A stretch of DNA of 64,000 nucleotides, taken from Oscillatoria sp. CS-180. Lineage in GTDB: Bacteria; Cyanobacteriota; Cyanobacteriia; Phormidesmidales; Phormidesmidaceae. The first letter of the stretch is position 1; every line of letters starts with the position of its first letter. The DNA lies in assembly GCF_028330965.1 (NCBI RefSeq), contig NZ_JAQMUB010000021.1, positions 1-64,000 on the forward strand, given 5' to 3'. The notes beneath the pieces are model-generated. The model saw only the letters and a program-made list of their open reading frames with translations. It was not told the DNA's origin and ran no database searches. The position numbers were made by a program, and so were the translations under genes. Shown in pieces: positions 1-64,000 of the stretch.

Positions 1-1
1 C

Positions 2-160
2 AACATGACTTGGAAGGGGATTTCACCCCTGGTACAACTGGTTGACGGGATTTACCCAAAACACGTTTCTGTGCCGAAAGAGGAATTGGCCGAGTATGAA
101 CAATACTGGCAACGCTCAGCAATCTTGCCGAAATGGGACGTCTTGGTTGCTCCTTCTTAG
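2..160 (+). mobile_element. 3' end of a transposase-like gene, cut by the window edge
   Basis: An open frame enters from the left edge and stops with TAG at 158-160, giving about 52 residues. The tail reads MTWKGISP, then a GIYPKHVSVP-like stretch, and ends in LPKWDVLVAPS. This W-K-G-I-x-P...LPKWD pattern resembles the C-terminal tail of DDE transposases that I recall from cyanobacterial insertion sequences. I cannot assign a family from the tail alone. No terminal inverted repeat is obvious before rpiA. It could instead be the end of an unrelated host gene. Confidence 0.45.
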
Positions 161-250
161 CTGGTATTTTATTTCTTGGCTTATCCCTAAGTCCTTAGGC
201 GCTATTAGGTGCATAAGTTTGAACGACTAACGCTATCAATTCTTGCGTAA

Positions 251-958
251 TTACAAGCTGCGAACCGAAGCTTCGCCGTCTTTGACTTCGCCAACCAGTA
301 CATCGGACGCAACCCCGACAAACAGACCGTTTTCAAGAACACCTGGAATGTTGTTAAGGTTCTTTTCTAAACCCGCTGGATCGGTGATGGCATCAAACTT
401 AGCGTCTAGCACCATGTTGCCTTGGTCTGTGATGACAGGACCGTCCTTGTTAACGCCCATGCGGAGTTCTACGGTAGCGCCTAGCGTCTCTAGCGCACGA
501 GTTACTGGAGAGACTGCCATGGGTAAGACTTCGACAGGTAAGGGAAACGTAGACCCTAACGGATCAACCAGCTTAGAGCTGTCCACAACCACAATGAATT
601 TCTCTGCCAGACTATCAACAATTTTTTCGCGAGTGTGGGCGGCACCACCACCTTTGATCAGGTTGAATTTGGGATCGACTTCATCCGCACCATCGATCGC
701 AATATCAATGTGATCAATTTCATCTAGCGTGACAAGGGGGATGCCATACTTTTTCGCTAAGACGGAAGCCTGGAAGGATGTGGGCACACCTTTGATGTTC
801 TTCAAGTCGCCCGATGCCAAGCGATCGCCCAAAAACTGAATGGCAAAAGCAGTGGTGGAGCCTGTGCCTAGCCCGATAATGCTGTCAGACTGAACCTCGG
901 CTGCTGCTGAGCGTCCCACTGCTTGCTTCATCAGCTTAACTGCATCCATCTCCGCCAT
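251..958 (-). CDS. rpiA: Ribose-5-phosphate isomerase A
   Basis: RpiA interconverts ribose 5-phosphate and ribulose 5-phosphate in the pentose phosphate pathway and the Calvin cycle, in the cytoplasm. The 235-residue length is normal for the family. Visible motifs are the phosphate-binding GLGTGST loop (residues about 29-35), the DGADEVD motif (89-95) and [11 protein letters not shown] (102-112), which holds the catalytic glutamate at about 111. It reads leftwards, and its neighbour at 1063-1455 lies upstream on the same strand about 100 bases away, so co-transcription is possible. Identification is secure. Confidence 0.96.
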
Positions 959-1062
959 AACGTTGTCTCCCGAAAATGACTAAGTCCGGTAATAGCATGA
1001 CCTAAAGCGGTTACGGTTTCTAGTGCTAGCAGAGAATTTGTAGAGCAATGACGGATGGGCAG

Positions 1063-1455
1063 TCAGGTTTCAACGCTTTGGGTTTGTAGAACGATGTACT
1101 GTGAAGCGACGTCGCTGACGATCAGAATATCGACAGTGATAGTGCCAATGCGGAACACTCGGACGCGATCGCACTCTTTTTCCAAAAGCTCTAGTAAGGT
1201 CTGATGCTGTTGGGCGATCGCTTGGCCATCGCTACCATACCCTCGACAGCGCCGTTGAATTTGCTGCATGAGATCCTGGACTGAACTCTCACGAATAGGC
1301 GCGTCACTTTCTCGCCGGAGCCGCTGCCGAATTTCGGTTTCGCGATCGGTTTCTAAAGTCCAAGTTGGCAATGTCCAGGGAGCTTCCGTTTCACTGGGAA
1401 ACCAAAGGCCTTGAATAAGGGTTCTGATACGGTTAGTCAACCTGTCGATAGACAT
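1063..1455 (-). CDS. NuiA-like (nuclease A inhibitor family) protein
   Basis: A 130-residue soluble protein when started at the ATG at 1455. The frame stays open to 1614, but that extension is hydrophobic and unlike the family. The N-terminal part has the pattern LTNRIRTLIQGLWFPSETEAP, matching the 'W.PSESE.PW' segment of NuiA-type proteins. The middle has CRGYGSDGQAIAQ, and the C-terminus is a beta-strand region ending LQTQSVET, all typical of the cyanobacterial branch as I remember it. Anabaena NuiA inhibits the sugar-non-specific nuclease NucA. No nuclease gene is adjacent here, so the target is unknown. It lies upstream of rpiA on the same strand. Confidence 0.6.
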   Translation of the reverse strand: MSIDRLTNRIRTLIQGLWFPSETEAPWTLPTWTLETDRETEIRQRLRRESDAPIRESSVQDLMQQIQRRCRGYGSDGQAIAQQHQTLLELLEKECDRVRVFRIGTITVDILIVSDVASQYIVLQTQSVET

Positions 1456-2258
1456 GGAAAAAAGGAGCAACGATAGCGCTAGATCCAGAGTTTTCAAGGT
1501 TACGGAAGTTGTAACACAGTCTGCGGATTTCCATATAATCGTTGACCAAAGGGATAAAAAGCAAAGGATGTTCGAGAATTGGCAAAACTGACATCTTGTA
1601 TGCCGATACGGCATCTGCTGCTTTAGGTCGCTGTTTATCCTAAGCCTGGTGCCGCTACACAGAATTCAAACTGCAAAATACTCTACTCTTCGAGAACGGA
1701 GGCGAACGAGAAGAGCAAAGCTCTACAAAATTCAAAACTAAGGTGAAAAAGCTTTCTCAGGGTTTTGAAGGGTGAGCCTATTTATGCCGTAGTGTGCTAC
1801 TCGCCCATAATGCCGAGCCATCACGATTTTGGTATGAGCAGTTGCTGCCATACGGGTACTGCTCTGATGCAATAGCACTGCTCTAATGCAATGACTTTCT
1901 ATTAACGATTGTCTAGAAACCATTTTGAAAGAATTGCTTATTAACTTTATTTCTCAACTAGCATTACGAATAGTTGACGAAATTTCATGAGCTTTGCGCA
2001 CAGCGTAGAAGCTGTGATGAACCTATCCTTTCCTCTGGTTACGAAGATGTTGATTGCTTAACCTCTGTTCTGTAAGCTTTTCTGTGCCCTCAGTAGAATC
2101 GCGTAGAAATGACTTCATCTCTTTCGAAGGCGGGATGACATAAAAATTCATTTTTCACTATTGAGAACAACTTTGATCTATTCTATGGTGAGCTTGTTGG
2201 GAATTGAATTCAATAAGCTCTCTCAGTTGGACTTTTGTTGTTAAGGATTCAGCTTGCT
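1456..2258. other. Intergenic region upstream of the antenna gene
   Basis: No convincing gene is seen in this stretch of about 800 bases. It holds a foldback repeat at 1729-1809 (listed separately) and a short tandem pair of near-identical 18-base units starting at 1858 and 1877 (ACTGCTCTGATGCAATAG-like, period 19). The 300 bases nearest the antenna gene are AT-rich and must hold its promoter. I could not pick out a confident iron-regulator (Fur) box. Confidence 0.5.
1729..1809 (+). repeat. Foldback repeat, uninterrupted copy (empty site)
   Basis: TTCAAAAC at the left pairs with GTTTTGAA near 1761-1769, with a smaller internal GAAA/TTTC pairing, and is followed by GAGCCTATTTATGCCGTAGTGT. A second copy at 8760-8935 matches it along its length but is interrupted after GAGCCTA by a 100-base element. 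Comparing the two defines the insertion point as a TA dinucleotide. No protein is encoded; the 61-codon frame across this repeat looks spurious. Confidence 0.7.
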
Positions 2259-3278
2259 ATGCAAACCTATGGCAATACAGATGTCTCGTATGATTGGTGG
2301 GCCGGAAATGCCCGCTTTGCTAATCAATCCGGGCTGTTCATCGCAGCCCACGTTGCTCAAGCCGCATTAATTACTCTTTGGGCTGGCGCATTCACACTCT
2401 TCGAACTTTCTCGGTTCGATCTCTCCATTCCGATGGGCGAACAGGGGCTTATCTTGCTGCCACATTTAGCCACCTTAGGGTTTGGTGTGGGCGATGGTGG
2501 TCAGGTCGTTGATACTTACCCTTATTTCGTCATTGGCGCACTCCATTTGATTTCTTCAGCAGTGCTGGGAGCGGGCGCACTGTTTCATGCCTTCAAAGGG
2601 CCCGCTAATTTGAAGAATGCAAAGGGTCAAGCTCGTAAGTTTGATTTTGACTGGGACGATCCGGCCCAGTTGGGACTGATTCTAGGCCACCATCTTTTGT
2701 TTTTAGGAGTTGGTGCGTTGCTGTTAGTTGCCAAGGCTACTACCTGGGGTGGTTTGTATGATGCCACCACTCAAACCGTGCGGTTAGTTCAGCCAACACT
2801 TGATCCACTGGTCATCTATGGCTACCAGACGCATTTTGCTAGCATCTCTAGCTTAGAAGATCTTGTCGGTGGGCACGTTTATGTCGGAACTTTGCTCATT
2901 TTGGGTGGGGTGTGGCACATTCTAGTACCGCCGCTTAAGTGGGCTAGAAATGTCCTTGAATTCTCCGGAGAAGCTATTTTGTCTTACTCCTTGGGAGGTA
3001 TCGCACTGGCTGGTTTCGTTGCGGCCTACTTCTGTGCAGTGAATACGCTGGCGTATCCAGTCGAATTTTACGGTCCACCTCTGACAATCAAGTTGGGCAT
3101 TGCTCCCTATTTCGCGGATACGGTTGCTTTACCGCTTAATGTCCATACGTCACGCTGCTGGTTGGCTAATGCCCACTTCTATCTAGCGTTCTTCTTCTTA
3201 CAAGGACACTTATGGCACGCTCTGAGAGCAATTGGTTTTGACTTTCGCCGAGTCGAAAAAGCGCTTAGTGTGGAATAA
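2259..3278 (+). CDS. Pcb/IsiA-family (CP43-like) chlorophyll-binding antenna protein
   Basis: A six-helix thylakoid membrane protein that binds chlorophyll and acts as an accessory antenna around photosystem I or II. From the ATG at 2259 it is 339 residues, the usual IsiA/Pcb size, and lacks the large lumenal loop of true CP43. It opens [18 protein letters not shown], then has [17 protein letters not shown], and closes [20 protein letters not shown] and [21 protein letters not shown]. These segments read more like Pcb proteins of Acaryochloris/Prochloron type than iron-stress IsiA. An in-frame TTG at 2235 is less likely as the start. No flavodoxin (isiB) follows, so iron-stress regulation cannot be inferred from context. 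Confidence 0.9.
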
Positions 3279-3292
3279 CTAAATGGCAACTA

Positions 3293-3392
3293 TAGCCGTC
3301 GCCAGTTCCATTAGAACAAAACGGCGAGCCATCGGGCTATGGGCTAAGCACTCGGATGCTATGGGGTGAATAAGCCTAGATGGCTAAAGCTA
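3293..3392 (+). mobile_element. MITE-like element, family 1 (full copy)
   Basis: A 100-base non-coding element starting TAGCCGTCGCCAGTTCC and ending GATGGCTAAAGCTA, with imperfect terminal inverted repeats (TAGCCGTCGCC versus TAGCTTTAGCC). It is flanked by TA on both sides (3291-3292 and 3393-3394). Close relatives lie at 3920-4020, 21309-21405 (reverse) and 48669-48766 (degenerate), with a half copy near 19863. It sits a few bases after the antenna gene stop. The TA duplication suggests mobilisation by an IS630/Tc1-type transposase in trans. Confidence 0.75.
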
Positions 3393-3486
3393 TAGTTCGT
3401 TGCCCTAAGCCTTATGGGGGCATTTTAGTTCCAACCTGACTACCTGACAAAGCCAGTGCCCCCTTTCCTAATACTCACCCAATTTT

Positions 3487-3666
3487 ATGTTTGATTCGAG
3501 TTGTTGCCCCTGCTGTTCTGACCGTCTGCTCCATCATGCCACCAGAGCCGGAACCTATTGGTTTTGTCCCACTTGTCGGCAGGCGATGCCACGATCTCGC
3601 TCTAGCCTTGGCACGCCCTCAGAGGCCTCTAGAGGCACGATGGTTTTGCAGGATCTCAATGATTGA
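3487..3666 (+). CDS. Small zinc-ribbon protein, 59 residues
   Basis: A short gene below the usual 60-codon cutoff. ATG at 3487 opens a frame to TGA at 3664-3666. The protein starts MFDSSCCPCCSDRLLHHA and continues TYWFCPTCRQAMP, giving two CxxC pairs (CPCC and CPTC) about 20 residues apart, a clear zinc-ribbon layout. The CPCCS...LL.H......YWFC..CRQ.MP pattern matches a cyanobacteria-specific small protein family that I recall, of unknown function. A longer frame over the same bases (3491-3793) lacks any such pattern and is rejected. The gene is bracketed by MITE-like elements at 3293-3392 and 3812-4020. The C-terminal 25 residues are Ser/Arg-rich and probably disordered. Confidence 0.7.
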   Translation: MFDSSCCPCCSDRLLHHATRAGTYWFCPTCRQAMPRSRSSLGTPSEASRGTMVLQDLND

Positions 3667-3811
3667 AAAGCAAGTGGTCTTGCTAGGTGCCTGGAGTCGT
3701 GTTGAGTGTTGCGATCGCCCAATCAAACTCGTTCATCTCACGGTCAATAGCGTCAAAACCGATCTTGAGCTGATTATCCTGCTGGCGTCCTAAGCCTTGT
3801 CGAGAAACTTA

Positions 3812-3896
3812 TAGCGGCGTGCATTTGAGTCAAGCACACCTTATTCCCTGTTCCCTTAAAACATTGAGATGTACTTGACCCAGCTGCACAGGGCTA
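3812..3896 (+). mobile_element. MITE-like element, family 2 (short copy)
   Basis: An 85-base element beginning TAGCGGCGTGCATTTGAGTC and ending GCTGCACAGGGCTA. The ends form an imperfect inverted repeat of about 24 bases. It is preceded by TA at 3810-3811; the right flank is TT rather than TA. Relative to the copy at 8809-8908 it lacks a pyrimidine-rich segment in the middle. Another copy is at 12898-12989. It carries no reading frame of note. Confidence 0.7.
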
Positions 3897-3919
3897 TTAA
3901 TGCCTTCAGTCTTGCGGTA

Positions 3920-4020
3920 TAGCCGTCGCCAGTTCCGTTAGGACAAGACAGCGAGCCATCTGGCTATGGGCCTAAGGACCTGAATGCTATTGGATGCACA
4001 AGCCTAGATGGCTAAAGCTA
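3920..4020 (+). mobile_element. MITE-like element, family 1 (second full copy)
   Basis: A 101-base copy of the element at 3293-3392, in the same orientation, starting TAGCCGTCGCCAGTTCC and ending GATGGCTAAAGCTA. TA precedes it at 3918-3919; the right flank is CA. It lies only 23 bases after the family 2 element and about 60 bases before the hydrolase gene, so it may supply promoter or mRNA-leader sequence to that gene. Confidence 0.75.
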
Positions 4021-4083
4021 CAAATGCCAAAAATCTTTGCGTCAGTTCCGATTAAATTGTTGCCGATTTAGAGGACAGTTCTT

Positions 4084-4839
4084 ATGACAACCAAGACGTT
4101 GAGTAATACACCGGATACTCTTTGGCTAAGCGTCAATCCTAGTTTCAAACGACTGGAACAGCAGTTGTTGGTTTATTTGAACGCCCGTAAGACAGTTTCG
4201 CACTGGGGGTATTTCCAATCGCCCGATGAACCCAGCGAATTAGAGGTTGCGTTGACGCTGCTGCACGACTATATGAAATTGCGCGATCGCCCCGTTCATC
4301 TCATCGGTCATGGTACGGGTGGACTGGTAGGGCTGCTGTATGCCCGCAAGTATCCCCAGCGTGTGCGATCGCTCACCCTGTTAAGCGTTGGCGTTAATCC
4401 GGCAGTAGATTGGAAAATCCACTACTACACACAGTTGGATCTATTGCCATGCAGTCGCAACCAAATTTTGACTCAGATGGTGCATAGCCTTTTCGGTCAT
4501 CAGTGCGAGCATTGTTTGTCGGGTTTGCTGAAACTACTGGAAGAAGATCTCGTAGGTTCGCTCTCTGTGCATTCACTGGTGCGACGGTTTAGTTTATTTC
4601 CTGGCAGTGTACCTATACCCCTCATGGCGTGTGGCGGGCAGGAAGATCCTATTGTCGATCCGCTACAGCTCCAAGGCTGGCAACCTTGGCTGGGTGAAAG
4701 CGATCGCATCTGGCTCTGTCCTGAGGGCCGTCACTTCTTCCATGCGACTCACCCTCAATCTACAGCGGCAGCCATCCTCAACTTTTGGAACGACATTGAT
4801 GCTTCTGTTGACGTTGCTCTGACAAGTTCAGAACGATGA
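4084..4839 (+). CDS. Alpha/beta-hydrolase fold protein lacking the nucleophile serine
   Basis: A 251-residue cytoplasmic protein with no signal peptide. The fold is shown by VHLIGHGTGGLVGLLYARKYPQRV-type elbow sequence (residues about 71-90), the late-strand LMACGGQEDPIVD acid segment and a C-terminal GRHFFHATHP histidine segment. The elbow is G-H-G-T-G where active hydrolases have G-x-S-x-G, so the nucleophile serine is replaced by glycine. I recall the same HGTGG elbow in other cyanobacterial members, so it is probably not a sequencing error. Catalysis by the classical serine mechanism is therefore unlikely, and the role is unknown. Its mRNA leader is formed partly by MITE-like sequence. 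Confidence 0.75.
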   Translation: MTTKTLSNTPDTLWLSVNPSFKRLEQQLLVYLNARKTVSHWGYFQSPDEPSELEVALTLLHDYMKLRDRPVHLIGHGTGGLVGLLYARKYPQRVRSLTLLSVGVNPAVDWKIHYYTQLDLLPCSRNQILTQMVHSLFGHQCEHCLSGLLKLLEEDLVGSLSVHSLVRRFSLFPGSVPIPLMACGGQEDPIVDPLQLQGWQPWLGESDRIWLCPEGRHFFHATHPQSTAAAILNFWNDIDASVDVALTSSER

Positions 4840-5008
4840 CTAGGGGCAGAGAAAAACTGTAGAGAAGATGGACAAACTCCTTTTGGTTGAACCTCTCGAT
4901 GAACCCAGCCTCTAATTGTCAGTACTATCTCCATCTCTAATCCTTTTTCACCCTGCTGCCTTTGAGCCTTTGGTCTTTTGCCACAACACCCTCATGACGT
5001 AACCCATC

Positions 5009-5362
5009 ATGGCCTACCTACTTCACAATTTTCACAACATCCTACCGCTGGTTTTTCCAATAGTGATTTGGGGTTTGCTGCTACTGTTTCTTCTATCGGG
5101 TTTATGTGCTCTGAATGATGGAGTGCAGCAGTTGCGACGGCTACATCAGATCCCCTGCGATCGCTGTGTTTACCACACAGGCAGCCCCTATCTTCGGTGT
5201 CCAGTGAATCCCCTATCGGCGTTTTCAGAGAACGCCCTTTGCTGTCAAGATTACGAACCCATCCCGAAGGCAAAGAAAGCGGGGGGCACTTTGCGACCTG
5301 TTGGGCTGACACCCTTCTGCTCTGATACCTCTTTTCCCAAAGACTCTCCAATACCGAATTGA
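5009..5362 (+). CDS. Membrane-anchored small cysteine-rich protein, cyanobacterial family
   Basis: A 117-residue protein with one N-terminal membrane segment (IVIWGLLLLFLLSGLCAL, residues about 18-35) followed by a cytoplasmic domain holding CDRC (near 47-50), a third cysteine in RCPVNP and ALCCQDYE. The IPCDRC.Y.TG...LRCPVNP pattern matches a small conserved cyanobacterial family that I know only as hypothetical. The cysteine spacing could bind zinc or an iron-sulfur centre. It is convergent with ktrB, whose stop is 31 bases away. The residues after about 85 look like an extension. An antisense frame over the same bases has no family features. Confidence 0.65.
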   Translation: MAYLLHNFHNILPLVFPIVIWGLLLLFLLSGLCALNDGVQQLRRLHQIPCDRCVYHTGSPYLRCPVNPLSAFSENALCCQDYEPIPKAKKAGGTLRPVGLTPFCSDTSFPKDSPIPN

Positions 5363-5393
5363 TTTCAGCAAAACGTTGGACGCTAGCGCTCAG

Positions 5394-6728
5394 CTATATT
5401 GCGATGTCCTCTTTTGCATGGCGAATGCTCTGCTTAGTCTGATTAAACAGAGCTAATCCAAAGGTAATCGGTCCAATTCGGCCCACGAACATCAGAAAAA
5501 TAATCAGGAGTTTTCCAAAAGGAACTAAGTCTCCAGTAATGCCCCTGGAAAGTCCAACCGTGCCTAATGCGGAGGCCGCTTCAAAAACAACATCTTCAAA
5601 AGCCTGGCTCTGAAGCAACAGCAGAACAACACTACCGACTAAAAACATGATGAGGTAGAAAGCGAGGGCCGCAAACGCCGCAAAGACCCGCTCCGTAGGA
5701 ATACGACGCCTGCCGAAGACCACATTTTCATATCCCCGGAGGGATGCCCAGACAGCTCCTAAAGCCGCCGATATGGAAGTTGTCTTGAGTCCACCCCCTG
5801 TGCCTGAAGGCGATGCTCCGATGACCATAAGAATAACCATGACCAGTACAGGTGAAGGGGCCAGTACTTCGATCGGATGCGTGTTGAAGCCGACCGTGGT
5901 CATGGCAGTCATTGCCTGAAATCCTGATGCTAGTAGCCGCTCACTCAGGGGTAATTCAACAATGGAGGGATCCGTAAAAAATAGAAAGGCCCATCCGCCT
6001 ACGATGAAAGCAAAAGTGATGTAGATGATAATTTTGGTGGTTAAGCTCAAACTACGTCTACGGCGAGTTAAACCGAGCCAAACATCTGAGACTACAATGA
6101 AGCCGATCGCGCCAAACAAGCTTAATACGGTTACCACAACGTTGACTAAAAGATTGTCTCTAAAGCCCATCAAACTATCGGGAAAGACACTAAAGCCCGC
6201 TGTGCAGAAAGCCGAAATAGAATGAAAAATGGCTGCCCAAATTGCATTGGGAACACCCTCTCTAGAAAATGCAATATATAGACCAATAAATCCAGCAAGC
6301 TCTATAAGTGCAGTAAAGATAATCGTGTGCTGTATGAAGCTCTTAAAATTGAATCCTTCGGGTAGAGAGAATACGGTTTCACCCACTCTTTGCCGCATTG
6401 ACGATAGCTCACTGTCTCGAAATAAGACAACGAAGGAACCTAGTGTCATATACCCTAAGCCGCCGACCTGAAAGGCACAGGCAACAATAAACTCACCCAA
6501 GAAATTGTAAGCGTCTGGGGTATTAACAGTAATCAACCCGGTTGTACTGATGGCTGATGTAGCAATAAATAAATTATCTAGAGGAGTGATAGGATCAGCC
6601 TGCCAGCAAATTGGTAAGCATAAAAGTAACCACGTTATCAAAACGTAAGATGCATACCCGATTAAAACAAAACGAGCTGGCTTGCTAATGATTTTCTGAA
6701 CAAATTTATTCTTAAAAATGCTATTCAC
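5394..6728 (-). CDS. ktrB: KtrB/TrkH-type potassium channel subunit
   Basis: The membrane-embedded subunit of a Ktr potassium uptake system. Its 444 residues contain four membrane-pore-membrane repeats, each with the filter glycine region visible: STTGLITV, CTAGFSVF, TTVGFNTH and GTVGLSRG. The conserved GASPSGTGGGLKTT segment lies between repeats three and four. The protein begins with a basic stretch before the first helix. Ktr channels need a cytosolic KtrA subunit that binds nucleotides and, in Gram-positives, c-di-AMP. No ktrA gene is present in this window, so it must be encoded elsewhere. It is divergent from gcvT. Identification of the family is firm. Confidence 0.93.
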   Translation of the reverse strand: MNSIFKNKFVQKIISKPARFVLIGYASYVLITWLLLCLPICWQADPITPLDNLFIATSAISTTGLITVNTPDAYNFLGEFIVACAFQVGGLGYMTLGSFVVLFRDSELSSMRQRVGETVFSLPEGFNFKSFIQHTIIFTALIELAGFIGLYIAFSREGVPNAIWAAIFHSISAFCTAGFSVFPDSLMGFRDNLLVNVVVTVLSLFGAIGFIVVSDVWLGLTRRRRSLSLTTKIIIYITFAFIVGGWAFLFFTDPSIVELPLSERLLASGFQAMTAMTTVGFNTHPIEVLAPSPVLVMVILMVIGASPSGTGGGLKTTSISAALGAVWASLRGYENVVFGRRRIPTERVFAAFAALAFYLIMFLVGSVVLLLLQSQAFEDVVFEAASALGTVGLSRGITGDLVPFGKLLIIFLMFVGRIGPITFGLALFNQTKQSIRHAKEDIAI

Positions 6729-7002
6729 AATTTTTTTGAGCTAAAAAGAATTAGTCCAAATTATGGAGCTAAACTGATAGAAAATCAGTCTGTCTATGGA
6801 CATAATTTTAGCCGGATAGAAACAGATACCCCCCCTTCAAACTTGCTCAATAAAAGCGCTGACACTATTCCTTCATGAATAGAAAAAAGTGAAACTACTA
6901 GCAACTGTCCGATAGGATTGCTTCAAATGCTTTGATAGAACCCGTGAAATGCTTCGCAAGCACCTTACAATCAGGGGCAACCTCCCAGTCTTTGTCAGCG
7001 CC

Positions 7003-8109
7003 ATGGTCCTTTTACGTACTCCTCTTTATGCTCTTTCTGCAAGCTTGAATGCACGCTTCACGGCATTTTCAGGCTGGGAGATGGCTGTCCAATACAGTGG
7101 TATCCGGCAAGAACATCAGGCCGTGCGGCAGAACGCTGGCATGTTTGATATTTCTCATATGGGTAAATTCTTCCTCCAGGGCACGAATGTATTAGCTCAA
7201 CTACAGCGGCTGGTGCCTTCTGACCTGAGCCGGTTAAAACCTGGAGCAGCGCAGTATACGGTGTTTCTAAATCCTCAGGGGGGTATTATTGACGACCTAA
7301 TTGTGTACTATCGGGGAACGACGTTGGCGGGCACTGAAAGCGTTGTCTTAATCGTCAATGCGGCCACTACGGAAAAAGATAAAGCGTGGCTGTCGACTCA
7401 TCTCAACAGTGGGAAACCCAGCGGCATTGTTTTTACAGATGAATCACGCGATCGCGCACTCATCGCAGTTCAAGGGCCAGAAGCGATCGCCCAGCTTCAG
7501 CGAATCACGACAGAGAATCTTGCCGCAGTTCCCCGATTTGGACACCTAGAGGGAACCGTTTTGGGCCAACCGGCTTTCCTCGCTCGCACGGGATACACTG
7601 GCGAAGAGGGTTTCGAGGTTATGGTTTCTCCTGAGACGGGGCAAATTTTGTGGCAAACGCTTTATGAAAACGGTGTCATTCCCTGTGGGCTGGGGGCCAG
7701 AGATACCCTTCGCCTTGAAGCTGCAATGGCGCTGTACGGTCAAGATATTACTGAGCAAACAACGCCGCTCGAAGCAGGGCTCAAATGGCTTGTCCATTTA
7801 GATGGTGCCGGTGATTTTATGGGACGAGAGGTACTCGAAACACAGCTAGCTGAGGGGGTTGAAAAACGTCTCGTTGGGCTACAGATGGAAGGCCGCCATA
7901 TTGCCCGGCATGACTATCCGGTTCTGCATGGAGAGCAACCTATAGGAATAGTGACCAGCGGCACGCTGTCGCCCACGTTGGGGTATCCCATCGCGTTAGC
8001 CTACGTACCCAGTTCATTGGCGACTACCGGACAAACGCTAGCCGTCCAAATTCGCGGTAAGGCTTGTCCTGCTCAGGTTGTCAAAAGACCCTTTTACAAG
8101 CGTAAGTAA
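7003..8109 (+). CDS. gcvT: Aminomethyltransferase (glycine cleavage T protein)
   Basis: GcvT transfers the methylene group from the aminomethyl-lipoyl H protein to tetrahydrofolate, releasing ammonia; in cyanobacteria this handles photorespiratory glycine. From the ATG at 7003 the protein has 368 residues and begins LLRTPLYALSASLNARFTAFS, matching the usual start of the family. The frame is open from 6949 but those 18 residues are not family-like. Motifs include GWEMAVQYSGI, GMFDISHMG, the catalytic-aspartate segment GARDTLRLEA and the C-terminal domain. gcvH follows 238 bases downstream. gcvP is not in the window. I looked for a glycine riboswitch in the leader and did not find its core. Confidence 0.95.
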   Translation: MVLLRTPLYALSASLNARFTAFSGWEMAVQYSGIRQEHQAVRQNAGMFDISHMGKFFLQGTNVLAQLQRLVPSDLSRLKPGAAQYTVFLNPQGGIIDDLIVYYRGTTLAGTESVVLIVNAATTEKDKAWLSTHLNSGKPSGIVFTDESRDRALIAVQGPEAIAQLQRITTENLAAVPRFGHLEGTVLGQPAFLARTGYTGEEGFEVMVSPETGQILWQTLYENGVIPCGLGARDTLRLEAAMALYGQDITEQTTPLEAGLKWLVHLDGAGDFMGREVLETQLAEGVEKRLVGLQMEGRHIARHDYPVLHGEQPIGIVTSGTLSPTLGYPIALAYVPSSLATTGQTLAVQIRGKACPAQVVKRPFYKRK

Positions 8110-8347
8110 GCTTTGCCTCTCTCCAACTTATCTGTATGGGATGGAATAGAGTTGCTTTTGTTCCTGTCGTGGTCGTAGTGAAATGAACTAATTAGATGGT
8201 GACCTTCCGCAGCCATCTACGGGTGAGCGTGCATTTACAGTTATACGTTGTGCAAATAATTTATTCTTCGAGAAGGATTACTGCTCTATAAAGCGGATTG
8301 TCGTGAGACACTTGCTAGGAGCGTGTGCTTGACAGGAAAAATGGCTT

Positions 8348-8743
8348 ATGGCTCTTGAGTTTCCCGATGATTTAAAGTATTTGGATACCCACGAATATGC
8401 CCGTGTCGATGAGGAAGAAGAGGTCGTCACGGTTGGTATCTCTGCCTTTGCAATTGATCAGCTTGGAGATATTGTCTTTCTGGAGTTGCCAGAAGTTGGA
8501 GATACTGTCGAAAAGGGGGAGACCTTTGGCACCATCGAGTCTGTCAAAGCCGTAGAGGATCTCAAATCACCGGTGACGGGAGATGTGTTGGAACGCAATG
8601 ATCCTATTGTTGAATCACCCGAACAAATCGTAGACGACCCCTATGGGGATGCCTGGTTCCTCAAGGTGAAGGCAGAAAACCTTGAAGACTTAGACGATGC
8701 TATGTCTGCTGATGAATATCGCGATCAGGTCGAGGGCACCTAG
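8348..8743 (+). CDS. gcvH: Glycine cleavage system H protein
   Basis: The 131-residue lipoyl carrier that shuttles the aminomethyl group between the P, T and L proteins. The lipoylation site is Lys67 in [14 protein letters not shown], and the protein opens with the typical [19 protein letters not shown]. It is very acidic, as usual. It follows gcvT on the same strand after a 238-base gap that shows no second gene, so the two are either a loose operon or separately promoted. A foldback repeat carrying a MITE-like insert begins 17 bases after the stop. Confidence 0.96.
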
Positions 8744-8759
8744 TATCGCTATGGGGGAT

Positions 8760-8935
8760 TCAAAATTAAGGCGGATCAGTTTTCCCAGTGTTTTGAATGG
8801 TGAGCCTATAGCGGCGTGCATTCGAGTCAAACATATCCCATTTCCTGTTCTCTATTCCCTGCTTCCTTAAGACACTGAGATGAGACTTGACCAAGCTGCA
8901 CAAGGCTATATTTCTGCGGTAGTGTACCAGTGACC
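8760..8935 (+). repeat. Foldback repeat interrupted by a MITE-like element (filled site)
   Basis: The outer parts (8760-8808 and 8909-8935) match the uninterrupted repeat at 1729-1809: TTCAAAA...TTTTGAA, then GAGCCTA, and after the insert TATTTCTGCGGTAGTGT. Removing the insert plus one TA restores GAGCCTATTTCTGCGGTAGTGT, which differs from the empty site at only two positions in that span. Confidence 0.75.
8809..8908 (+). mobile_element. MITE-like element, family 2, with TA target duplication
   Basis: A 100-base element, TAGCGGCGTGCATTCGAGTC at the left and AGCTGCACAAGGCTA at the right, flanked by TA at 8807-8808 and 8909-8910. The ends form an imperfect inverted repeat of about 24 bases. 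It has no coding capacity and is inserted within a dispersed foldback repeat, between the convergent gcvH and oxidoreductase genes. The TA duplication and hairpin ends fit a non-autonomous element of IS630/Tc1-mariner type. Confidence 0.8.
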
Positions 8936-8942
8936 AGAATCC

Positions 8943-10004
8943 TTAGGTGGCGAACTCTGCAACTGCGATCGCACAGCCGCCGTTATTGAGGGAGTGGGTA
9001 AGCGCCGTCAACACCCTGACTAGCTCTGTACCAACCCGTCCTGAAGATTGACTAGAGACGTTCTGTTGCTGGATGCACTGGATAAAGTGCTGGCAAACTT
9101 CTGCGAGGGGTTCCTGCTGCGGAATAGGAATGCTTTCACGCTGAAGGCCGTTAGGACAAAAGCGATCGCCTTCCACCTCCAATGCTCCCCACTGTAGAAC
9201 TAGGGGCTGTGGCTGCATTTCGTCAAAGATGAGTGTGCCGCGATCGCCCACAACACCTAAACGCCTTTGCTTGTCTGGATTTGCCCAGCTGACGTGCAGC
9301 GTTGCTTGAAAGCCACTGGGATACTGTAACTGTATCCAAACGACATCGGCGATGCCTTGGGAACCATGGGAAAGCTGACTGGATAGAGCACGATTAGGTT
9401 GCAGCCAAGTTTGTCCCTGTGCAGAAACTAATGCGGGTGTTTCCCCGAGCCAATGGTTAAAGATTGCAATGTCGTGAATGGCCAAATCCCACATTGCATC
9501 TACGTCACTGCGAACAGGCCCCAAATTTGTTCGAGTGGCATAGCCATAATGCACATTGCCTAACGCCTTGGTTGAGAGCAGTGATTGACCCTGTGCAACT
9601 ACGGGATGAAATAAGTAGGTATGGTCCACAATGAGCTGACGATCGTGCTCGGCTGCTAGAGCGCACAGCTCATGGCACTCTTGGATAGACAGCGTTAACG
9701 GTTTCTCGACCAAGACGTGCTTATGAGCTTTTAAGGCTGCTTTGACCAACGCATAGTGGGTGGCGGCAGGCGTTGCGATCACGATCGCATCAATATCAGT
9801 TCTGGCTAATACCGTTGTTCCGTCTGTCGCAAGGTCAACGGTGTCGGCTAGCTCAAACTGATTCCGAATCATTGAGTGACGATTAGCGTTGGGTTCCACA
9901 ACCGCCGCAACGTTAACAGTTGAAAGACTCAAAAAATTTCTAAGAAGATGGTTGCCCCATCGCCCGACGCCAAATTGGGCTAATCGAATGCGATCGTTGT
10001 TCAT
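8943..10004 (-). CDS. Gfo/Idh/MocA-family NAD(P)-dependent oxidoreductase
   Basis: A 353-residue cytoplasmic dehydrogenase, probably acting on a sugar or nucleotide-sugar. The N-terminal Rossmann domain has GVGRWG (residues 12-17), and the family's catalytic EKP triad is at 100-102 in HVLVEKPLTL. The C-terminal domain has MWDLAIHDIAIFNHW, where the Asp173 and His177 pair fits the active-site D...H signature. A nearby polysaccharide deacetylase and glycosyltransferase point to a surface-polysaccharide role, but they are transcribed in the opposite direction and the substrate cannot be read from sequence. The start codon is the ATG at 10004. Confidence 0.88.
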   Translation of the reverse strand: MNNDRIRLAQFGVGRWGNHLLRNFLSLSTVNVAAVVEPNANRHSMIRNQFELADTVDLATDGTTVLARTDIDAIVIATPAATHYALVKAALKAHKHVLVEKPLTLSIQECHELCALAAEHDRQLIVDHTYLFHPVVAQGQSLLSTKALGNVHYGYATRTNLGPVRSDVDAMWDLAIHDIAIFNHWLGETPALVSAQGQTWLQPNRALSSQLSHGSQGIADVVWIQLQYPSGFQATLHVSWANPDKQRRLGVVGDRGTLIFDEMQPQPLVLQWGALEVEGDRFCPNGLQRESIPIPQQEPLAEVCQHFIQCIQQQNVSSQSSGRVGTELVRVLTALTHSLNNGGCAIAVAEFAT

Positions 10005-10499
10005 ATACTTTAGACAGAAAATTTCAAGTGGGATTTTGCTTCGTGAACCATGAAGAAATCCAAGGGCTAGGATTGAAAAAAATCTTCAATCTTTGCTAGA
10101 TAATCGCAATCTCTCCTGATATTCAGGGTGCCCAGATTAAGCTGTTGTTCATCCAACGGCTTGGAGAGCCTTTTTTTGGTTGCTAAGGTCTCGGTGCCTG
10201 TTAAACTAAATTCCAAAGGTCTTCAGGATAGTTTTGATTAATCGGTAAGAAACTAATACGCTGAATTTTAGAGGGCAACTTTCTCAAAAGAAAATTCTAT
10301 TGAGCAATCGAGCACCAGCGTTTTAATCTTTTGAGAATATTTTTGAAAATTCACACAACAAAGCTGAGTTGATCTCTAGGGTCATCATCACAGATTCAGC
10401 CTTTGGGATGAGGCAACTTAGCTACCGATATAGTTCAATACTCCAAGGCCTGATAGATGGCGGTGTGTCTATGCACGGTTGCTATCGGCATTTTGAATC
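10005..10499. other. AT-rich intergenic region between divergent genes
   Basis: No gene is seen. It must hold promoters for the oxidoreductase (leftward) and the deacetylase (rightward). There is a short weak hairpin (GGCT...AGCC followed by seven T) near 10163-10180 that could end a small transcript, but the stem is too short to call. Confidence 0.4.
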
Positions 10500-11651
10500 A
10501 TGAAACCAATATTTCGAAAAATTGCTAAGGGAACGAGAGAAATTCCGATTGAATTGAATAGATTTCTCTCGAAAAAGTATCCTGATTTTGTTACCAATAG
10601 TTCTTCAGAAAGCCTGATGAATCAGGTTCCAGTCTTTATGTTTCATACGATTCACTATGAATCGTTCAAGGAACAGTTGGACTATCTAAAACGGAACAAT
10701 TATTCTACGCTTTCCCTTAGAGAGTTTTTAGATTTCCTGAAAGGCAAATATCAACTAACTCAGCCGTCGGTCTTGTTGACGTTTGATGATGGCGAGAAAA
10801 GTTGGTACACCACTGCTTTTCCCCTGCTGAAGGCGTATGGCTTTAGGGCTGTTGGTTTTGTAGTACCACACTATATTCAAGCAAGCCCTGTTGAGCAAAC
10901 CAATACCAAGAACTGGCTCTCCTGGCCAGAACTGATCGAGATGGACGAGTCTGGTGTTTTCGAAATTGAATCTCACAGCTATTACCATTCAAGAATTTTT
11001 GTGAGTTCTAAACTGGTTGACTTCTATCATCCAGGCTTTCCTGATGCATTGACGTTGGATGTGCCCTGGCTTGAAGACCAAGGGCGCTATACCAATACTC
11101 TGAGCTGGGGGACACCGATTTATGAGTGCGCTCCTAGGCTCAAGGGACAGGCTCAATATCGTGATTCAGTAAAAGTCCGGCAGGCTTGTACTGACTGGGT
11201 TGCATCTCAAGGTGGGGAGCGCTTCTTTGAAAACGCTAATTGGCGAAAAGAACTGCTACAGCAATTTCATTTAGCTCAAGAGAATTATGCCTCTGAAAAA
11301 TTGGAGCATTATGAGTTGGATGAGCAGAGAAAATTTCACATGCTAAAGGACCTGACTGTGTCTAGAGAAATCCTTTCGGAAAAATTAAATAGACCAGTTA
11401 ACCACTTGTGCTATCCGTGGGGTGTCGGCAGTGAGGAGGCCGTTTCTCTATCAAAAATAGCGGGGTACTCTAGCAACTTTTGGGTGTCCCTAGATCAGCG
11501 TAACTCTAATTTACCTGACGACTCTCCTTACTACATTCCTCGCTTGAAGGACGACTATCTTTTCAGACTTCCTGGCGACGGAAGGCATTCACTTTGGCGA
11601 ATTTTTCGAACTAAGTTGAAGCGTAGAAGCAAGTCACTAGAAATCTATTAA
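10500..11651 (+). CDS. Polysaccharide deacetylase-family protein (NodB fold)
   Basis: A 383-residue protein of carbohydrate esterase family 4 type, expected to remove N- or O-acetyl groups from a polysaccharide. The metal-binding first motif is LLTFDDGEKS (Asp96, Asp97), and the second is IESHSYYH (His159 and His163). A later HLCYPWGVGSEEAV segment matches the family's third region. There is no clear signal peptide; the N-terminus is basic with no long hydrophobic run, so the site of action is uncertain. An insertion of roughly 200 residues between the second and third motifs makes it longer than minimal family members. The GT2 gene follows 130 bases downstream. No full HIP1 palindrome was seen in this gene, which hints at recent acquisition. 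Confidence 0.8.
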   Translation: MKPIFRKIAKGTREIPIELNRFLSKKYPDFVTNSSSESLMNQVPVFMFHTIHYESFKEQLDYLKRNNYSTLSLREFLDFLKGKYQLTQPSVLLTFDDGEKSWYTTAFPLLKAYGFRAVGFVVPHYIQASPVEQTNTKNWLSWPELIEMDESGVFEIESHSYYHSRIFVSSKLVDFYHPGFPDALTLDVPWLEDQGRYTNTLSWGTPIYECAPRLKGQAQYRDSVKVRQACTDWVASQGGERFFENANWRKELLQQFHLAQENYASEKLEHYELDEQRKFHMLKDLTVSREILSEKLNRPVNHLCYPWGVGSEEAVSLSKIAGYSSNFWVSLDQRNSNLPDDSPYYIPRLKDDYLFRLPGDGRHSLWRIFRTKLKRRSKSLEIY

Positions 11652-11781
11652 CTGCTTATATGAAGACTGTCTGCAATGCCCCTTGCCCAGTCTTGTTTAG
11701 CTGTCGGAAATACGAAACATCAGCCTCCCTATCATCAGTGCAAACAAGCTCCCAACGTGTACTTAAAACAGGGTTTTAAAG

Positions 11782-12894
11782 ATGGCATTAAACACTCAGC
11801 TCCCAAAAGTGACCATCGGTATCATTAATTTCAACGGTAAGTCCAGCCTGCCGAGTACGATAGACGCTGCTAAAGCTTTGAATTATCCTGATTTCAATAT
11901 CGTTGTCGCAGATAATCTGTCTACTGACGGTAGTCAAAAATGGTTGCAGGAACAGCATCCCGGCATAAATTGCTTATGTTTAGATTGCAATCGAGGCCCA
12001 GCTGCAGCTCGAAATGCTATCTTCAAAGCCACCGATGCTGCTTATGTTCTGTTTCTGGATAACGACATCGTGCTTGAGGCAGACACCTTGTCTCGTTTGA
12101 TGCAGGTGATGACGATATCTCCCCGAATTGCTGCGTGTCATCCAGAAATCTGCGATCGCACTGACCTTTTTGTTCATCGCTATAATGGCAGCACCATTCA
12201 CTATCTGGGTGCGCTAATTCCTCGCCCACAGCCTTCTGATAATCGCCCTCAATACGAGCTTTTCGATATCGTTTCAGGAGGTGCACTGTTAGTCAAAAGC
12301 AGTGCTGCTGAAGAAATTGGTTATTTTGACGAGGACTATTTCTTTAATTGGGAAGACGGAGATTTTGTGGCGAGGCTGACACTCGCAGGATACTGGTGTG
12401 TGAATGTGCCGGAGGCTATTGTTCACCATATGCAAAAGCCTCGGGGCACCTCAAAAGCCTATTACATGGTGCGCAATCGCTGGTTTTTCATGCTGAAGCT
12501 CTACGATTGGAAAACGTTGCTTTTGATATCGCCTGCTCTATTGGTCTTTGAGCTTTCTCAAGCTGCATTACTCCTGATTAAAGGTGAGTTTGTCACCTAT
12601 TGGAAAGCAAACTTTGCCGTTCTCCAGAGTCTGCCTCAAATTTTAGAGAAGCGACGGGCGTTTCAAGCCTTGAAAAAGAAGCAGGATAAAGACTGGCTGC
12701 ACGCTGGTGATGTTTACGTCTCCGCTAGCGTCGTCGATGCTCAATCCGTTCTTTCGCGGTTGATGGCAATTGTTTTTAGCCTGTTCTCTGCCTACTGGCG
12801 TCTTGTCAAGCCGCTCTTCAAGAACAATAGAGTGACTCAAAACCTAATGCAGAGCGACTTAGTTCTAGAGAACCCTGGAACATCACAGCGCTGA
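11782..12894 (+). CDS. Family 2 glycosyltransferase
   Basis: A 370-residue inverting glycosyltransferase. The GT-A fold is shown by VTIGIINFNGKSSLPSTI at the start, VVADNLSTDGS (Asp44), the metal-binding DND at 93-95 in YVLFLDNDIVL, and the acceptor-side WEDGDFVARL segment near 190. The C-terminal part has hydrophobic helices (LLLISPALLVFELSQAALLL) and is probably membrane-associated. The FNWEDGDF and YYMVRNRWFFMLK segments resemble rhamnosyltransferase-like members, but the sugar is not determined. It lies downstream of the deacetylase, so the two may belong to one exopolysaccharide locus. A MITE-like element starts 3 bases after the stop. Confidence 0.87.
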   Translation: MALNTQLPKVTIGIINFNGKSSLPSTIDAAKALNYPDFNIVVADNLSTDGSQKWLQEQHPGINCLCLDCNRGPAAARNAIFKATDAAYVLFLDNDIVLEADTLSRLMQVMTISPRIAACHPEICDRTDLFVHRYNGSTIHYLGALIPRPQPSDNRPQYELFDIVSGGALLVKSSAAEEIGYFDEDYFFNWEDGDFVARLTLAGYWCVNVPEAIVHHMQKPRGTSKAYYMVRNRWFFMLKLYDWKTLLLISPALLVFELSQAALLLIKGEFVTYWKANFAVLQSLPQILEKRRAFQALKKKQDKDWLHAGDVYVSASVVDAQSVLSRLMAIVFSLFSAYWRLVKPLFKNNRVTQNLMQSDLVLENPGTSQR

Positions 12895-12897
12895 TCA

Positions 12898-12989
12898 TGG
12901 CGGCATATATTTGAGTCAATCACGCCCCATTCTCTATTCCCTGCTCCCTTAAGATGCTAGATGTATTTAACTAAGCTTGCACAGGGCTA
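12898..12989 (+). mobile_element. MITE-like element, family 2 (third copy, diverged ends)
   Basis: About 92 bases resembling the elements at 3812 and 8809: it shares GCGGCAT...TTTGAGTCAA at the left, CTCTATTCCCTGCTCCCTTAAGA in the centre and TTGCACAGGGCTA at the right. The left terminus is altered (TGGCGG for TAGCGG), and the flanks are CA on both sides rather than TA. Confidence 0.65.
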
Positions 12990-13486
12990 CAGGACCTACG
13001 TGCGATCGCAACCGGTTTAGCATTTATCCCTGAGATCATCTCATCTATCGTCTCGAACATCTTGGCTGGTCGGGGTGCGGTTCCGCATACCGATTTGCAT
13101 TTTCATGCAACGGGTTTGGAGTGTTTTTGCCTGTTTCTACTGAGGTGAGCAGTTCACAATGGCTCTGTACAACACGGAGAGATCCTGGTTGTGCAGGCCA
13201 ATCTTTCATGTCATGGTCTGCCATACCGTAAGCTCTTGCTCCGTGGTATCGGTTACGGTTCATTCAGGTTTGATAGGGTTGAAACCGCTTTGTCGTAAGG
13301 ATCTTGCTGATTCTCCATGAAGCTGTACCTAGTTAACACCATCCATTCCGCGTTTTCTCCAAATTGCAGAGACGTGAAATAGGTGGCTTCTATGTCAGCT
13401 CAAACCGAAGACGGAACAAGTGTTTTCAGCTAGTAGAACCTGAAAAGTCAGAGACACATCGGAACGCAAGACGATAAAGGTGTAGT
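12990..13486. other. Intergenic region before the subtilase gene
   Basis: No supported gene. A 72-codon leftward frame at 13045-13263 has no family features. A small hairpin (GGTGCGG/CCGCATACC) lies near 13075-13092. The promoter of the large subtilase gene should lie in the right half. Confidence 0.4.
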
Positions 13487-16400
13487 ATGTCTACTTTTCA
13501 AAGTTCGCTTGAGCAATCTTCCGATCCATTAGGGTTAGAATCACTTTCTTCATTGGAACAAGCTTTAGCGATTGGGCAAGACTGGGTTGATCAGTTTTTG
13601 TCAGATGCCAACTGGCTTGAGAGCCTTACATTGCCTTTTGGTCAAACTTTTGACTTAGCAGCTGTCGGTGCTCTGTTCCAAGATGTTCTGTCCGGTAATT
13701 GGAGCGCTTTACCGAGCATCGAAATGCGCTCTAGCGACGACATCAATGGAGCAAACGGTGCTTTTGCAGCTACAACCAACACCATTTACTTAGCTGAAGA
13801 TTTTGTTGATCGCTATGCCGACACCCCTGAACTCATTGCAGAAGTCTGGGTAGAAGAACTCGGTCACTTTGTAGACGCCCGTATCAACACTGTGGACAGT
13901 GCAGGAGATGAAGGCGCTATTTTTGCTGCCTTGATTCAAGGACTGACGCTCGATCAAGGTGACCTGGATGCTCTTCTGCATGAGGACGACAGCGTTGTTT
14001 TGAATCTTGATGGACAGGTCGTTGAACTAGAGCAGGCAACACCCGGCGTCAACCCGGCTTTCGATCTCATTGGATTAACGCAACTCCGTAACGACAATGA
14101 CTTCGCGGGCATTGATGGGAGTGGATTCAGCGTTGCTGTGATTGACAGTCGAGTTGATTTTTCTCATCCCGAACTGCAACCTAACTTCAGGGCATTCGTT
14201 AACTTCACAGATGCTGAACAGCCTGATTTTCACGGAACGCACGTGGCTGGAAGCGTGGGCGCTCGCGACGAAAACTTAGGCGTTGCCCCAGATGTGGGAT
14301 TAATTGGTTTGAACGTTTTTCCCAGCAATGCAAACCTAGGTGCTCGCAACGACGATATCTACGATGCGCTGAGCTGGGTACTCGACAACCATGAAGAATA
14401 CAATATCGTCGCAGTCAACATGTCGCTGGGCAGCGGATTTTACTCCTCGGAGTCCCAGGTAATTGGAGACCCCACTCGTGAAATCATCAACCGTCTGGAG
14501 GGCGAAGGCATAACGGTTGTCTCAGCCGGGGGCAACTCTTACAAGGAAACTGAAGTGCAAAATTTCGGTGCCCCTGCTATTTACAGCACATTAGCAGTCG
14601 GGGCGGTTTGGCAAGATGCCTCGGAAAGGAATATCCAATGGGGGTCAGGTGCGATCGACTTCACGACGGGGGCAGATCGAGTCACAAGCTTTACCCAGCG
14701 TTTAGTAGCAGAAAACACTATTTTCGCACCTGGTGCCCTCATCACTAGCACGGTTCCTGGGGGTGATATTGGCTTGAGCGGTGGTACGAGCATGGCATCC
14801 CCCATCGTGGCAGGTGCAGTCGCGCTGATGCAGGAGGCTGCTCAACTGTTTGGAGGACGGCTGTTGACCCCGGCTGAAATCGTAGAGATTATGCGGTCTA
14901 CGGCAGATGACATCTTCGACGGTGACGATGAAGACAACAATGTCAACAACAGTAACGAATCCTATCTGCGTTTGAATATTTACAGCGCAGTTTCTGAAAT
15001 TGAACGGCGATTTCAAGATATTGCACCTACAGGAGATCCCAATGGCACCTTACGAGGCGCTATTATCGGGCCTCGATTGGATGGTTCGCCGGTCAATTCG
15101 GTGCTGGAGGCGATCGGGACGGATGGAGGCAGCACCTCAGTAGGTGATACCGATGTCGATATGATTCGCTTTGAGGTTGACTCCCCTGGTCGGGTCACTT
15201 TGGAACTGGGGACCCACCCCAATACTCCAGATGACTTCGATACTTATCTACGTTTGTTTGACGAAGATGGTCAGGAACTGGCCGCAAATGATGATATCCA
15301 GCCTGGAGTCGAGCAATTTTCTCGGATTACGGCGGATCTGGCTACAGGAACCTATTTTGTTGGCGTCAGCGGATACTTAAACGATGACTATGATCCAACC
15401 GTTGCAGGCAGCGGGGAACCCGGTGACACGGGCAGCTATGCCCTGCAATTGAGTCTGGAAAATGATGATCCAAATGGATTGATTTCGGGAGCGGTTCCCA
15501 TTGTTTTTAGTGACAGCCGTGAACCCGTGGTGAATGGTGGCACGATTGGTTTTGACTATGGGGAACTGGTTGGGGTTGCCGATGTTGACCTCTTCGAAGT
15601 CCGTGTTCCCGATGATGGCATGCTACTGATCGATATCGACACACCGTTTGAAACTGATTTTGTCGATTCTTATCTCAGAATTTTTGATGAGAGCGGTAAT
15701 GAACTGGTTGCCAGTGATGATGATTTGGCTGTAGATATTTCAGGTGAACCGGATGAGTTCACCGATTTTCGATTCCCCGGTCTGGTGTTTGAAGATCCCG
15801 ACGATCGCGACTTTTTCTTTGGACATACAACAGACAGCTTTGTCTCTGGCACGGTTCAAGGGGGAGACGTCTATTACATCGGTGTTTCCGATTTCGATAA
15901 CCAAAACTATGACCCCAACACCTTGAACAATCGCCGCGAAACGGGAGACGGCGGTGCTTATGATCTACACGTTACCTTTGCCAATAACGACCAAAATGGC
16001 AGTATTACTCAAGCTCTAGACGACTCCATCATTCCGCTGCCTGTCACCCAACAGGCTGGCACGATTGGCACTGATACGGACTTTGATAGTGGGCAGGTGT
16101 TTGATGTGGGCGATCGCGACGTTGATTTCGTCAAAATCAATTCGCCTACCGCAGGCATTCTAGAAATTGATATTGACTCCTACTCAGAGCCTAGTATCAG
16201 CGATACAGTTGATGCGGTTGCTTTAATTTTCGATGACCAAGGTAATCTTCTATCCCTCAACGATGACAATGAGGGGTCTTTTGACCCACTGCTTCAGTAC
16301 GAGATTGCCGCCAATACGGACTACTACGTAGCTGTCACTGGGTACGGTAACGAAGATTTTGACCCGTTCCAATTGGCGAGTGGTACACCTGGAGACACGG

Positions 16401-17497
16401 GCGACTATCTCTTCAGTAGCCGTGTGTTACCGCTGAATCAAGTTGGCACGCTGTCTAACGACACTATTGGTGGTGGCTCAATTCAAGCTGTCGGTATAGG
16501 TTCCATCGTTCCTGGCTTCATCGGTCAGGACAATGGATTCTTCCGAGGCCCTGCCGATATTGATATCTTTCGTTTCACGCCGACCCAAAGCGGCATTGTC
16601 AATATTCAAACCCTTACCTTTGATGCCTTTAGTGCAGATACTTTCTTGCGGGTCTTCAATGCCAACGGAGTTGAGATTGCGGCTAATGACGACGCTGACT
16701 TCCTGACGACGGGAAGTGCTGTCAATGTTTCTGTCACGGCTGGCAGCACCTACTATATCGGCGTTAACGGATATAGTCCACAGGCACAAAACTACGATCC
16801 GTTTACCGGAATTGGAGCTGCTCCTGGTGTTCAGGGCGGTTACACTCTCGTTCTGAATCAGTCCTCAACAGCACCGATACCCACGTTTGAAGCTGATGAT
16901 TATCTAGCCTCTAACCCTGACCTGATTCAGGCCTTCGGCTATAACCTTCAAGCGGCAACCGATCACTATCAGCGGTCCGGTCAGTTTGAGGGACGCGCTA
17001 TTGACTTATTCCCGGAAGATCAATACTTCGCTTCCTATAGTGATTTGGCGGCTACTTTTGGCAATAATCCAGTTGCGCTGACCCGCCACTATATCGAACA
17101 TGGTTTTCGTGAAGGGCGTGATCCTTTGCTCAGCTTTGACGGAGGGGCATATATTGCGTCTTATGGGGATCTAATTAATGCTTTTGGCTATAGTCCTGCT
17201 GCAGGTAAGGAGCACTACCGTCGCCAAGGTTATCCCGAGGGACGCAGTATCACCTTCCAAGCGGATGAATACATTGCGTCTTATGGTGACCTGATTCAAA
17301 CGCTTGGATACAACCTAGATGCCGGAACCCAGCACTACATCACTCAAGGCATTTCAGAAAATCGCAGCCCTGACTTGTTCGATGCAGCGAGTTATCTCAA
17401 CCGTTATGCAGACTTGCAGATCGCCTTTGGTACTAATCTGGATGCTGCTACACAGCATTACATTCAGACCGGTTTCTTTGAAGGTCGAATAGCTTAA
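13487..17497 (+). CDS. Large secreted-type subtilisin-family protease with PPC domains and C-terminal repeats
   Basis: A 1336-residue mosaic serine protease. Residues 1-185 form an N-terminal domain with WVEELGHFVDARIN...GDEGAIFAAL (about 121-147), a degenerate metalloprotease-like segment that I recall from other large cyanobacterial calcium-type secreted proteins. The S8 domain (about 195-505) has the full triad, Asp220 in VAVIDSRVD, His249 in FHGTHVAG and Ser435 in GGTSMASP, with oxyanion Asn350. Next come about four PPC-type beta domains (about 545-1125), each with a D.D..RF or D.D.F start and a Y.VGV.GY strand, rich in Asp. Residues about 1134-1336 hold five 40-residue repeats of Y.ASYGDLI.AFG.N...HY...G..EGR type. 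There is no Sec signal peptide, so type I export is plausible. The probable terminator follows at 17547. Confidence 0.9.
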   Translation: MSTFQSSLEQSSDPLGLESLSSLEQALAIGQDWVDQFLSDANWLESLTLPFGQTFDLAAVGALFQDVLSGNWSALPSIEMRSSDDINGANGAFAATTNTIYLAEDFVDRYADTPELIAEVWVEELGHFVDARINTVDSAGDEGAIFAALIQGLTLDQGDLDALLHEDDSVVLNLDGQVVELEQATPGVNPAFDLIGLTQLRNDNDFAGIDGSGFSVAVIDSRVDFSHPELQPNFRAFVNFTDAEQPDFHGTHVAGSVGARDENLGVAPDVGLIGLNVFPSNANLGARNDDIYDALSWVLDNHEEYNIVAVNMSLGSGFYSSESQVIGDPTREIINRLEGEGITVVSAGGNSYKETEVQNFGAPAIYSTLAVGAVWQDASERNIQWGSGAIDFTTGADRVTSFTQRLVAENTIFAPGALITSTVPGGDIGLSGGTSMASPIVAGAVALMQEAAQLFGGRLLTPAEIVEIMRSTADDIFDGDDEDNNVNNSNESYLRLNIYSAVSEIERRFQDIAPTGDPNGTLRGAIIGPRLDGSPVNSVLEAIGTDGGSTSVGDTDVDMIRFEVDSPGRVTLELGTHPNTPDDFDTYLRLFDEDGQELAANDDIQPGVEQFSRITADLATGTYFVGVSGYLNDDYDPTVAGSGEPGDTGSYALQLSLENDDPNGLISGAVPIVFSDSREPVVNGGTIGFDYGELVGVADVDLFEVRVPDDGMLLIDIDTPFETDFVDSYLRIFDESGNELVASDDDLAVDISGEPDEFTDFRFPGLVFEDPDDRDFFFGHTTDSFVSGTVQGGDVYYIGVSDFDNQNYDPNTLNNRRETGDGGAYDLHVTFANNDQNGSITQALDDSIIPLPVTQQAGTIGTDTDFDSGQVFDVGDRDVDFVKINSPTAGILEIDIDSYSEPSISDTVDAVALIFDDQGNLLSLNDDNEGSFDPLLQYEIAANTDYYVAVTGYGNEDFDPFQLASGTPGDTGDYLFSSRVLPLNQVGTLSNDTIGGGSIQAVGIGSIVPGFIGQDNGFFRGPADIDIFRFTPTQSGIVNIQTLTFDAFSADTFLRVFNANGVEIAANDDADFLTTGSAVNVSVTAGSTYYIGVNGYSPQAQNYDPFTGIGAAPGVQGGYTLVLNQSSTAPIPTFEADDYLASNPDLIQAFGYNLQAATDHYQRSGQFEGRAIDLFPEDQYFASYSDLAATFGNNPVALTRHYIEHGFREGRDPLLSFDGGAYIASYGDLINAFGYSPAAGKEHYRRQGYPEGRSITFQADEYIASYGDLIQTLGYNLDAGTQHYITQGISENRSPDLFDAASYLNRYADLQIAFGTNLDAATQHYIQTGFFEGRIA

Positions 17498-17546
17498 GTC
17501 GCCGCGCTATAGGTGCATCTCTAAACAAAATGTAGGTCTGATTTGG

Positions 17547-17578
17547 CCTCCCTGCTCCTTAAATAGTGGGCAGGGAGG
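17547..17578 (+). terminator. Hairpin after the subtilase gene
   Basis: CCTCCCTGC (17547-17555) pairs perfectly with GCAGGGAGG (17570-17578). The following bases (AATCATTTT) give only a weak T-run, so efficiency is uncertain. Confidence 0.6.
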
Positions 17579-17774
17579 AATCATTTTCGGTCGGTTTGAT
17601 GCAATGACGAACTATAAATGAGAAACCGAGTGGGCGACGCGAAAGTTTCGGGAGGACTGTTACGATAAATTCTTCAAGGGTCTCCTGAGTGCAATAGAGT
17701 ATGGCTCAGCTAGACTCAGCGAATAAATCCACCCGGCTGGTGCTTGGGAAACTCAGCGAGAAGGAGCAACCTCT

Positions 17775-19673
17775 ATGTGCGGAATCGTCGGATACATTGG
17801 AACACGCCCTGCTAGCGACATCCTGATGGAGGGACTACAAAAATTAGAGTATCGCGGCTATGATTCGGCGGGTTTGGCTACGGTTTCAGAGGGCGAACTT
17901 CAGTGTGTGCGGGCCAAGGGAAAGCTAAAAAATCTGTCTGAGAAGGTCGCTGGGCAAGAAAATTTAGCTCGTTTAGGCATCGGGCATACTCGTTGGGCAA
18001 CTCACGGTAAACCAGAAGAACACAATGCCCACCCCCATACCGATACTTACAGTCGCATTGCGGTGGTTCAAAACGGCATTGTTGAGAACTACCGTGAACT
18101 GCGGGAAATGCTGAAGCAGAAAGGACATCAGTTTCGATCTGATACCGATACCGAAGTCATTCCTCACCTCATTGCTGAAACGCTAAAAAATCCCCCGGCG
18201 GAGACCGCGATCGCTGACAATCCTTTCTTTGAAGCGGTCCGAGTCAGCGTCAACCAGCTGGAGGGAGCGTTTGCCCTCGCAATTATCAGTGCAGACTATC
18301 CCGACGATTTGATTGTCGTGCGTCAGCAGGCTCCCCTCATAATCGGCTTTGGGCAGGGTGAGTTTTTCTGTGCGTCGGATACGCCGGCGATCGTACCCCA
18401 CACGCGAGCGGTGCTGCCACTGGAGAACGGCGAACTGGCCAAGTTGACGCCTTTAGGAGTGGAGATTTATACCTTTGAGGGCGATCGCCTCAAGAAGCGC
18501 CCCTTCTCCCTGAACTGGAACCCCATCATGGTGGAGAAGCAGGGCTTCAAGCACTTCATGCTGAAGGAAATCTACGAGCAGCCGGGAGTAGTTCGCACTT
18601 GCTTAGAGACCTATTTGGACAATGCTTGGTCTAATGAGAGCGACACCTCTCCTGTGACCCTAAATCTGGCAGAGGATGTGCTGGATGCCATTGACACTAT
18701 TCAGATTGTGGCTTGTGGCACCAGCTGGCACGCTAGCTTGATCGGTAAATACCTGATCGAGCAGCTGGCTGGGATTCCAACGCTAGTGCAGTATGCCTCG
18801 GAGTTTCGCTATTCGCCCTCGCCCTTGACTCGTAATACGCTAACCATTGGTGTGACGCAGTCTGGTGAAACGACGGATACCCTGGCAGCCCTTGAAATGG
18901 AGCAGAAACGGCGAGAGGCAGCTGATGATCCAGCCCTGGCTTCTAGAATGGTGGGCATTACGAATCGGAGCGACAGCTCGATTGCTCGACTCGTTCCTCA
19001 TATCATCGACACCCAAGCGGGCATCGAAATTGGGGTTGCTGCAACAAAAACGTTCACGGCTCAGGTTATGGCTTTCTATTTCTTGGCGTTGGACCTAGCC
19101 TATCGTCGCGGCACCTTAAAGGGCGATCGCCTAGAGCAAATCCTGATGGGGCTGCGTCAGCTTCCTGCCCAGATAGAATTGATCCTGGAAAGCCAAGAGC
19201 GCTATATCGAAGAACTGGCCCATAGCTTCAACGAAACCCAGGACTTCATCTACATCGGTCGGGGCATCAACTTCCCCATTGCGTTGGAAGGAGCACTGAA
19301 GCTGAAAGAAATTAGCTATATCCATGCGGAGGGTTATCCGGCTGGAGAAATGAAACATGGCCCGATCGCGCTACTGGACGAGAAAGTGCCTGTGGTGGCG
19401 ATCGCGATGCCGGGAAGTGTATATGACAAGGTACTCTCCAATGCTCAGGAGGCCAAGGCACGAGATGCGCAACTTATTGGCGTTGTGCCTATGGATGATG
19501 AGGAAGCAGAAGAGACCTTTGATGAGTGTCTTCCCGTCCCACCTGTGGATGAACTGCTGTCCCCCGTTCTCACAGTGATTCCCCTACAGCTCTTGGCCTA
19601 CCACATTGCTGCCCGTCGTGGTTTGGACGTAGATCAGCCGCGAAACTTGGCAAAGAGTGTGACCGTAGAATAG
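17775..19673 (+). CDS. glmS: Glutamine-fructose-6-phosphate aminotransferase (isomerizing)
   Basis: GlmS makes glucosamine 6-phosphate from fructose 6-phosphate and glutamine, the first step towards UDP-GlcNAc for peptidoglycan and lipopolysaccharide. The 632-residue protein has the N-terminal nucleophile Cys2 (MCGIVGYIG), the glutaminase motifs EYRGYDSAG, HTRWATHG and QNGIVENY, and two SIS sugar-isomerase domains (for example ACGTSWHASLIGKY and SQSGETTDTLAALE). It ends in the expected NLAKSVTVE. An AAGGAG ribosome site sits just before the ATG. No glmS ribozyme is apparent upstream. Identification is certain. Confidence 0.98.
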   Translation: MCGIVGYIGTRPASDILMEGLQKLEYRGYDSAGLATVSEGELQCVRAKGKLKNLSEKVAGQENLARLGIGHTRWATHGKPEEHNAHPHTDTYSRIAVVQNGIVENYRELREMLKQKGHQFRSDTDTEVIPHLIAETLKNPPAETAIADNPFFEAVRVSVNQLEGAFALAIISADYPDDLIVVRQQAPLIIGFGQGEFFCASDTPAIVPHTRAVLPLENGELAKLTPLGVEIYTFEGDRLKKRPFSLNWNPIMVEKQGFKHFMLKEIYEQPGVVRTCLETYLDNAWSNESDTSPVTLNLAEDVLDAIDTIQIVACGTSWHASLIGKYLIEQLAGIPTLVQYASEFRYSPSPLTRNTLTIGVTQSGETTDTLAALEMEQKRREAADDPALASRMVGITNRSDSSIARLVPHIIDTQAGIEIGVAATKTFTAQVMAFYFLALDLAYRRGTLKGDRLEQILMGLRQLPAQIELILESQERYIEELAHSFNETQDFIYIGRGINFPIALEGALKLKEISYIHAEGYPAGEMKHGPIALLDEKVPVVAIAMPGSVYDKVLSNAQEAKARDAQLIGVVPMDDEEAEETFDECLPVPPVDELLSPVLTVIPLQLLAYHIAARRGLDVDQPRNLAKSVTVE

Positions 19674-19702
19674 GCACAGCGACGTTTGGACATAGTCCCG
19701 CC

Positions 19703-19837
19703 ATGATTACCACAAACTTGACGCTGGTTGATGGGCTGTATGAAGTAGAGGAACTGAGGGGAAGGAGTCTCTTGAAATCACCGCAATTTCCTGAGCTAGT
19801 GTTAGAGATGAGCCAGGGGCTTAAGCCTGAAGGGTAA
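19703..19837 (+). pseudogene. 3' remnant of a Uma2-family endonuclease gene
   Basis: A 44-codon frame from ATG 19703 to TAA 19835-19837 reads LTLVDGLYEVEELRGR, then SPQFPELVLEM near its end. The 'LVDGLYEV.EF.G...I.SPTFPELNLT' pattern is the C-terminal strand pair of Uma2 proteins (PD-(D/E)XK nuclease fold), which are abundant in cyanobacteria. The catalytic core is missing, so this is a decayed fragment. A half copy of the family 1 MITE-like element follows from about 19863. Confidence 0.5.
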
Positions 19838-19862
19838 GCGCGATCGCGACTGTCCGTACGGC

Positions 19863-19892
19863 TAGCCGTCGCCCGCTCCATCAGGACATTGC
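19863..19892 (+). repeat. Half copy of MITE-like family 1
   Basis: TAGCCGTCGCCCGCTCCATC followed by AGGACATTGC matches the left 30 bases of the elements at 3293 and 3920 with a few changes. The right half is absent. The rest of the gap up to fba (19893-20156) shows no gene and must hold the fba promoter. Confidence 0.55.
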
Positions 19893-20156
19893 TGGCATCA
19901 AATCAGCAAATCAAGACTTTTACTCAATTTTCATACGAATGTGGGAAAGACATCAATGTCCAGTGCAAGTAAGCAAAGTGGCTGTACTGAGGTGTCTCGG
20001 AGACTTTGCGACATTTATTTACTCTTAACAGAGACTAAAGCTTTAGCTCACAAAACGTCATAAATGGGGGGATTCTGCCTTAGTATGAGTAGGTAAGTGC
20101 ACCTATTGGTGTTGAGTTACGATTGCCGACGGCAAGAAAAAGACTAGGAGGATTTT

Positions 20157-21236
20157 ATGGCGCTCGTCCCCATGCGGTTAATGCTGGACCATGCAGCTGA
20201 GAACGGTTATGGCATTCCAGCATACAACGTCAACAACCTGGAGCAAATCCTGGCGATTATGCAGGCTGCTGACGAAACCGATAGTCCGGTAATTCTGCAA
20301 GCTTCTCGTGGTGCTCGTAAGTATGCGGGTGAGAACTTCTTGCGGCACTTGGTTCAGGCAGCGGTTGAGAGCTATCCCCATATTCCGGTTGTAATGCACC
20401 AGGATCATGGAAACAGCCCTGCAACTTGCTATTCCGCTATCCGTAATGGCTTCACCAGCGTTATGATGGATGGCTCTTTAGAAGCTGACGCAAAGACTCC
20501 TGCTAGCTTTGAGTACAACGTCAACGTGACGGCTGAGGTCGTCAAAGTGGCTCATGCGATCGGCGCTAGCGTTGAAGGTGAGTTGGGCTGTCTCGGTTCT
20601 CTAGAAACTGGTGCTGGCGAAGCTGAAGATGGTCACGGTTTTGAGGGAACTCTCAGCCATGACCAGCTGCTGACTGACCCCGATGAGGCTGTTCAGTTTG
20701 TAGAAGCGACTCAAGTAGATGCTTTGGCTGTTGCGATCGGTACTAGCCACGGCGCTTACAAGTTCACCCGTAAGCCCACTGGTGAAATCCTGGCTATCAG
20801 CCGTATCGAAGAGATTCACCGCCGTCTGCCCAACACTCACTTGGTCATGCACGGTTCTTCTTCCGTTCCTCAGGAATGGTTGGACATGATCAACGAGTAC
20901 GGCGGTCAAATTCCTGAGACTTACGGTGTACCTGTTGAGGAAATCCAGAAGGGTATCAAGAGCGGTGTTCGCAAGGTCAACATTGATACTGACAACCGTT
21001 TGGCAATCACGGCTGCAATTCGTGAAGCGGCTGCTAAGGATCCTTCCAACTTTGATCCTCGCCACTTCATGAAGCCTGCTATCAAGTACATGAAGCAGGT
21101 TTGCCGCGATCGCTATGAAGCTTTTGGTACTGCTGGCAACGCAAGCAAAATCAACCAAGTTGGGGTTGAGGTCTTCGCGGCTAAGTATGCTGCTGGCGAA
21201 TTGGATGCCAAGATTAAGACTGCTGCTGCTGTATAA
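20157..21236 (+). CDS. fba: Class II fructose-1,6-bisphosphate aldolase
   Basis: A zinc-dependent aldolase of glycolysis and the Calvin cycle; the cyanobacterial enzyme also handles sedoheptulose 1,7-bisphosphate. The 359-residue length and the motifs [10 protein letters not shown] (metal-binding His), [27 protein letters not shown] and [10 protein letters not shown] fit class II (Calvin-cycle type) enzymes, as does [12 protein letters not shown] strong AGGAGG lies at 20146-20151, six bases before the ATG. Codon choice is narrow (many GCT, GGT and AAG), as expected of a highly expressed gene. A 19-bp perfect hairpin terminates it. Confidence 0.97.
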
Positions 21237-21260
21237 GCCTTAGCATTAGTTGATTCTTTC

Positions 21261-21306
21261 AAAACCGAAAAGCCGATGCTAGTATTGGCATCGGCTTTTC
21301 GGTTTT
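21261..21306 (+). terminator. Strong intrinsic terminator of fba
   Basis: A 19-base left arm (21261-21279, starting AAAACCGAAAAGCCG) pairs perfectly with 21288-21306, with an 8-base loop. The A-rich left and T-rich right ends make it potentially bidirectional. A family 1 MITE-like element begins two bases further on. Confidence 0.92.
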
Positions 21307-21308
21307 CA

Positions 21309-21405
21309 TAGCTTTATCCATCTAGGCTGAGGCACCTAGCGGCATCCAGGTGCTTGGTCCCTAACTGGATGGCTCGCCGTCTTGTCCTAATGGAACTGAC
21401 GGCTA
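21309..21405 (-). mobile_element. MITE-like element, family 1 (inverted copy)
   Basis: The reverse complement of the elements at 3293 and 3920: it begins TAGCTTTATCCATCTAGGC and ends AACTGACGGCTA, 97 bases long. It lies between the fba terminator and the convergent DUF427 gene. The internal GGATGGCTCGCCGTCTTGTC segment is nearly identical to the other copies. Confidence 0.75.
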
Positions 21406-21455
21406 TGCCAATGTTCTCGAATCCACAATCGAAAATCTAAAACCGAGAATTGGCA

Positions 21456-21947
21456 TTACCATCCCCAGGTTCCCAGTCCACCTTTGAACGGTCCCACAAT
21501 ATCGCTCGTAATCCAGCCGCCGTAAAAATCCCCTTCTTGAGCGCGAACCTGCTCATCGTCAACGTAGCAAGCGTCCATTTTGCTGGGATAAAGGGCAATA
21601 CAATTTTGAATGGCGGCAAATCGGTCTGTGGGTTCTGGATATCGCCATATCGCGTTGCTAGCTCGGCGATCGCCAACAACCACGTCGAAATACTGGGCTA
21701 CACCTTTCCACTCACAAAAGGTTGAGCGCTGTACAGGTTGAAGGTACTGCTGTTGCACGTCCTCTAGGGGGATGTAATAGGCGGGAGGATGGCTGGTTTC
21801 CAGAACGCGGACTGTTTGACGAGAATCTGCAATAGTTACGCCATTGAAGACAACTCGGATATGGCGCGAAGAGTTCTCTACCCTGGGAGGACGCGGATAG
21901 TCCCATACCGATTCCTGACCCGGACCCGGCTCAATGCGCTGTACCAT
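21456..21947 (-). CDS. DUF427 domain protein
   Basis: A 163-residue soluble protein of the DUF427 family, a small beta-rich fold of unknown biochemical role. Family features are RVVFNGVTIADS near the start, LETSHPPAYYIPLEDV, STFCEWKGVAQYFDV and a YPEPTDRFAAIQNCIALYPSKMDACYVDDE stretch, followed by FYGGWITSDIVGPFKG near the C-terminus. No signal peptide or membrane segment is present. It is convergent with fba and divergent from the CPBP protease gene. The family call is firm, the function is not known. Confidence 0.88.
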   Translation of the reverse strand: MVQRIEPGPGQESVWDYPRPPRVENSSRHIRVVFNGVTIADSRQTVRVLETSHPPAYYIPLEDVQQQYLQPVQRSTFCEWKGVAQYFDVVVGDRRASNAIWRYPEPTDRFAAIQNCIALYPSKMDACYVDDEQVRAQEGDFYGGWITSDIVGPFKGGLGTWGW

Positions 21948-22102
21948 GATACTTTTTCCAAATCACCTTGATATCTGTATCTGGCATTGTGACATAGGGA
22001 ATAAGACTGGTCTTTGACCCAACTCGGCTAAAACTTGAGCAAATGCCCATGCAAATGACAAGAAATTCTGTAAGGTTGTGTGTAGTCGACTAAGCATCTG
22101 AT

Positions 22103-22690
22103 GTGGCAAACTCTAACTCCAACGAACCTCAAATGGAACCGTTAAGTCGCGTCCAGATATTGGTCGCGATGGGGGTTACAGCCTTGGTGCTTTTGCTGAT
22201 TGCCCGATTCTGGCTTTTGTTTGATTCGGTGGCACTACTGTCCGTTTCGTTCAGTGCCGAGATCCTGCTAGTCGGTATGGGCATTGGTTTAGGGATTACT
22301 GGCGCGAGTGCGATCGCCTATCAGGTTTGGCCGAGCTATCGCAAAAGTGCCGATGTTTATCTCAAAATGGTGTTGCAGCCCCTAGTATGGACTGACCTGA
22401 TTTGGATGGGCCTATTGCCTGGACTCAGCGAGGAGTTACTATTTCGAGGCGTGATGTTGCCTGCGATCGGTATGGATACCAATGGTTTAGTGTTCTCCAG
22501 CTTGTGTTTTGGGGTTCTCCATCTCAGCGGTTTGCAACAGTGGTCCTATGTGGTCTGGGCCACTGTCATTGGGTTCATTTTAGGGATCAGCGCATTGCTC
22601 TCTGGAAATCTGTTGGTCCCCATCATTGCGCATATCACTACCAATCTTCTAGCCAGTTTTGTCTGGAAGGTCCGATCAAAATCGCCTTAG
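22103..22690 (+). CDS. CPBP-family intramembrane metalloprotease (CAAX protease-like)
   Basis: A 195-residue membrane protein with about five hydrophobic helices, of the Abi/CPBP (Rce1-like) family. The glutamate motif is SEELLFRG (Glu110, Glu111, Arg115), the first histidine motif is GVLHLSG (His140) and the second is PIIAHITTN (His177), so the catalytic set is complete. The start is GTG at 22103; an ATG two bases upstream is in another frame. The stop overlaps the end of the convergent uppS by 4 bases. Members process prenylated proteins in eukaryotes; bacterial substrates are mostly unknown. Confidence 0.87.
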
Positions 22691-23436
22691 ACCTTGCCAA
22701 AACGACGATGTCGTTTTTGGTAAGCACACAGCGCCTGATGGAACTCAAGCGTGTTGAAGTCTGGCCATAGGGCATCTGTAACATAGAGTTCTGCGTAAGC
22801 TAGCTGCCACAACAGGAAATTACTGATTCGCATTTCGCCGCTAGTGCGAATTAACAGGTCAGGATCGTCCAAGCCTGCCGTGTAGAGGTGGTGAGCAAAC
22901 ATGGATTCGTCGATGTCCTCAAGCGCCACTTTGCCCTGCTGCACTTGCTTGGCGATCGCCCGACACGCTTGCACAATCTCTTGCCGTCCACCATAGTTCG
23001 TTGCGACGGTAAACCGAATGCCAGGGTTATGGCGTGTTTGCTGAACGGCTTTGTCGATCTCTGTCTGCAAAGACGCTGGCAAAGACTGCAAATTGCCTAC
23101 AAACTGGATGCGGACGCCCTCCTCCATCATTTCAGCCAGTTCCTGACGTAGAACCCGTTCAAACAAGGTCATCAGAAAATCCACTTCTTCCAGAGGTCGT
23201 CCCCAATTCTCAGTGGAAAAAGCATAGGCCGTGAGCGCCATAACTCCCCAGTCGCTACAGGTGCGCAGTAGCTTTTTCAGCGTGTCAACTCCACGCCGAT
23301 GGCCCATGATGCGAGGCAGTCCCCGCTGTTGTGCCCAGCGTCCATTACCGTCCATAATCACTGCCACATGGCGAGGCAGCCGTTCGGTATCTAAGTCAGA
23401 GGGTAGAGAGGAAGTTAGAAGTGGCTCAGCGGTCAT
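22687..23436 (-). CDS. uppS: Isoprenyl transferase (undecaprenyl diphosphate synthase)
   Basis: A cis-prenyltransferase that elongates farnesyl diphosphate with isopentenyl diphosphate to the lipid carrier used for cell-wall synthesis. The 249 residues contain [13 protein letters not shown] (Asp29 binds magnesium), [21 protein letters not shown], the basic [19 protein letters not shown] and the closing [12 protein letters not shown]. The start codon overlaps the stop of cdaA by four bases (ATGA type), so the pair is translationally coupled. The lysA-cdaA-uppS order is, as far as I recall, conserved in many cyanobacteria. Confidence 0.97.
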
Positions 23437-24362
23437 TTTTTTCCACGAGAAGCGGACGACGAAAAGAAGGGCAGGCGTTGTAGGAGCGATCGCCCCTGAC
23501 TCCGCAACCGTTTGCTGAGACTTCTCAGTTGAGGGGTTACAGAGTCTCGGTCAGCCGATAAGGATAATCGAGCGCTCAACAACTCCCTTAGTTTACTGCT
23601 GGTTAGGGGACGAATTAGCCTTCCACCTTCCGCCACTGAAATTGACCCGGTTTCTTCTGAAACGACGAGGCAAATGCAATCTTCCACTCGTTCTGTAATT
23701 CCCATTGCTGCGCGATGGCGGGTCCCTAATTGTCTTGATGCTGACCGCTCTGAAATCGGCAAAATCACTCCAGCCGCAACGACACGAGTGCCCCTTACCA
23801 AAACAGCTCCGTCGTGCAATAGCGTACTGGTTTGGAAAATGGTTTGTAAGAGTTCCCGTGAAACTTCTGCATTGAGTTTGACCCCAGGCACTGAAAAATC
23901 CCGTTCGTCAATCGGACGGTCTGTTTCAACAATAATGAGTGCTCCGATGCGATTCTGTGACAGCTCCTTGATCGCATCAACCAATTCGTCAATGACATTA
24001 TCAGGCTGCGATGTCATCATTTCGCGATCAGCGATGACCAATAGCTGGCCTAAACGTCCTCGGCCAATTTGTTCTAACAGTCGCCGAAATTCTCCCTGCA
24101 AGATAAAGGCCATAGCAACAGCTGAGCCAATGACGAGTTTGTCCAGCACAAACGCTAGCAGAGCCAAGCCGACATTGCGGCTGATGGTGGAAGCCAAAAG
24201 TAACACGATGAATCCTCGAACCATCCACAGGGTGCGGCGCTCACCGATGAGCACCAAGATGGTGTACACCAGTAGCACGACCAGCACTCCATCCAGGAGC
24301 CTTAATGGCCATCCCCTTAAAATTTCGAGGATTAGCTGCCCTCGCTCCCAGAATTGCCCCAT
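23433..24362 (-). CDS. cdaA: Diadenylate cyclase, CdaA type
   Basis: A membrane-bound enzyme that makes c-di-AMP from two ATP. The 309 residues start with three hydrophobic helices (about 20-90), then the DisA_N catalytic domain (about 105-235) with DGA at 184-186 in LLHDGAVLV and the RHR motif at 215-217 in [10 protein letters not shown] basic serine-rich tail of about 60 residues follows. c-di-AMP controls potassium and osmotic balance in other bacteria, and a ktrB gene lies elsewhere in this window. It is coupled to uppS by a 4-base overlap and follows lysA after about 150 bases. Confidence 0.95.
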
Positions 24363-24509
24363 GTGCAGTGCCGTAGCGTAAATCTAACTGCTGTCATCGA
24401 CGATCATCAAAGCCCGCTAGAGGCTGATAGTGCTTCTAAGCTTCTTCCACCGTAAACTCTTCTTTTGGCTTGAGACATTCCCTAAAAAGGGAAGCGTCCC
24501 AATTGCGAA

Positions 24510-25931
24510 CTAACCGTCAGTCGGCGTGGCAGTGGGTGCGAGTGCCTCAGGCAAACAATCGTGACGAATTAGATCCTGAAGTGTTTCCCGTTTGATAATC
24601 AGGTGCGCTTCACCATCTTTCACGAGAACTGCTGCGGGTCTAGGCACTCGGTTGTAATTGGATGCCATGCTGTAGTTATAAGCACCGGTTCCTGCGACTA
24701 CAACAATGTCGTTTGGCTGTACTGAAGGTAAGCTGGCTTCCTGAATGATTACATCCCCAGATTCACAGTGCTTGCCAGCCAGAGTCGTTTTTTCGGTTAG
24801 AGGGGCTGACATACGATTTGCCACCAGTGCGCGATAGACCGACTGATAAGTAATTGGGCGGGGATTGTCTGACATCCCACCATCAACGGCAACGTAGGTG
24901 CGAATCCCCGGTACAGTCTTTTGACTGCCCACGGTGTAGGCCGTGACGCAAGCGGAGCCAATGAGCGATCGCCCAGGCTCACAAATCAAACGAGGAAGAG
25001 ACGCACCCAATTCTTTGCAGGCTTGAACGACTGATTCAGCGACTGTTTTTACCCAAGTGTGAATGCTGGGGGGGTCGTCTGACTCGGTATAACAAATACC
25101 TAAACCACCGCCTATATCTAACTCAGAGATCGGCAAGCCATATTCTCTCGCAACTTGAATCCACCGCACCATAACTTCCGCTAAGTCCTGGTGGGGTTGA
25201 AGTTCAAAAATCTGTGACCCGATGTGAGCATGGAGACCAATGCATTGTATCTGAGGCTGCTGAGCCACGTATTTAAAGACGTCTTCGAGTTGGTCTGGAT
25301 CAAAGCCAAACTTGCTGTCCAAATGCCCTGTCCGAATGTACTCATGGGTATGACACTCGATACCGGGTGTTAGTCTTAGCAAGATCGAGGCGGTTGTGTC
25401 AGATTCTTTGAGACATTGCGTCAAAAGCTTCAGCTCAAACCAGTTGTCGACTACGATGCGACAGCCAACATCGATTCCCATCTGTAGCTCTTGCGCTGAT
25501 TTGTTGTTGCCGTGAAAGTAAAGATGATTAGCTGAGACGCCAGCTTGGGTAGCAGTGAGCAATTCGCCCCCAGAGACAACATCAATTCCGAGGTCTTCAC
25601 TGTTAACAACTGCACAGACGGCTAGGCAACTCCACGCTTTCGAGGCATAGATTACCAAAGATTCTCCTGGATAGTGCTGAGTCATCGCATCTCGGTACTG
25701 CTGGCAGGCTAGTCTGAGAGTGCTTTCGTCCAGGATGTAGAGGGGTGAGCCGAATCGCTCGATTAATTCCGGAACGTCGCATCCCCCAATGACTAAATGG
25801 TCCTGCTCGGAAACTTCTGCTGAAAGGGGTAGCAGTTTTTGATTGGGGGAAGTCATTTGCTCTGTAGAGTCAGCAGCATTGGCTGACAGGTAGCTGAGGC
25901 TGTTTGGTGTGGAATCGAGTGTAGAAACCAT
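24510..25931 (-). CDS. lysA: Diaminopimelate decarboxylase
   Basis: A PLP enzyme that converts meso-diaminopimelate to lysine, the last step of lysine synthesis. The 473 residues include the PLP lysine Lys98 in VIYASKAWS, HGNNKSAQEL, HIGSQIFEL, the phosphate-binding ELDIGGGLGI, ICEPGRSLIG and the dimer-side CESGDVI. The first 45 residues are an extra, poorly conserved lead. It is divergent from rimI and upstream of cdaA-uppS on the same strand, a lysine/peptidoglycan-precursor grouping. Confidence 0.96.
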   Translation of the reverse strand: MVSTLDSTPNSLSYLSANAADSTEQMTSPNQKLLPLSAEVSEQDHLVIGGCDVPELIERFGSPLYILDESTLRLACQQYRDAMTQHYPGESLVIYASKAWSCLAVCAVVNSEDLGIDVVSGGELLTATQAGVSANHLYFHGNNKSAQELQMGIDVGCRIVVDNWFELKLLTQCLKESDTTASILLRLTPGIECHTHEYIRTGHLDSKFGFDPDQLEDVFKYVAQQPQIQCIGLHAHIGSQIFELQPHQDLAEVMVRWIQVAREYGLPISELDIGGGLGICYTESDDPPSIHTWVKTVAESVVQACKELGASLPRLICEPGRSLIGSACVTAYTVGSQKTVPGIRTYVAVDGGMSDNPRPITYQSVYRALVANRMSAPLTEKTTLAGKHCESGDVIIQEASLPSVQPNDIVVVAGTGAYNYSMASNYNRVPRPAAVLVKDGEAHLIIKRETLQDLIRHDCLPEALAPTATPTDG

Positions 25932-26039
25932 GAGAGTTGTGACTCTGATGAACTAGTCAGGTTGAGAGAATTCAGTTGGTCTGTAACGGTATGCCCGAAT
26001 CATCAGTGTACAATCGAGAGCCTTAATGTTGCCGACACT

Positions 26040-26627
26040 ATGATTTACGTGACTTGTCGTCCTTTGGCACTCCGAGACCTGTCTCAGATTGTGGCTTTGG
26101 ATGAACGCTGTTTTGGCGGACTTTGGAGTCAATCAGCTTATCAAAGAGAAAGAGAAAGCCCAAACAGTGATCTGTTGGTACTTGAAATTGAAGACACGGT
26201 TGACCAAACCGATTCACTCATTGGCGTTGGGTGTCTATGGGCCATCTTAGAGGAAGCGCATATTACCGTGCTGGGGATTGATCCGGCTTACCAGCGTCGA
26301 GGTCTAGGCCAGTGGTTACTGACGAGATTATTGCTAGCGGCGAGCGATCGCGGCCTCACTCATGCCACGCTGGAAGTCCGCCAGTCTAATCAGAAGGCCC
26401 AAGCGCTCTATCAAAAATTTGGATTTAATGTTGCTGGTGAGCGAAAACGATACTACGCCAATGGGGAAAATGCGTTGATTCTTTGGAAAAATGGGCTGCA
26501 AACCCCAGAATTTACCAAACAGCTTAGCGTTGCTCAGGCTAAGCTAAGAGAACAAGTGGCAACCAGGGGATGGTCCGTGAGAGAAGTGCTATTAGCTACA
26601 GAAGACGCACAGCTTTTGCCTGACTAA
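26040..26627 (+). CDS. rimI: RimI-like GNAT N-acetyltransferase
   Basis: A 195-residue acetyltransferase of the type that acetylates the N-terminal alanine of ribosomal protein S18. The GNAT core is visible: ITVLGIDPAYQRRGLGQWLL (acetyl-CoA loop Q-R-R-G-L-G) and LEVRQSNQKAQALYQKFGF with GERKRYYANGENALIL. I chose the ATG at 26040; the frame is open from a TTG at 25962 but that extension has no family match. The C-terminal 40 residues are an extra tail. The symbol is a family assignment; substrate specificity is not shown. Confidence 0.82.
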   Translation: MIYVTCRPLALRDLSQIVALDERCFGGLWSQSAYQRERESPNSDLLVLEIEDTVDQTDSLIGVGCLWAILEEAHITVLGIDPAYQRRGLGQWLLTRLLLAASDRGLTHATLEVRQSNQKAQALYQKFGFNVAGERKRYYANGENALILWKNGLQTPEFTKQLSVAQAKLREQVATRGWSVREVLLATEDAQLLPD

Positions 26628-26855
26628 ATATGGCTTACGGCACTGCCTTTCAATCCAGACAATCAGGAGTCTTCAGGGAGAAAATTAAGAGAAGGCAATA
26701 AAAGTTTAAGAGACTTTGAGGGACTCCGCCTGTCCTAATCCCAAACAAAGTTTACAGGGTGCGGTTTTCACCACTGTGTACAGTGCCACAGTTCACCAAT
26801 ACCCCTGTGCTAAGATCACCACTAACCAGCGCGCAGCAGGTATTTGGATTTCCAC

Positions 26856-29321
26856 ATGTTTGAACGCTTCACAGAAAAAGCCATTAAAGTCATTATGCTC
26901 GCCCAGGAAGAGGCCCGCCGCTTGGGTCATAACTTCGTAGGGACCGAGCAGATTCTCCTTGGTCTTATAGGGGAAGGTACAGGCGTTGCTGCTAAAGTTC
27001 TCAAATCGATGGGCGTCAATCTCAAAGATGCGCGCATCGAGGTCGAGAAGATCATTGGTCGCGGCTCTGGGTTTGTTGCGGTTGAAATTCCCTTCACCCC
27101 TCGCGCTAAGCGAGTTTTAGAGCTGTCCCTTGAAGAGGCACGTCAATTAGGTCATAACTACATCGGTACGGAACATTTGCTGTTAGGGCTGATTCGCGAA
27201 GGCGAGGGCGTCGCTGCCCGCGTGTTGGAAAACTTGGGTGTTGATTTGTCCAAGGTCCGCACTCAAGTTATTCGAATGTTGGGTGAGACCGCAGAGGTTT
27301 CCTCTGGAGGCGGCCAAGGTCGTACTAAGACACCTACTTTAGATGAGTTCGGTTCCAATCTGACTCAGATGGCGGGTGAGGGTAAGCTTGATCCGGTTGT
27401 CGGTCGTCAAACTGAAATTGAGCGTGTCATCCAGATTCTGGGCCGTCGAACGAAAAACAACCCGGTCCTCATTGGTGAACCAGGAGTCGGCAAAACTGCG
27501 ATCGCTGAAGGACTGGCTCAGCGCATTACCAACGGTGATATTCCCGATATTCTTGAAGAGAAGCGTGTCGTGACTCTGGATATTGGTCTGCTCGTTGCAG
27601 GTACCAAATACCGGGGTGAGTTTGAAGAGCGACTCAAGAAGATTATGGATGAAATCCGCTCTGCCGGAAATGTCATCCTGGTCATTGATGAAGTTCACAC
27701 GCTAATTGGTGCCGGTGCTGCTGAGGGCGCCATTGACGCTGCTAATATCCTGAAGCCTGCTTTGGCACGGGGTGAGTTGCAGTGCATCGGTGCGACCACG
27801 CTAGACGAGTATCGTAAGCATATTGAGCGCGATGCTGCTCTGGAACGTCGTTTCCAGCCCGTGATGGTGGGTGAGCCTAGCGTTGAGGAAACAATTGAGA
27901 TTCTTCATGGTTTGCGCGATCGCTACGAGCAGCACCACAAGCTCAAAATTACTGACGATGCCTTAGATGCTGCTGCTAAGCTATCGGATCGATACATCTC
28001 AGATCGATTCTTGCCCGATAAGGCGATTGACTTAATTGATGAAGCGGGTTCTAGGGTTCGCCTCATCAATTCGCAATTGCCGCCTGCTGCGAAGGAGCTG
28101 GATAAGGAACTGCGTCAGGTTCTTAAGGATAAGGACAATGCGGTTCGGTCTCAGGACTTTGATCGAGCGGGTGAACTGCGCGATCGTGAGATGGAAATCA
28201 AGGCCGAAATTCGCAGTATTGCTCAGAGCAAGAAATCCGAAGGCGAGAATGGCGACGACATGCCCTTCGTCGGTGAGGAAGATATTGCTCAAATTGTGGC
28301 CTCTTGGACGGGCGTACCCGTGAACAAACTCACGGAATCTGAGTCCGAAAAACTGCTGCACATGGAAGATACCCTGCATCAGCGGTTGATTGGTCAAGAC
28401 GAGGCTGTGAGGGCCATTTCACGGGCTATTCGTCGGGCACGAGTCGGACTTAAGAACCCCAACCGACCCATCGCTAGCTTTATCTTCTCGGGTCCAACAG
28501 GGGTAGGTAAGACTGAGCTAACGAAAGCATTGGCGGCCTACTTCTTCGGTTCTGAAGACGCCATGATTCGGCTTGATATGTCCGAATTCATGGAGCGCCA
28601 TACGGTTTCCAAGCTTATTGGTTCCCCTCCTGGCTATGTTGGCTATAGCGAAGGCGGGCAGCTTACTGAGGCTGTGCGTCGTCGCCCCTACACGGTGGTC
28701 CTGTTTGATGAGATTGAGAAGGCACATCCTGATGTCTTCAACATGCTGCTTCAAATTTTGGAAGATGGTCGCCTAACTGATGCTAAAGGACGCACGGTAG
28801 ATTTCAAGAACACGCTGCTGATCATGACCTCTAACATTGGTTCGAAGGTGATTGAGAAAGGTGGCGGCGGTTTAGGCTTCGATTTCGAAGACGATCACGC
28901 AGAATCTCAGTACAACCGCATCCGTTCCCTCGTGAATGAGGAACTGAAGCAGTATTTCCGTCCTGAGTTCTTGAACCGCTTGGATGAGATTATCGTCTTC
29001 CGTCAGCTCACGAAGGATGAGGTTAAGGAAATCTCTGACATCTTGTTGAGAGAAGTCTTTGGTCGTCTGACTGAGCAAGGAATCGAGCTTCAGGTGACTG
29101 ATCGATTCAAGGATCGTTTGGTGGAAGAGGGCTACAATCCTAGCTATGGTGCTCGACCGTTACGTCGTGCAATTATGCGGCTTCTGGAAGATACTCTGGC
29201 TGAGGAAATCTTGTCTGGTCGCCTGAAAGAGGGAGATACAGCAATGGTTGATGTTGACGACTCTGGTAAGGTCGTTATCAGTCCCGGCGAACGTCGCGAA
29301 CTGTTATCAGCAGCTGATTAG
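26856..29321 (+). CDS. clpC: ATP-dependent Clp protease ATPase subunit ClpC
   Basis: An Hsp100 unfoldase that feeds substrates to ClpP, essential in cyanobacteria and plastids. From the ATG at 26856 ([14 protein letters not shown]) it has 821 residues, the expected size. The N-terminal double Clp repeat (about 1-150) is followed by AAA domain 1 with Walker [10 protein letters not shown] near 207, Walker B VIDEVH, a UVR motif region near 430, and AAA domain 2 with GPTGVGKTE near 546 and DEIEKAH. The C-terminus is typical. The in-frame TTG at 26844 is a weaker start. A hairpin terminator follows at 29356. Confidence 0.98.
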
Positions 29322-29355
29322 GCGCTGGCGATTCCAGAAACTAATTGACATTGAG

Positions 29356-29385
29356 CGGCAACTTCTTTCTAGAGGTTGCCGTTTT
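29356..29385 (+). terminator. Intrinsic terminator of clpC
   Basis: CGGCAAC (29356-29362) pairs with GTTGCCG (29375-29381) and is followed by TTTT. The loop is 12 bases. Confidence 0.75.
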
Positions 29386-29528
29386 GTTAACTTTCTTGAA
29401 GTCGATTCTCTGATACCTTGCGTTGTCTCTTCAGCAACCTCAATAATAATCAGCATAGGTTTTCGGTGATATATCTCTTCGAAATCTGATTGCAAAATTT
29501 AGCGATAAGACCAGCTGGGAGTATTGAC

Positions 29529-30008
29529 ATGGGTCTGATTAAGAAAGTTTTTGGGGGTATTTTTGCCTTCATCGGTGGCATCTTTGGCGGTCTCTTTAAG
29601 GGAAAGAAAAACGAATTCTTTATGGAGCTTGAAGAGGCAGCTGCTCCCGTTTTGGAAGCTGTTGAAGCGAATACACCTTCTGTTCCAGAGGCGGCAAAAC
29701 CAGCAGCAGCACAAGCTGACGCAACGCTTGCTAAACAGAAAAAAGCAGCTCCTGCTGCCAAGAAATCTGCTAAATCAACGACAGCTTCTCAGCCGCCGGC
29801 TGATCTAGCACAAGCATCGTCTCTTGCAGAAGCGACAGCCCCCATGTCAGCTCCTGTTAAAGCTGACATGCCCACGGTCAAAAACTTCTCGACTGACTAT
29901 TTGGTGAACCCTAAGGTGAACCGTTCGCCGCGTCGCCGTCCAGGCCCTAGCGTCGGTCCTTTCAAAGAAATGGCTCGTGATCTTAAGAAATCGCCTTCTA
30001 TGGGCTAG
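29529..30008 (+). CDS. Cyanobacterial hypothetical protein with glycine-rich amphipathic N-terminus
   Basis: A 159-residue protein from the ATG at 29529, preceded by GGGAG about ten bases upstream. The first 26 residues (GLIKKVFGGIFAFIGG then IFGGLFKGKK) form a glycine-spaced hydrophobic/basic helix that could bind membranes. The middle (about 35-105) is a low-complexity Ala/Lys/Pro/Glu linker. The end holds NFSTDYLVNP, then RRRPGPSVGPFKEMARDLK, a motif I recall from other cyanobacterial proteins of unknown function. It follows clpC on the same strand but after a terminator, and has its own terminator at 30044. I do not recognise a function. Confidence 0.7.
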   Translation: MGLIKKVFGGIFAFIGGIFGGLFKGKKNEFFMELEEAAAPVLEAVEANTPSVPEAAKPAAAQADATLAKQKKAAPAAKKSAKSTTASQPPADLAQASSLAEATAPMSAPVKADMPTVKNFSTDYLVNPKVNRSPRRRPGPSVGPFKEMARDLKKSPSMG

Positions 30009-30043
30009 CGCGGTTTCCCTGAAAGCTTCATAAGAACTGAATG

Positions 30044-30080
30044 ATAGCCAAGCAGATTCTCTAGTCTGCTTGGCTATTTT
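30044..30080 (+). terminator. Intrinsic terminator after the glycine-rich hypothetical gene
   Basis: ATAGCCAAGCAGA (30044-30056) pairs with TCTGCTTGGCTAT (30065-30077), a perfect 13-bp stem with an 8-base loop, followed by a T-run. Confidence 0.9.
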
Positions 30081-30111
30081 CCTGAAATGGACAAACCAGA
30101 CAAACCAATGG

Positions 30112-30516
30112 TTATGAAGAAATGCGATGCCTCACACTTCGAGCCTGCAGCCAGCGTAGCCAGAGCCAACCGATAAAACAGCCGATCGCGTAGTAGGGAA
30201 AGTCGTCCCAAGTAAAAGTGTTTCCTAGCACCAATCGTCCTACTAAAGTTGCTCGAATGGCTTGCAGCCATGCGGGTTGCCAGAGCTGTAGACATTCAAG
30301 AATACAGGTGGCAATCAAAATAGATAGAGCAACGGTTACTGGACGAAGACTAGGGATGATGATGGCGAGAAGCAGCATCCAGAAGATTTCATAGGGAATG
30401 CCTCCGAAGGTGTCATTGAGCCAAGCTTCACCAGCGCCTTGATAAAACTTGGTCACCAACCCAAAAGGCACGATAAAGGCCATGCTCAACAATAGATTGC
30501 GACGATATTGACTCAT
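30112..30516 (-). CDS. DUF2809-family membrane protein
   Basis: A 134-residue integral membrane protein with four predicted helices. The family pattern is seen in ATCILECLQLWQPAWLQAIRAT, then LVLGNTFTWDDFPYYAIGC, matching the 'E..QL....WL...R.T..G...LG..F.W.DL..Y..G' signature of DUF2809 (VanZ-like). The function is unknown. The ATG at 30516 is chosen; the frame opens from a TTG at 30537. It is convergent with the gene at 29529. A coding-like open stretch lies directly upstream and ends 18 bases before this start. Confidence 0.75.
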   Translation of the reverse strand: MSQYRRNLLLSMAFIVPFGLVTKFYQGAGEAWLNDTFGGIPYEIFWMLLLAIIIPSLRPVTVALSILIATCILECLQLWQPAWLQAIRATLVGRLVLGNTFTWDDFPYYAIGCFIGWLWLRWLQARSVRHRISS

Positions 30517-30533
30517 AGGAATACGTATTGATA

Positions 30534-30686
30534 TCAATTTATCTGAAATATTGGACTAATTTTGGGAATTTTGCCTCTTTCCGAGCGTTGGGTTGCGATC
30601 GCAGTCACGATAGCGCCTAGATTATCGTTGGCTTGCTGGATAGAATCAGCCCCTACAGACAATAAGCCTAAAATCTCAGGCGTCCT
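30534..30686 (-). other. Coding-like open stretch without a good start
   Basis: On the minus strand a frame of about 50 codons ending in TGA at 30534 reads EILGLLSVGADSIQQAND, then LGAIVTAIATQRSERGKI, which has ordinary protein composition. Stops occur in the same frame immediately upstream, and only a TTG could serve as an initiator. It may be the decayed end of a gene that once preceded the DUF2809 gene, or a chance frame. Confidence 0.25.
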
Positions 30687-30822
30687 TCATTAAACTTTTG
30701 GATTGTTAGGCGATCGCCTATAGTCTTCCCCACAAGCTTTTAGCATTCTCTGCTCCGAAGGGGGTATTTCTGTGGCACTCTGAGAGTGGCGTATTCAGTA
30801 AATCTATTGAGACTTAAGGGCT

Positions 30823-32049
30823 ATGCAAACCCTTCCTTCCCCTCCTTCTTTGTCCACACCTACCGAAGCCGAATTTGACACAACGATTCATCGTCGGAAA
30901 ACTCGTCCTGTTAGAGTCGGCGACGTCATTATTGGTGGGGGTGCTCCTGTTGTCGTTCAGTCGATGATCAACGAAGACACGCTGGATATCGAAGGATCTG
31001 TCGCTGCCATTCGTAGACTGCACGAGATGGGTTGTGAAATTGTGCGGGTGACCGTACCCAGCATGGCTCATGCAAAAGCGCTTGCTGATATCCGGGAAAA
31101 GCTTGAAAAAACTTACCGTCGCGTACCTTTAGTTGCAGATGTGCACCATAACGGTATGAAGATTGCCTTAGAAGTGGCTAAGCATGTTGATAAGGTTCGC
31201 ATCAACCCAGGACTATACGTTTTTGAGAAGCCGCAGTCTGGTCGTACTGAATATACCCAAGCAGAGTTTGAGGAAATTGGCAGCAAGATTCGCGAGACAT
31301 TGGAACCTCTTGTGGTTTCCTTACGGGAGCAGAACAAAGCAATGAGGATCGGCGTGAATCATGGTTCTCTTGCTGAGCGCATGTTGTTTACCTATGGCGA
31401 TACCCCCGAAGGGATGGTGGAATCGGCTTTGGAGTTCATCCATATCTGCGAATCTCTTGACTTCCGTAATATTGTTCTCTCCCTCAAAGCGTCACGGGTA
31501 CCCGTCATGCTGGCAGCGTATCGGTTGATGGTGAAGCGCATGAATGAATTGGGTATGGACTACCCTCTGCATTTGGGAGTGACAGAAGCGGGTGATGGTG
31601 AATATGGTCGCATCAAATCGACTGCTGGTATTGGTACCCTGCTAGCTGAAGGGATTGGTGATACCATTCGTGTCTCTCTCACAGAAGCGCCGGAAAAAGA
31701 AATCCCAGTTTGCTACAGCATCCTGCAGGCACTGGGACTTCGTAAAACTATGGTGGAATATGTCGCCTGTCCTTCCTGCGGACGTACGCTGTTCAACTTA
31801 GAAGATGTCCTGCATGAGGTCCGTGAGGCAACCAAACATCTCACCGGTTTGGATATCGCGGTTATGGGGTGTATTGTGAATGGACCTGGAGAAATGGCAG
31901 ATGCTGACTACGGCTATGTCGGAAAAACGCCTGGATATATATCGCTCTATCGAGGACGCGAGGAGATCAAAAAGGTCCCCGAAGATCAGGGTGTTGCGGA
32001 GCTGATCAATTTGATTAAGGCAGACGATCGCTGGGTTGATCCTGAATAG
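30823..32049 (+). CDS. ispG: 4-hydroxy-3-methylbut-2-enyl diphosphate synthase (GcpE)
   Basis: An iron-sulfur enzyme of the MEP isoprenoid pathway; the cyanobacterial form takes electrons from ferredoxin. The 408 residues carry the family motifs [46 protein letters not shown] and [13 protein letters not shown]. The 4Fe-4S ligands lie in [15 protein letters not shown] and [20 protein letters not shown]. The first 25 residues are a variable leader. Upstream bases 30687-30822 include a GGCGATCGCC palindrome but no clear operator. Identification is certain. Confidence 0.98.
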
Positions 32050-32284
32050 TTTGGCCTTGGATGTTGCTTATGGCGGGATGAGTTTTAAATTTGAGATCTT
32101 TAAATTAACTCCGTCTCCCTTGTCATATCGGGTGTAGTGAAACCAACTCATGATCTCAGGCCTTTCTTACTGTTTACTCAGACAGCCTGACTATGATGTA
32201 TATACTTGTTCACAACCTGATCTAGCGAAGCGCGTCTATTGAGCTTGTGCTAAATTGGGCATAATTGCCGACGGAAATAATTTT

Positions 32285-33568
32285 ATGGCGATCGCAAAGC
32301 GAGGATTGATTCTAGGGGCAACGGCTGTGGCTGTTGCTGGCGTCATTGTGACAGGTGCCGGACTTCACCTTTCTCAGGGCAAAGCTTTTTTTGAAGAAAG
32401 TCCTAAAGAAGTCATTGATGAAGTTTGGCAATTAATTGACAACACGTATGTCGATGCCACTTTCAATCAAGTTGATTGGGAAGCGGTGCGAACCGACTAC
32501 TTGGGCCGTGAATACACGTCTCAAGATGCTGCTTACGAAGCGGTTCGCGAAATGCTGGAACTGCTTGAAGATCCCTACACTCGCTTCATGGATCCTCAAG
32601 AATTTCGCAACATGCAGATCGACACCTCCGGCGAGCTGACTGGGGTTGGTATTCAAATTACTCAAGAAGAGGAAACAGACGAAATTGTTGTCGTCGCTCC
32701 CATCGAAGATACCCCCGCTTTTGAGGCGGGATTGCGCTCCCAAGACGTCATCGTCAAGATCGATGGCGAGAGTACTGAAGGGATGGAACTCAATGATGCT
32801 GTCAGCAGAATTCGAGGCACTGTCGGCTCTACGGTCACGATAACGGTTCGCCGTGATGACGAATTAATTGACTTTGATTTGACTCGTGCTCGTATTGAAA
32901 TTCATCCGGTTCGTTTTTCCATTAAAGACGAACCGGAAGGCCCGATTGGTTACATTCGCCTGACCCAATTCAGCAACAATGCTTCGGGTGAAATGCGTGA
33001 TGCGATTGAAACTCTGGAATCCGAGAATGTAGTGGGCTACATTCTCGATTTGCGATCAAACCCAGGAGGGCTTCTCTATTCCAGTATTGAAATTGCTCGC
33101 ATGTGGTTGGATGATGGACCGATTGTCTCTACCGTTAACCGCCAAGGCATCGTGGATGAAGAGATAGCCAACAATCGAGCAATGACAGACAAGCCGCTGG
33201 TTGTTCTGGTTGATGGAGGCTCTGCCAGCGCTAGTGAGATTTTGTCGGGTGCCCTTCAGGATAACGATCGCGCTCAGCTGGTCGGAACACAAACCTTCGG
33301 CAAAGGTTTGGTCCAGTCTGTTCGTAGCCTGCCAGACGGCTCCGGCGTCGCGATCACAATTGCCAAATATCTTACGCCTAGTGGACGTGATATCAATCAG
33401 CAGGGTATTGAACCCGATATCACTGTCGAGCTTTCTGACGAAGAACGTGAATCACTGTCGGTGGATCGAGAGCGTATTGGGACATTGGAAGATCCTCAGT
33501 ACGCTCGGGCACAGGAGTTGCTGCTGCAAACGGTTCGCTCTGGGCAAAGCACAGCTGAACTGCAATAG
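32285..33568 (+). CDS. ctpA: Carboxyl-terminal processing protease (S41)
   Basis: A 427-residue lumenal/periplasmic serine protease of the CtpA-CtpC group; one paralogue in cyanobacteria trims the D1 precursor of photosystem II. The N-terminus has a hydrophobic signal segment (LILGATAVAVAGVIVTGAG). A PDZ domain (about 105-195) carries LTGVGIQI and DVIVKIDGEST. The catalytic core has ILDLRSNPGGLL, the serine motif GGSASASEIL (about 311-320) and the lysine in TFGKGLVQ (about 340). I chose the ATG at 32285 rather than the TTG at 32255. Which paralogue it is cannot be decided here, so the symbol is provisional. Confidence 0.92.
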   Translation: MAIAKRGLILGATAVAVAGVIVTGAGLHLSQGKAFFEESPKEVIDEVWQLIDNTYVDATFNQVDWEAVRTDYLGREYTSQDAAYEAVREMLELLEDPYTRFMDPQEFRNMQIDTSGELTGVGIQITQEEETDEIVVVAPIEDTPAFEAGLRSQDVIVKIDGESTEGMELNDAVSRIRGTVGSTVTITVRRDDELIDFDLTRARIEIHPVRFSIKDEPEGPIGYIRLTQFSNNASGEMRDAIETLESENVVGYILDLRSNPGGLLYSSIEIARMWLDDGPIVSTVNRQGIVDEEIANNRAMTDKPLVVLVDGGSASASEILSGALQDNDRAQLVGTQTFGKGLVQSVRSLPDGSGVAITIAKYLTPSGRDINQQGIEPDITVELSDEERESLSVDRERIGTLEDPQYARAQELLLQTVRSGQSTAELQ

Positions 33569-33607
33569 TTTCTGAGGAGGATAAAGGGACACGACAAGGC
33601 AGTCCGT

Positions 33608-33790
33608 CTACCTCGGCTGACACTTACCTGCTCGAATTAGACCAACTCGCTTAGCGATCGCGTCGCTCTGAGTTTCAAAGGGACCCCATTTTTCGGTGTA
33701 GTCGTTTGTCTCAAGCTCGTCAACAGTTGAAATTTCGCACTGGCCGGATTGCCCTTTGACAATGTACCAGGCGCTATTTTTGTCACCCAT
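33608..33790 (-). CDS. Small conserved cyanobacterial protein, 60 residues
   Basis: A 60-residue protein reading NSAWYIVKGQSGQCEIS, then EKWGPFETQSDAIAKRVGLIR and ending AGKCQPR. I recall this pattern (W.V....G.C.I......EKWGPF.SQ.EAIARRVGLIRAGKC) from many cyanobacteria, where it is annotated only as hypothetical. The two cysteines are conserved in my recollection. No membrane segment is visible. It is convergent with ctpA (39 bases apart) and has the pilin gene upstream on the same strand. Confidence 0.7.
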   Translation of the reverse strand: MGDKNSAWYIVKGQSGQCEISTVDELETNDYTEKWGPFETQSDAIAKRVGLIRAGKCQPR

Positions 33791-33820
33791 TGTTTAATTC
33801 CTTATTGGTTTTCTCTTGAC

Positions 33821-34390
33821 TTAATAACAGTATCGACCGTTTCTATTAGGGTAAAGCTGTTCTTCGCCCTTGCGAGTCGCTCCAATCAGGGTGGACACAA
33901 CAACGCATCGGTTTTTAGCAACACCATCTCGGCTATCTATCGTAAGGGTGCTCAAGCGATAGCGGACATTGCCTTGAAAACCAAAGCGGACGTAATAGGT
34001 GCCTTCTTTCTTGGCCAACGTTGTGTCATTTGGGTCTAAGACAAGGTTTGGATGAAGGGCTTGCCAATTTTTGACGTCTTTCCAGTCCGTTGTATTGGCA
34101 TGAACAGCCCATTCAATTCGATTGTCGGTCTCGCGTAAGCTAAACCGCCAAGAATGGCCATGGGCGATCGCAGCGCTCTGGGCTTGCTGGATACCTGAGC
34201 GCAGTTCATCACGGGCAACAATCACCTGCTGATTAGCCCAAAATTTAAGCCAGGAGGGAATTGCGATCGCCGCCAAAATGCTGATGATGACGACAACGAT
34301 TAATATCTCAATGGCTGTGAACCCCGCGTTGGATGAGCAGTTGCGCCGCTGGGCGCATTCTCGGCTTCGAGAATAGATCATGTTCGGCAC
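33821..34390 (-). CDS. Type IV pilin-like protein (GspH/FimT type minor pilin)
   Basis: A 189-residue pseudopilin. The prepilin peptidase site is AGFTAIEILIVVVIISILAA (residues 22-41), with Gly before Phe and Glu at +5, followed by the hydrophobic N-terminal helix. The globular part has cysteines near the end (KNRCVVVST and NGRYCY) that could form a disulfide. The pattern RDELRSGIQQAQSAAIAHG fits GspH/FimT. It would be cleaved by PilD and join a type IV pilus or competence pseudopilus. A second pilin-like gene lies at 40660, but no assembly genes are in the window. Confidence 0.85.
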   Translation of the reverse strand: MPNMIYSRSRECAQRRNCSSNAGFTAIEILIVVVIISILAAIAIPSWLKFWANQQVIVARDELRSGIQQAQSAAIAHGHSWRFSLRETDNRIEWAVHANTTDWKDVKNWQALHPNLVLDPNDTTLAKKEGTYYVRFGFQGNVRYRLSTLTIDSRDGVAKNRCVVVSTLIGATRKGEEQLYPNRNGRYCY

Positions 34391-34445
34391 CCTAATTCGT
34401 TTCAGAGTGCCCTGTCCCGATTACCGTGGCGACTACGACTTAAGG

Positions 34446-35828
34446 CTAAACATGAAATGGAGCGATGACGTGGTGTTTCTCTAACCATCGCGCAACTTTC
34501 AGAATCACCGCTTCTTGATAAGGGGCGGCAATGATTTGAACACCTACTGGGAGCGCGCCTGGTTCAGCGACGGGCGCTGAGAGAACTGGCAGCCCAATAA
34601 AGGATAAGGGTTGCGTATATAACCCCAGATGAGGTCGCACTAGAATCGACTGTCCTGCAATATCCATTGTTTTCTGATCGATGAACGGAGCAACGCAGGG
34701 GGTTGTCGGAGCAATGAGCACATCAACCTGATCAAAGATTGATTTGACCTGAGTTTGAAACCATCGACGAAATCGCTGAGCTTGAAGATACCAACTAGCA
34801 GGAATCATGGCTCCAGCCAGAAAGCGATCGCGGGTCTCTGGATCAAAGTCCATCAGACGAGTTTGCAGTCGCTGAAGGTGTAGCTGACTACCCTCACTCG
34901 CGGTCATGAGATAGGCTGCTGTCCGCGCTTTTGCAGCCTCTGGCAGGGTCGCTGTCTGTGTAATGTCTAGCGCTGTTTTAACTTTGGTCAGGGCTGACTC
35001 GACTGCTGGCTCCATTCCCCGCTCAAAATAATCCCCTGCGATCGCAATTCGCAATGACTCAATTCCTTGCTCTAGTTCAGGCAAGGTCAGTGCAGGTTGT
35101 CGTTCGGTACAGACCGGATCGCGGGCATCAGTTCCCTGCATTGCATCAAAGCTAGCGGCAATATCACGAACTGAACGAGCCAAAGGGCCAATGTGATCCA
35201 AGCTGGCTGCAAACAGAAAAGCTCCAGCCCGTGAGAGTCTGCCATAGGTGGGCTTCAGACCATACACGCCACATAAACCTGCGGGCACTCGAATGGAACC
35301 ATTTGTATCGGAGCCTAACGTTAATGGCACTAAATTAGCGGAGACTGCTGCAGCGGATCCACCTGACGAGCCGCCTGCGACTCGCTGCGGATCGTGGGGA
35401 TTCGGTGTGGCCCCATAATGGCTGTTAACGGTGACAAAACCATAAGCGTACTCGTCCATATTGAGTGCGCCAACCAAAATGGCTCCGGCTTCTTCAAGCC
35501 GGGTAATCGCGGTAGCATCCTGAGACGCAGGGGGATTGTCCCGATTGATCAATGATCCGGCCAATGTCACTTCACCTGCAATATCGAACAAATTTTTGAC
35601 TGCGAAGGGGACGCCACACAGGGGACCGACGGACTGACCCGACTGCAGCGCCTGATCAATTGTCTGTGCTTGCCGGAATGCCCTATCCCCAGTTGTCAGC
35701 GTAAAACAGTTGAGGCTGGAATTACGGTCGTCAATGTCTTGGAGCGCTGCTTCCACTATCGCTTGAGCTGTGGTTTCTCCTTGGCGAATGGCTGTTGCGA
35801 TCGCAAGTCCATCTCTAAACGCAAGCAT
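34446..35828 (-). CDS. atzE: AtzE-type amidase (amidase signature family)
   Basis: A 460-residue Ser-cisSer-Lys amidase. The triad is Lys78 in PFAVKNLFDI, the cis-serine in AGGSSGGSAA (about 154-155) and nucleophile Ser178 in LGSDTNGSIRVPA. The DTNGS form (Asn where GatA has Gly) and the CGVYGLKPTYGRLSRAGAF segment match AtzE-type amidohydrolases rather than GatA. A small AtzG-like gene lies just upstream on the same strand, supporting the call. In Pseudomonas AtzE hydrolyses 1-carboxybiuret in cyanuric acid breakdown; the other steps are not seen here, so the substrate is open. Confidence 0.85.
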   Translation of the reverse strand: MLAFRDGLAIATAIRQGETTAQAIVEAALQDIDDRNSSLNCFTLTTGDRAFRQAQTIDQALQSGQSVGPLCGVPFAVKNLFDIAGEVTLAGSLINRDNPPASQDATAITRLEEAGAILVGALNMDEYAYGFVTVNSHYGATPNPHDPQRVAGGSSGGSAAAVSANLVPLTLGSDTNGSIRVPAGLCGVYGLKPTYGRLSRAGAFLFAASLDHIGPLARSVRDIAASFDAMQGTDARDPVCTERQPALTLPELEQGIESLRIAIAGDYFERGMEPAVESALTKVKTALDITQTATLPEAAKARTAAYLMTASEGSQLHLQRLQTRLMDFDPETRDRFLAGAMIPASWYLQAQRFRRWFQTQVKSIFDQVDVLIAPTTPCVAPFIDQKTMDIAGQSILVRPHLGLYTQPLSFIGLPVLSAPVAEPGALPVGVQIIAAPYQEAVILKVARWLEKHHVIAPFHV

Positions 35829-35901
35829 TCATTAGTCTCCGGCTGTGCTTAATGGCAATTTCGGCTGAAACAACGAGGGTTATTTGCAAAACGGTTTACT
35901 G

Positions 35902-36105
35902 TTACGGTTTGAAGGTAGGCATTGGTTCAATATCTGTGGGTAAGTCAACTTCCAGCAAAGGCTGAGCGATCGCAATAATACGCTCAACGTCTTTAATGAC
36001 TCCCGGACGAATTTCAGGCGGAATCGGTAAGTCCAAAAGGGCTGCCATCTGGTCTATATAAGCTTGAACTTCAAACTCTTGGTTTAAGTGAGGTGTGTTT
36101 GACAT
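35902..36105 (-). CDS. atzG: AtzG-like (DUF4089) partner of the AtzE amidase
   Basis: A 67-residue protein from the ATG at 36105. It reads EFEVQAYIDQMAALLDLPIP, then IRPGVIKDVERIIAIAQPL and VDLPTDIEPMPTFKP, the three-helix plus tail pattern of DUF4089/AtzG. In the studied Pseudomonas pair AtzG shields hydrophobic surface on AtzE and is needed for soluble, active enzyme. Here it sits 73 bases upstream of atzE on the same strand, as expected for a complex. The frame is open to 36195 but those extra residues do not fit the family. Confidence 0.8.
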   Translation of the reverse strand: MSNTPHLNQEFEVQAYIDQMAALLDLPIPPEIRPGVIKDVERIIAIAQPLLEVDLPTDIEPMPTFKP

Positions 36106-36416
36106 GGCTCTTCTCAGGTCAAAGCATCGTTTATAGGACTTATGCTGGCCCTTGCATTCTCCGATCCTGGCGGACGTTGAATCCAGCTTCCCCATATTTG
36201 GAGGTTAAGGAGCTAAAGCCAGTTGTCCTCATTCAGAGAAGATAACCTGTGGGGCGAGCAATGGGATAGGTGCGGCTGAGAACGTATTAATACTACGTGC
36301 GGCTTCATGATTTGGCATATGAGATAATCGCTTGCATTGCGCGTGGTGCAGTGCTGAGCGTTGGTGAAGCCTCGCCTCGGGCGTTTGCACCCAACTGGAT
36401 AGGAGGAGAGTCTTGC
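36106..36416. other. Divergent intergenic region with a strong ribosome site
   Basis: No gene is seen. The right end carries AGGAGGAGAG at 36401-36410, ideally placed before the ATG at 36417 and fixing the start of the next gene. Promoters for atzG-atzE (leftward) and for the membrane-protein pair (rightward) should lie between. Confidence 0.5.
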
Positions 36417-38195
36417 ATGCGATCGCCCGCCCCTATGATCCTCAAAGGAATTCAACAGGCTTTTGCGCCTACACCTCGTTCTCTCAAACATCCAAAAGTT
36501 CGCTTTTGGTTTTGTCTAACGCTGGCGTATGCCGCGATGGTGGCTGTCTTAGTGTGGGATTCGGTTTCTGGGGAACCGTATGCGATCGCTGATGATGCCC
36601 GTCAGCATGTGGTTTGGATGCTGCGCTTTACAGACGCTGAGCTTTTCTCAAACGATTGGATCGCCGATTACTTTCAGTCAGTCTCCCCCATAGGCTATGC
36701 CTGGCTTTATAGACTGTTTGCCTGGCTCGGTATTCCACCCCTCGCTTTTGCTCAAATTTTGCCTTCTATCTTGATTGTGCTGACGGCGATAACTGCTTTC
36801 TTGGCCTGTTTAGAGCTATGTGCATTACCTGCCACGGGTTTTGCTGCCGTTGCCATGTTGAACCAATCCGTTGAGTTTGTGAACGCCGTCGCCTCTGGAA
36901 CGTCAAAGGCCTTTGTCTTTTTGTTTGCACTCCTGTTCCTAGTGGGATGGCTGCGGCGATCGCGCTGGCTGACTTGGCTATCGATTGCTCTGCAAGGGCT
37001 TTTCTCTCCTCAGACAGTCCTAATTGCTTCTGGTGTGATGGTGTTGGGACTAGCAGAACGACGGGAGGGACGCTGGCAGATCAAAACAGAGCGTTCGTAT
37101 TGGATCCTAACGGCGGGAGGGTTAATTGTCGCCGCGACCGTGATTCTTAGCTATGGGCTTACTTCCGGTCAGTTTGGACCAACGATGACCGCTGAACAAG
37201 CACTGACCATGCCCGAATTTTTCCCCAGGGGACGCAACCAATTTTTTCGGTCTGATCTGGTGGAATTTTTACTGTATGGGCGTAGTGGACTGCGATTGGA
37301 TATTGCACTCACTCCGGTGACCAACCTCTTGGCGCTGTCGTTGCCTATCTTGTGTTGCTATCCGCACAGATTCCCTTTAGTGCAGACGGTGAAACCTCGA
37401 ATTCATCTCTTCACTCATCTTTTAATCAGTGCGCTGGGCTGGTTTTTCCTGGCCCACATGCTGCTATTCAAACTGCATCTGCCCAGCCGCTACACAGGTC
37501 GCTTCTTCCTATTGGTCTTGGCTTTAGCGGGAGGAATTGCTCTTATCATCTGGGTAGATGCATTGCTGAGATGGGCGATCGCAGCCTTGTCTCCTTCAGC
37601 AAAAGCATCTGGCCAATTCAAATCTTGGCTAGTGTCAGGGCTATCAACCGGACTTGCGATCGCCCTCATGCTCATCTTGGTGCTCTATCCTGCAACCATG
37701 TCCGGCTACCCCTCTACGTCTGTTGCCAAAGGGCGCGAGATAGAGCTGTACCAGTTCCTAGCCAACCAACCAAAGGACAGCATGGTGGCAGGACTCTCAG
37801 CCGAAATCAGTAACATTCCGAGTTTCTCGCTTCGCTCTGTTTTAGTGAGCTCTGAGGTTTCGATTCCGTATCATGTTGGGTACTACACGGTGCTGCGTCA
37901 GCGGACTCAGGATGTGATTAGGGGACAATACACGCCTGATGCTGCAATCCTCAAAAGCATCATTGCTCAATACGGCATTACGCACTGGCTGCTGAGTGCG
38001 ACGTCCTTTGATGTAGGTACGGTGAACGGCGATCGCTGGATACAGCAATATCAGCCAGAGGGTGGTCAGGCCATCAGCGTTTTGACGAGTCAGCAAGTAC
38101 CAGCCCTTCAGCGCCTAAGCTCGTCCTGCACAGTCTTTCAATCTGACCAGCACCAGTTGATCGATGCCCAATGTTTGCTTAGTGCAGAAGATTAA
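36417..38195 (+). CDS. GT-C-like polytopic membrane protein, first tandem copy
   Basis: A 592-residue protein with roughly ten to twelve hydrophobic helices and a soluble C-terminal part of about 150 residues. After the first helix comes an extracytoplasmic loop with IADDARQHVVWMLRFTDAEL (Asp59, Asp60) and DYFQSVSPIGYAWLYRLF. An acidic pair in the first loop is the hallmark of GT-C glycosyltransferases that use lipid-linked sugars. Other shared blocks are LYGRSGLRLDIALTPVTN, HLPSRYTGRF and SNIPSFSLRSVLVSSEVSIP. A paralogue follows 192 bases downstream. The start is fixed by the AGGAGG at 36401. Function is inferred from topology only. Confidence 0.75.
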   Translation: MRSPAPMILKGIQQAFAPTPRSLKHPKVRFWFCLTLAYAAMVAVLVWDSVSGEPYAIADDARQHVVWMLRFTDAELFSNDWIADYFQSVSPIGYAWLYRLFAWLGIPPLAFAQILPSILIVLTAITAFLACLELCALPATGFAAVAMLNQSVEFVNAVASGTSKAFVFLFALLFLVGWLRRSRWLTWLSIALQGLFSPQTVLIASGVMVLGLAERREGRWQIKTERSYWILTAGGLIVAATVILSYGLTSGQFGPTMTAEQALTMPEFFPRGRNQFFRSDLVEFLLYGRSGLRLDIALTPVTNLLALSLPILCCYPHRFPLVQTVKPRIHLFTHLLISALGWFFLAHMLLFKLHLPSRYTGRFFLLVLALAGGIALIIWVDALLRWAIAALSPSAKASGQFKSWLVSGLSTGLAIALMLILVLYPATMSGYPSTSVAKGREIELYQFLANQPKDSMVAGLSAEISNIPSFSLRSVLVSSEVSIPYHVGYYTVLRQRTQDVIRGQYTPDAAILKSIIAQYGITHWLLSATSFDVGTVNGDRWIQQYQPEGGQAISVLTSQQVPALQRLSSSCTVFQSDQHQLIDAQCLLSAED

Positions 38196-38387
38196 ACAGG
38201 TAGAGGCTAACGGATGCAGACGGTAGCTCGGCTCTTGCCGAACCATGAGGTGATCGGCCCCTAGACTGTCTGAATGCTGATAGTTTTGGTTTGTCTGAAC
38301 CTGAAGAGCTACGGCCACCAAACCTCACAATCATGCGTCAAGAGTTTCACCACTAGCGCCGCTTGGAAAACCACTTCAACAGCTGCA

Positions 38388-40175
38388 ATGTCCGAAAATA
38401 ATTATTCTCTATTCTCAATGCCTCTCAGCGCTTTGACGGGTCAAACAAAGCGGGCGTACCTGTTCTGGTTGGTTGCTACGCTGGCGTTTGCGGCTTACTA
38501 CGGTGTGTTGGCCGTGCACCAAGCCTTTGAGAGTCCCTATGTCATTCAAGACGATGCTCGTCAGCACATTTTTTGGATGCAGCGATATGTTGATGCGAGT
38601 CTATTTCCCGATGATCTGATTGCTGATTATTTTCAAGGCGTTGCGCCTCTGGGCTATCGCTTACTTTACAAAACAGCGACTCTGGTTGGTCTCCAGCCAG
38701 CCTTCTTGGGCAAAATTCTTCCTCCTATTCTGGCTTTTATCACGATTTTCTACTGCTATCAGGTCAGTCTGACGCTTTTTGCCATTCCTTTTGCCGCGTT
38801 TATCTCATCAGTTAGTTTTAATCAGAGTTTGTGGCACTCTAGCGAACTGGCCTCTGCCACGCCTAGGGCTTTTCTATATCCTCTTTTCTTGGCCTTCCTG
38901 TACTATTTGCTTCTTAACCGAAACCGAGTTTGCTTGGCTGTCATCGCATTGGAAGCTTTGTTTTATCCCCATGTGGCCCTCATCTCTCTGGGTATTTTGA
39001 CGGTGAGGTTGGTTCGATGGCGCGATCGCAAACTTTCCTTTTCCAAAAAGTCCGCAGACTATTGGTCTCTAGGAGCAAGCTTGCTCTTAGCCGGCGGCAT
39101 TATTCTATTCACCCGCAGTTCGTTTGATTTTGGCGAGGTAGTCACTCGGAGTGAAGCCTTGAGGATGCCTGAATTTCAGGCGGATGGTCGCAGCGCTTTT
39201 TTCACCCCCGGATTACAGTTTTGGCTTTATGGCCGGAGTGGAATTCTGCACGATCGCTGCTTTACTCCAGCAACGCTAGTTGCTGGTGCACTATTACCTG
39301 TACTTCTGTGGCTGCCCGCCAACCAGTCTTATAAAAGAGTCGTCAGCTCAAAAGTGGGCTTACTTTTACAGGTTTTGCTGGTTTCTTTTGGACTGTATGC
39401 GTTATCGCATCTGTTGCTGTTTGAACTGCATTTACCTAATCGGTATACGAGCCATACCCTTCGCGTTGTGATCGCTTTAGCCTCAGGTATGGGCTGGTTA
39501 ATTCTTTTGGATAATTTTCTCAGAGTTGGTCGAGCGATCTCGTCCTTTCTGAGTACAAAAATTAGCAGTGTCCGATTTGCAAAGTTCACCTCTTTTGCTG
39601 CTCAAGGCGCTAGCATTTGCGTCTTAGCGCTGTTTCTGGGAGGCGTCGCGCTTTATCCAACCCTATTTTTTGAGCAATTCCCAAAAGTTAGTTACGACAA
39701 TCTAAGCCCTGGAAAACCAATTTATGATTATCTGTTAGGCCAGCCCAAAGACGCCAAAATCGCCTCATTGTCCAATGAAGCTAGCAATATACCAACCTTT
39801 GCTGCCCGTACAGTATTAGTCTCGCCTGAGCACGCTTTGCCTTATCACAAAGGATATTACAGCCAAATTCAACAGCGCATTAGCGATCTGATTAGCGCGC
39901 AGTACACGACTGAACCTGAGGTTCTTTTGCAAACTGTCGAACGTTATGGCATTGACTATTGGTTAGTAGATAAAAACGCTTTCCAAACCGCTTATGTCGC
40001 TGAGAATAAGTGGCTAATGCAGTTTCAACCAGCGGCAGCTGAAGCGGTTCAGACGTTGGAGGCAGGCGAGCAGACAATTTTAGAGCGATCGCTGTCTGCT
40101 TGTAATGTCATTGAGACAGAGAACTGGTTGCTCTTAGAAAGAAGCTGTATTCAACAATTTGTCAATGCTTTTTAA
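38388..40175 (+). CDS. GT-C-like polytopic membrane protein, second tandem copy
   Basis: A 595-residue paralogue of the preceding gene with the same layout: IQDDARQHIFWMQRYVDASL (Asp55, Asp56) after helix one, DYFQGVAPLGYRLLYK, LYGRSGILHDRCFTPATL, HLPNRYTSHT, and a soluble end with SNIPTFAARTVLVSPEHALP and YHKGYYSQIQQRI. Alignment by eye shows conservation over the full length, strongest in these blocks, so the pair arose by an old tandem duplication. The ATG at 38388 is chosen; the frame opens at 38274, and no strong ribosome site marks the start. The soluble tail ends with two cysteines. The role is probably transfer of sugars at the periplasmic face, unproven. Confidence 0.75.
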   Translation: MSENNYSLFSMPLSALTGQTKRAYLFWLVATLAFAAYYGVLAVHQAFESPYVIQDDARQHIFWMQRYVDASLFPDDLIADYFQGVAPLGYRLLYKTATLVGLQPAFLGKILPPILAFITIFYCYQVSLTLFAIPFAAFISSVSFNQSLWHSSELASATPRAFLYPLFLAFLYYLLLNRNRVCLAVIALEALFYPHVALISLGILTVRLVRWRDRKLSFSKKSADYWSLGASLLLAGGIILFTRSSFDFGEVVTRSEALRMPEFQADGRSAFFTPGLQFWLYGRSGILHDRCFTPATLVAGALLPVLLWLPANQSYKRVVSSKVGLLLQVLLVSFGLYALSHLLLFELHLPNRYTSHTLRVVIALASGMGWLILLDNFLRVGRAISSFLSTKISSVRFAKFTSFAAQGASICVLALFLGGVALYPTLFFEQFPKVSYDNLSPGKPIYDYLLGQPKDAKIASLSNEASNIPTFAARTVLVSPEHALPYHKGYYSQIQQRISDLISAQYTTEPEVLLQTVERYGIDYWLVDKNAFQTAYVAENKWLMQFQPAAAEAVQTLEAGEQTILERSLSACNVIETENWLLLERSCIQQFVNAF

Positions 40176-40659
40176 GCAAAGTCTGACGCCACATAACAGT
40201 GTTGAAATAATATTTAATCAACCGTAATCAATAAGTCTTTAAATCTGTGCATCTTTCTTGAAATAGCGATAAAGTCGCTGCACTGATTGACCGTTTTCCT
40301 CATAAAGAAAACATAAAGTTCGTTCTAGTGAATGTGTTGTGCTCTTGAACTTGCTGCTGTTCTTCAGGTTTGTCCAGAAAAGTTTCCGCATAGGTACTTA
40401 GCTGGGTCTGATGATCTGCGGAAAACACGGGGTGTTTTTCTCAGGTGCGTCAAGACACAACTGTGCATCCTACTGAGTTCCGTTGCTGAATCGATAGCAA
40501 CGCAATTTTTAAACAAGACTTCTAATTCTCTATGAGAGTTCCGGTGGAAACCGCAAATCCACGGACTGCAATTTCTGACCGATTGCAGCTTGGAAGTCTG
40601 CCTTCGTGCAATCAGGGGTGCAGATTCGTTGCCGTGCAGTTAGCCCAAAATTAAAATCA
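40176..40659. other. Intergenic region before the pilin gene
   Basis: No supported gene. A 67-codon frame at 40332-40535 shows no protein features. The left half is AT-rich. Confidence 0.4.
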
Positions 40660-41121
40660 ATGAACACTCGTTGGAGAACCCAGAACGGTTTCACCCTAAT
40701 TGAGTTGATGGTGGTCATGGTTGTTTTGGGTGCCCTAGCAGCTATTGCTTTTCCAGCCTATTCATCAATGATTCGCCGTGCCCGCTATGCCGAGGTAAAG
40801 CATCAGATGGGCTCAATAGCAGAAGAGGCACACATGTATCGAGTGGAATATGGCGAGTATCCTGAGGAAACTGGTGTAGGTCAACAACCTGATGGCATCT
40901 CAAATTGGCCTGAAGTTGGGGAGGTCCCGATGGATGGACAATATGATTACGACAACTGGTCGGTAGACAATAATCAGTGCTATGTCCAGATTGGATTTGT
41001 TGCTGAAGGGGCTGACTCTCCATATCCACAAGATACGGTTAACACGCAACCTTTGTCATTCAAGGAATTCGATGACAGTCTAGTCATGGGAATTGCACTT
41101 GAGGGTTGTTCGGCTGAATAG
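40660..41121 (+). CDS. Type IV pilin-like protein
   Basis: A 153-residue prepilin. The cleavage site is NGFTLIELMVVMVVLGALAA (residues about 9-28), with Gly-Phe and Glu at +5, followed by IAFPAYSSMIRRARYAEVK, as in PilE/PilA-type pilins. The globular domain is short, with cysteines in NNQCYVQIG and LEGCSAE that would form the C-terminal disulfide loop. The ATG at 40660 is chosen; the frame opens at 40606 but the leader before the basic MNTRWRTQN would be too long for a prepilin. A clear terminator follows. No other pilus genes are nearby, so it may be a minor pilin. Confidence 0.88.
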   Translation: MNTRWRTQNGFTLIELMVVMVVLGALAAIAFPAYSSMIRRARYAEVKHQMGSIAEEAHMYRVEYGEYPEETGVGQQPDGISNWPEVGEVPMDGQYDYDNWSVDNNQCYVQIGFVAEGADSPYPQDTVNTQPLSFKEFDDSLVMGIALEGCSAE

Positions 41122-41208
41122 AGCCAGTCTGCAGTGCGCCTAGTATTTACGTTCGATGGATCAATGTAATCCACATCTCGCTATGACAACTAATTTATGC
41201 TTGAGGCC

Positions 41209-41254
41209 ATCTCCTGCAGCCCAGTGAGCTGTAGGAGATAATTTTTGTTTTTTT
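41209..41254 (+). terminator. Intrinsic terminator of the pilin gene
   Basis: ATCTCCTGCAGC (41209-41220) pairs with GCTGTAGGAGAT (41228-41239), one G-T wobble, followed by AATTTTTG and a run of seven T. Confidence 0.9.
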
Positions 41255-41334
41255 GACTCAGACCATCCCAATGTTCCGTTACTGGAGGATGATTACATTG
41301 GTAGAGATGTCATGTTTGTTCAGGAAAAGGTCTC

Positions 41335-41784
41335 ATGAAGCGCATAGCTGCTTTGTTTTGTGCAATAGGGTTAGCGATCGCCTGCTTACTATCTGTTCCC
41401 GCTTCTACTCGGGCCGAGAGCTATCGTTCTTCGGCTCCTGAAGATGCCACAGTTTATTTCATTTCTCCTCAAGATGGTGATACTGTCTCTAGCACGTTTA
41501 TGGTCAAATTTGGATTGATGGGGATGGACGTTGCTCCTGCTGGGACAGACAAAATGGGGACAGGACATCATCATCTATTAATTGATCTTGCAGACTTACC
41601 TGAACTAGATGCATCCTTGCCTGCCACTGAAAACATCCGTCATTTTGGCGGTGGGCAAACTGAAACAACGCTGACATTGCCTCCTGGAGAGCATACTCTA
41701 CGGCTCCTGTTGGGCAACTACGTTCATATTCCTCACGATCCGCCCGTAGTATCTGACCAGATCACCATCACGGTGGCGGAGTAA
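41335..41784 (+). CDS. DUF4399 domain protein, secreted
   Basis: A 149-residue protein with a Sec signal peptide (basic KR, then IAALFCAIGLAIACLLSVPA, cleavage near ASTRA-ES). The mature part matches DUF4399: VYFISPQDGDTVSSTFMVKFGL, then GMDVAPAG, TGHHHLLIDLADLP and the closing LPPGEHTLRLLLGNYVHIPH. The GHHHL cluster is the family hallmark and may bind a metal. The function is not known to me; the protein should be periplasmic. It is preceded by the pilin terminator, so it has its own promoter. Confidence 0.88.
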   Translation: MKRIAALFCAIGLAIACLLSVPASTRAESYRSSAPEDATVYFISPQDGDTVSSTFMVKFGLMGMDVAPAGTDKMGTGHHHLLIDLADLPELDASLPATENIRHFGGGQTETTLTLPPGEHTLRLLLGNYVHIPHDPPVVSDQITITVAE

Positions 41785-41882
41785 ACAGGACTGACATAGC
41801 TGAATCTGGCTTTAGCCACTTAAATTCCAAACCGGGGGAAGTCGAATTCAACGTTCCCCTTATTTGGGGAATGCCAGGGGCC

Positions 41883-41974
41883 ATACGTAAGTCCTAAATT
41901 GAGGACGGGTACAGCAATGCTTGTGCTACGAGGCTTCTAGAATCAATTGATAACGTGTTCTAGAACTTACGTAT
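41883..41974. repeat. 92-bp inverted-repeat-bounded segment
   Basis: ATACGTAAGT at 41883-41892 and its exact reverse complement ACTTACGTAT at 41965-41974 bound a 72-base interior. A second internal pair, TCTAGAA/TTCTAGA, is near 41936-41965. It could be another small mobile element or a foldback regulatory structure. Confidence 0.5.
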
Positions 41975-42028
41975 CGTTTTGCGAAAGTTTTGGTCATCTC
42001 AGCGCCTGGACTCGTGGTCTATCAGGCT

Positions 42029-42116
42029 TGGTTTTGTGGGTTGGGTTGACGTTTAGGAAACCCAACAAAACCATTGACAATGCTAGGTTTCACTTCGTTC
42101 TAACTCAACCTACACG
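42029..42116. repeat. Foldback repeat with GGGTTGGGTT / AACTCAACC ends
   Basis: GGTTTTGTGGGTTGGGTT on the left faces AACCCAACAAAACC (about 42059-42072) and, further right, AACTCAACCTACAC (42102-42115). Sequences of the type GTTGGGTTTC...CTCAACCCAACCTAC are common between genes in filamentous cyanobacteria. It lies about 120 bases upstream of the radical SAM gene. Confidence 0.6.
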
Positions 42117-42234
42117 CATGCCTATGTCTGGTTTTGACAAAGCACTAAAGGTTCAAAGATCATTCTAGAGTTTCAAGAAAGCTTTTCGTTATAGTGGTTT
42201 CTGCACTCGTTCTGTCTGCTAAAGGTTATCTGCT

Positions 42235-44907
42235 GTGCCTGTTGCTGTTGAATCGCTTCTCAATACTGAGATCAACAAACCTGCCCGCTATCTGGGTAAC
42301 GAACTGGGTGCTGTTCACAAGCCGTGGGCAGACGTTCAAGTGCGGTGGGTACTCACGTATCCGGAAATTTATGAGGTTGGGGCCTCTAATTTGGGGCATA
42401 TCATTCTCTACAGTATTTTGAATGCTCAGCCACGTCAGCTCTGCGATCGCGCCTATCTGCCGGCTTCTGATTTGGCACAGAAGCTGACGGCAACCAATAC
42501 TCCTCTGTTTGCCGTAGAGTCGCGGCGATCGCTCTTAGAGTTTGACATCTTGGGGTTTAGCCTTGCTTACGAACTGGGTGCGACCAACGTTTTAGAAATG
42601 ATGACGCTGGCTAACGTCCCATTGACTTGGCGAGAGCGGGATGATGTTGGTGCTTGGGACGTTACTCAGGGGAGCTATCCGCTCATTTTTGCCGGAGGGC
42701 AAACGGCAACCTCAAATCCAGAACCCTATGCCGAGTTCTTCGACTTCATTGCCTTAGGTGATGGTGAAGAACTGCTGCCTGAGATCGGGCTTGTTCTCGA
42801 AGAGGGAAAAGCATCTGGATTGAGCCGAGACGAAATTCTGCTGGACTTGGCTCAGGTTCCAGGAGTTTACGTGCCTCGGTTCTACGACATGGCTGAAGAT
42901 GGCTCTGTGTACCCTAATCGACCGGATGTGCCGCCCCGAGTTCTACGGCGAGTTGCAACTCCCATGCCGCACTATGCGATTGGGTTAGTGCCCTATGTGG
43001 AAACGGTGCACGATCGCCTGACGGTAGAAATTCGTCGAGGTTGCACACGAGGCTGTCGGTTCTGTCAGCCAGGAATGCTCACCCGTCCAGCCCGTGATGT
43101 CGATACTGAAGCGGTCGTGGATGCTATTGAGCAGGGAATGCGAGCGACAGGATACAACGAATTCTCGTTACTGTCGCTAAGCTGCTCAGACTATTTGGCC
43201 TTGCCCGCTGTCGGTGTTGAAGTCAAAAACCGTCTCAAAGACGACAACATTTCGCTATCTCTGCCCAGTCAGCGAGTTGATCGCTTTGATGAAAACATTG
43301 CCAATATCCTTGGCGGGACTCGTCAAACAGGGCTGACGTTTGCTCCTGAGGCAGGCACCCAGCGAATGCGGGACATCATTAACAAAGGACTGACGAACGA
43401 GGAACTGCTGCGCGGCGTCAAAACGGCCTATGAGCAGGGCTGGGATCGGGTCAAGCTGTACTTCATGATTGGACTGCCCGGTGAAACCGATGCCGATGTG
43501 TTGGGCATTGCTGAAACAGTCCGCTGGCTACAGCAGGAGTGTCGTCAGCGGGGTCGAAAACCGCTCAAAGTCAACCTAACGATTTCAAACTTCACTCCCA
43601 AACCCCATACACCATTCCAGTGGCACAGCGTTTCAACGAGTGAATTTCTAAGGAAGCAGGAACTCTTAGGCGCAGAATTTCAGAAGATGCGAGGCATCAA
43701 AGCGAACTTCACTGATGTCCGTATTTCAGCCATGGAAGATTTTGTGGGGCGGGGCGATCGCCGCTTAGCTACTGTTGTTCATCGGGCTTGGAAACTAGGG
43801 GCGGGCATGGATTCCTGGTGGGAAAGCCTGGATCGAGCTTTTGGTGCCTGGACGCAAGCAATCAACGAAGCGGGACTTTCCTGGAAGTATCGCCAAGTTG
43901 AGGCCGGTGAGTGGAACATTATGGAAACCTCAGTGGATGATCCCACTAGCAGTTTGGATGCCCCATTGCCGTGGGATCATCTAGACACGGGCATCGACAA
44001 AAAATGGCTGCAAGAGGATTTGCATCGGGCACTAGAGGCTGCTACTGTTCCTGACTGCTCGTTTGAAGGCTGTTCCCACTGCGGGGTTTGCGGTCCTGAC
44101 TTTGGTCACAATATTGTCGTTCCGCCACCCTCGATCCCCGCATTCTCAGGTCATTTTCAACCCAACCAAAACCGAGCGCAGCGAGTACGAGTTTGGCTGG
44201 GCAAACAAAGCGAATTGGCTTTATTAGGCCATCTTGACCTGGTGCGATTATTTGACCGAGCGGTTCGCCGGGCGGCGCTCCCCATTGCGTTTACTGGAGG
44301 GTTTCATCCAGGCCCCAGAATTTCACCGGCCAACGCTCTGCCACTAGGCGCAACCAGTTCCGGTGAAATTGTAGATTTCGAGCTAACAAAGGTCATGGTC
44401 GTTGAGGATTTTCGAGAGCAGTTAGCCACTCAACTGCCAGCCGACATGCCAATTTATCAAGTAGCAGACATTCCCCTGTCTGCTCCGTCAGCGACTAAAT
44501 CTTTAGAGCAGGCGGATTACTTGCTGGCGCTGGAACTAGAAGGAGACGAAACGTCACCACCTGTGTCAGACTGGCCGATCTGGATCGCCTCGGTTCTAGC
44601 TCAAGAGACCGTTCTATGGGAGCACACTACTAAATCGGGGAAAAAGAAGCAGGTGAATTTGCGCGATCGCCTCGATCAGTTGGCACTGGCTGATGAGGAA
44701 CTTTATTCTTTTATTCCAGAGTCACTAACCGGGAACCTAACCGGCTCACGCGCTATCATTCGCTATGTGGGGAGTTGTCGTAATGATGGCACTTTGCTGC
44801 GACCAGAGCATGTTGCTTTCATGCTAGAGCGAGTGGCTGGTAGGCCCTTGAGACTACTCCATACGCACCGACTGGAATTGCTTCTGGGTGACACAAAGCG
44901 TCAGTGA
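42235..44907 (+). CDS. B12-binding-domain radical SAM protein with DUF2344 (TIGR03960/TIGR03936 type)
   Basis: An 890-residue fusion. The N-terminal cobalamin-binding-like region (about 30-240) has GVYPEI-type EIYEVGASNLG and FAGGQTATSNPEPYA. The radical SAM core (about 250-500) has the cluster cysteines C270, C274 and C277 in RRGCTRGCRFCQPGML. The end of the core has NFTPKPHTPFQWHS. A TIGR03936/DUF2344 domain (about 655-885) starts RVRVWLGKQSELALLGHLDL. The start is GTG at 42235. Related genes often lie next to ribonuclease E in cyanobacteria as I recall, but rne does not follow here. The biochemical role is unproven. Confidence 0.92.
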   Translation: MPVAVESLLNTEINKPARYLGNELGAVHKPWADVQVRWVLTYPEIYEVGASNLGHIILYSILNAQPRQLCDRAYLPASDLAQKLTATNTPLFAVESRRSLLEFDILGFSLAYELGATNVLEMMTLANVPLTWRERDDVGAWDVTQGSYPLIFAGGQTATSNPEPYAEFFDFIALGDGEELLPEIGLVLEEGKASGLSRDEILLDLAQVPGVYVPRFYDMAEDGSVYPNRPDVPPRVLRRVATPMPHYAIGLVPYVETVHDRLTVEIRRGCTRGCRFCQPGMLTRPARDVDTEAVVDAIEQGMRATGYNEFSLLSLSCSDYLALPAVGVEVKNRLKDDNISLSLPSQRVDRFDENIANILGGTRQTGLTFAPEAGTQRMRDIINKGLTNEELLRGVKTAYEQGWDRVKLYFMIGLPGETDADVLGIAETVRWLQQECRQRGRKPLKVNLTISNFTPKPHTPFQWHSVSTSEFLRKQELLGAEFQKMRGIKANFTDVRISAMEDFVGRGDRRLATVVHRAWKLGAGMDSWWESLDRAFGAWTQAINEAGLSWKYRQVEAGEWNIMETSVDDPTSSLDAPLPWDHLDTGIDKKWLQEDLHRALEAATVPDCSFEGCSHCGVCGPDFGHNIVVPPPSIPAFSGHFQPNQNRAQRVRVWLGKQSELALLGHLDLVRLFDRAVRRAALPIAFTGGFHPGPRISPANALPLGATSSGEIVDFELTKVMVVEDFREQLATQLPADMPIYQVADIPLSAPSATKSLEQADYLLALELEGDETSPPVSDWPIWIASVLAQETVLWEHTTKSGKKKQVNLRDRLDQLALADEELYSFIPESLTGNLTGSRAIIRYVGSCRNDGTLLRPEHVAFMLERVAGRPLRLLHTHRLELLLGDTKRQ

Positions 44908-45022
44908 CCTGAGATGTTCTTAACGTGAGTATCGAGTTCGCATTGAAAGCTAAAGCGGGCACTTGTTTAGCGACGTTCCTATAGAAGCTTGCATTACGTC
45001 TGCGATTGAAGTGATTTAAAAC

Positions 45023-45790
45023 ATGCTGTTACAACGTTGTTTATGCCGGGTGAACAGGCTGCTATCGCTGCGCCCCGTTTTGGGAATGGGTGGCGCGATC
45101 GCTTTGGCAATGTGCAGCACAGGAGCGATCGCCCAAACAACCGAAGAGACCCCAGAACCACTAGAAGAAACGGCCCAAATCATCATTGATACGGGAGATT
45201 TGGAGATGTCTTCAGAAACGGACCTGCTCCTCGAAACGCTACTGACGGTGCCCTCTAGATATGACCTCCAGCCTAACTTTGACTTAGAGGAAGTCGCAGA
45301 CGCTGGGCCATTGGTTGACGAGGATGATGTTGATCTGTTTGAGCCGACGACGCCGAGTCTATGGTGGCGACGCGATCAGATGCCGACTCGCTGGAGCACC
45401 TTGGATGCAACGACGTTTCAGATAGATGGTGGTTACCGCCTCATCCGCAATTGGACTTCGTTTTATAGCGAAGCGGCTGATACTTATATCGTCGATGTCC
45501 GCGTTGATCCCCAATACTGGAATCGCTACAACTACTTCCAGCAGTACGCCATTCTGACTCAGTTAGGAACGGCTGCAATGAGCTATGGCTATCACATCAG
45601 AATTTTTAACTCAGCTACTTTGGTGGGCATTCATGCCTGCGGATTCAATGACATTTCGGAATTGGCAGACACACCACAGGTCGAAGTTCCCGTTCCTGAG
45701 TTAGACGATTTGCAGTGTTCTGCTGCCATCGGTCCCTTCATCAGTTTCGTGAGTCCGGTCTTTGAAGAGGACCTATTTGCTCCGCCGTAA
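45023..45790 (+). CDS. Secreted cyanobacterial protein of unknown function
   Basis: A 255-residue protein with a probable signal peptide (basic RCLCRVNRLLSLR, then GMGGAIALAMCSTGAIAQ, cleavage after AIA-Q). A 60-residue acidic linker follows, then a compact domain (about 108-215) with PSLWWRRDQMP, FQIDGGYRLIRNWTSF, DVRVDPQYWNRYNYFQQYA and LTQLGTAAMSYGYHIRIFN. I do not recognise a named domain; related proteins exist in cyanobacteria by memory only. The gene overlaps the end of the convergent solute-binding protein gene by 18 bases. Confidence 0.65.
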   Translation: MLLQRCLCRVNRLLSLRPVLGMGGAIALAMCSTGAIAQTTEETPEPLEETAQIIIDTGDLEMSSETDLLLETLLTVPSRYDLQPNFDLEEVADAGPLVDEDDVDLFEPTTPSLWWRRDQMPTRWSTLDATTFQIDGGYRLIRNWTSFYSEAADTYIVDVRVDPQYWNRYNYFQQYAILTQLGTAAMSYGYHIRIFNSATLVGIHACGFNDISELADTPQVEVPVPELDDLQCSAAIGPFISFVSPVFEEDLFAPP

Positions 45791-46927
45791 GGCTTGCCAT
45801 AGCTGTGTGTAAGTGGCGATCGCTTCTCTTGGGAGGGGCAAGATAAACTCACTCTCTTGTAATTGTTCTGCGTTGGGGATCAGGACGCTTCCCAGAGAAT
45901 CATTCAAAAGTTCGCTACCGATGTTGGCATCTAACAAGAGTGGAGATAAGCCTTGAGAAAACAAGCTCAAAGGCGTCAGAACATCTTGCTGCCACCAGTA
46001 AGAGAGCCATGTTTTGTCAGCCGTCGTCAGGGATTGCGGATCGTCACTGCCGATTTGTGGGTTAGGCTTTGCCCATACATCCGCCGTCAACAGCGTGCTG
46101 GGTTTTGGAGAAACAGCCCCTAGTTGCCGATATCTCGACAGCACCGGTTGAATATCGGTTGACCAACCAGCAGCCAACCAGACATCTCCCATAATCAGAG
46201 ACTGCAAGTAATTGTCCGACGCATACACTCGAACCTGTGACGAGAGCTGATTGAGACGGTCAATCACATCACTGTGAGCTGTGGGATCAAGATCATTGGC
46301 TGAATATCCTAAGGATTTCAGAACGATCCCCAAGACTAAGCGTGGATGGTTAGGAAGTGCAATACGTTCTTTAAACTCTGGCCTTAGCAGATCTTCCCAA
46401 GCTGTAGGCTGCCATCCCAGTCGGTCGAAATGCCGCCGAGAGTAAGCTATTGTTAGATGCCCCCAACGGTAAGGAGCGGCCCACCAAGTGCCTGCTTCCA
46501 TTGGTAAACCTTGATCATTCCTCTGCAAGAGAGTCCGCCACTGAGCAGGTAAAGTAGACCAGCCTGGTATATCCCGAGGCTCTTTTAGAGGACTGATTAG
46601 CTGCTGTTGGATGGCCGCAGTAAGCCAGTAGTCGCTTAAACCTACCCAATTGGCGGTATTGACGACGACTGCATTGTCAGTGTCAGCAGCCTGACTCAGT
46701 GATGCTTGCCAATCTTGTAATTGCTTAAATAGGTCTGCCAGACTTTGCCGTGTGGTCAGACGTAGTTTCATACGGTCTGACAGGGTGTTCTCGACATCCG
46801 ACAAGAGTCGCGGCGGTACAATGCCTTTCAAAGCTGCAACGGTCAAGGTATTGTCAGCATTTTGACGACATGCCGACTGGGCGATCGCTAGCGCCATCAA
46901 CCCAACCAGCAAACTTCTTCGATTCAT
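45773..46927 (-). CDS. Solute-binding lipoprotein, PotD-like
   Basis: A 384-residue periplasmic binding protein of the spermidine/putrescine or iron (family 1) type. The lipoprotein signal is LVGLMALAIAQSAC, with Cys at about residue 20. The two-lobe fold shows in WWAAPYRWGHLTIAYSRRHFD, GWQPTAWEDLLRPEFKERIALPNHP and MGDVWLAAGWSTDIQPV. No permease or ATPase genes are adjacent, so it is an orphan in this window. Its ligand is uncertain. The stop region overlaps the convergent upstream neighbour. Confidence 0.78.
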   Translation of the reverse strand: MNRRSLLVGLMALAIAQSACRQNADNTLTVAALKGIVPPRLLSDVENTLSDRMKLRLTTRQSLADLFKQLQDWQASLSQAADTDNAVVVNTANWVGLSDYWLTAAIQQQLISPLKEPRDIPGWSTLPAQWRTLLQRNDQGLPMEAGTWWAAPYRWGHLTIAYSRRHFDRLGWQPTAWEDLLRPEFKERIALPNHPRLVLGIVLKSLGYSANDLDPTAHSDVIDRLNQLSSQVRVYASDNYLQSLIMGDVWLAAGWSTDIQPVLSRYRQLGAVSPKPSTLLTADVWAKPNPQIGSDDPQSLTTADKTWLSYWWQQDVLTPLSLFSQGLSPLLLDANIGSELLNDSLGSVLIPNAEQLQESEFILPLPREAIATYTQLWQALRRSK

Positions 46928-47114
46928 ACAGTGCGGTAATCGTGAGGGGTGAAATTAAACTCAACCACTAAGATTGAGTCGGTAACTCAGAACAACTACT
47001 GCCAGCGTATCAAATTGTGTTCTTGCCCCCAGCAGCAATTGGGCAAACAGGACTACTATCAATGGATCAGAAAGCAGTCAAACCGAGTGCTCCGCAACTA
47101 TTCACGAGGGCTTA

Positions 47115-47206
47115 TAGCGATCCTAATTTAAACCTTGAATGAGATTTTCCAAGGAAAACCTTATTTAAAAAGCCTTCTCGCCTCCCCAAATCACCTGGAA
47201 TGGCTA
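47115..47206 (+). mobile_element. MITE-like element, family 3, with TA target duplication
   Basis: A 92-base element from TAGCGATCCTAATTT to ACCTGGAATGGCTA, flanked by TA at 47113-47114 and 47207-47208. The ends are imperfect inverted repeats (TAGCGATCC versus TAGCCATTCC). Its interior is unrelated to families 1 and 2, but the termini and TA target are shared. Confidence 0.6.
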
Positions 47207-47457
47207 TAGGGTTAAAGGAAAGGGGACCGCTGAAATTGAGTAATGCACCGTACCAACACACCACACAAATCGTTGTTCCTCTGGTCAAGAATTGAAAAAA
47301 GAAAATTATATTTTTTTCTTTATTGCGCTTATTGTCTTTTAGGTTCTATTAAGAGTGGATAAGCTGTTCGGGTTTTGTTCTGAGTTGCCTGTTTTTATTG
47401 CATTTGACCTAAAAGTTTCATTCAAAATTTCATTTTCATTTGCAAGGAATCAAGCCA

Positions 47458-47704
47458 TCAGCGAAGCCAATAACACTGCTCTCTGCTAACAACTAAGCAT
47501 GTAGTGATGACAGATTTCTTTTGCCGGTGAACCTTCATGAGCACTTCAAGATATCCGTCTTTGGGAAGGTAAAAAAGCTCGGATAGGCCGTCTACGTCAG
47601 GGATAGCATTGATATATAGAGATAATGAGTAAAATTTGCTCTAAGTCCTGTAGTTCTTGGCATCCCTCAAGCTGTAGCTTTAATCTAGTGGCCTCCTGAG
47701 GGGC
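47458..47704 (-). pseudogene. Possible decayed reading frame
   Basis: On the minus strand APQEATRLKLQLEGCQELQD then LEQILLIISIYQCYP runs to a stop at about 47597, and in another frame IPDVDGLSELFYLPKDGYLE then VLMKVHRQKKS continues to a stop at 47458. Both halves have normal protein composition, which suggests one gene broken by a frameshift. I recognise no family. It may be chance. Confidence 0.25.
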
Positions 47705-47941
47705 TAAGCGATGAACTTATATGTACTGCAAATACGCAATGTTGAATATTCATTTTTAAGCTGGATAAGCTTCTATAGACACAATCCCCTCTGCTAAAGT
47801 CATTCGACATAAATAGCCGAAAAAACAGAATCTTAAATTGACCTAAATATGTCAACAAATTTTAAATGATTATCTACATACGACCTATTGAAAAATTCCA
47901 GCTATAGGATGTAATTAATTCTATTGAGAGCTTAGCGTCAT

Positions 47942-48310
47942 ATGGAACCTATTCAGGAACAGGTCACTTTGCTGACCCAAAAAGTTGACGCACTTCATCA
48001 GGTGGTTGAACAGGTTGACTCTCGTGTGTCCGAAATTCTCGTGAAATCCCAATCTCAGCCCGAATCTAATATTTTGGATGATGAGCGTCATCCACATATT
48101 ATGTCGAGTAGTAGCGGGCAGCGAGGTGAGGCTCTACTGGTTCACAAAGACATCTTGATGGACTCAGCGTACATTGACCCAGAAACGTCTGGTGACGATA
48201 CCGTTTTATCTCCGGAGGTGCAGATTCAGAGACTAACAGCCCAACTGACAGCTGCGTACAATCGCATTGCAGCTTTAGAAGAGCAGCTGCTAGCTATTCG
48301 TACTCATTAA
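47942..48310 (+). CDS. Small coiled-coil protein, cyanobacterial
   Basis: A 122-residue soluble protein. Residues about 3-40 form a heptad-like helix (QVTLLTQKVDALHQVVEQVDSRV minus ends). A Ser-rich middle leads to LLVHKDILMD and a C-terminal helix, LSPEVQIQRLTAQLTAAYNR then IAALEEQLLAIR. I recall the HKDIL.D and LSPEVQIQRLTAQLTAAYNRIAALEEQL segments from cyanobacterial proteins of unknown function. The ends may dimerise as coiled coils. It stands alone, with gaps on both sides. Confidence 0.65.
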   Translation: MEPIQEQVTLLTQKVDALHQVVEQVDSRVSEILVKSQSQPESNILDDERHPHIMSSSSGQRGEALLVHKDILMDSAYIDPETSGDDTVLSPEVQIQRLTAQLTAAYNRIAALEEQLLAIRTH

Positions 48311-48947
48311 ACGCCAGCAACAAGGCAGCAGACGGAGGATATTGCCTTGATTGCTTGTTCGAGTCGTTTTAATGACTTCTATTGTTTGAACACGTCTGTT
48401 TTTGGAAGCCGGGGTGCACAACTTAATGAAAGGCCATGAGTTCAACGATAGAGAGAAGAGATTATTTCTAGGTACTGAGATCTCTATCTTGCTGAGTGGT
48501 CTGAACCCAATCACTACGAAGTACTCAACATCTCAACACAAACGCAGCAGCGAGATACGAGCTGCGATCGCCCCCAATCTATTTTTGAAGACCTAAACAT
48601 CTCCTCATCCCTGAAAATCGATCTTGTTGGGTGAACCAGTACAGCAATGTACTACGTCCAGAAAGGGATAGCCGTTGCCAGTTCCGCTAGAACAAGACGG
48701 CGAGCCCGTGAACAATGCGCTCAGCACCCGGATGCCATTGAGTGCACAAGCCTAGATACGAAGGCTGTGTTTTCTGAGCACGTGCGTAATTCTTGTGAAC
48801 CGTTAGGGTTTCCTATCGAGATATTTGAAGTCTCTGTTGTCACATAGAATTACGCTCCACCTGCGAGAGAATTTAGAGCTAAAGTGATGACGATGTAAAA
48901 ACTTGTCATGTTGACGGGTTTACTTTCTCGAAGGTCTACCAGCGACT
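48311..48947. other. Intergenic region with a degenerate MITE-like copy
   Basis: No supported gene. Two frames of about 65 codons (48402-48596 and 48647-48847) lack protein features, and the second runs through the repeat at 48669-48766. Nothing else stands out. Confidence 0.4.
48669..48766 (+). mobile_element. MITE-like element, family 1 (degenerate copy)
   Basis: TAGCCGTTGCCAGTTCCGC and ACAAGACGGCGAGCCC at the left, then ACCCGGATGCCATTGAGTGC and ACAAGCCTAGATA, align with the copies at 3293 and 3920. The right end (GAAGGCTG) has lost the TAGC terminus, so this copy looks old and inactive. Confidence 0.65.
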
Positions 48948-49214
48948 ATGAACAATAAGCAGCAAGCCAGCCGGGAGATAGCCGCTCGGAAATTTATGCA
49001 CTCCCTTGAGGAGCTAGAAACGGTATTCCAGTCAGACTCTACGACTTCTAAACCGTCTGCTGCTATTGATATCGATCCCCCCCAAGTCGACCCTGATAAG
49101 ACTGCTCAATTCCCCCACGCTGAAAACTCTGAAAGCTTGGGGGCATTACTCGATGAAGCGGTTCAGGATATTGATCAGTTCATGGCGCAGCATTTGAACG
49201 ACTTGAATGAATAG
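48948..49214 (+). CDS. Small acidic protein, cyanobacterial hypothetical
   Basis: An 88-residue acidic soluble protein. The N-terminal helix ASREIAARKFMHSLEELETV and the C-terminal helix LGALLDEAVQDIDQFMAQHL flank a Pro/Asp-rich linker. The KFM.SL..LE....... and L.EA..DI..F pattern seems familiar from small cyanobacterial hypothetical proteins, but I cannot name it. It converges with the methyltransferase gene, 10 bases away. Confidence 0.55.
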   Translation: MNNKQQASREIAARKFMHSLEELETVFQSDSTTSKPSAAIDIDPPQVDPDKTAQFPHAENSESLGALLDEAVQDIDQFMAQHLNDLNE

Positions 49215-49224
49215 TGTGGTGAGC

Positions 49225-50001
49225 TTATTGCCGTTGGCGAACAGCTTCAAACAAAATAACGGCTGCCGCAACGCCAACATTCAAGGACTCAACTGAGGCC
49301 GCCATAGGAATTGCGATGGTGTGATTCGCTTGTGAGAGTGTTTCAGGGGAGAGTCCACCACCTTCGTTGCCCATGACGAGAACAGTTGGTTGGGCAAAAT
49401 TGATGTCCCAATAGGCAACAGCTCCTGCTGATGCCGTCGCGAGAACCTGACAGCCTTGCTGCTGCCAGGTAGATAGTTGGGCTGGCAGTGTATGGGTGAC
49501 CTGTTTGCTGACTCGGAACCACTGTCCTGCCGAAGCGCGAAGAACTTTGGGATGGGCTAAATCAACGCTGTCATTCGTGAGCCACAGACCGTCACTGTTC
49601 ACAGCAGCGGCGGTACGGATCAGCGTGCCCAAGTTGCCGGGATCTTGGATGGATTCAAGGACGATCCCCAAGTGGGGCATTGTGTGAGGCAACGTTATTT
49701 CTTGATAAGGTGCGATCGCAACCACGCCATCCGGAGTCTTAGTTGTAGCAATTCCTTGTAGAATCTCATCGCTAACAGCTTCTTGTCGTTTTGTCCGGTG
49801 CTGAAGCTGCTGCCAGAGGGAAGCATGTTGGGCTTGCCAATGTGGGGTGGCACAAACCGCTTCTAGGGGATAGTCAGCTGCGATCGCCTCTTGAATGAGA
49901 TGAGTTCCTTCAACTAAGAACTGCTGAGAGGACTTGCGATACTTCACCTGATGAAGCTTACGGAGTTCTTTTATCCAGGGGTTTTTCAGACTTGTCAGCA
50001 T
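49225..50001 (-). CDS. SpoU/TrmH-family RNA methyltransferase
   Basis: A 258-residue SPOUT methyltransferase that would 2'-O-methylate rRNA or tRNA with SAM. The N-terminal substrate-binding domain has LVEGTHLIQEAIAADYPLE. The C-terminal knot has motif 1 ESIQDPGNLGTLIRTAAAV, motif 2 LVMGNEGGGLSPETL and motif 3 IPMAASVESLNVGVAAAVIL, all intact. The RNA target (RlmB-like or a tRNA) cannot be decided by reading. A tRNA-Leu gene lies upstream on the same strand. Confidence 0.93.
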   Translation of the reverse strand: MLTSLKNPWIKELRKLHQVKYRKSSQQFLVEGTHLIQEAIAADYPLEAVCATPHWQAQHASLWQQLQHRTKRQEAVSDEILQGIATTKTPDGVVAIAPYQEITLPHTMPHLGIVLESIQDPGNLGTLIRTAAAVNSDGLWLTNDSVDLAHPKVLRASAGQWFRVSKQVTHTLPAQLSTWQQQGCQVLATASAGAVAYWDINFAQPTVLVMGNEGGGLSPETLSQANHTIAIPMAASVESLNVGVAAAVILFEAVRQRQ

Positions 50002-50168
50002 AGTCCCCTTAACCCCACGACATTAATACCTTTACAAAAACAAATAGATACCATCGACGGCAATCAAATATCGTTAACCCCCAATCAGGTGGGAAGTTGA
50101 TTCAATCGCCTCGATCAACTTCTGCTCAATGGCATTCTCAGGGAGTTGAAAACTAATAATTTTTGTAA

Positions 50169-50252
50169 TGCGGAACCCGGGACTTGAACCCGGAAGTTCT
50201 TGCGAACACTAGAACCTGAATCTAGCGCGTCTACCAATTCCGCCAGTTCCGC
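50169..50252 (-). tRNA. tRNA-Leu (CAG)
   Basis: A class II tRNA with acceptor GCGGAAC...GTTCCGC, discriminator A, D-arm GGCGGAATTGGTAGACGC, anticodon loop TTCAGGT within a CTAGA/TCTAG stem, a long variable arm (GTTCGCAAGAAC) and T-loop GGTTCAAGTCC. The CCA end is not encoded. It is the first of three tRNA-Leu genes within 5.6 kb. Confidence 0.96.
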
Positions 50253-50510
50253 TCAACTAACCTGCGTCAAAACTACTCTATTTCAACAGCAGTTTTTTAT
50301 CATCTTCTACGACTTGCTGTTCGTCAACCCTAGTCTAAGAGAAATGTTCTATGGATTGAGGTATTACGATGATGTCTCTCTTAGGTAGTACTGAAAACAT
50401 TTAGAGAAAATGGTTGAATTGTGTAAAATCTAGACGAAAATTCACATCTGAGTTGTTGTGCTCAGGTTTTGGAGGGTAAGCCCATCGTCACATCCACTGG
50501 TATTCAACAG

Positions 50511-51857
50511 ATGTCTAATTCCCCTGAAGCAGATGACTCGGTGCTGGAGATTAGGGGACAACATCCCCTCTCAGGCCATATTAAGGTGAGTGGCGCTAAA
50601 AATTCTGCGCTGGTCGTTATGGCTGGAACGCTTTTATGCTCTCAAGCCTGTCGCTTACGAAACATTCCAGATTTAGTTGATGTGGAGCGGATGGCGGCTG
50701 TGCTGACTGCTCTAGGCGTCAAAGTGACTAAGGAGGCAGATTGCCTAGATGTCGACCCGTCTGACATCAGCCATACTCGGGCTCCCTATGAAATTGTTAG
50801 TAAGTTACGGGCTAGCTTTTTCGTAATTGGCCCCTTGTTAGCTCGGATGGGGGTAGCTCGTATTCCCTTACCAGGCGGCTGTGCGATCGGTGCTCGTCCC
50901 GTAGAACTTCATGTTCGCGGCTTGCAGGCGATGGGAGCTGATGTTCAAATCGAACACGGTACGGTTCATGCTTGTATTCCAGGAACCCGAGGTCGCCTAC
51001 AGGGGGCCAAGATATATCTTGATTACCCTAGCGTTGGCGCTACTGAGACGCTGATGATGGCTGCGACTCTGGCTGACGGCGAAACGATTATTGATAATGC
51101 CGCTCAGGAGCCTGAAGTGGCTGATTTGGCTAACTTCTGTCGAGCGATGGGTGCTCGCATTCGTGGCGTAGGGACAAAAACCCTAACTATTGTGGGAGTT
51201 CCCAGCCTTCACAGCACTGAATATGCCATCATTCCAGACCGCATCGAAGCCGGAACGTTTCTCATTGCCGGAGCTATCACTCGCTCAACATTGACGCTAT
51301 CACCAGTGGTCCCTGAACATCTGGGAGCTGTGATTGCGAAGCTCCGCGAGGCGGGATCAGACGTCCAGATTGAATCTCACAACCGCGTTCGACTGCTGCC
51401 CGGTGAAGAGATCCTCCCTACGGACATCCAAACGCTGCCCTACCCTGGATTTCCTACTGATATGCAGGCTCAATTCATGGCGCTGATGACTCTAAGCAAT
51501 GGCAACAGCTTGATCACTGAGACGGTTTTCGAAAATCGACTGCGCCACGTTGCTGAATTTAATCGGATGGGGGCCAATATTCGAGTCAACGGAAATTGTG
51601 CTGTGGTCCAGGGATCTTCCATACTCTCTGGAGCGCCTGTTATGGCAACTGATCTGCGAGCGTCTGCAGCGCTAGTCTTAGCTGGGCTGGGGGCACACGG
51701 TACGACAGTCATGAGTGGCTTGCATCACTTGGATCGGGGCTATGAACGGCTGGAGCGCAAGCTTACTCAAGCGGGTGCTCGTATCACCCGAATTGATGGT
51801 CAGTCGTCAACGTCGCCTTCCGACGTTACGCATTCAACAGTGCAGCCTAGCCATTAA
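50511..51857 (+). CDS. murA: UDP-N-acetylglucosamine 1-carboxyvinyltransferase
   Basis: MurA adds enolpyruvate to UDP-GlcNAc, the first committed peptidoglycan step and the target of fosfomycin. From the ATG at 50511 it has 448 residues. Landmarks are [13 protein letters not shown] (Lys30), [16 protein letters not shown], the catalytic cysteine at about 124 in [16 protein letters not shown], and [13 protein letters not shown]. The cysteine is present, so fosfomycin sensitivity is expected. A TTG start at 50469 is possible, but GGAGGG at 50471-50476 would then be inside the coding region. It shares the UDP-GlcNAc route with glmS in this window. Confidence 0.95.
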
Positions 51858-52014
51858 GGGGATATCCCTAGCGGTTCAGTCAGTTCTTTACGCTTCTGCC
51901 CTTGGCGGATTAAGTCAAGGGCGGATGACTCCGTTGTCGCGATCGCGATTAAACCGTCATGATAGGAGTGAATGCTTACAGCTCTCCTACTCAATTTGCT
52001 ACTGATATCGCCAC

Positions 52015-52893
52015 ATGGAACTCATTGACCAAAAGAAGGTTTTGTCCGGCTTGAAGGCGGATGCTTTTAGGCATCCCCTTGATTTAGAAGCGACTTCGGC
52101 CCTGCGACAGCTGCCAGGCTTGGATATTATTATCCGGACGCTGCTGGGACCCATTGCAGAGCAGGTTTTCTATCTCGACAACATTTCCTCTAGTGTGCTG
52201 GTGGGAGAGCAACAGTTACCTCACCTTCACAAGCTGCTTACTGAAGCCTGCCAGATTCTTGAGTTGGAGATGCCCCAGCTGTATGTGCGGCAGCACCCTG
52301 TCCCTAATGCCTATACGTTTGCTATGCGGGGAAGGCAGCCGTTTATTGTCATTCATACATCGTTGATTGAATTGCTAGAGCCCGCCGAGATTCAGGCCGT
52401 TATTGGTCACGAGCTGGGTCATCTTAAGTGCGACCACAGTGTGTACCTGACATTGGCTAACCTAATAACCCTGGCGGCTAGCCAGTTGCCTTTTGCAGAA
52501 ATTTTAATCCCTACATTCCAATCGCAGATTATGGAATGGGTTAGATGTGCAGAGTTCACCTGCGATCGCGCGGCGCTGCTGGTCGTCCAAGACGCAAAGA
52601 CGGTTGCCTCTGTTCTGATGAAATTATCAGGGGGGTCGCCCAGCCTCTCGCCACAACTCAATGTCGATGCTTTTTTGGAACAGGCGCGGGCCTATGATGC
52701 CGCCGTTAGTTCAGAGGTGGGCGAATTGGTCAAACAGGTCCGCTCGCAGGATTTGTCCCATCCCTTACCTGTGCTCAGAGCTAGGGAAATTGATCGATGG
52801 TTTAGCAGCCCAGATTATCAGGCTTTGCTTAATGGCAGCACAAGGAAGTATAATCAAGAAATGTCATCTAAGGGCGGATGGCGGAATTGGTAG
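52015..52893 (+). CDS. M48-family zinc metalloprotease whose 3' end enters a tRNA gene
   Basis: A 292-residue HtpX/Ste24-like peptidase. The zinc site is complete: His132, Glu133 and His136 in VIGHELGHLKCD and Glu180 in RCAEFTCDRAALL. Two hydrophobic stretches (IIIRTLLGPIA and LANLITLAASQLPFAEIL) flank the site, but the protein may be only loosely membrane-bound. The last codons and the TAG stop (52891-52893) lie within the tRNA-Leu(CAA) gene, overlapping it by 22 bases on the same strand. RNase P cutting at 52871/52872 would remove the stop. No earlier in-frame stop exists. Confidence 0.9.
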   Translation: MELIDQKKVLSGLKADAFRHPLDLEATSALRQLPGLDIIIRTLLGPIAEQVFYLDNISSSVLVGEQQLPHLHKLLTEACQILELEMPQLYVRQHPVPNAYTFAMRGRQPFIVIHTSLIELLEPAEIQAVIGHELGHLKCDHSVYLTLANLITLAASQLPFAEILIPTFQSQIMEWVRCAEFTCDRAALLVVQDAKTVASVLMKLSGGSPSLSPQLNVDAFLEQARAYDAAVSSEVGELVKQVRSQDLSHPLPVLRAREIDRWFSSPDYQALLNGSTRKYNQEMSSKGGWRNW

Positions 52894-52953
52894 ACGCACC
52901 ACACTCAAAATGTGGCGGCTTCGGTCGTGAGAGTTCGAGTCTCTCTCCGCCCA
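52872..52953 (+). tRNA. tRNA-Leu (CAA)
   Basis: A class II tRNA with acceptor GGGCGGA...TCCGCCC, discriminator A, D-arm GGCGGAATTGGTAGACGC, anticodon loop CTCAAAA in a CCACA/TGTGG stem, a variable arm around CGGCTTCGGTCG, and T-loop GTTCGAGTC. Its 5' part doubles as the end of the M48 coding region. CCA is not encoded. Confidence 0.96.
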
Positions 52954-52974
52954 TGTCAAATCTAGGGTTAAATT

Positions 52975-53166
52975 ATGGCGACGCTGAAGCGATGGGAATC
53001 GCCTCGCCGTTCGGGGCGTAACGACAAGGGTCGTGGCGGTACTGCACGACAAAAGCAGCTTCGCAAGCGCGAGAAGCTGTTGAGGAAGCGTTTGAAGTCA
53101 TCTAGCGAAAAAGGTGGAAGAGAGGTCACAGACCTCTCTTTTTTTTGCGCGATGCGTTGCCCGTAG
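52975..53166 (+). CDS. Uncertain short basic frame after tRNA-Leu
   Basis: A 63-codon frame, very rich in Arg and Lys (RRSGRNDKGRGG, then RQKQLRKREKLLRKRLKSS). It runs through an intrinsic terminator at 53118-53146, which argues against translation to its end. No clear ribosome site is present. It could be a small nucleic-acid-binding protein or simply the trailer of the tRNA transcript. Confidence 0.25.
   Translation: MATLKRWESPRRSGRNDKGRGGTARQKQLRKREKLLRKRLKSSSEKGGREVTDLSFFCAMRCP
53118..53146 (+). terminator. Intrinsic terminator after the tRNA-Leu(CAA) region
   Basis: AAGAGAGGTC (53118-53127) pairs with GACCTCTCTT (53131-53140) with an ACA loop, followed by a T-run to 53146. It would end the M48-tRNA transcript. 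Confidence 0.92.
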
Positions 53167-53232
53167 TGGTATTGCTTTGCGAATGAGCCCTGTTGGACAA
53201 GCTGGGATAGAGAAGGCGGTGGTTTTGGTTGC

Positions 53233-54756
53233 TCATGGTTGTGAGTCTTGATGTAGGGCGATCGCACTCATCGGTTCGACTAAAACCCTGAACTGTCCCT
53301 CTGCATTCACGGTGATAACGCGATCGCACAGAGTGGATTGGGATGCAGACTGAATAATGTCACAGTAGTCGCCTGCCGGCAATTGGGTTTGAAACGTGTG
53401 GACTAGGGCAGTTTCTTCGCGGTTAATGACAATAAAGCCGCGCTCGCCTCGACCAAAAGCAATCTGATTACGTCCGTTGCTCCACCAATCAGTGACTTCA
53501 GGAACCGCTTGTGTAGCTGCGCGGAAAGCCACCATAGCAGTCACGGCAGGCTGCCGATGTTCGCAGATCCAGGCATCGCCGCAGCCTAAACCATCTGGTT
53601 CATAAACCCTGCGAGTGCGACCGTCTGCCATGGTTGGTGGTCCCTGTTCTGATGTCTCGAAGGCATAACTTGACATGATGCGCGGTTTACCGTAGGGATA
53701 GGCCAGCATAAATACCATCGACAGGGTGTGAAGTTGTCCATCGTGGTAGGTCAGGTAAGTGCCCCCGCCACCGTGCCCCCGCTGCTTATCGTGATTGTCA
53801 ATGAACACAACGGCTTGATGACTAGGCACCAATTCAGCGTTCTGTTCGAAGGTTTGCAGATCGGCCAGGGTAAGATTGCCCACATTGAGGAAGGCTTCGC
53901 CCACCAGACGGCCATACTCAAATTCGACAACGTCTCCAAGCGCGTAGTAACTCTGCTTTTTAATCGCCTCAGTTCCTGGATCAATGACCTCTTGATAAAT
54001 AAACGGATCGAGTTCGGTGCGATCGCGAGTTTGCTGCAAAATAACCGCGAGATCGTCGCTGCGGATATGCTTGGCGGCGTCAATTCGAAACCCTGCAATG
54101 CCGAGGCTAACCAAATCGACAAGATAGTCAGCCAGTTGAGACTGGACATGGGGAGACGCGGTATTTAAATCGGGTAGGCTTACTAGTTCGCACTGCGTTA
54201 CCTGCTCAGCGTCTTGATAGTTTGTGATGGGACGACGGCAGGGATTGAAGTCTTCTGACTGGTATAGACCAGGATAATCGTAGCGGCTAAACTTAGTTCC
54301 GGCTGAACCAATCGTGTTGTCTAACGCAGCCATATGATTGATAACGGCGTCAGCATAAATTTCAACGCCAGCTGTTCGGCATCGCTGAACCATATTCCTG
54401 AGCTGGGCGCGATCGCCACTACGACTGACAAGCTGATAGCTCACAGGTTGATATCGCTGCCACCAGGGAAATCCCTGTTCTGCGGCGACAATATGCTCCT
54501 GAGGTGGCGAAATTTGAACAGCGTGATAGCCCTGTGGACCTAAGAATGCTTCACATTCCTGAGCAATGTCATCCCAAGTCCATTCGAACAGGTGAACAAT
54601 TACTGAACTTTGAGCTAACTCTGATCCTGCTGAACGAGACAACATCTTTGATGCTAAAGGTTTGAACCCTAGCACCATCAGAGAGCACACAATGCTAAAT
54701 CCACCTGTGGCCCAAACGTATCGTTGCCATAATCGTGACCCAAACCGAGCATTCAT
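53233..54756 (-). CDS. Alpha-amylase (GH13), exported
   Basis: A 507-residue starch/glycogen-type hydrolase from the ATG at 54756, which has AGGAG ten bases upstream; the frame opens at 54822. The N-terminal segment has a hydrophobic stretch (TGGFSIVCSLMVLGF), so the enzyme is probably periplasmic or membrane-anchored. The barrel opens VHLFEWTWDDIAQEC and has YADAVINHM. The catalytic set is Asp226 in GFRIDAAKH, Glu256 in IYQEVI and Asp323 in FIDNHD. The fold matches the animal/Streptomyces-like GH13 subgroup. A C-terminal beta domain follows. ndhL lies upstream on the same strand. Product specificity cannot be read. Confidence 0.93.
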   Translation of the reverse strand: MNARFGSRLWQRYVWATGGFSIVCSLMVLGFKPLASKMLSRSAGSELAQSSVIVHLFEWTWDDIAQECEAFLGPQGYHAVQISPPQEHIVAAEQGFPWWQRYQPVSYQLVSRSGDRAQLRNMVQRCRTAGVEIYADAVINHMAALDNTIGSAGTKFSRYDYPGLYQSEDFNPCRRPITNYQDAEQVTQCELVSLPDLNTASPHVQSQLADYLVDLVSLGIAGFRIDAAKHIRSDDLAVILQQTRDRTELDPFIYQEVIDPGTEAIKKQSYYALGDVVEFEYGRLVGEAFLNVGNLTLADLQTFEQNAELVPSHQAVVFIDNHDKQRGHGGGGTYLTYHDGQLHTLSMVFMLAYPYGKPRIMSSYAFETSEQGPPTMADGRTRRVYEPDGLGCGDAWICEHRQPAVTAMVAFRAATQAVPEVTDWWSNGRNQIAFGRGERGFIVINREETALVHTFQTQLPAGDYCDIIQSASQSTLCDRVITVNAEGQFRVLVEPMSAIALHQDSQP

Positions 54757-54920
54757 GGGTCTTATTCTCCTAGACGCCTGTAAACCCTTGTAATGAAAAT
54801 TCCCAAATCGGAGCAATCTCAATAGCGATCGCTCTCAGTTGTTTCGAGGGATGAACAGGCTTGAATGAGAAAATCAGAAAAACAAAATCGGCCTGGCTTG
54901 TACGTCGCTTCCACGCAGGA

Positions 54921-55166
54921 TTAGGAATTCAACGAACGAGGGTGGGGACGGAAATTGAGAATCGGACTGAGTACCAAAATGCCTGGAAAGAAAACAAACA
55001 TTAAGCCGTAGACTAGGAACCGTTCTACTGAAGCCATCGTGTTCCACCGGGCTTTGAGATAAAACAGAATGGCAACAGGGATGGCAAGCAGATAGACGAA
55101 TGCTAATCCTCCGTATGTACCCAGGGCCAAAAGCGTATTGGATGAAACAGGTAGGTCTTCTAACAT
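54921..55166 (-). CDS. ndhL: NAD(P)H-quinone oxidoreductase subunit L
   Basis: NdhL is a small membrane subunit of the cyanobacterial NDH-1 complex, which works in respiration, cyclic electron flow and carbon uptake. From the ATG at 55166 the protein has 81 residues with two helices (GTYGGLAFVYLLAIPVAILF and FLVYGLMFVFFPGILVLSP) joined by YLKARWNTMASVER, and ends LNFRPHPRS. This is the standard NdhL pattern and length. The frame opens at 55298, but the extra residues are not family-like. It lies between the amylase gene and trnL-UAA, with a perfect palindrome in the divergent region. Confidence 0.9.
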   Translation of the reverse strand: MLEDLPVSSNTLLALGTYGGLAFVYLLAIPVAILFYLKARWNTMASVERFLVYGLMFVFFPGILVLSPILNFRPHPRSLNS

Positions 55167-55286
55167 GACATTCTCACAGTTATGGCGCTTCGATTCATAT
55201 TTCGTTCCGTAAACATATTCTAAAGGCAAGGCGAAATCCTGCAGAAAGATGTTCGATAGGGGAGTTTCGTCTGTAATATAGATATT

Positions 55287-55312
55287 CCTGATAACCAATG
55301 ATGGTTATCAGG
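55287..55312. promoter_or_regulatory. Perfect inverted repeat between ndhL and trnL-UAA
   Basis: CCTGATAACCA (55287-55297) and TGGTTATCAGG (55302-55312) are exact reverse complements separated by ATGA. The repeat ends eight bases before the mature tRNA 5' end and about 120 bases upstream of ndhL. No T-run follows, so a terminator is unlikely. It could be an operator or a structure in the tRNA leader. Confidence 0.5.
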
Positions 55313-55319
55313 ATTCTAA

Positions 55320-55689
55320 GGGGGCGTGGCGGAATGGTAGACGCTACGGACTTAGAAAACTGGGCCTCAATGGAGAAATCTGTTGAGTGTAAGCTCTCAA
55401 ACTCAGGGAAACCTAAATCCACCCAAGGCAACCTCCTGCGGTGGACATGGCAATCCTGAGCCAAGCCAATTAGTACTCCTGGGTAACTCCAAGTGGCTAG
55501 TTGGAAGGTGCAGAGGCCCGACGGGAGCTACCCTAACGTTTAAGGCGAGGGTAAAGGGAGGGTCCAATTCTCAAAGCCAGCGATCGCTAGCATTGCTTCA
55601 GTGAACTCGTTTGGCAGCAGTGAAAACTGCGAGAGGATGAAAATCCGTTGACCGTTAAGGTCGTGAGGGTTCAAGTCCCTCCGCCCCCA
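55320..55689 (+). tRNA. tRNA-Leu (UAA), split by a group I intron
   Basis: 5' exon 55320-55353 starts GGGGGCGTGGCGGAATGG and ends GGACTT; 3' exon 55640-55689 starts AAAATCCGTTGACC and ends CCCTCCGCCCCCA. Joined, they give an 84-base class II tRNA with acceptor GGGGGCG/CGCCCCC and anticodon TAA, interrupted after the first anticodon base, the standard place in cyanobacteria and plastids. The D-loop has one base fewer than the other two tRNA-Leu genes here. CCA is not encoded. Confidence 0.96.
55354..55639 (+). ncRNA. Group I intron in trnL-UAA (self-splicing)
   Basis: A 286-base intron starting AGAAAACTGGGCC and ending in the omega G at 55639. The conserved core elements are readable: P-like GGCAATCCTGAGCCAAGCC at about 55449-55467, R-like GTGCAGAGGCCCGACGGGAG at about 55508-55528, and S-like GGCGAGGGTAAAGGGAGGGT at about 55543. 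No homing endonuclease frame is present. This is the ancient IC3-type intron shared with plastids. Confidence 0.92.
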
Positions 55690-56043
55690 TGCACAAACCA
55701 TCAATGCATTGAGCTTGAAGCTGACTTCAAGTTGGACTGATCGTGAGCTGCAGGAGCTTAATTTCGGCAAAGCATACATTTTGCTCATAGCTATGATGAA
55801 TTCTGGCAATGCTGAAGAGCTATTGTTTTATGGACGTATCCGTAACTTTGCGGAGTTTTTTGCGGAATAGCTAATTAGTTCGTTGAAGACTTAGGGCAGA
55901 CTTGATCCGTTAAAAATACTGGATCATGCTGTGATGTCTACAGAAAAACACTCTGTAGAATTGACTAAAGTACGATGCTGATGCCCCAATTTCTGCTTTC
56001 TGAGAGGGGCAATGTTGGATGAAGAGTCCCTTCGGGAATATGT
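55690..56043. other. Intergenic region after trnL-UAA
   Basis: No supported gene. A leftward frame at 55540-55809 overlaps the tRNA exon and intron and is rejected. A small hairpin (TGATCC/GGATCA) is near 55903-55926. The promoter of the next gene should be here. Confidence 0.4.
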
Positions 56044-57420
56044 ATGTACATGCCAAGGGTTGCAAATTCTGTGCTGGAACATAGCCAAGAACGAGATTCT
56101 GAACGCTACCATCGGTCACGTTTGACACTACAGGAAGCTCAAGAGGATATCTTTAGCTTTCTCCTAAGCATCGTAAAAGAATGGGAACCTGAAGAGGTTC
56201 TAATTCAGTTCAAGCAGCTCTTTTTTGAGTACGGAGAAACGGTTAGTTCAGATGTCTCTTCGGCTATTTACACGCTTCTTTTCAGCAACGATCGCAAGGA
56301 ATTCCACAATACTCTCAAGCGGTCTTGCTACATTCTGATTAACAACTGGGAAGTCGCTAGGCAATACGGTCCAATTCGTTCATTGGTGCGTCAGTTCGAA
56401 GATCCAAGCCTCTTTAAATATACTGTTTCTCCAACGTTAAAGCGTCTGCGAGAGTGGATGCTTGATTTCATAGACAGCCAAGACTATGAAGAACTGAAGC
56501 TGTTTATCTCTCGTTTTCAAGACGACCTACAAAAAGGCCGCTGGACAACTCGCTACACGTCCTATCTGCTGGTACCGCAATACATCAATACTGATAATCC
56601 AGTGGAGCAGCGGGAGGCTGCTAGAGAGCTTTCTCGGAAGCTTAAAGATCGTTACAAAGTAGAGCTGGCGCTTTATACGGCGCATTCCCAAAACGGCTAT
56701 CTAACCCATCAAAGAAAGCCTAAAAATCCTACGGTCTTAGGGGATGGCGCACTCAGACTAGTGAAAGCAATTGTGGCTCGGAAGGGGCAGTTCAGCTATA
56801 AGAACTTAGCTCACCTTTTTTTGGAGCAAGTCAAAGATTTGAACTACTCCAGTTTCAAAAAAAGCTTGGTCCAGTACCTTACGTATTCTGTCAAGCAGCC
56901 TGATGTGGTCAAAACATTACGTCAGCATTTAAGTCAGAAGTTGGACATACTTTACGTGGAGTATGACCAAGATATTGTTGATTATTCGCTACAGCTCAGA
57001 ACTTGTAACCGGGTAATCGATTACTTAATGACAGAAGACCAGCGATCGCCCTCCTCTCTTTTTACCTTGATGCTGTCTCAAGGCAGCTCTATCTTGCTGG
57101 CTATTTTGCTGCTTAAGCTCGTTTTGATTTCTAGAAATTCTCACCATTACATCGAAGCTAGAATTGCTGATCTGATTCGTTACTATGAGCAGTTTCCTAA
57201 GAATCAATGCAGCTGGGTCATCAATTTCTTAGAGGTTTTCCAAGTGACGTTCGCTATCCATGCGGAAAATGTTGAATATAACTTAGTCTCCCCTGCGAAC
57301 AAAGACACGGGCGAAGCACGGTATCAACCTAGAGTTTGGACTCAGGAAGAATTGGAAGCCTGCCGTATTTTCTCGCGCATGATTCTAGGGAAAGAGACCG
57401 AGGATGATTCCTCTTCGTAG
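56044..57420 (+). CDS. Large helical protein of unknown function, cyanobacterial
   Basis: A 458-residue soluble protein, almost entirely predicted helix, with no catalytic motif I recognise. Readable blocks include LTLQEAQEDIFSFLLSIVKE, then EVLIQFKQLFFEYG, YILINNWEVARQYGPIRSLV and GDGALRLVKAIVARKG near the middle. A hydrophobic helix at about 345-358 (SSILLAILLLKLVLIS) may pack inside the fold or anchor to membrane. I believe homologues occur in cyanobacteria as hypotheticals. The pattern of paired helices suggests a HEAT-like or scaffolding fold; that is inference. The start may be the ATG at 56044 or 56050. It stands alone between trnL-UAA and the lipase gene. Confidence 0.7.
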   Translation: MYMPRVANSVLEHSQERDSERYHRSRLTLQEAQEDIFSFLLSIVKEWEPEEVLIQFKQLFFEYGETVSSDVSSAIYTLLFSNDRKEFHNTLKRSCYILINNWEVARQYGPIRSLVRQFEDPSLFKYTVSPTLKRLREWMLDFIDSQDYEELKLFISRFQDDLQKGRWTTRYTSYLLVPQYINTDNPVEQREAARELSRKLKDRYKVELALYTAHSQNGYLTHQRKPKNPTVLGDGALRLVKAIVARKGQFSYKNLAHLFLEQVKDLNYSSFKKSLVQYLTYSVKQPDVVKTLRQHLSQKLDILYVEYDQDIVDYSLQLRTCNRVIDYLMTEDQRSPSSLFTLMLSQGSSILLAILLLKLVLISRNSHHYIEARIADLIRYYEQFPKNQCSWVINFLEVFQVTFAIHAENVEYNLVSPANKDTGEARYQPRVWTQEELEACRIFSRMILGKETEDDSSS

Positions 57421-57522
57421 ATCCAATTGACGTTAAACCGTCCGCTAAACTGTCACACGTCCTCCTGTTTATCCACGCCTGGGTCACTATTGTGAAGTGG
57501 AAAGATTAAGGCAGTGCAGCCC

Positions 57523-58113
57523 ATGGCTCTCCATCCCCATCCGATTCTGCTCATTCATGGAATTGATGATACAGCAGTCGTTTTTGACAAGATGGCGGCG
57601 TATTTGAGCGATCGCCTCGCGGTTCCTGTTCATACGCTCAATCTTGCTCCTAACAATGGGGACCTAGGTTTGGATGAATTGGCGCTTCAAGTGAAAGCCT
57701 ATATAGACCAGCACATTGACGCCGCCATGAAGCTGGATTTGGTCGGCTTCAGTATGGGAGGCATTGTCAGTCGTTACTACGTGCAGAGACTAGCGGGTTG
57801 GCAGCGAGTGCGGCGTTTTGTAACCCTTTCTTCACCTCACAATGGGACTTGGTCAGGATTCTTAAGAAACAATATCGGTGCTGCTCAAATGCGTCCCAAT
57901 AGTTCGTTTTTGCACGATTTGAACCAATCGCTCGATGAACTGACTCAAGTAGAATTTACGTCCCTTTGGACTCCCTACGATCTGATGATTGTGCCTGCCA
58001 GTAGTTCTCGGTTGCCACTGGGGACAATGAGACAGTTGCCAGTGCTGCTACACCCGTGGATGTTGGTGGATGAGCGATCGCTAGCAACCGTTGCAGATAT
58101 TTTGGGGAATTAA
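57523..58113 (+). CDS. Lipase-like alpha/beta hydrolase
   Basis: A 196-residue protein from the ATG at 57523. It opens HPILLIHGIDDTAVVFDKMA, with the oxyanion-hole HG, and has the nucleophile serine at about 77 in LVGFSMGGIVSRYYV. The SPHNGTWSG segment after the next strand is typical of bacterial triacylglycerol lipases (LipA/EstA type). The acid and histidine are probably in YDLMIVPASSS and LHPWMLVDERS. No signal peptide is visible, so it is probably cytoplasmic. The substrate is unknown. A GTG at 57514 is an alternative start. Confidence 0.82.
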   Translation: MALHPHPILLIHGIDDTAVVFDKMAAYLSDRLAVPVHTLNLAPNNGDLGLDELALQVKAYIDQHIDAAMKLDLVGFSMGGIVSRYYVQRLAGWQRVRRFVTLSSPHNGTWSGFLRNNIGAAQMRPNSSFLHDLNQSLDELTQVEFTSLWTPYDLMIVPASSSRLPLGTMRQLPVLLHPWMLVDERSLATVADILGN

Positions 58114-58157
58114 TTCTTCGACTTTTAATGCTCTCAATATTCTTCAGGACAAGGGGG

Positions 58158-58185
58158 TTACGTTAGCCGCAGTCCAGGCTATAAT
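58158..58185 (+). promoter_or_regulatory. Promoter of tRNA-Ser
   Basis: A consensus TATAAT at 58180-58185 lies 18 bases before the mature tRNA 5' end, with TTACGT at 58158-58163 as a weak -35 at 16-base spacing. Confidence 0.5.
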
Positions 58186-58203
58186 AGCCAGACTAGTCTC
58201 CTT

Positions 58204-58292
58204 GGAAGCGTGGCTGAGCGGTTGAAAGCGCCTCCCTGCTAAGGAGGTAGGGGGGGTAACCTCCCTCGAGGGTTCGAATCCCTCCGCTTCCG
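58204..58292 (+). tRNA. tRNA-Ser (GCU)
   Basis: A class II tRNA with acceptor GGAAGCG...CGCTTCC, discriminator G, D-arm GCTGAGCGGTTGAAAGC, an anticodon stem CTCCC/GGGAG-like around loop CTGCTAA (anticodon GCT), a long variable arm (GGGGGGGTAACCTCCCTC) and T-loop GGTTCGAATCC. It is 89 bases long and CCA is not encoded. Confidence 0.95.
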
Positions 58293-58314
58293 TTGTGATG
58301 TTCTAACTTAATAC

Positions 58315-59922
58315 CTAACCGCCAGAACGCAGGCTATCGATCTTCCGCACGAAGAGGTCGCTAAGGATAGTAATTACACGGCGTTTCCGCAGCTTGATAT
58401 TAGCCGTTACTGACATTCCTGACTGCAACGGCAGGGCCTCACCTAGCTCTTGGCTCTCTAATTCGATTTCTGCTGGGAAGCGGTAGAAAGGATTAATTTC
58501 ATCTGGGGGCAGGGCGTCTGAACCGATGTGAATCACCGTCCCTTCCACATCACCAAATTCGCTAAAGGGAAAGGAGTCAATTCGAACATCGACCTTCAGT
58601 GGCTCGTCTTGCTCATAAAATTGCTGGGTGACAAAACCGATGTCGCGGTTCGTGATGAAAACGCGAGCAACTAGGGTTCCATCGGGCACAATTTCGAGAA
58701 TAGGTTCAGTCGCGTTTGCCACATATCCAGGCTGATTAGCCTTGAGGTTGAACACCTGGCCTGTCAGTGGGGCCTTTAGCTCTTGGTTTTCAAGCGCGTA
58801 CTCAAGCTGATTAATTTGGCCTTCAATCTCTTCTAGCTGCTTTTCGTTATCAACAACAATCTTCGTCAGCTGACTGTCAATGTTGGCGAGCTGGTTGTCG
58901 TTCGCAGCAATGCGGTCCAGCATCTCCTCATTAGAAACGACAGAGGTGCGGCGCAGTTCTTCACGAGCCTGATCGATCGCTAAAATCAGGCGCTGCTGCT
59001 CGTCTCGGAGACTATTGACTTCAGTTTGTCGATTGTTGACCTCTTGCTCCTGACGCAGGCCTTGAAGTTTAGAGATACCACCCTGTTCCACCAGCGGGCT
59101 AATACTGCCCAGGATTTCCTGCTCCACCCTGAGAGCCTCGATAGCATTAGCGAGCTGGGTTTGCACCTGCTCTAGCTGTTCATTGAGCTGCTCAATCTGG
59201 AGCTGGTTAATCGCAATTTGTGAGTTGACATCGCCTAAAGAAGTTTGTACCCGTTCCCGCTGCTGAGGCGACAGGTTAGTCGCCGTGATGTCGCCCCTCA
59301 AAATGGCACGATACAATTCGTTTTCTTCAATCAAAGCAACTCGGTTGCTGGTGAGGCGGGCAACTTCAGGTGAAACGGTAGTTGGTGCTCCCTCCACTTC
59401 AGGTGCCGCACTAAGCTGAGAGCGATAGAATTCACTCTCTTCCATGAGGCTATCACGAACATCTTCGAGGGATTCTAGTTGAGCCCGAGTCGAACTTGGA
59501 TCCATCGTGACCAATATATCGCCTTGCTGAACTGTTTCCCCTTCCGTAATTCGAATGTCTTCAACCACACCACCCACTGGAGCTTGAACGGGTTGCACGA
59601 CACCACTAGGTTCAAGCTTGCCCTGAGCTGGAATCGCTTCCTCAATCTTGGCTAGACAGGCCCAGGTGACAGAGGTGACCGTCACGCCGACAATACCCCA
59701 AACGACATATCGCGCCCACCGAGGTGACTGCCGAAGAATCACAGGACGCTCGAAATTAGGTCCCGTAGGCTGATGCTGAGGGGGTTGAGGTGGCGGCGGT
59801 GGCGACTGACCGTCTTGTAAAAGCCGACCATGCTGAGCCGGTCGACCGTTCTGTAAGCGGCCATTACCTAAGCGACCATTCTGGGCATGGCCATTTTGCG
59901 TGATTCGCGATCCGGGGGTCAT
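58315..59922 (-). CDS. HlyD-family periplasmic adaptor of a type I secretion system
   Basis: A 535-residue membrane fusion protein. The N-terminus (1-60) is unusual: short NGRL/NGHA-type repeats followed by a proline run. One transmembrane helix follows (VVWGIVGVTVTSVTWACLA, about 72-90), then the biotinyl/lipoyl-like half GVVEDIRITEGETVQQGDIL, a long coiled-coil hairpin (about 145-390, with many Gln/Glu heptads) and the second half APLTGQVFNLKANQPGYVAN. The C-terminal beta domain ends with SVTANIKLRKRRVI. It lies 74 bases downstream of the HlyB-like gene on the same strand. The outer-membrane partner (TolC-like) is not in the window. Confidence 0.92.
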   Translation of the reverse strand: MTPGSRITQNGHAQNGRLGNGRLQNGRPAQHGRLLQDGQSPPPPPQPPQHQPTGPNFERPVILRQSPRWARYVVWGIVGVTVTSVTWACLAKIEEAIPAQGKLEPSGVVQPVQAPVGGVVEDIRITEGETVQQGDILVTMDPSSTRAQLESLEDVRDSLMEESEFYRSQLSAAPEVEGAPTTVSPEVARLTSNRVALIEENELYRAILRGDITATNLSPQQRERVQTSLGDVNSQIAINQLQIEQLNEQLEQVQTQLANAIEALRVEQEILGSISPLVEQGGISKLQGLRQEQEVNNRQTEVNSLRDEQQRLILAIDQAREELRRTSVVSNEEMLDRIAANDNQLANIDSQLTKIVVDNEKQLEEIEGQINQLEYALENQELKAPLTGQVFNLKANQPGYVANATEPILEIVPDGTLVARVFITNRDIGFVTQQFYEQDEPLKVDVRIDSFPFSEFGDVEGTVIHIGSDALPPDEINPFYRFPAEIELESQELGEALPLQSGMSVTANIKLRKRRVITILSDLFVRKIDSLRSGG

Positions 59923-59996
59923 ACGAAATCCTCGATGTTAAGCAAGTAAAGAAATACGGTTATTTAAAGACTGCGATAACTCAGTAACAAGCCAAC

Positions 59997-62966
59997 CTAC
60001 TCGGGGGTATGTATTTGTTGCTGATAAAGCGTGTAGTAACGCCCTTTGATGTCCATGAGTTCTTCGTGACTTCCCTGCTCCACGGCAGCACCCTTGTCCA
60101 TTACTAGAATAGTGTCCGAATCTTGGATTGTGCTGAGACGGTGAGTAATAAAGAATACGGTCCGTCCAGTTGACCACGCCTTGAGATTAGTGCAGACCTG
60201 CTTTTCTGTGTCGTAGTCGAGGGCGCTGGTAGCCTCATCAAGGATAAGCAGGCGGGGATTATGAAGAATGGTACGGGCGATCGCAATCCGCTGCCGCTGT
60301 CCCCCCGAGAGTGATGAACCGCGCTCACCCACACGAGTGTTGTAGCCTAAAGGCAAATCCATAATAAATTCGTGAGCACAAGCAATCCTGGCAGCCTCAA
60401 TAATGGCCTCAGTATCGGCTTCAGGACGGGTTAGAGAGATGTTGTCCTGTACAGTGCCCTCAAACAGCAAGCTGTCCTGCGGCACAATACCGACCTGTTG
60501 TCTCAACGAGTAAAGTTCGACTTTGCTGATGTCGTATTTATCAATCAGAATGCGGCCTGATTCAATTTCGTACAGGCGTGGCAATAGCTTCATCAGGGTG
60601 CTCTTGCCAGAACCACTCTGTCCTACAATGCCCACAAACTCGCCCGCTGGGAATTCAAGGTTGATATTGACCAGCTGTAGCGGACCGGATGGAGCAAAGC
60701 GGAAGGCTACATTTTCATAGCGAACGATACCTTGAATATCAGGCATCTGGATCTGGTTACGACCCTGTTCTTCTGCCTCACAAGGATGGTCCAGAATGTC
60801 ACTCAAGCGCTCCAGCGAAAGAGCTGTTTCCTGGAAGTTTTGCCAGAGCTGAGCCAAACGCAGAATGGGCGCCGTCACATAGCCAGAGATGATGCGGAAA
60901 GCGATGAGCTGACCCAAGCTCAGCTCTCCTTGCAAGACTAAATAAGCACCGACCCAAAGCACCAGCAGCGCCGAGAGCTTATTCAGAAAACTACTGGCGG
61001 CTCCGGCTGTTGTTGATGTGAGAACCGTATTGAAGCCAGCACTGACGTAACTGGCATAGCGCTCTTGCCACTGCCAGCGTGTCCGCAACTCAATGTTTTG
61101 CGCCTTCACTGTTTGAATACCGGATAAGGCTTCGACCAGGTAGGACTGGGTTGCTGCGTTGCGCTCTGCTTTCTGGCGAAGTTGACGCCGAACGACGGGT
61201 GCAACCAGCACTGTCAGGAAGACGAAGAGTGGAATCGTCGCTAGCGCAACTAAGGTCAACAGCCAGCTATAGATGAACATGACCACGATGTAGAGCACCG
61301 AGAAAACGGCATCCAACACCACGGTCAGGGCGGTACCGGTCAAAAATTTCCGGATATTCTCTAGCTCGTTGACCCGGCTAGACAGTTCTCCTACGGGACG
61401 ACGGTCAAAATAGCGCAGCGGCAGTCGCAGCAGGTGATCAATAATTTCGGTACCCAGCGCCATGTCGATCCGATTAGTGGTATCGACAAATAGATACGTT
61501 CGTAACGCTGTGAGCACCGCTTCGAAGACGGCGATGACGAGCAGGAAGACCCCCAATACCTGTAGGGTATCGGTACTGTTCTGCACAATCACTTTGTCGA
61601 TGATGACCTGCACCATCAACGGGTTTGCCAGTCCGAAAAGCTGAACAAAGAACGAGGCAATTAGAACCTCAACCAGCACCCAGCGATATTTTTGCAGGGA
61701 GGGAATGAACCAGCTCAGACCAAATCGTTCTTGGGGAGTCTCCCGAGTTTTCTCAATCAGGAGAATTTCGCCTTCGCCGCCCCAGGTTTCCTCAAATTCC
61801 AGGGCCGATCGCTGAATAATGCCGGTTTCTGGAATCGCTAGCACTCGTGTTTTGGAATTGGTTTCGTACAAGAGGGCATAGCCTTCCTGCCACGAGATTA
61901 GTGCTGGCGTGGGTACTCGTCCCACAGCACTGGCAGGGACCTTAGTCATCTGGGTGCGTAACCCCATGAACTCCGCGACTTTACCCGCTAACGGAAGGGA
62001 GAGCTGGCCGAGGCGATCGCGCTGATTGGTCAAAATGCGACGAATAATGTCTCGGCGGAAAGGCATCCCGAAATAGAGGCTGACCATCTCCATGCAGGCC
62101 AGCATCCCCTCTACTTCACCCCGACCTCGAACGAAGGGATAGTCGTCGGTACCAGAGGTTTCCGGTTCTGGTTCCGGTAGGTGTTCGGGTGCAAAGGGAA
62201 TAGCTTCGCGTGGATCCGGTGCAGCAGTAGGAACCAAAGCCCCATCGTCAATTGTCGGAAGTTCCGCAACAGGTTGGCTCGATATTTCTGGCAAACCCAC
62301 CAAACGAGCACCTTGGGGACTAATAACGTTGAGTTCGCTGCCGGCCCATTCCAAATTCAGCCGACTACCCATCGGTTGGTTAATGATCGTACCGCTGCTC
62401 ACAAACCAATCGTGCTCTGAATCCAAATCAACTTGCTTTTGACCGAAAGGTAGGTAGCGCACTACCCCCGTTTCGTGGACGAGGTGGGCCAGTTGTGCCA
62501 AATTGCCGACATCTTGGGCCTGCTCGCCAATGTGACGGGCTAACAGATCGAAGACCTCTGCTAAGTAGAGGCGATCGCGGATCGCAGCGGCAAAATTGGG
62601 ATGGTCGTCCAATGCTTTTTGGAACGCACTGATTGAAAGCTTTAAGCCAACCACCTCGGAGGAGGCGATCGCGGTTTCACAGGGTTTGCCGCGCAGCATA
62701 CCGACAACGCCAAGCATGTCACCCTTTTCGAGCAGCTTCAAGGTGATCGGTTTCTCAGTACGAGGATCTTCCCCGAGTAGACGCGCCTGCCCCTCTGTAA
62801 TCAAAACGAGTTGAGGTAATGCCTCAGGACGTACGATAGGTTGCCCGATCCGATACCGAAGCATTTGACTGCCCTGGGTGATGCCAGAAAGCGCCGATCC
62901 GGGGAGCAGATCGAACGGCGCGATGCGGGACAGTGTGTTTTGCAGGGACTGAGAAGTTGCCGTCAT
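59997..62966 (-). CDS. HlyB-type ABC exporter with cyclic-nucleotide and C39-like domains
   Basis: A 989-residue fusion. Residues about 1-150 form a cyclic-nucleotide-binding-like domain (ITEGQARLLGED, LLEKGDMLGVVGML). A linker rich in Pro/Glu follows. Residues about 275-410 are C39-like, but the catalytic cysteine position is Gly287 (EVEGMLACMEMVSLYFG instead of D-C-G-x-x-C) and the histidine is missing near ALISWQEGYALLYE, so the domain is a chaperone-like binding module as in HlyB. Membrane helices span about 425-705. The ATPase has GQSGSGKST, LSGGQRQRIAIAR and LILDEATSALD. It would export an unprocessed protein without a cleaved leader. Confidence 0.93.
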   Translation of the reverse strand: MTATSQSLQNTLSRIAPFDLLPGSALSGITQGSQMLRYRIGQPIVRPEALPQLVLITEGQARLLGEDPRTEKPITLKLLEKGDMLGVVGMLRGKPCETAIASSEVVGLKLSISAFQKALDDHPNFAAAIRDRLYLAEVFDLLARHIGEQAQDVGNLAQLAHLVHETGVVRYLPFGQKQVDLDSEHDWFVSSGTIINQPMGSRLNLEWAGSELNVISPQGARLVGLPEISSQPVAELPTIDDGALVPTAAPDPREAIPFAPEHLPEPEPETSGTDDYPFVRGRGEVEGMLACMEMVSLYFGMPFRRDIIRRILTNQRDRLGQLSLPLAGKVAEFMGLRTQMTKVPASAVGRVPTPALISWQEGYALLYETNSKTRVLAIPETGIIQRSALEFEETWGGEGEILLIEKTRETPQERFGLSWFIPSLQKYRWVLVEVLIASFFVQLFGLANPLMVQVIIDKVIVQNSTDTLQVLGVFLLVIAVFEAVLTALRTYLFVDTTNRIDMALGTEIIDHLLRLPLRYFDRRPVGELSSRVNELENIRKFLTGTALTVVLDAVFSVLYIVVMFIYSWLLTLVALATIPLFVFLTVLVAPVVRRQLRQKAERNAATQSYLVEALSGIQTVKAQNIELRTRWQWQERYASYVSAGFNTVLTSTTAGAASSFLNKLSALLVLWVGAYLVLQGELSLGQLIAFRIISGYVTAPILRLAQLWQNFQETALSLERLSDILDHPCEAEEQGRNQIQMPDIQGIVRYENVAFRFAPSGPLQLVNINLEFPAGEFVGIVGQSGSGKSTLMKLLPRLYEIESGRILIDKYDISKVELYSLRQQVGIVPQDSLLFEGTVQDNISLTRPEADTEAIIEAARIACAHEFIMDLPLGYNTRVGERGSSLSGGQRQRIAIARTILHNPRLLILDEATSALDYDTEKQVCTNLKAWSTGRTVFFITHRLSTIQDSDTILVMDKGAAVEQGSHEELMDIKGRYYTLYQQQIHTPE

Positions 62967-63419
62967 TACCCTTGCTATCTAGTAGTTTTTATGGATTTCA
63001 ACAATACAGCTTGCCCATCCGGGGCATTTTCGTAACCAAGACAGGGGCAAGCCTCTTCGCAAGCTTGTCGAACAGACCTTACCTCAGACAAGGGTGTAAC
63101 CTCTCTGTCAGGCCGTTCGCGAAGATCCGTGAGACTGCGGTTCTAGATTGACTGGAATTTAAGTTAAGGCCATACCAGTTTAGTTCAAGATATTTACCAC
63201 TTAGATTAAGGAACTTGTTCTTTTGCACAGAATTCAGACAAATTTAAGACTCGGATAAGCACATCCAAGAAAAACTCAATTGGTCAGGTTTTATGCCCTG
63301 CTTTTCAGCTTGGGTAAAAATTGTTGGCAATATGGCTGCCCAATCGTAAATTCTAGAGGTATCCTTAGTCGCAACCCTTTGTACGGGGGGCTGTGTATCA
63401 GCTAGGAGTGTTCATCAGG
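62967..63419. other. Divergent intergenic region
   Basis: No gene is seen. GCTTGCCC near 63011-63018 can pair with GGGCAAGC near 63045-63052, giving the exporter leader a possible stem. AGGAG at 63404-63408 is the ribosome site of the next gene. Promoters for both directions lie in between. Confidence 0.45.
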
Positions 63420-64000
63420 GTGGATACTGTTAAACCTGCCAGTATTGTTCTGCAGATTGTCGATCCCGAGCTGGATGAAGCGGATAAAGACCACACGCTG
63501 CAACTCTTTTGGGATGATTTGACGCAGTTGGACTTAACTTCGCAAACCCGGATTGCGCCGTTAATTAACCAGCAAGAGATTCAGTACCGTCACGGTTTGC
63601 AGGCAACCATTCCTGATCCAGAAAGAGTTTCAACTTGGATCAAGAAGGTTAGCGATCGCCTGACTGAAACCTCTGCTGAAATTCGTTTGACCTGTACTAT
63701 CGACCGGATGAGAGTCCAAACGCAAACGGATTCTGCTGAGGAACTTTTAGGCCTTCTGCCAGCGATTGAAACGTTTCTTCCGGCCAAACAGATTTTCCAA
63801 GCACGAGCCGAAACATATGCTTTCAGAGGGGGTGAAATTTCGCCCGTTGAACAGGCCAATTTAGAGCTGTTGAGACATCGCTTAAACCTTGATGCAGATT
63901 GGGCTGAGACTGTTGTTGCCCAAGCCCTGGGACCGTATGTTAATCGGTCGGCCAAGCTTGAGCGGTATCGGGAAATCTTCAATGCTGAGCTAGAGCGCCA
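63420..64000 (+). CDS. 5' part of a cyanobacterial hypothetical gene, cut by the window edge
   Basis: A frame from GTG at 63420, with AGGAG eleven bases upstream, is open to the window end (193 codons). It starts VDTVKPASIVLQIVDPELDE and later has YAFRGGEISPVEQANLELLR and HRLNLDADWAETVVAQALGP, then RYREIFNAELER. The ISPVEQANLELLRHRLNL...A......Y..IF...L segment recurs in cyanobacterial proteins near variable effector domains as I recall, with a helical all-alpha look. The N-terminal 100 residues resemble a small alpha/beta unit. An antisense frame at 63590-63982 is a shadow. The rest of the protein lies outside. Confidence 0.75.
   Translation, partial: MDTVKPASIVLQIVDPELDEADKDHTLQLFWDDLTQLDLTSQTRIAPLINQQEIQYRHGLQATIPDPERVSTWIKKVSDRLTETSAEIRLTCTIDRMRVQTQTDSAEELLGLLPAIETFLPAKQIFQARAETYAFRGGEISPVEQANLELLRHRLNLDADWAETVVAQALGPYVNRSAKLERYREIFNAELER

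Follow-up and report, generated by a model that had tools for sequence, protein, structure and literature searches.

Two adjacent genes of a cyanobacterial genome encode membrane proteins, A and B, that belong to one uncharacterised, so far cyanobacterial, family with a predicted GT-CA fold; the family is new, the enzyme class is known. We propose that its members are probably GT-CA glycosyltransferases that use a polyprenyl-phosphate sugar for a periplasmic glycan or glycolipid on its way to the cell surface. The extracytoplasmic glycosyltransferases behind cyanobacterial surface glycans are poorly known, and the family provides a concrete way into an unassigned glycosylation pathway of mat- and bloom-forming genera, e.g., Okeania, Trichodesmium, and Lyngbya, because its GT-C fold is clear, its putative catalytic residue can be tested, and its partner genes are conserved, while the libraries searched hold no match to it.

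A Tandem Pair of Paralogous Membrane Proteins

The window analyzed (G000:C59:1-64000, the whole stretch of 64,000 nucleotides) comes from a 6.5 Mb cyanobacterial genome. As an earlier note made from the sequence had claimed, two full-length paralogous ORFs lie head to tail in it (Table 1), separated by 192 bp. BLASTP alignment of A with B gave 207/568 identical (36%) and 311/568 positive residues (E 6e-111). An in-frame GTG at 36297 is a possible upstream start for protein A, but the ATG at 36417 is more plausible. The DDARQH motif follows the first transmembrane (TM) helix in both proteins, as had been noted. Both also share LYGRSG, HLP[SN]RYT, and SNIP.F..R[ST]VLVS; only in protein B, however, does the last block end in the RTVLVS that had been ascribed to the two of them, A having RSVLVS instead. 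Besides the A/B pair, the source genome carries two further family copies, at C59:115151-116785 and C87:17562-19229, making four in all.

Table 1. Coordinates of the gene pair and its main features in the window
Feature	Position	Strand	Description
Protein A (P0001, 592 aa)	36417..38195	+	Diverged subfamily; GT-C-like membrane protein of several passes, ending in a soluble domain
Protein B (P0002, 595 aa)	38388..40175	+	GT-C-like multi-pass membrane protein; modelled member, cluster-associated clade
DDARQH of protein A, residues 59-64	36591..36608	+	Asp pair where the tip of juxtamembrane helix 1 is expected
DDARQH of protein B, residues 55-60	38550..38567	+	Asp pair, N-terminal tip of predicted helix 55-67
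Protein B loop WHSSELASAT, residues 149-158	38832..38861	+	Site of the family's second acidic pair (152/153)
Protein B C-terminal soluble domain, residues 436-595	39693..40172	+	Near-invariant Cys572 and Cys587; likeness to AfAglB-S2 C-terminal domain

Predicted Fold and Active Site

An AlphaFold2 model of protein B, built from the alignment, was of high confidence (pLDDT 93.1, pTM 0.92); the fold of protein A is assigned by homology, at 36% identity. When the model was searched with Foldseek, all 28 matches at E<=1e-3 were GT-C proteins (best 1e-7), among them oligosaccharyltransferase catalytic subunits, DPY19, AftA, ALG9, ArnT, AftD, and Pmt4. With VIA-align, the best match was STT3 (Z 20.3, 501 aligned residues, 5.4 A), and PglB (Z 19.9), Pmt4 (Z 18), and ArnT (Z 15.8) also scored highly. 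The C-terminal domain of B, taken alone, matched that of AfAglB-S2 (3vu0) with Z 10.4 and 2.8 A over 129 residues. Identity to the structural matches is about 8-15%, indicating a common fold and not close kinship. The GT-C likeness suggested by the earlier note is thus borne out by structure comparison down the whole list of matches, and on the strength of the model we consider it almost certain that the family has the GT-C fold.

In GT-CA enzymes, the first juxtamembrane helix (JM1), between TM1 and TM2, carries at its tip an Asp essential for catalysis, and two juxtamembrane helices between these segments characterize the class (PMC12041299). In AftB this Asp lies within a DD motif (PMC12041299), and in PimE and others it likewise sits at the JM1 tip (PMC12041525). 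In the model of protein B, TM1 is helix 21-46, helices 55-67 and 77-85 precede helix 104-131, and D55/D56 open helix 55-67. With two predicted juxtamembrane helices and a conserved Asp at the JM1 tip, protein B as modelled has the structural features of the GT-CA class. D56, R58, W63, D76, P350, and R352 are found in 78/78 homologues and D55 in 76/78, so that both points on which the earlier note had made its reading depend, a predicted GT-C fold and conservation of the Asp pair among homologues, came out in its favor.

Cys572 and Cys587 are almost invariant among homologues and would probably form a disulfide in the C-terminal domain. The second acidic pair is present in most family members; it is S/E in protein B, and protein A has neither acid. 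A WWDYG-type motif, which oligosaccharyltransferases have in the C-terminal domain, is absent from both A and B, as judged by direct reading of their sequences; protein B has LSNEASNIP as its conserved stretch. Positive charge marks loops 174-181, 207-223, and 380-396, and loops 47-103 and 428-595 have a net acidic character; this pattern would fit an active site and a C-terminal domain that face outward. We infer that the N terminus is inside and that the first outer loop, like the C-terminal domain, is periplasmic. D56, together with D55, would then serve at the JM1 tip as catalytic base or nucleophile. Glycosyltransferase activity is, in our estimate, likely.

Recognition and Distribution of the Family

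Searches of Pfam, NCBIfam, and PDB sequences with the single proteins returned no family match, and a 52-row family profile compared with model libraries recovered no known family. The STT3 model (PF02516) matched none of the 52 family members and nothing in the source genome, while the same search found STT3 in four archaeal controls. The Pfam PMT_2 and PMT models matched neither the single proteins nor the 52-row profile, and comparison of the family profile with neighboring PMT_2 proteins, a weak test given the few sequences, revealed no similarity. A literature search, of incomplete coverage, found no description of the family. The family therefore does appear undescribed, as had been supposed, in that Pfam, NCBIfam, and PDB sequences hold no match to it.

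When bacterial and archaeal genomes were scanned, 41 family loci were recovered, 40 of them on contigs titled as cyanobacterial; no relative was found on the viral contigs scanned. Within the phylum, a profile search detected the family in 52/386 sampled genomes and 34/142 genera, a distribution that is widespread yet patchy. A very distant relative (L078:6104-7807, 125 bits), in which QDDFRQ replaces QDDARQ, comes from another class of the same phylum. One contig titled Chloroflexaceae (L040) has a family gene with a broken frame, along with a neighbor common to Oscillatoriales loci, and may be a misassigned cyanobacterial contig. This neighbor is otherwise shared with cyanobacterial loci, and L040 was not taken as proof of spread beyond cyanobacteria.

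Divergence of Proteins A and B

A tree of 78 sequences places A in a clade of six members and B in one of eleven, both with SH-aLRT 100; judged from this phylogeny, the two are old paralogues and not products of a recent duplication. Members of the A clade lack W279 (L in 6/6, against W in 72/72 of the others), as well as the acidic pair 152/153, R359, D523, and Q54; they retain D55, D56, R58, D76, H341, P350, and R352. This pattern of residues points to an altered substrate cavity in proteins that would still be catalytic, and protein A probably uses a different donor or acceptor from B.

Genes of the two clades were seen near each other only in this window and in one other genome (G058), where, on one strand, an A-type gene is succeeded by GT2, lyase-like, flippase-like, and B-type genes in that order. 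A-type and B-type genes lie on separate contigs in G006, and a tandem of two A-type genes occurs in G003. The B orthologue of G003 (L070:7872-10840) is cut into two parts by transposase-like ORFs (9322-10399, minus strand). Adjacent family genes on the same strand occur in 12/60 loci, between members of various clades, a pattern for which recurrent duplication and rearrangement account more readily than an obligate A-B pair would; most loci elsewhere have a single family copy. The heterodimer that the earlier note had envisaged is not supported: given the clade separation and the locus survey, an obligate A-B pair was dismissed as a general rule.

Partner Genes in Relatives

A recurring cluster near B relatives consists of a GT2 gene, a gene for a 530-residue protein without a Pfam match, a PF03706/TIGR00374 flippase-like gene, and the family gene. 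Among 60 loci, which are not independent but cover several cyanobacterial families, a flippase-like gene lies within 8 kb of the family gene in 14, a lyase-like gene in 13, the orthologous GT2 in 9, another DPM1-like GT2 in 3, and a PMT_2-type GT-C gene in 13. The partners are thus nearby in a minority of relatives only. The flippase-like and lyase-like genes have one match each in the source genome, so few such neighbors would be expected by chance (by our estimate, about 16 kb out of 6.5 Mb). The best NCBIfam matches of the GT2 are AglJ, PpgS, PgfS, and ArnC-type enzymes, all below cut-offs. A model of the lyase-like partner, F2, matched polysaccharide lyases and GH127-type enzymes with TM about 0.3; the model is of low confidence (pLDDT 66), and architecture alone is taken from the match.

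GT2, transporter candidate, and GT-C gene occur together in L001, L003, L005, L053, L055, L070, L071, L073, and L076. The richest candidate locus for experiments is L076 (3298-16130), where the full set, flippase-like gene included, is accompanied by a second DPM1-like GT2 gene and a PMT_2 gene, and where the family genes number three. At L003:6419-7936 and L053:6834-8396, the family gene is adjoined by a gene for a multi-pass protein of ~510 aa with an N-terminal WRDE motif and no Pfam match, possibly a second undescribed GT-C-like family. The window contains none of the GT2, lyase-like, and flippase-like partners. In the source genome they are clustered on contig C23, at 29034-32531 (within L063:7034-10558, about 29034-32558 of the contig), with no family gene adjoining.

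Proposed Function and Alternatives

Because B relatives adjoin GT2, flippase-like, and lyase-like genes, extracytoplasmic glycosylation of the three-component type is the best explanation for the family. A DPM1/AglJ/GtrB-like GT2 would make the donor, a polyprenyl-phosphate sugar; the flippase-like LPG_synthase_TM protein would move the lipid sugar across the membrane; and the family enzyme would transfer the sugar to a periplasmic glycan or glycolipid destined for the cell surface. Protein B would represent the clade of the cluster-associated enzyme, its likely partners being those encoded on C23, and protein A a specialized subfamily that keeps the catalytic Asp in a remodelled cavity and probably acts on another donor or acceptor. 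GT-CA enzymes draw on polyprenyl-phosphate or -diphosphate sugars, and the neighboring GT2 genes lend indirect support to such a donor here. A lipid-phosphate monosaccharide is, on balance, the favored donor; the donor class is less certain because the best structural matches, oligosaccharyltransferases, use lipid-PP-oligosaccharides and not lipid-P-monosaccharides. Decoration of either a surface polymer or a protein had been suggested by the earlier note. Gene neighborhood favors a surface glycan, and protein glycosylation is less supported.

The same structural matches allow another reading, in which the family works like an oligosaccharyltransferase or ligase and a protein or polymer receives a lipid-PP-oligosaccharide en bloc. 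STT3, PglB, and AglB head the matches, C-terminal domain included, and most members have the second acidic pair in loop 149-158, a position that we take to be reminiscent of the oligosaccharyltransferase DxD loop. However, A and B are without the WWDYG-type motif, PF02516 matches nothing in the genome, in a search that was positive for the archaeal controls, and the neighbors are GT2 genes like lipid-P-sugar synthases, with no recognized oligosaccharide assembly set. We regard this reading as unlikely. Still less probable is a non-catalytic role as scaffold or glycolipid binder. A GT-C fold can serve without glycosyl transfer, as in GPI-transamidase subunit U (PIGU; PMC12041525), which is also among the structural matches, but an acidic residue at the catalytic position in 78/78 homologues would be unexpected for a scaffold, and this alternative is very improbable.

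Two further alternatives arise from the surroundings of the gene pair. An A-B heterodimer, with B as the catalytic subunit and the remodelled A as regulatory or acceptor-binding partner, would agree with the same-strand adjacency of the genes here, with the loss from A of several otherwise conserved residues, and with the GT-C complexes Pmt1-Pmt2 and EmbA-EmbB, entries for which are among the structural matches. Against it, A retains the Asp pair, R58, D76, H341, P350, and R352, the clades are deep and separate, and A-type genes stand away from B-type in G006 and in tandem with each other in G003; we consider such a complex quite improbable. The pair is also flanked by type IV pilin-like genes, GspH-like and ComP/PilE-like, at 33821-34390 (minus strand) and 40606-41121 (plus strand). 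PMT-type GT-C enzymes glycosylate proteins, and glycosylation of pilin or another protein, tied to these flanking genes, could be envisaged. When the co-occurrence was checked, pilin-signature genes stood beside the family in this window only among the loci scanned, so the pilin link of the earlier note was set aside. A terminator-like hairpin at 40481-40502 also separates the pair from the pilin gene, though such matches are no commoner than in shuffled sequences, and promoter and terminator scans in general were at chance level. Glycosylation of pilin or another protein tied to these genes is accordingly very improbable.

We therefore retain, as the probable reading, the assignment to GT-CA glycosyltransferases of surface-glycan synthesis. 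A more tentative extension, for which the case is weaker than even, is that the family is a new GT-C family at CAZy level, apparently confined to cyanobacteria, whose expansion has given functionally distinct paralogues and which carries out the final step of a surface-glycan pathway not yet described, together with a transporter of another type (LPG_synthase_TM) and an associated lyase-like protein; the A clade would use another donor or acceptor through replacement of residues in the cavity, its catalytic Asp being preserved.

Comparison with Known Systems

With the GT66 oligosaccharyltransferases (STT3, PglB, AglB), the family shares the GT-CA fold, the C-terminal domain (3vu0, Z 10.4), and the Asp of the first outer loop; unlike them, it is only 8-15% identical in sequence, has no Pfam STT3 match and no WWDYG-type motif, and occurs in another gene context. 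GT66 enzymes also have an acidic metal-binding motif in their second outer loop; the family shows an acidic pair at 152/153 in most members, SE in protein B, and neither acid in protein A. GT-CA transferases that use lipid-phosphate sugars (ArnT of GT83, PMT of GT39, ALG enzymes, EmbB of GT53, AftA, AftB, and AftD) resemble it in TM core, JM1/JM2, and JM1-tip Asp, with a DD motif as in AftB, and the neighboring GT2 suggests the same kind of donor; in contrast to these enzymes, the family has no significant Pfam match, and the PMT_2 profile comparison was empty.

A three-component model has been put forward for extracytoplasmic glycosylation, and the gene set of the family resembles such systems (PMC11127046). 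The family differs from the known examples (GtrA/GtrB/Gtr* and the GT136 system of Citrobacter youngae) in that its transporter candidate is of the LPG_synthase_TM/TIGR00374 type instead of GtrA or MATE, a lyase-like protein comes in addition, and the partners in the source genome are on another contig. In some relatives, as in those systems, a GT2 candidate, a transporter candidate, and a GT-C protein are encoded in one cluster.
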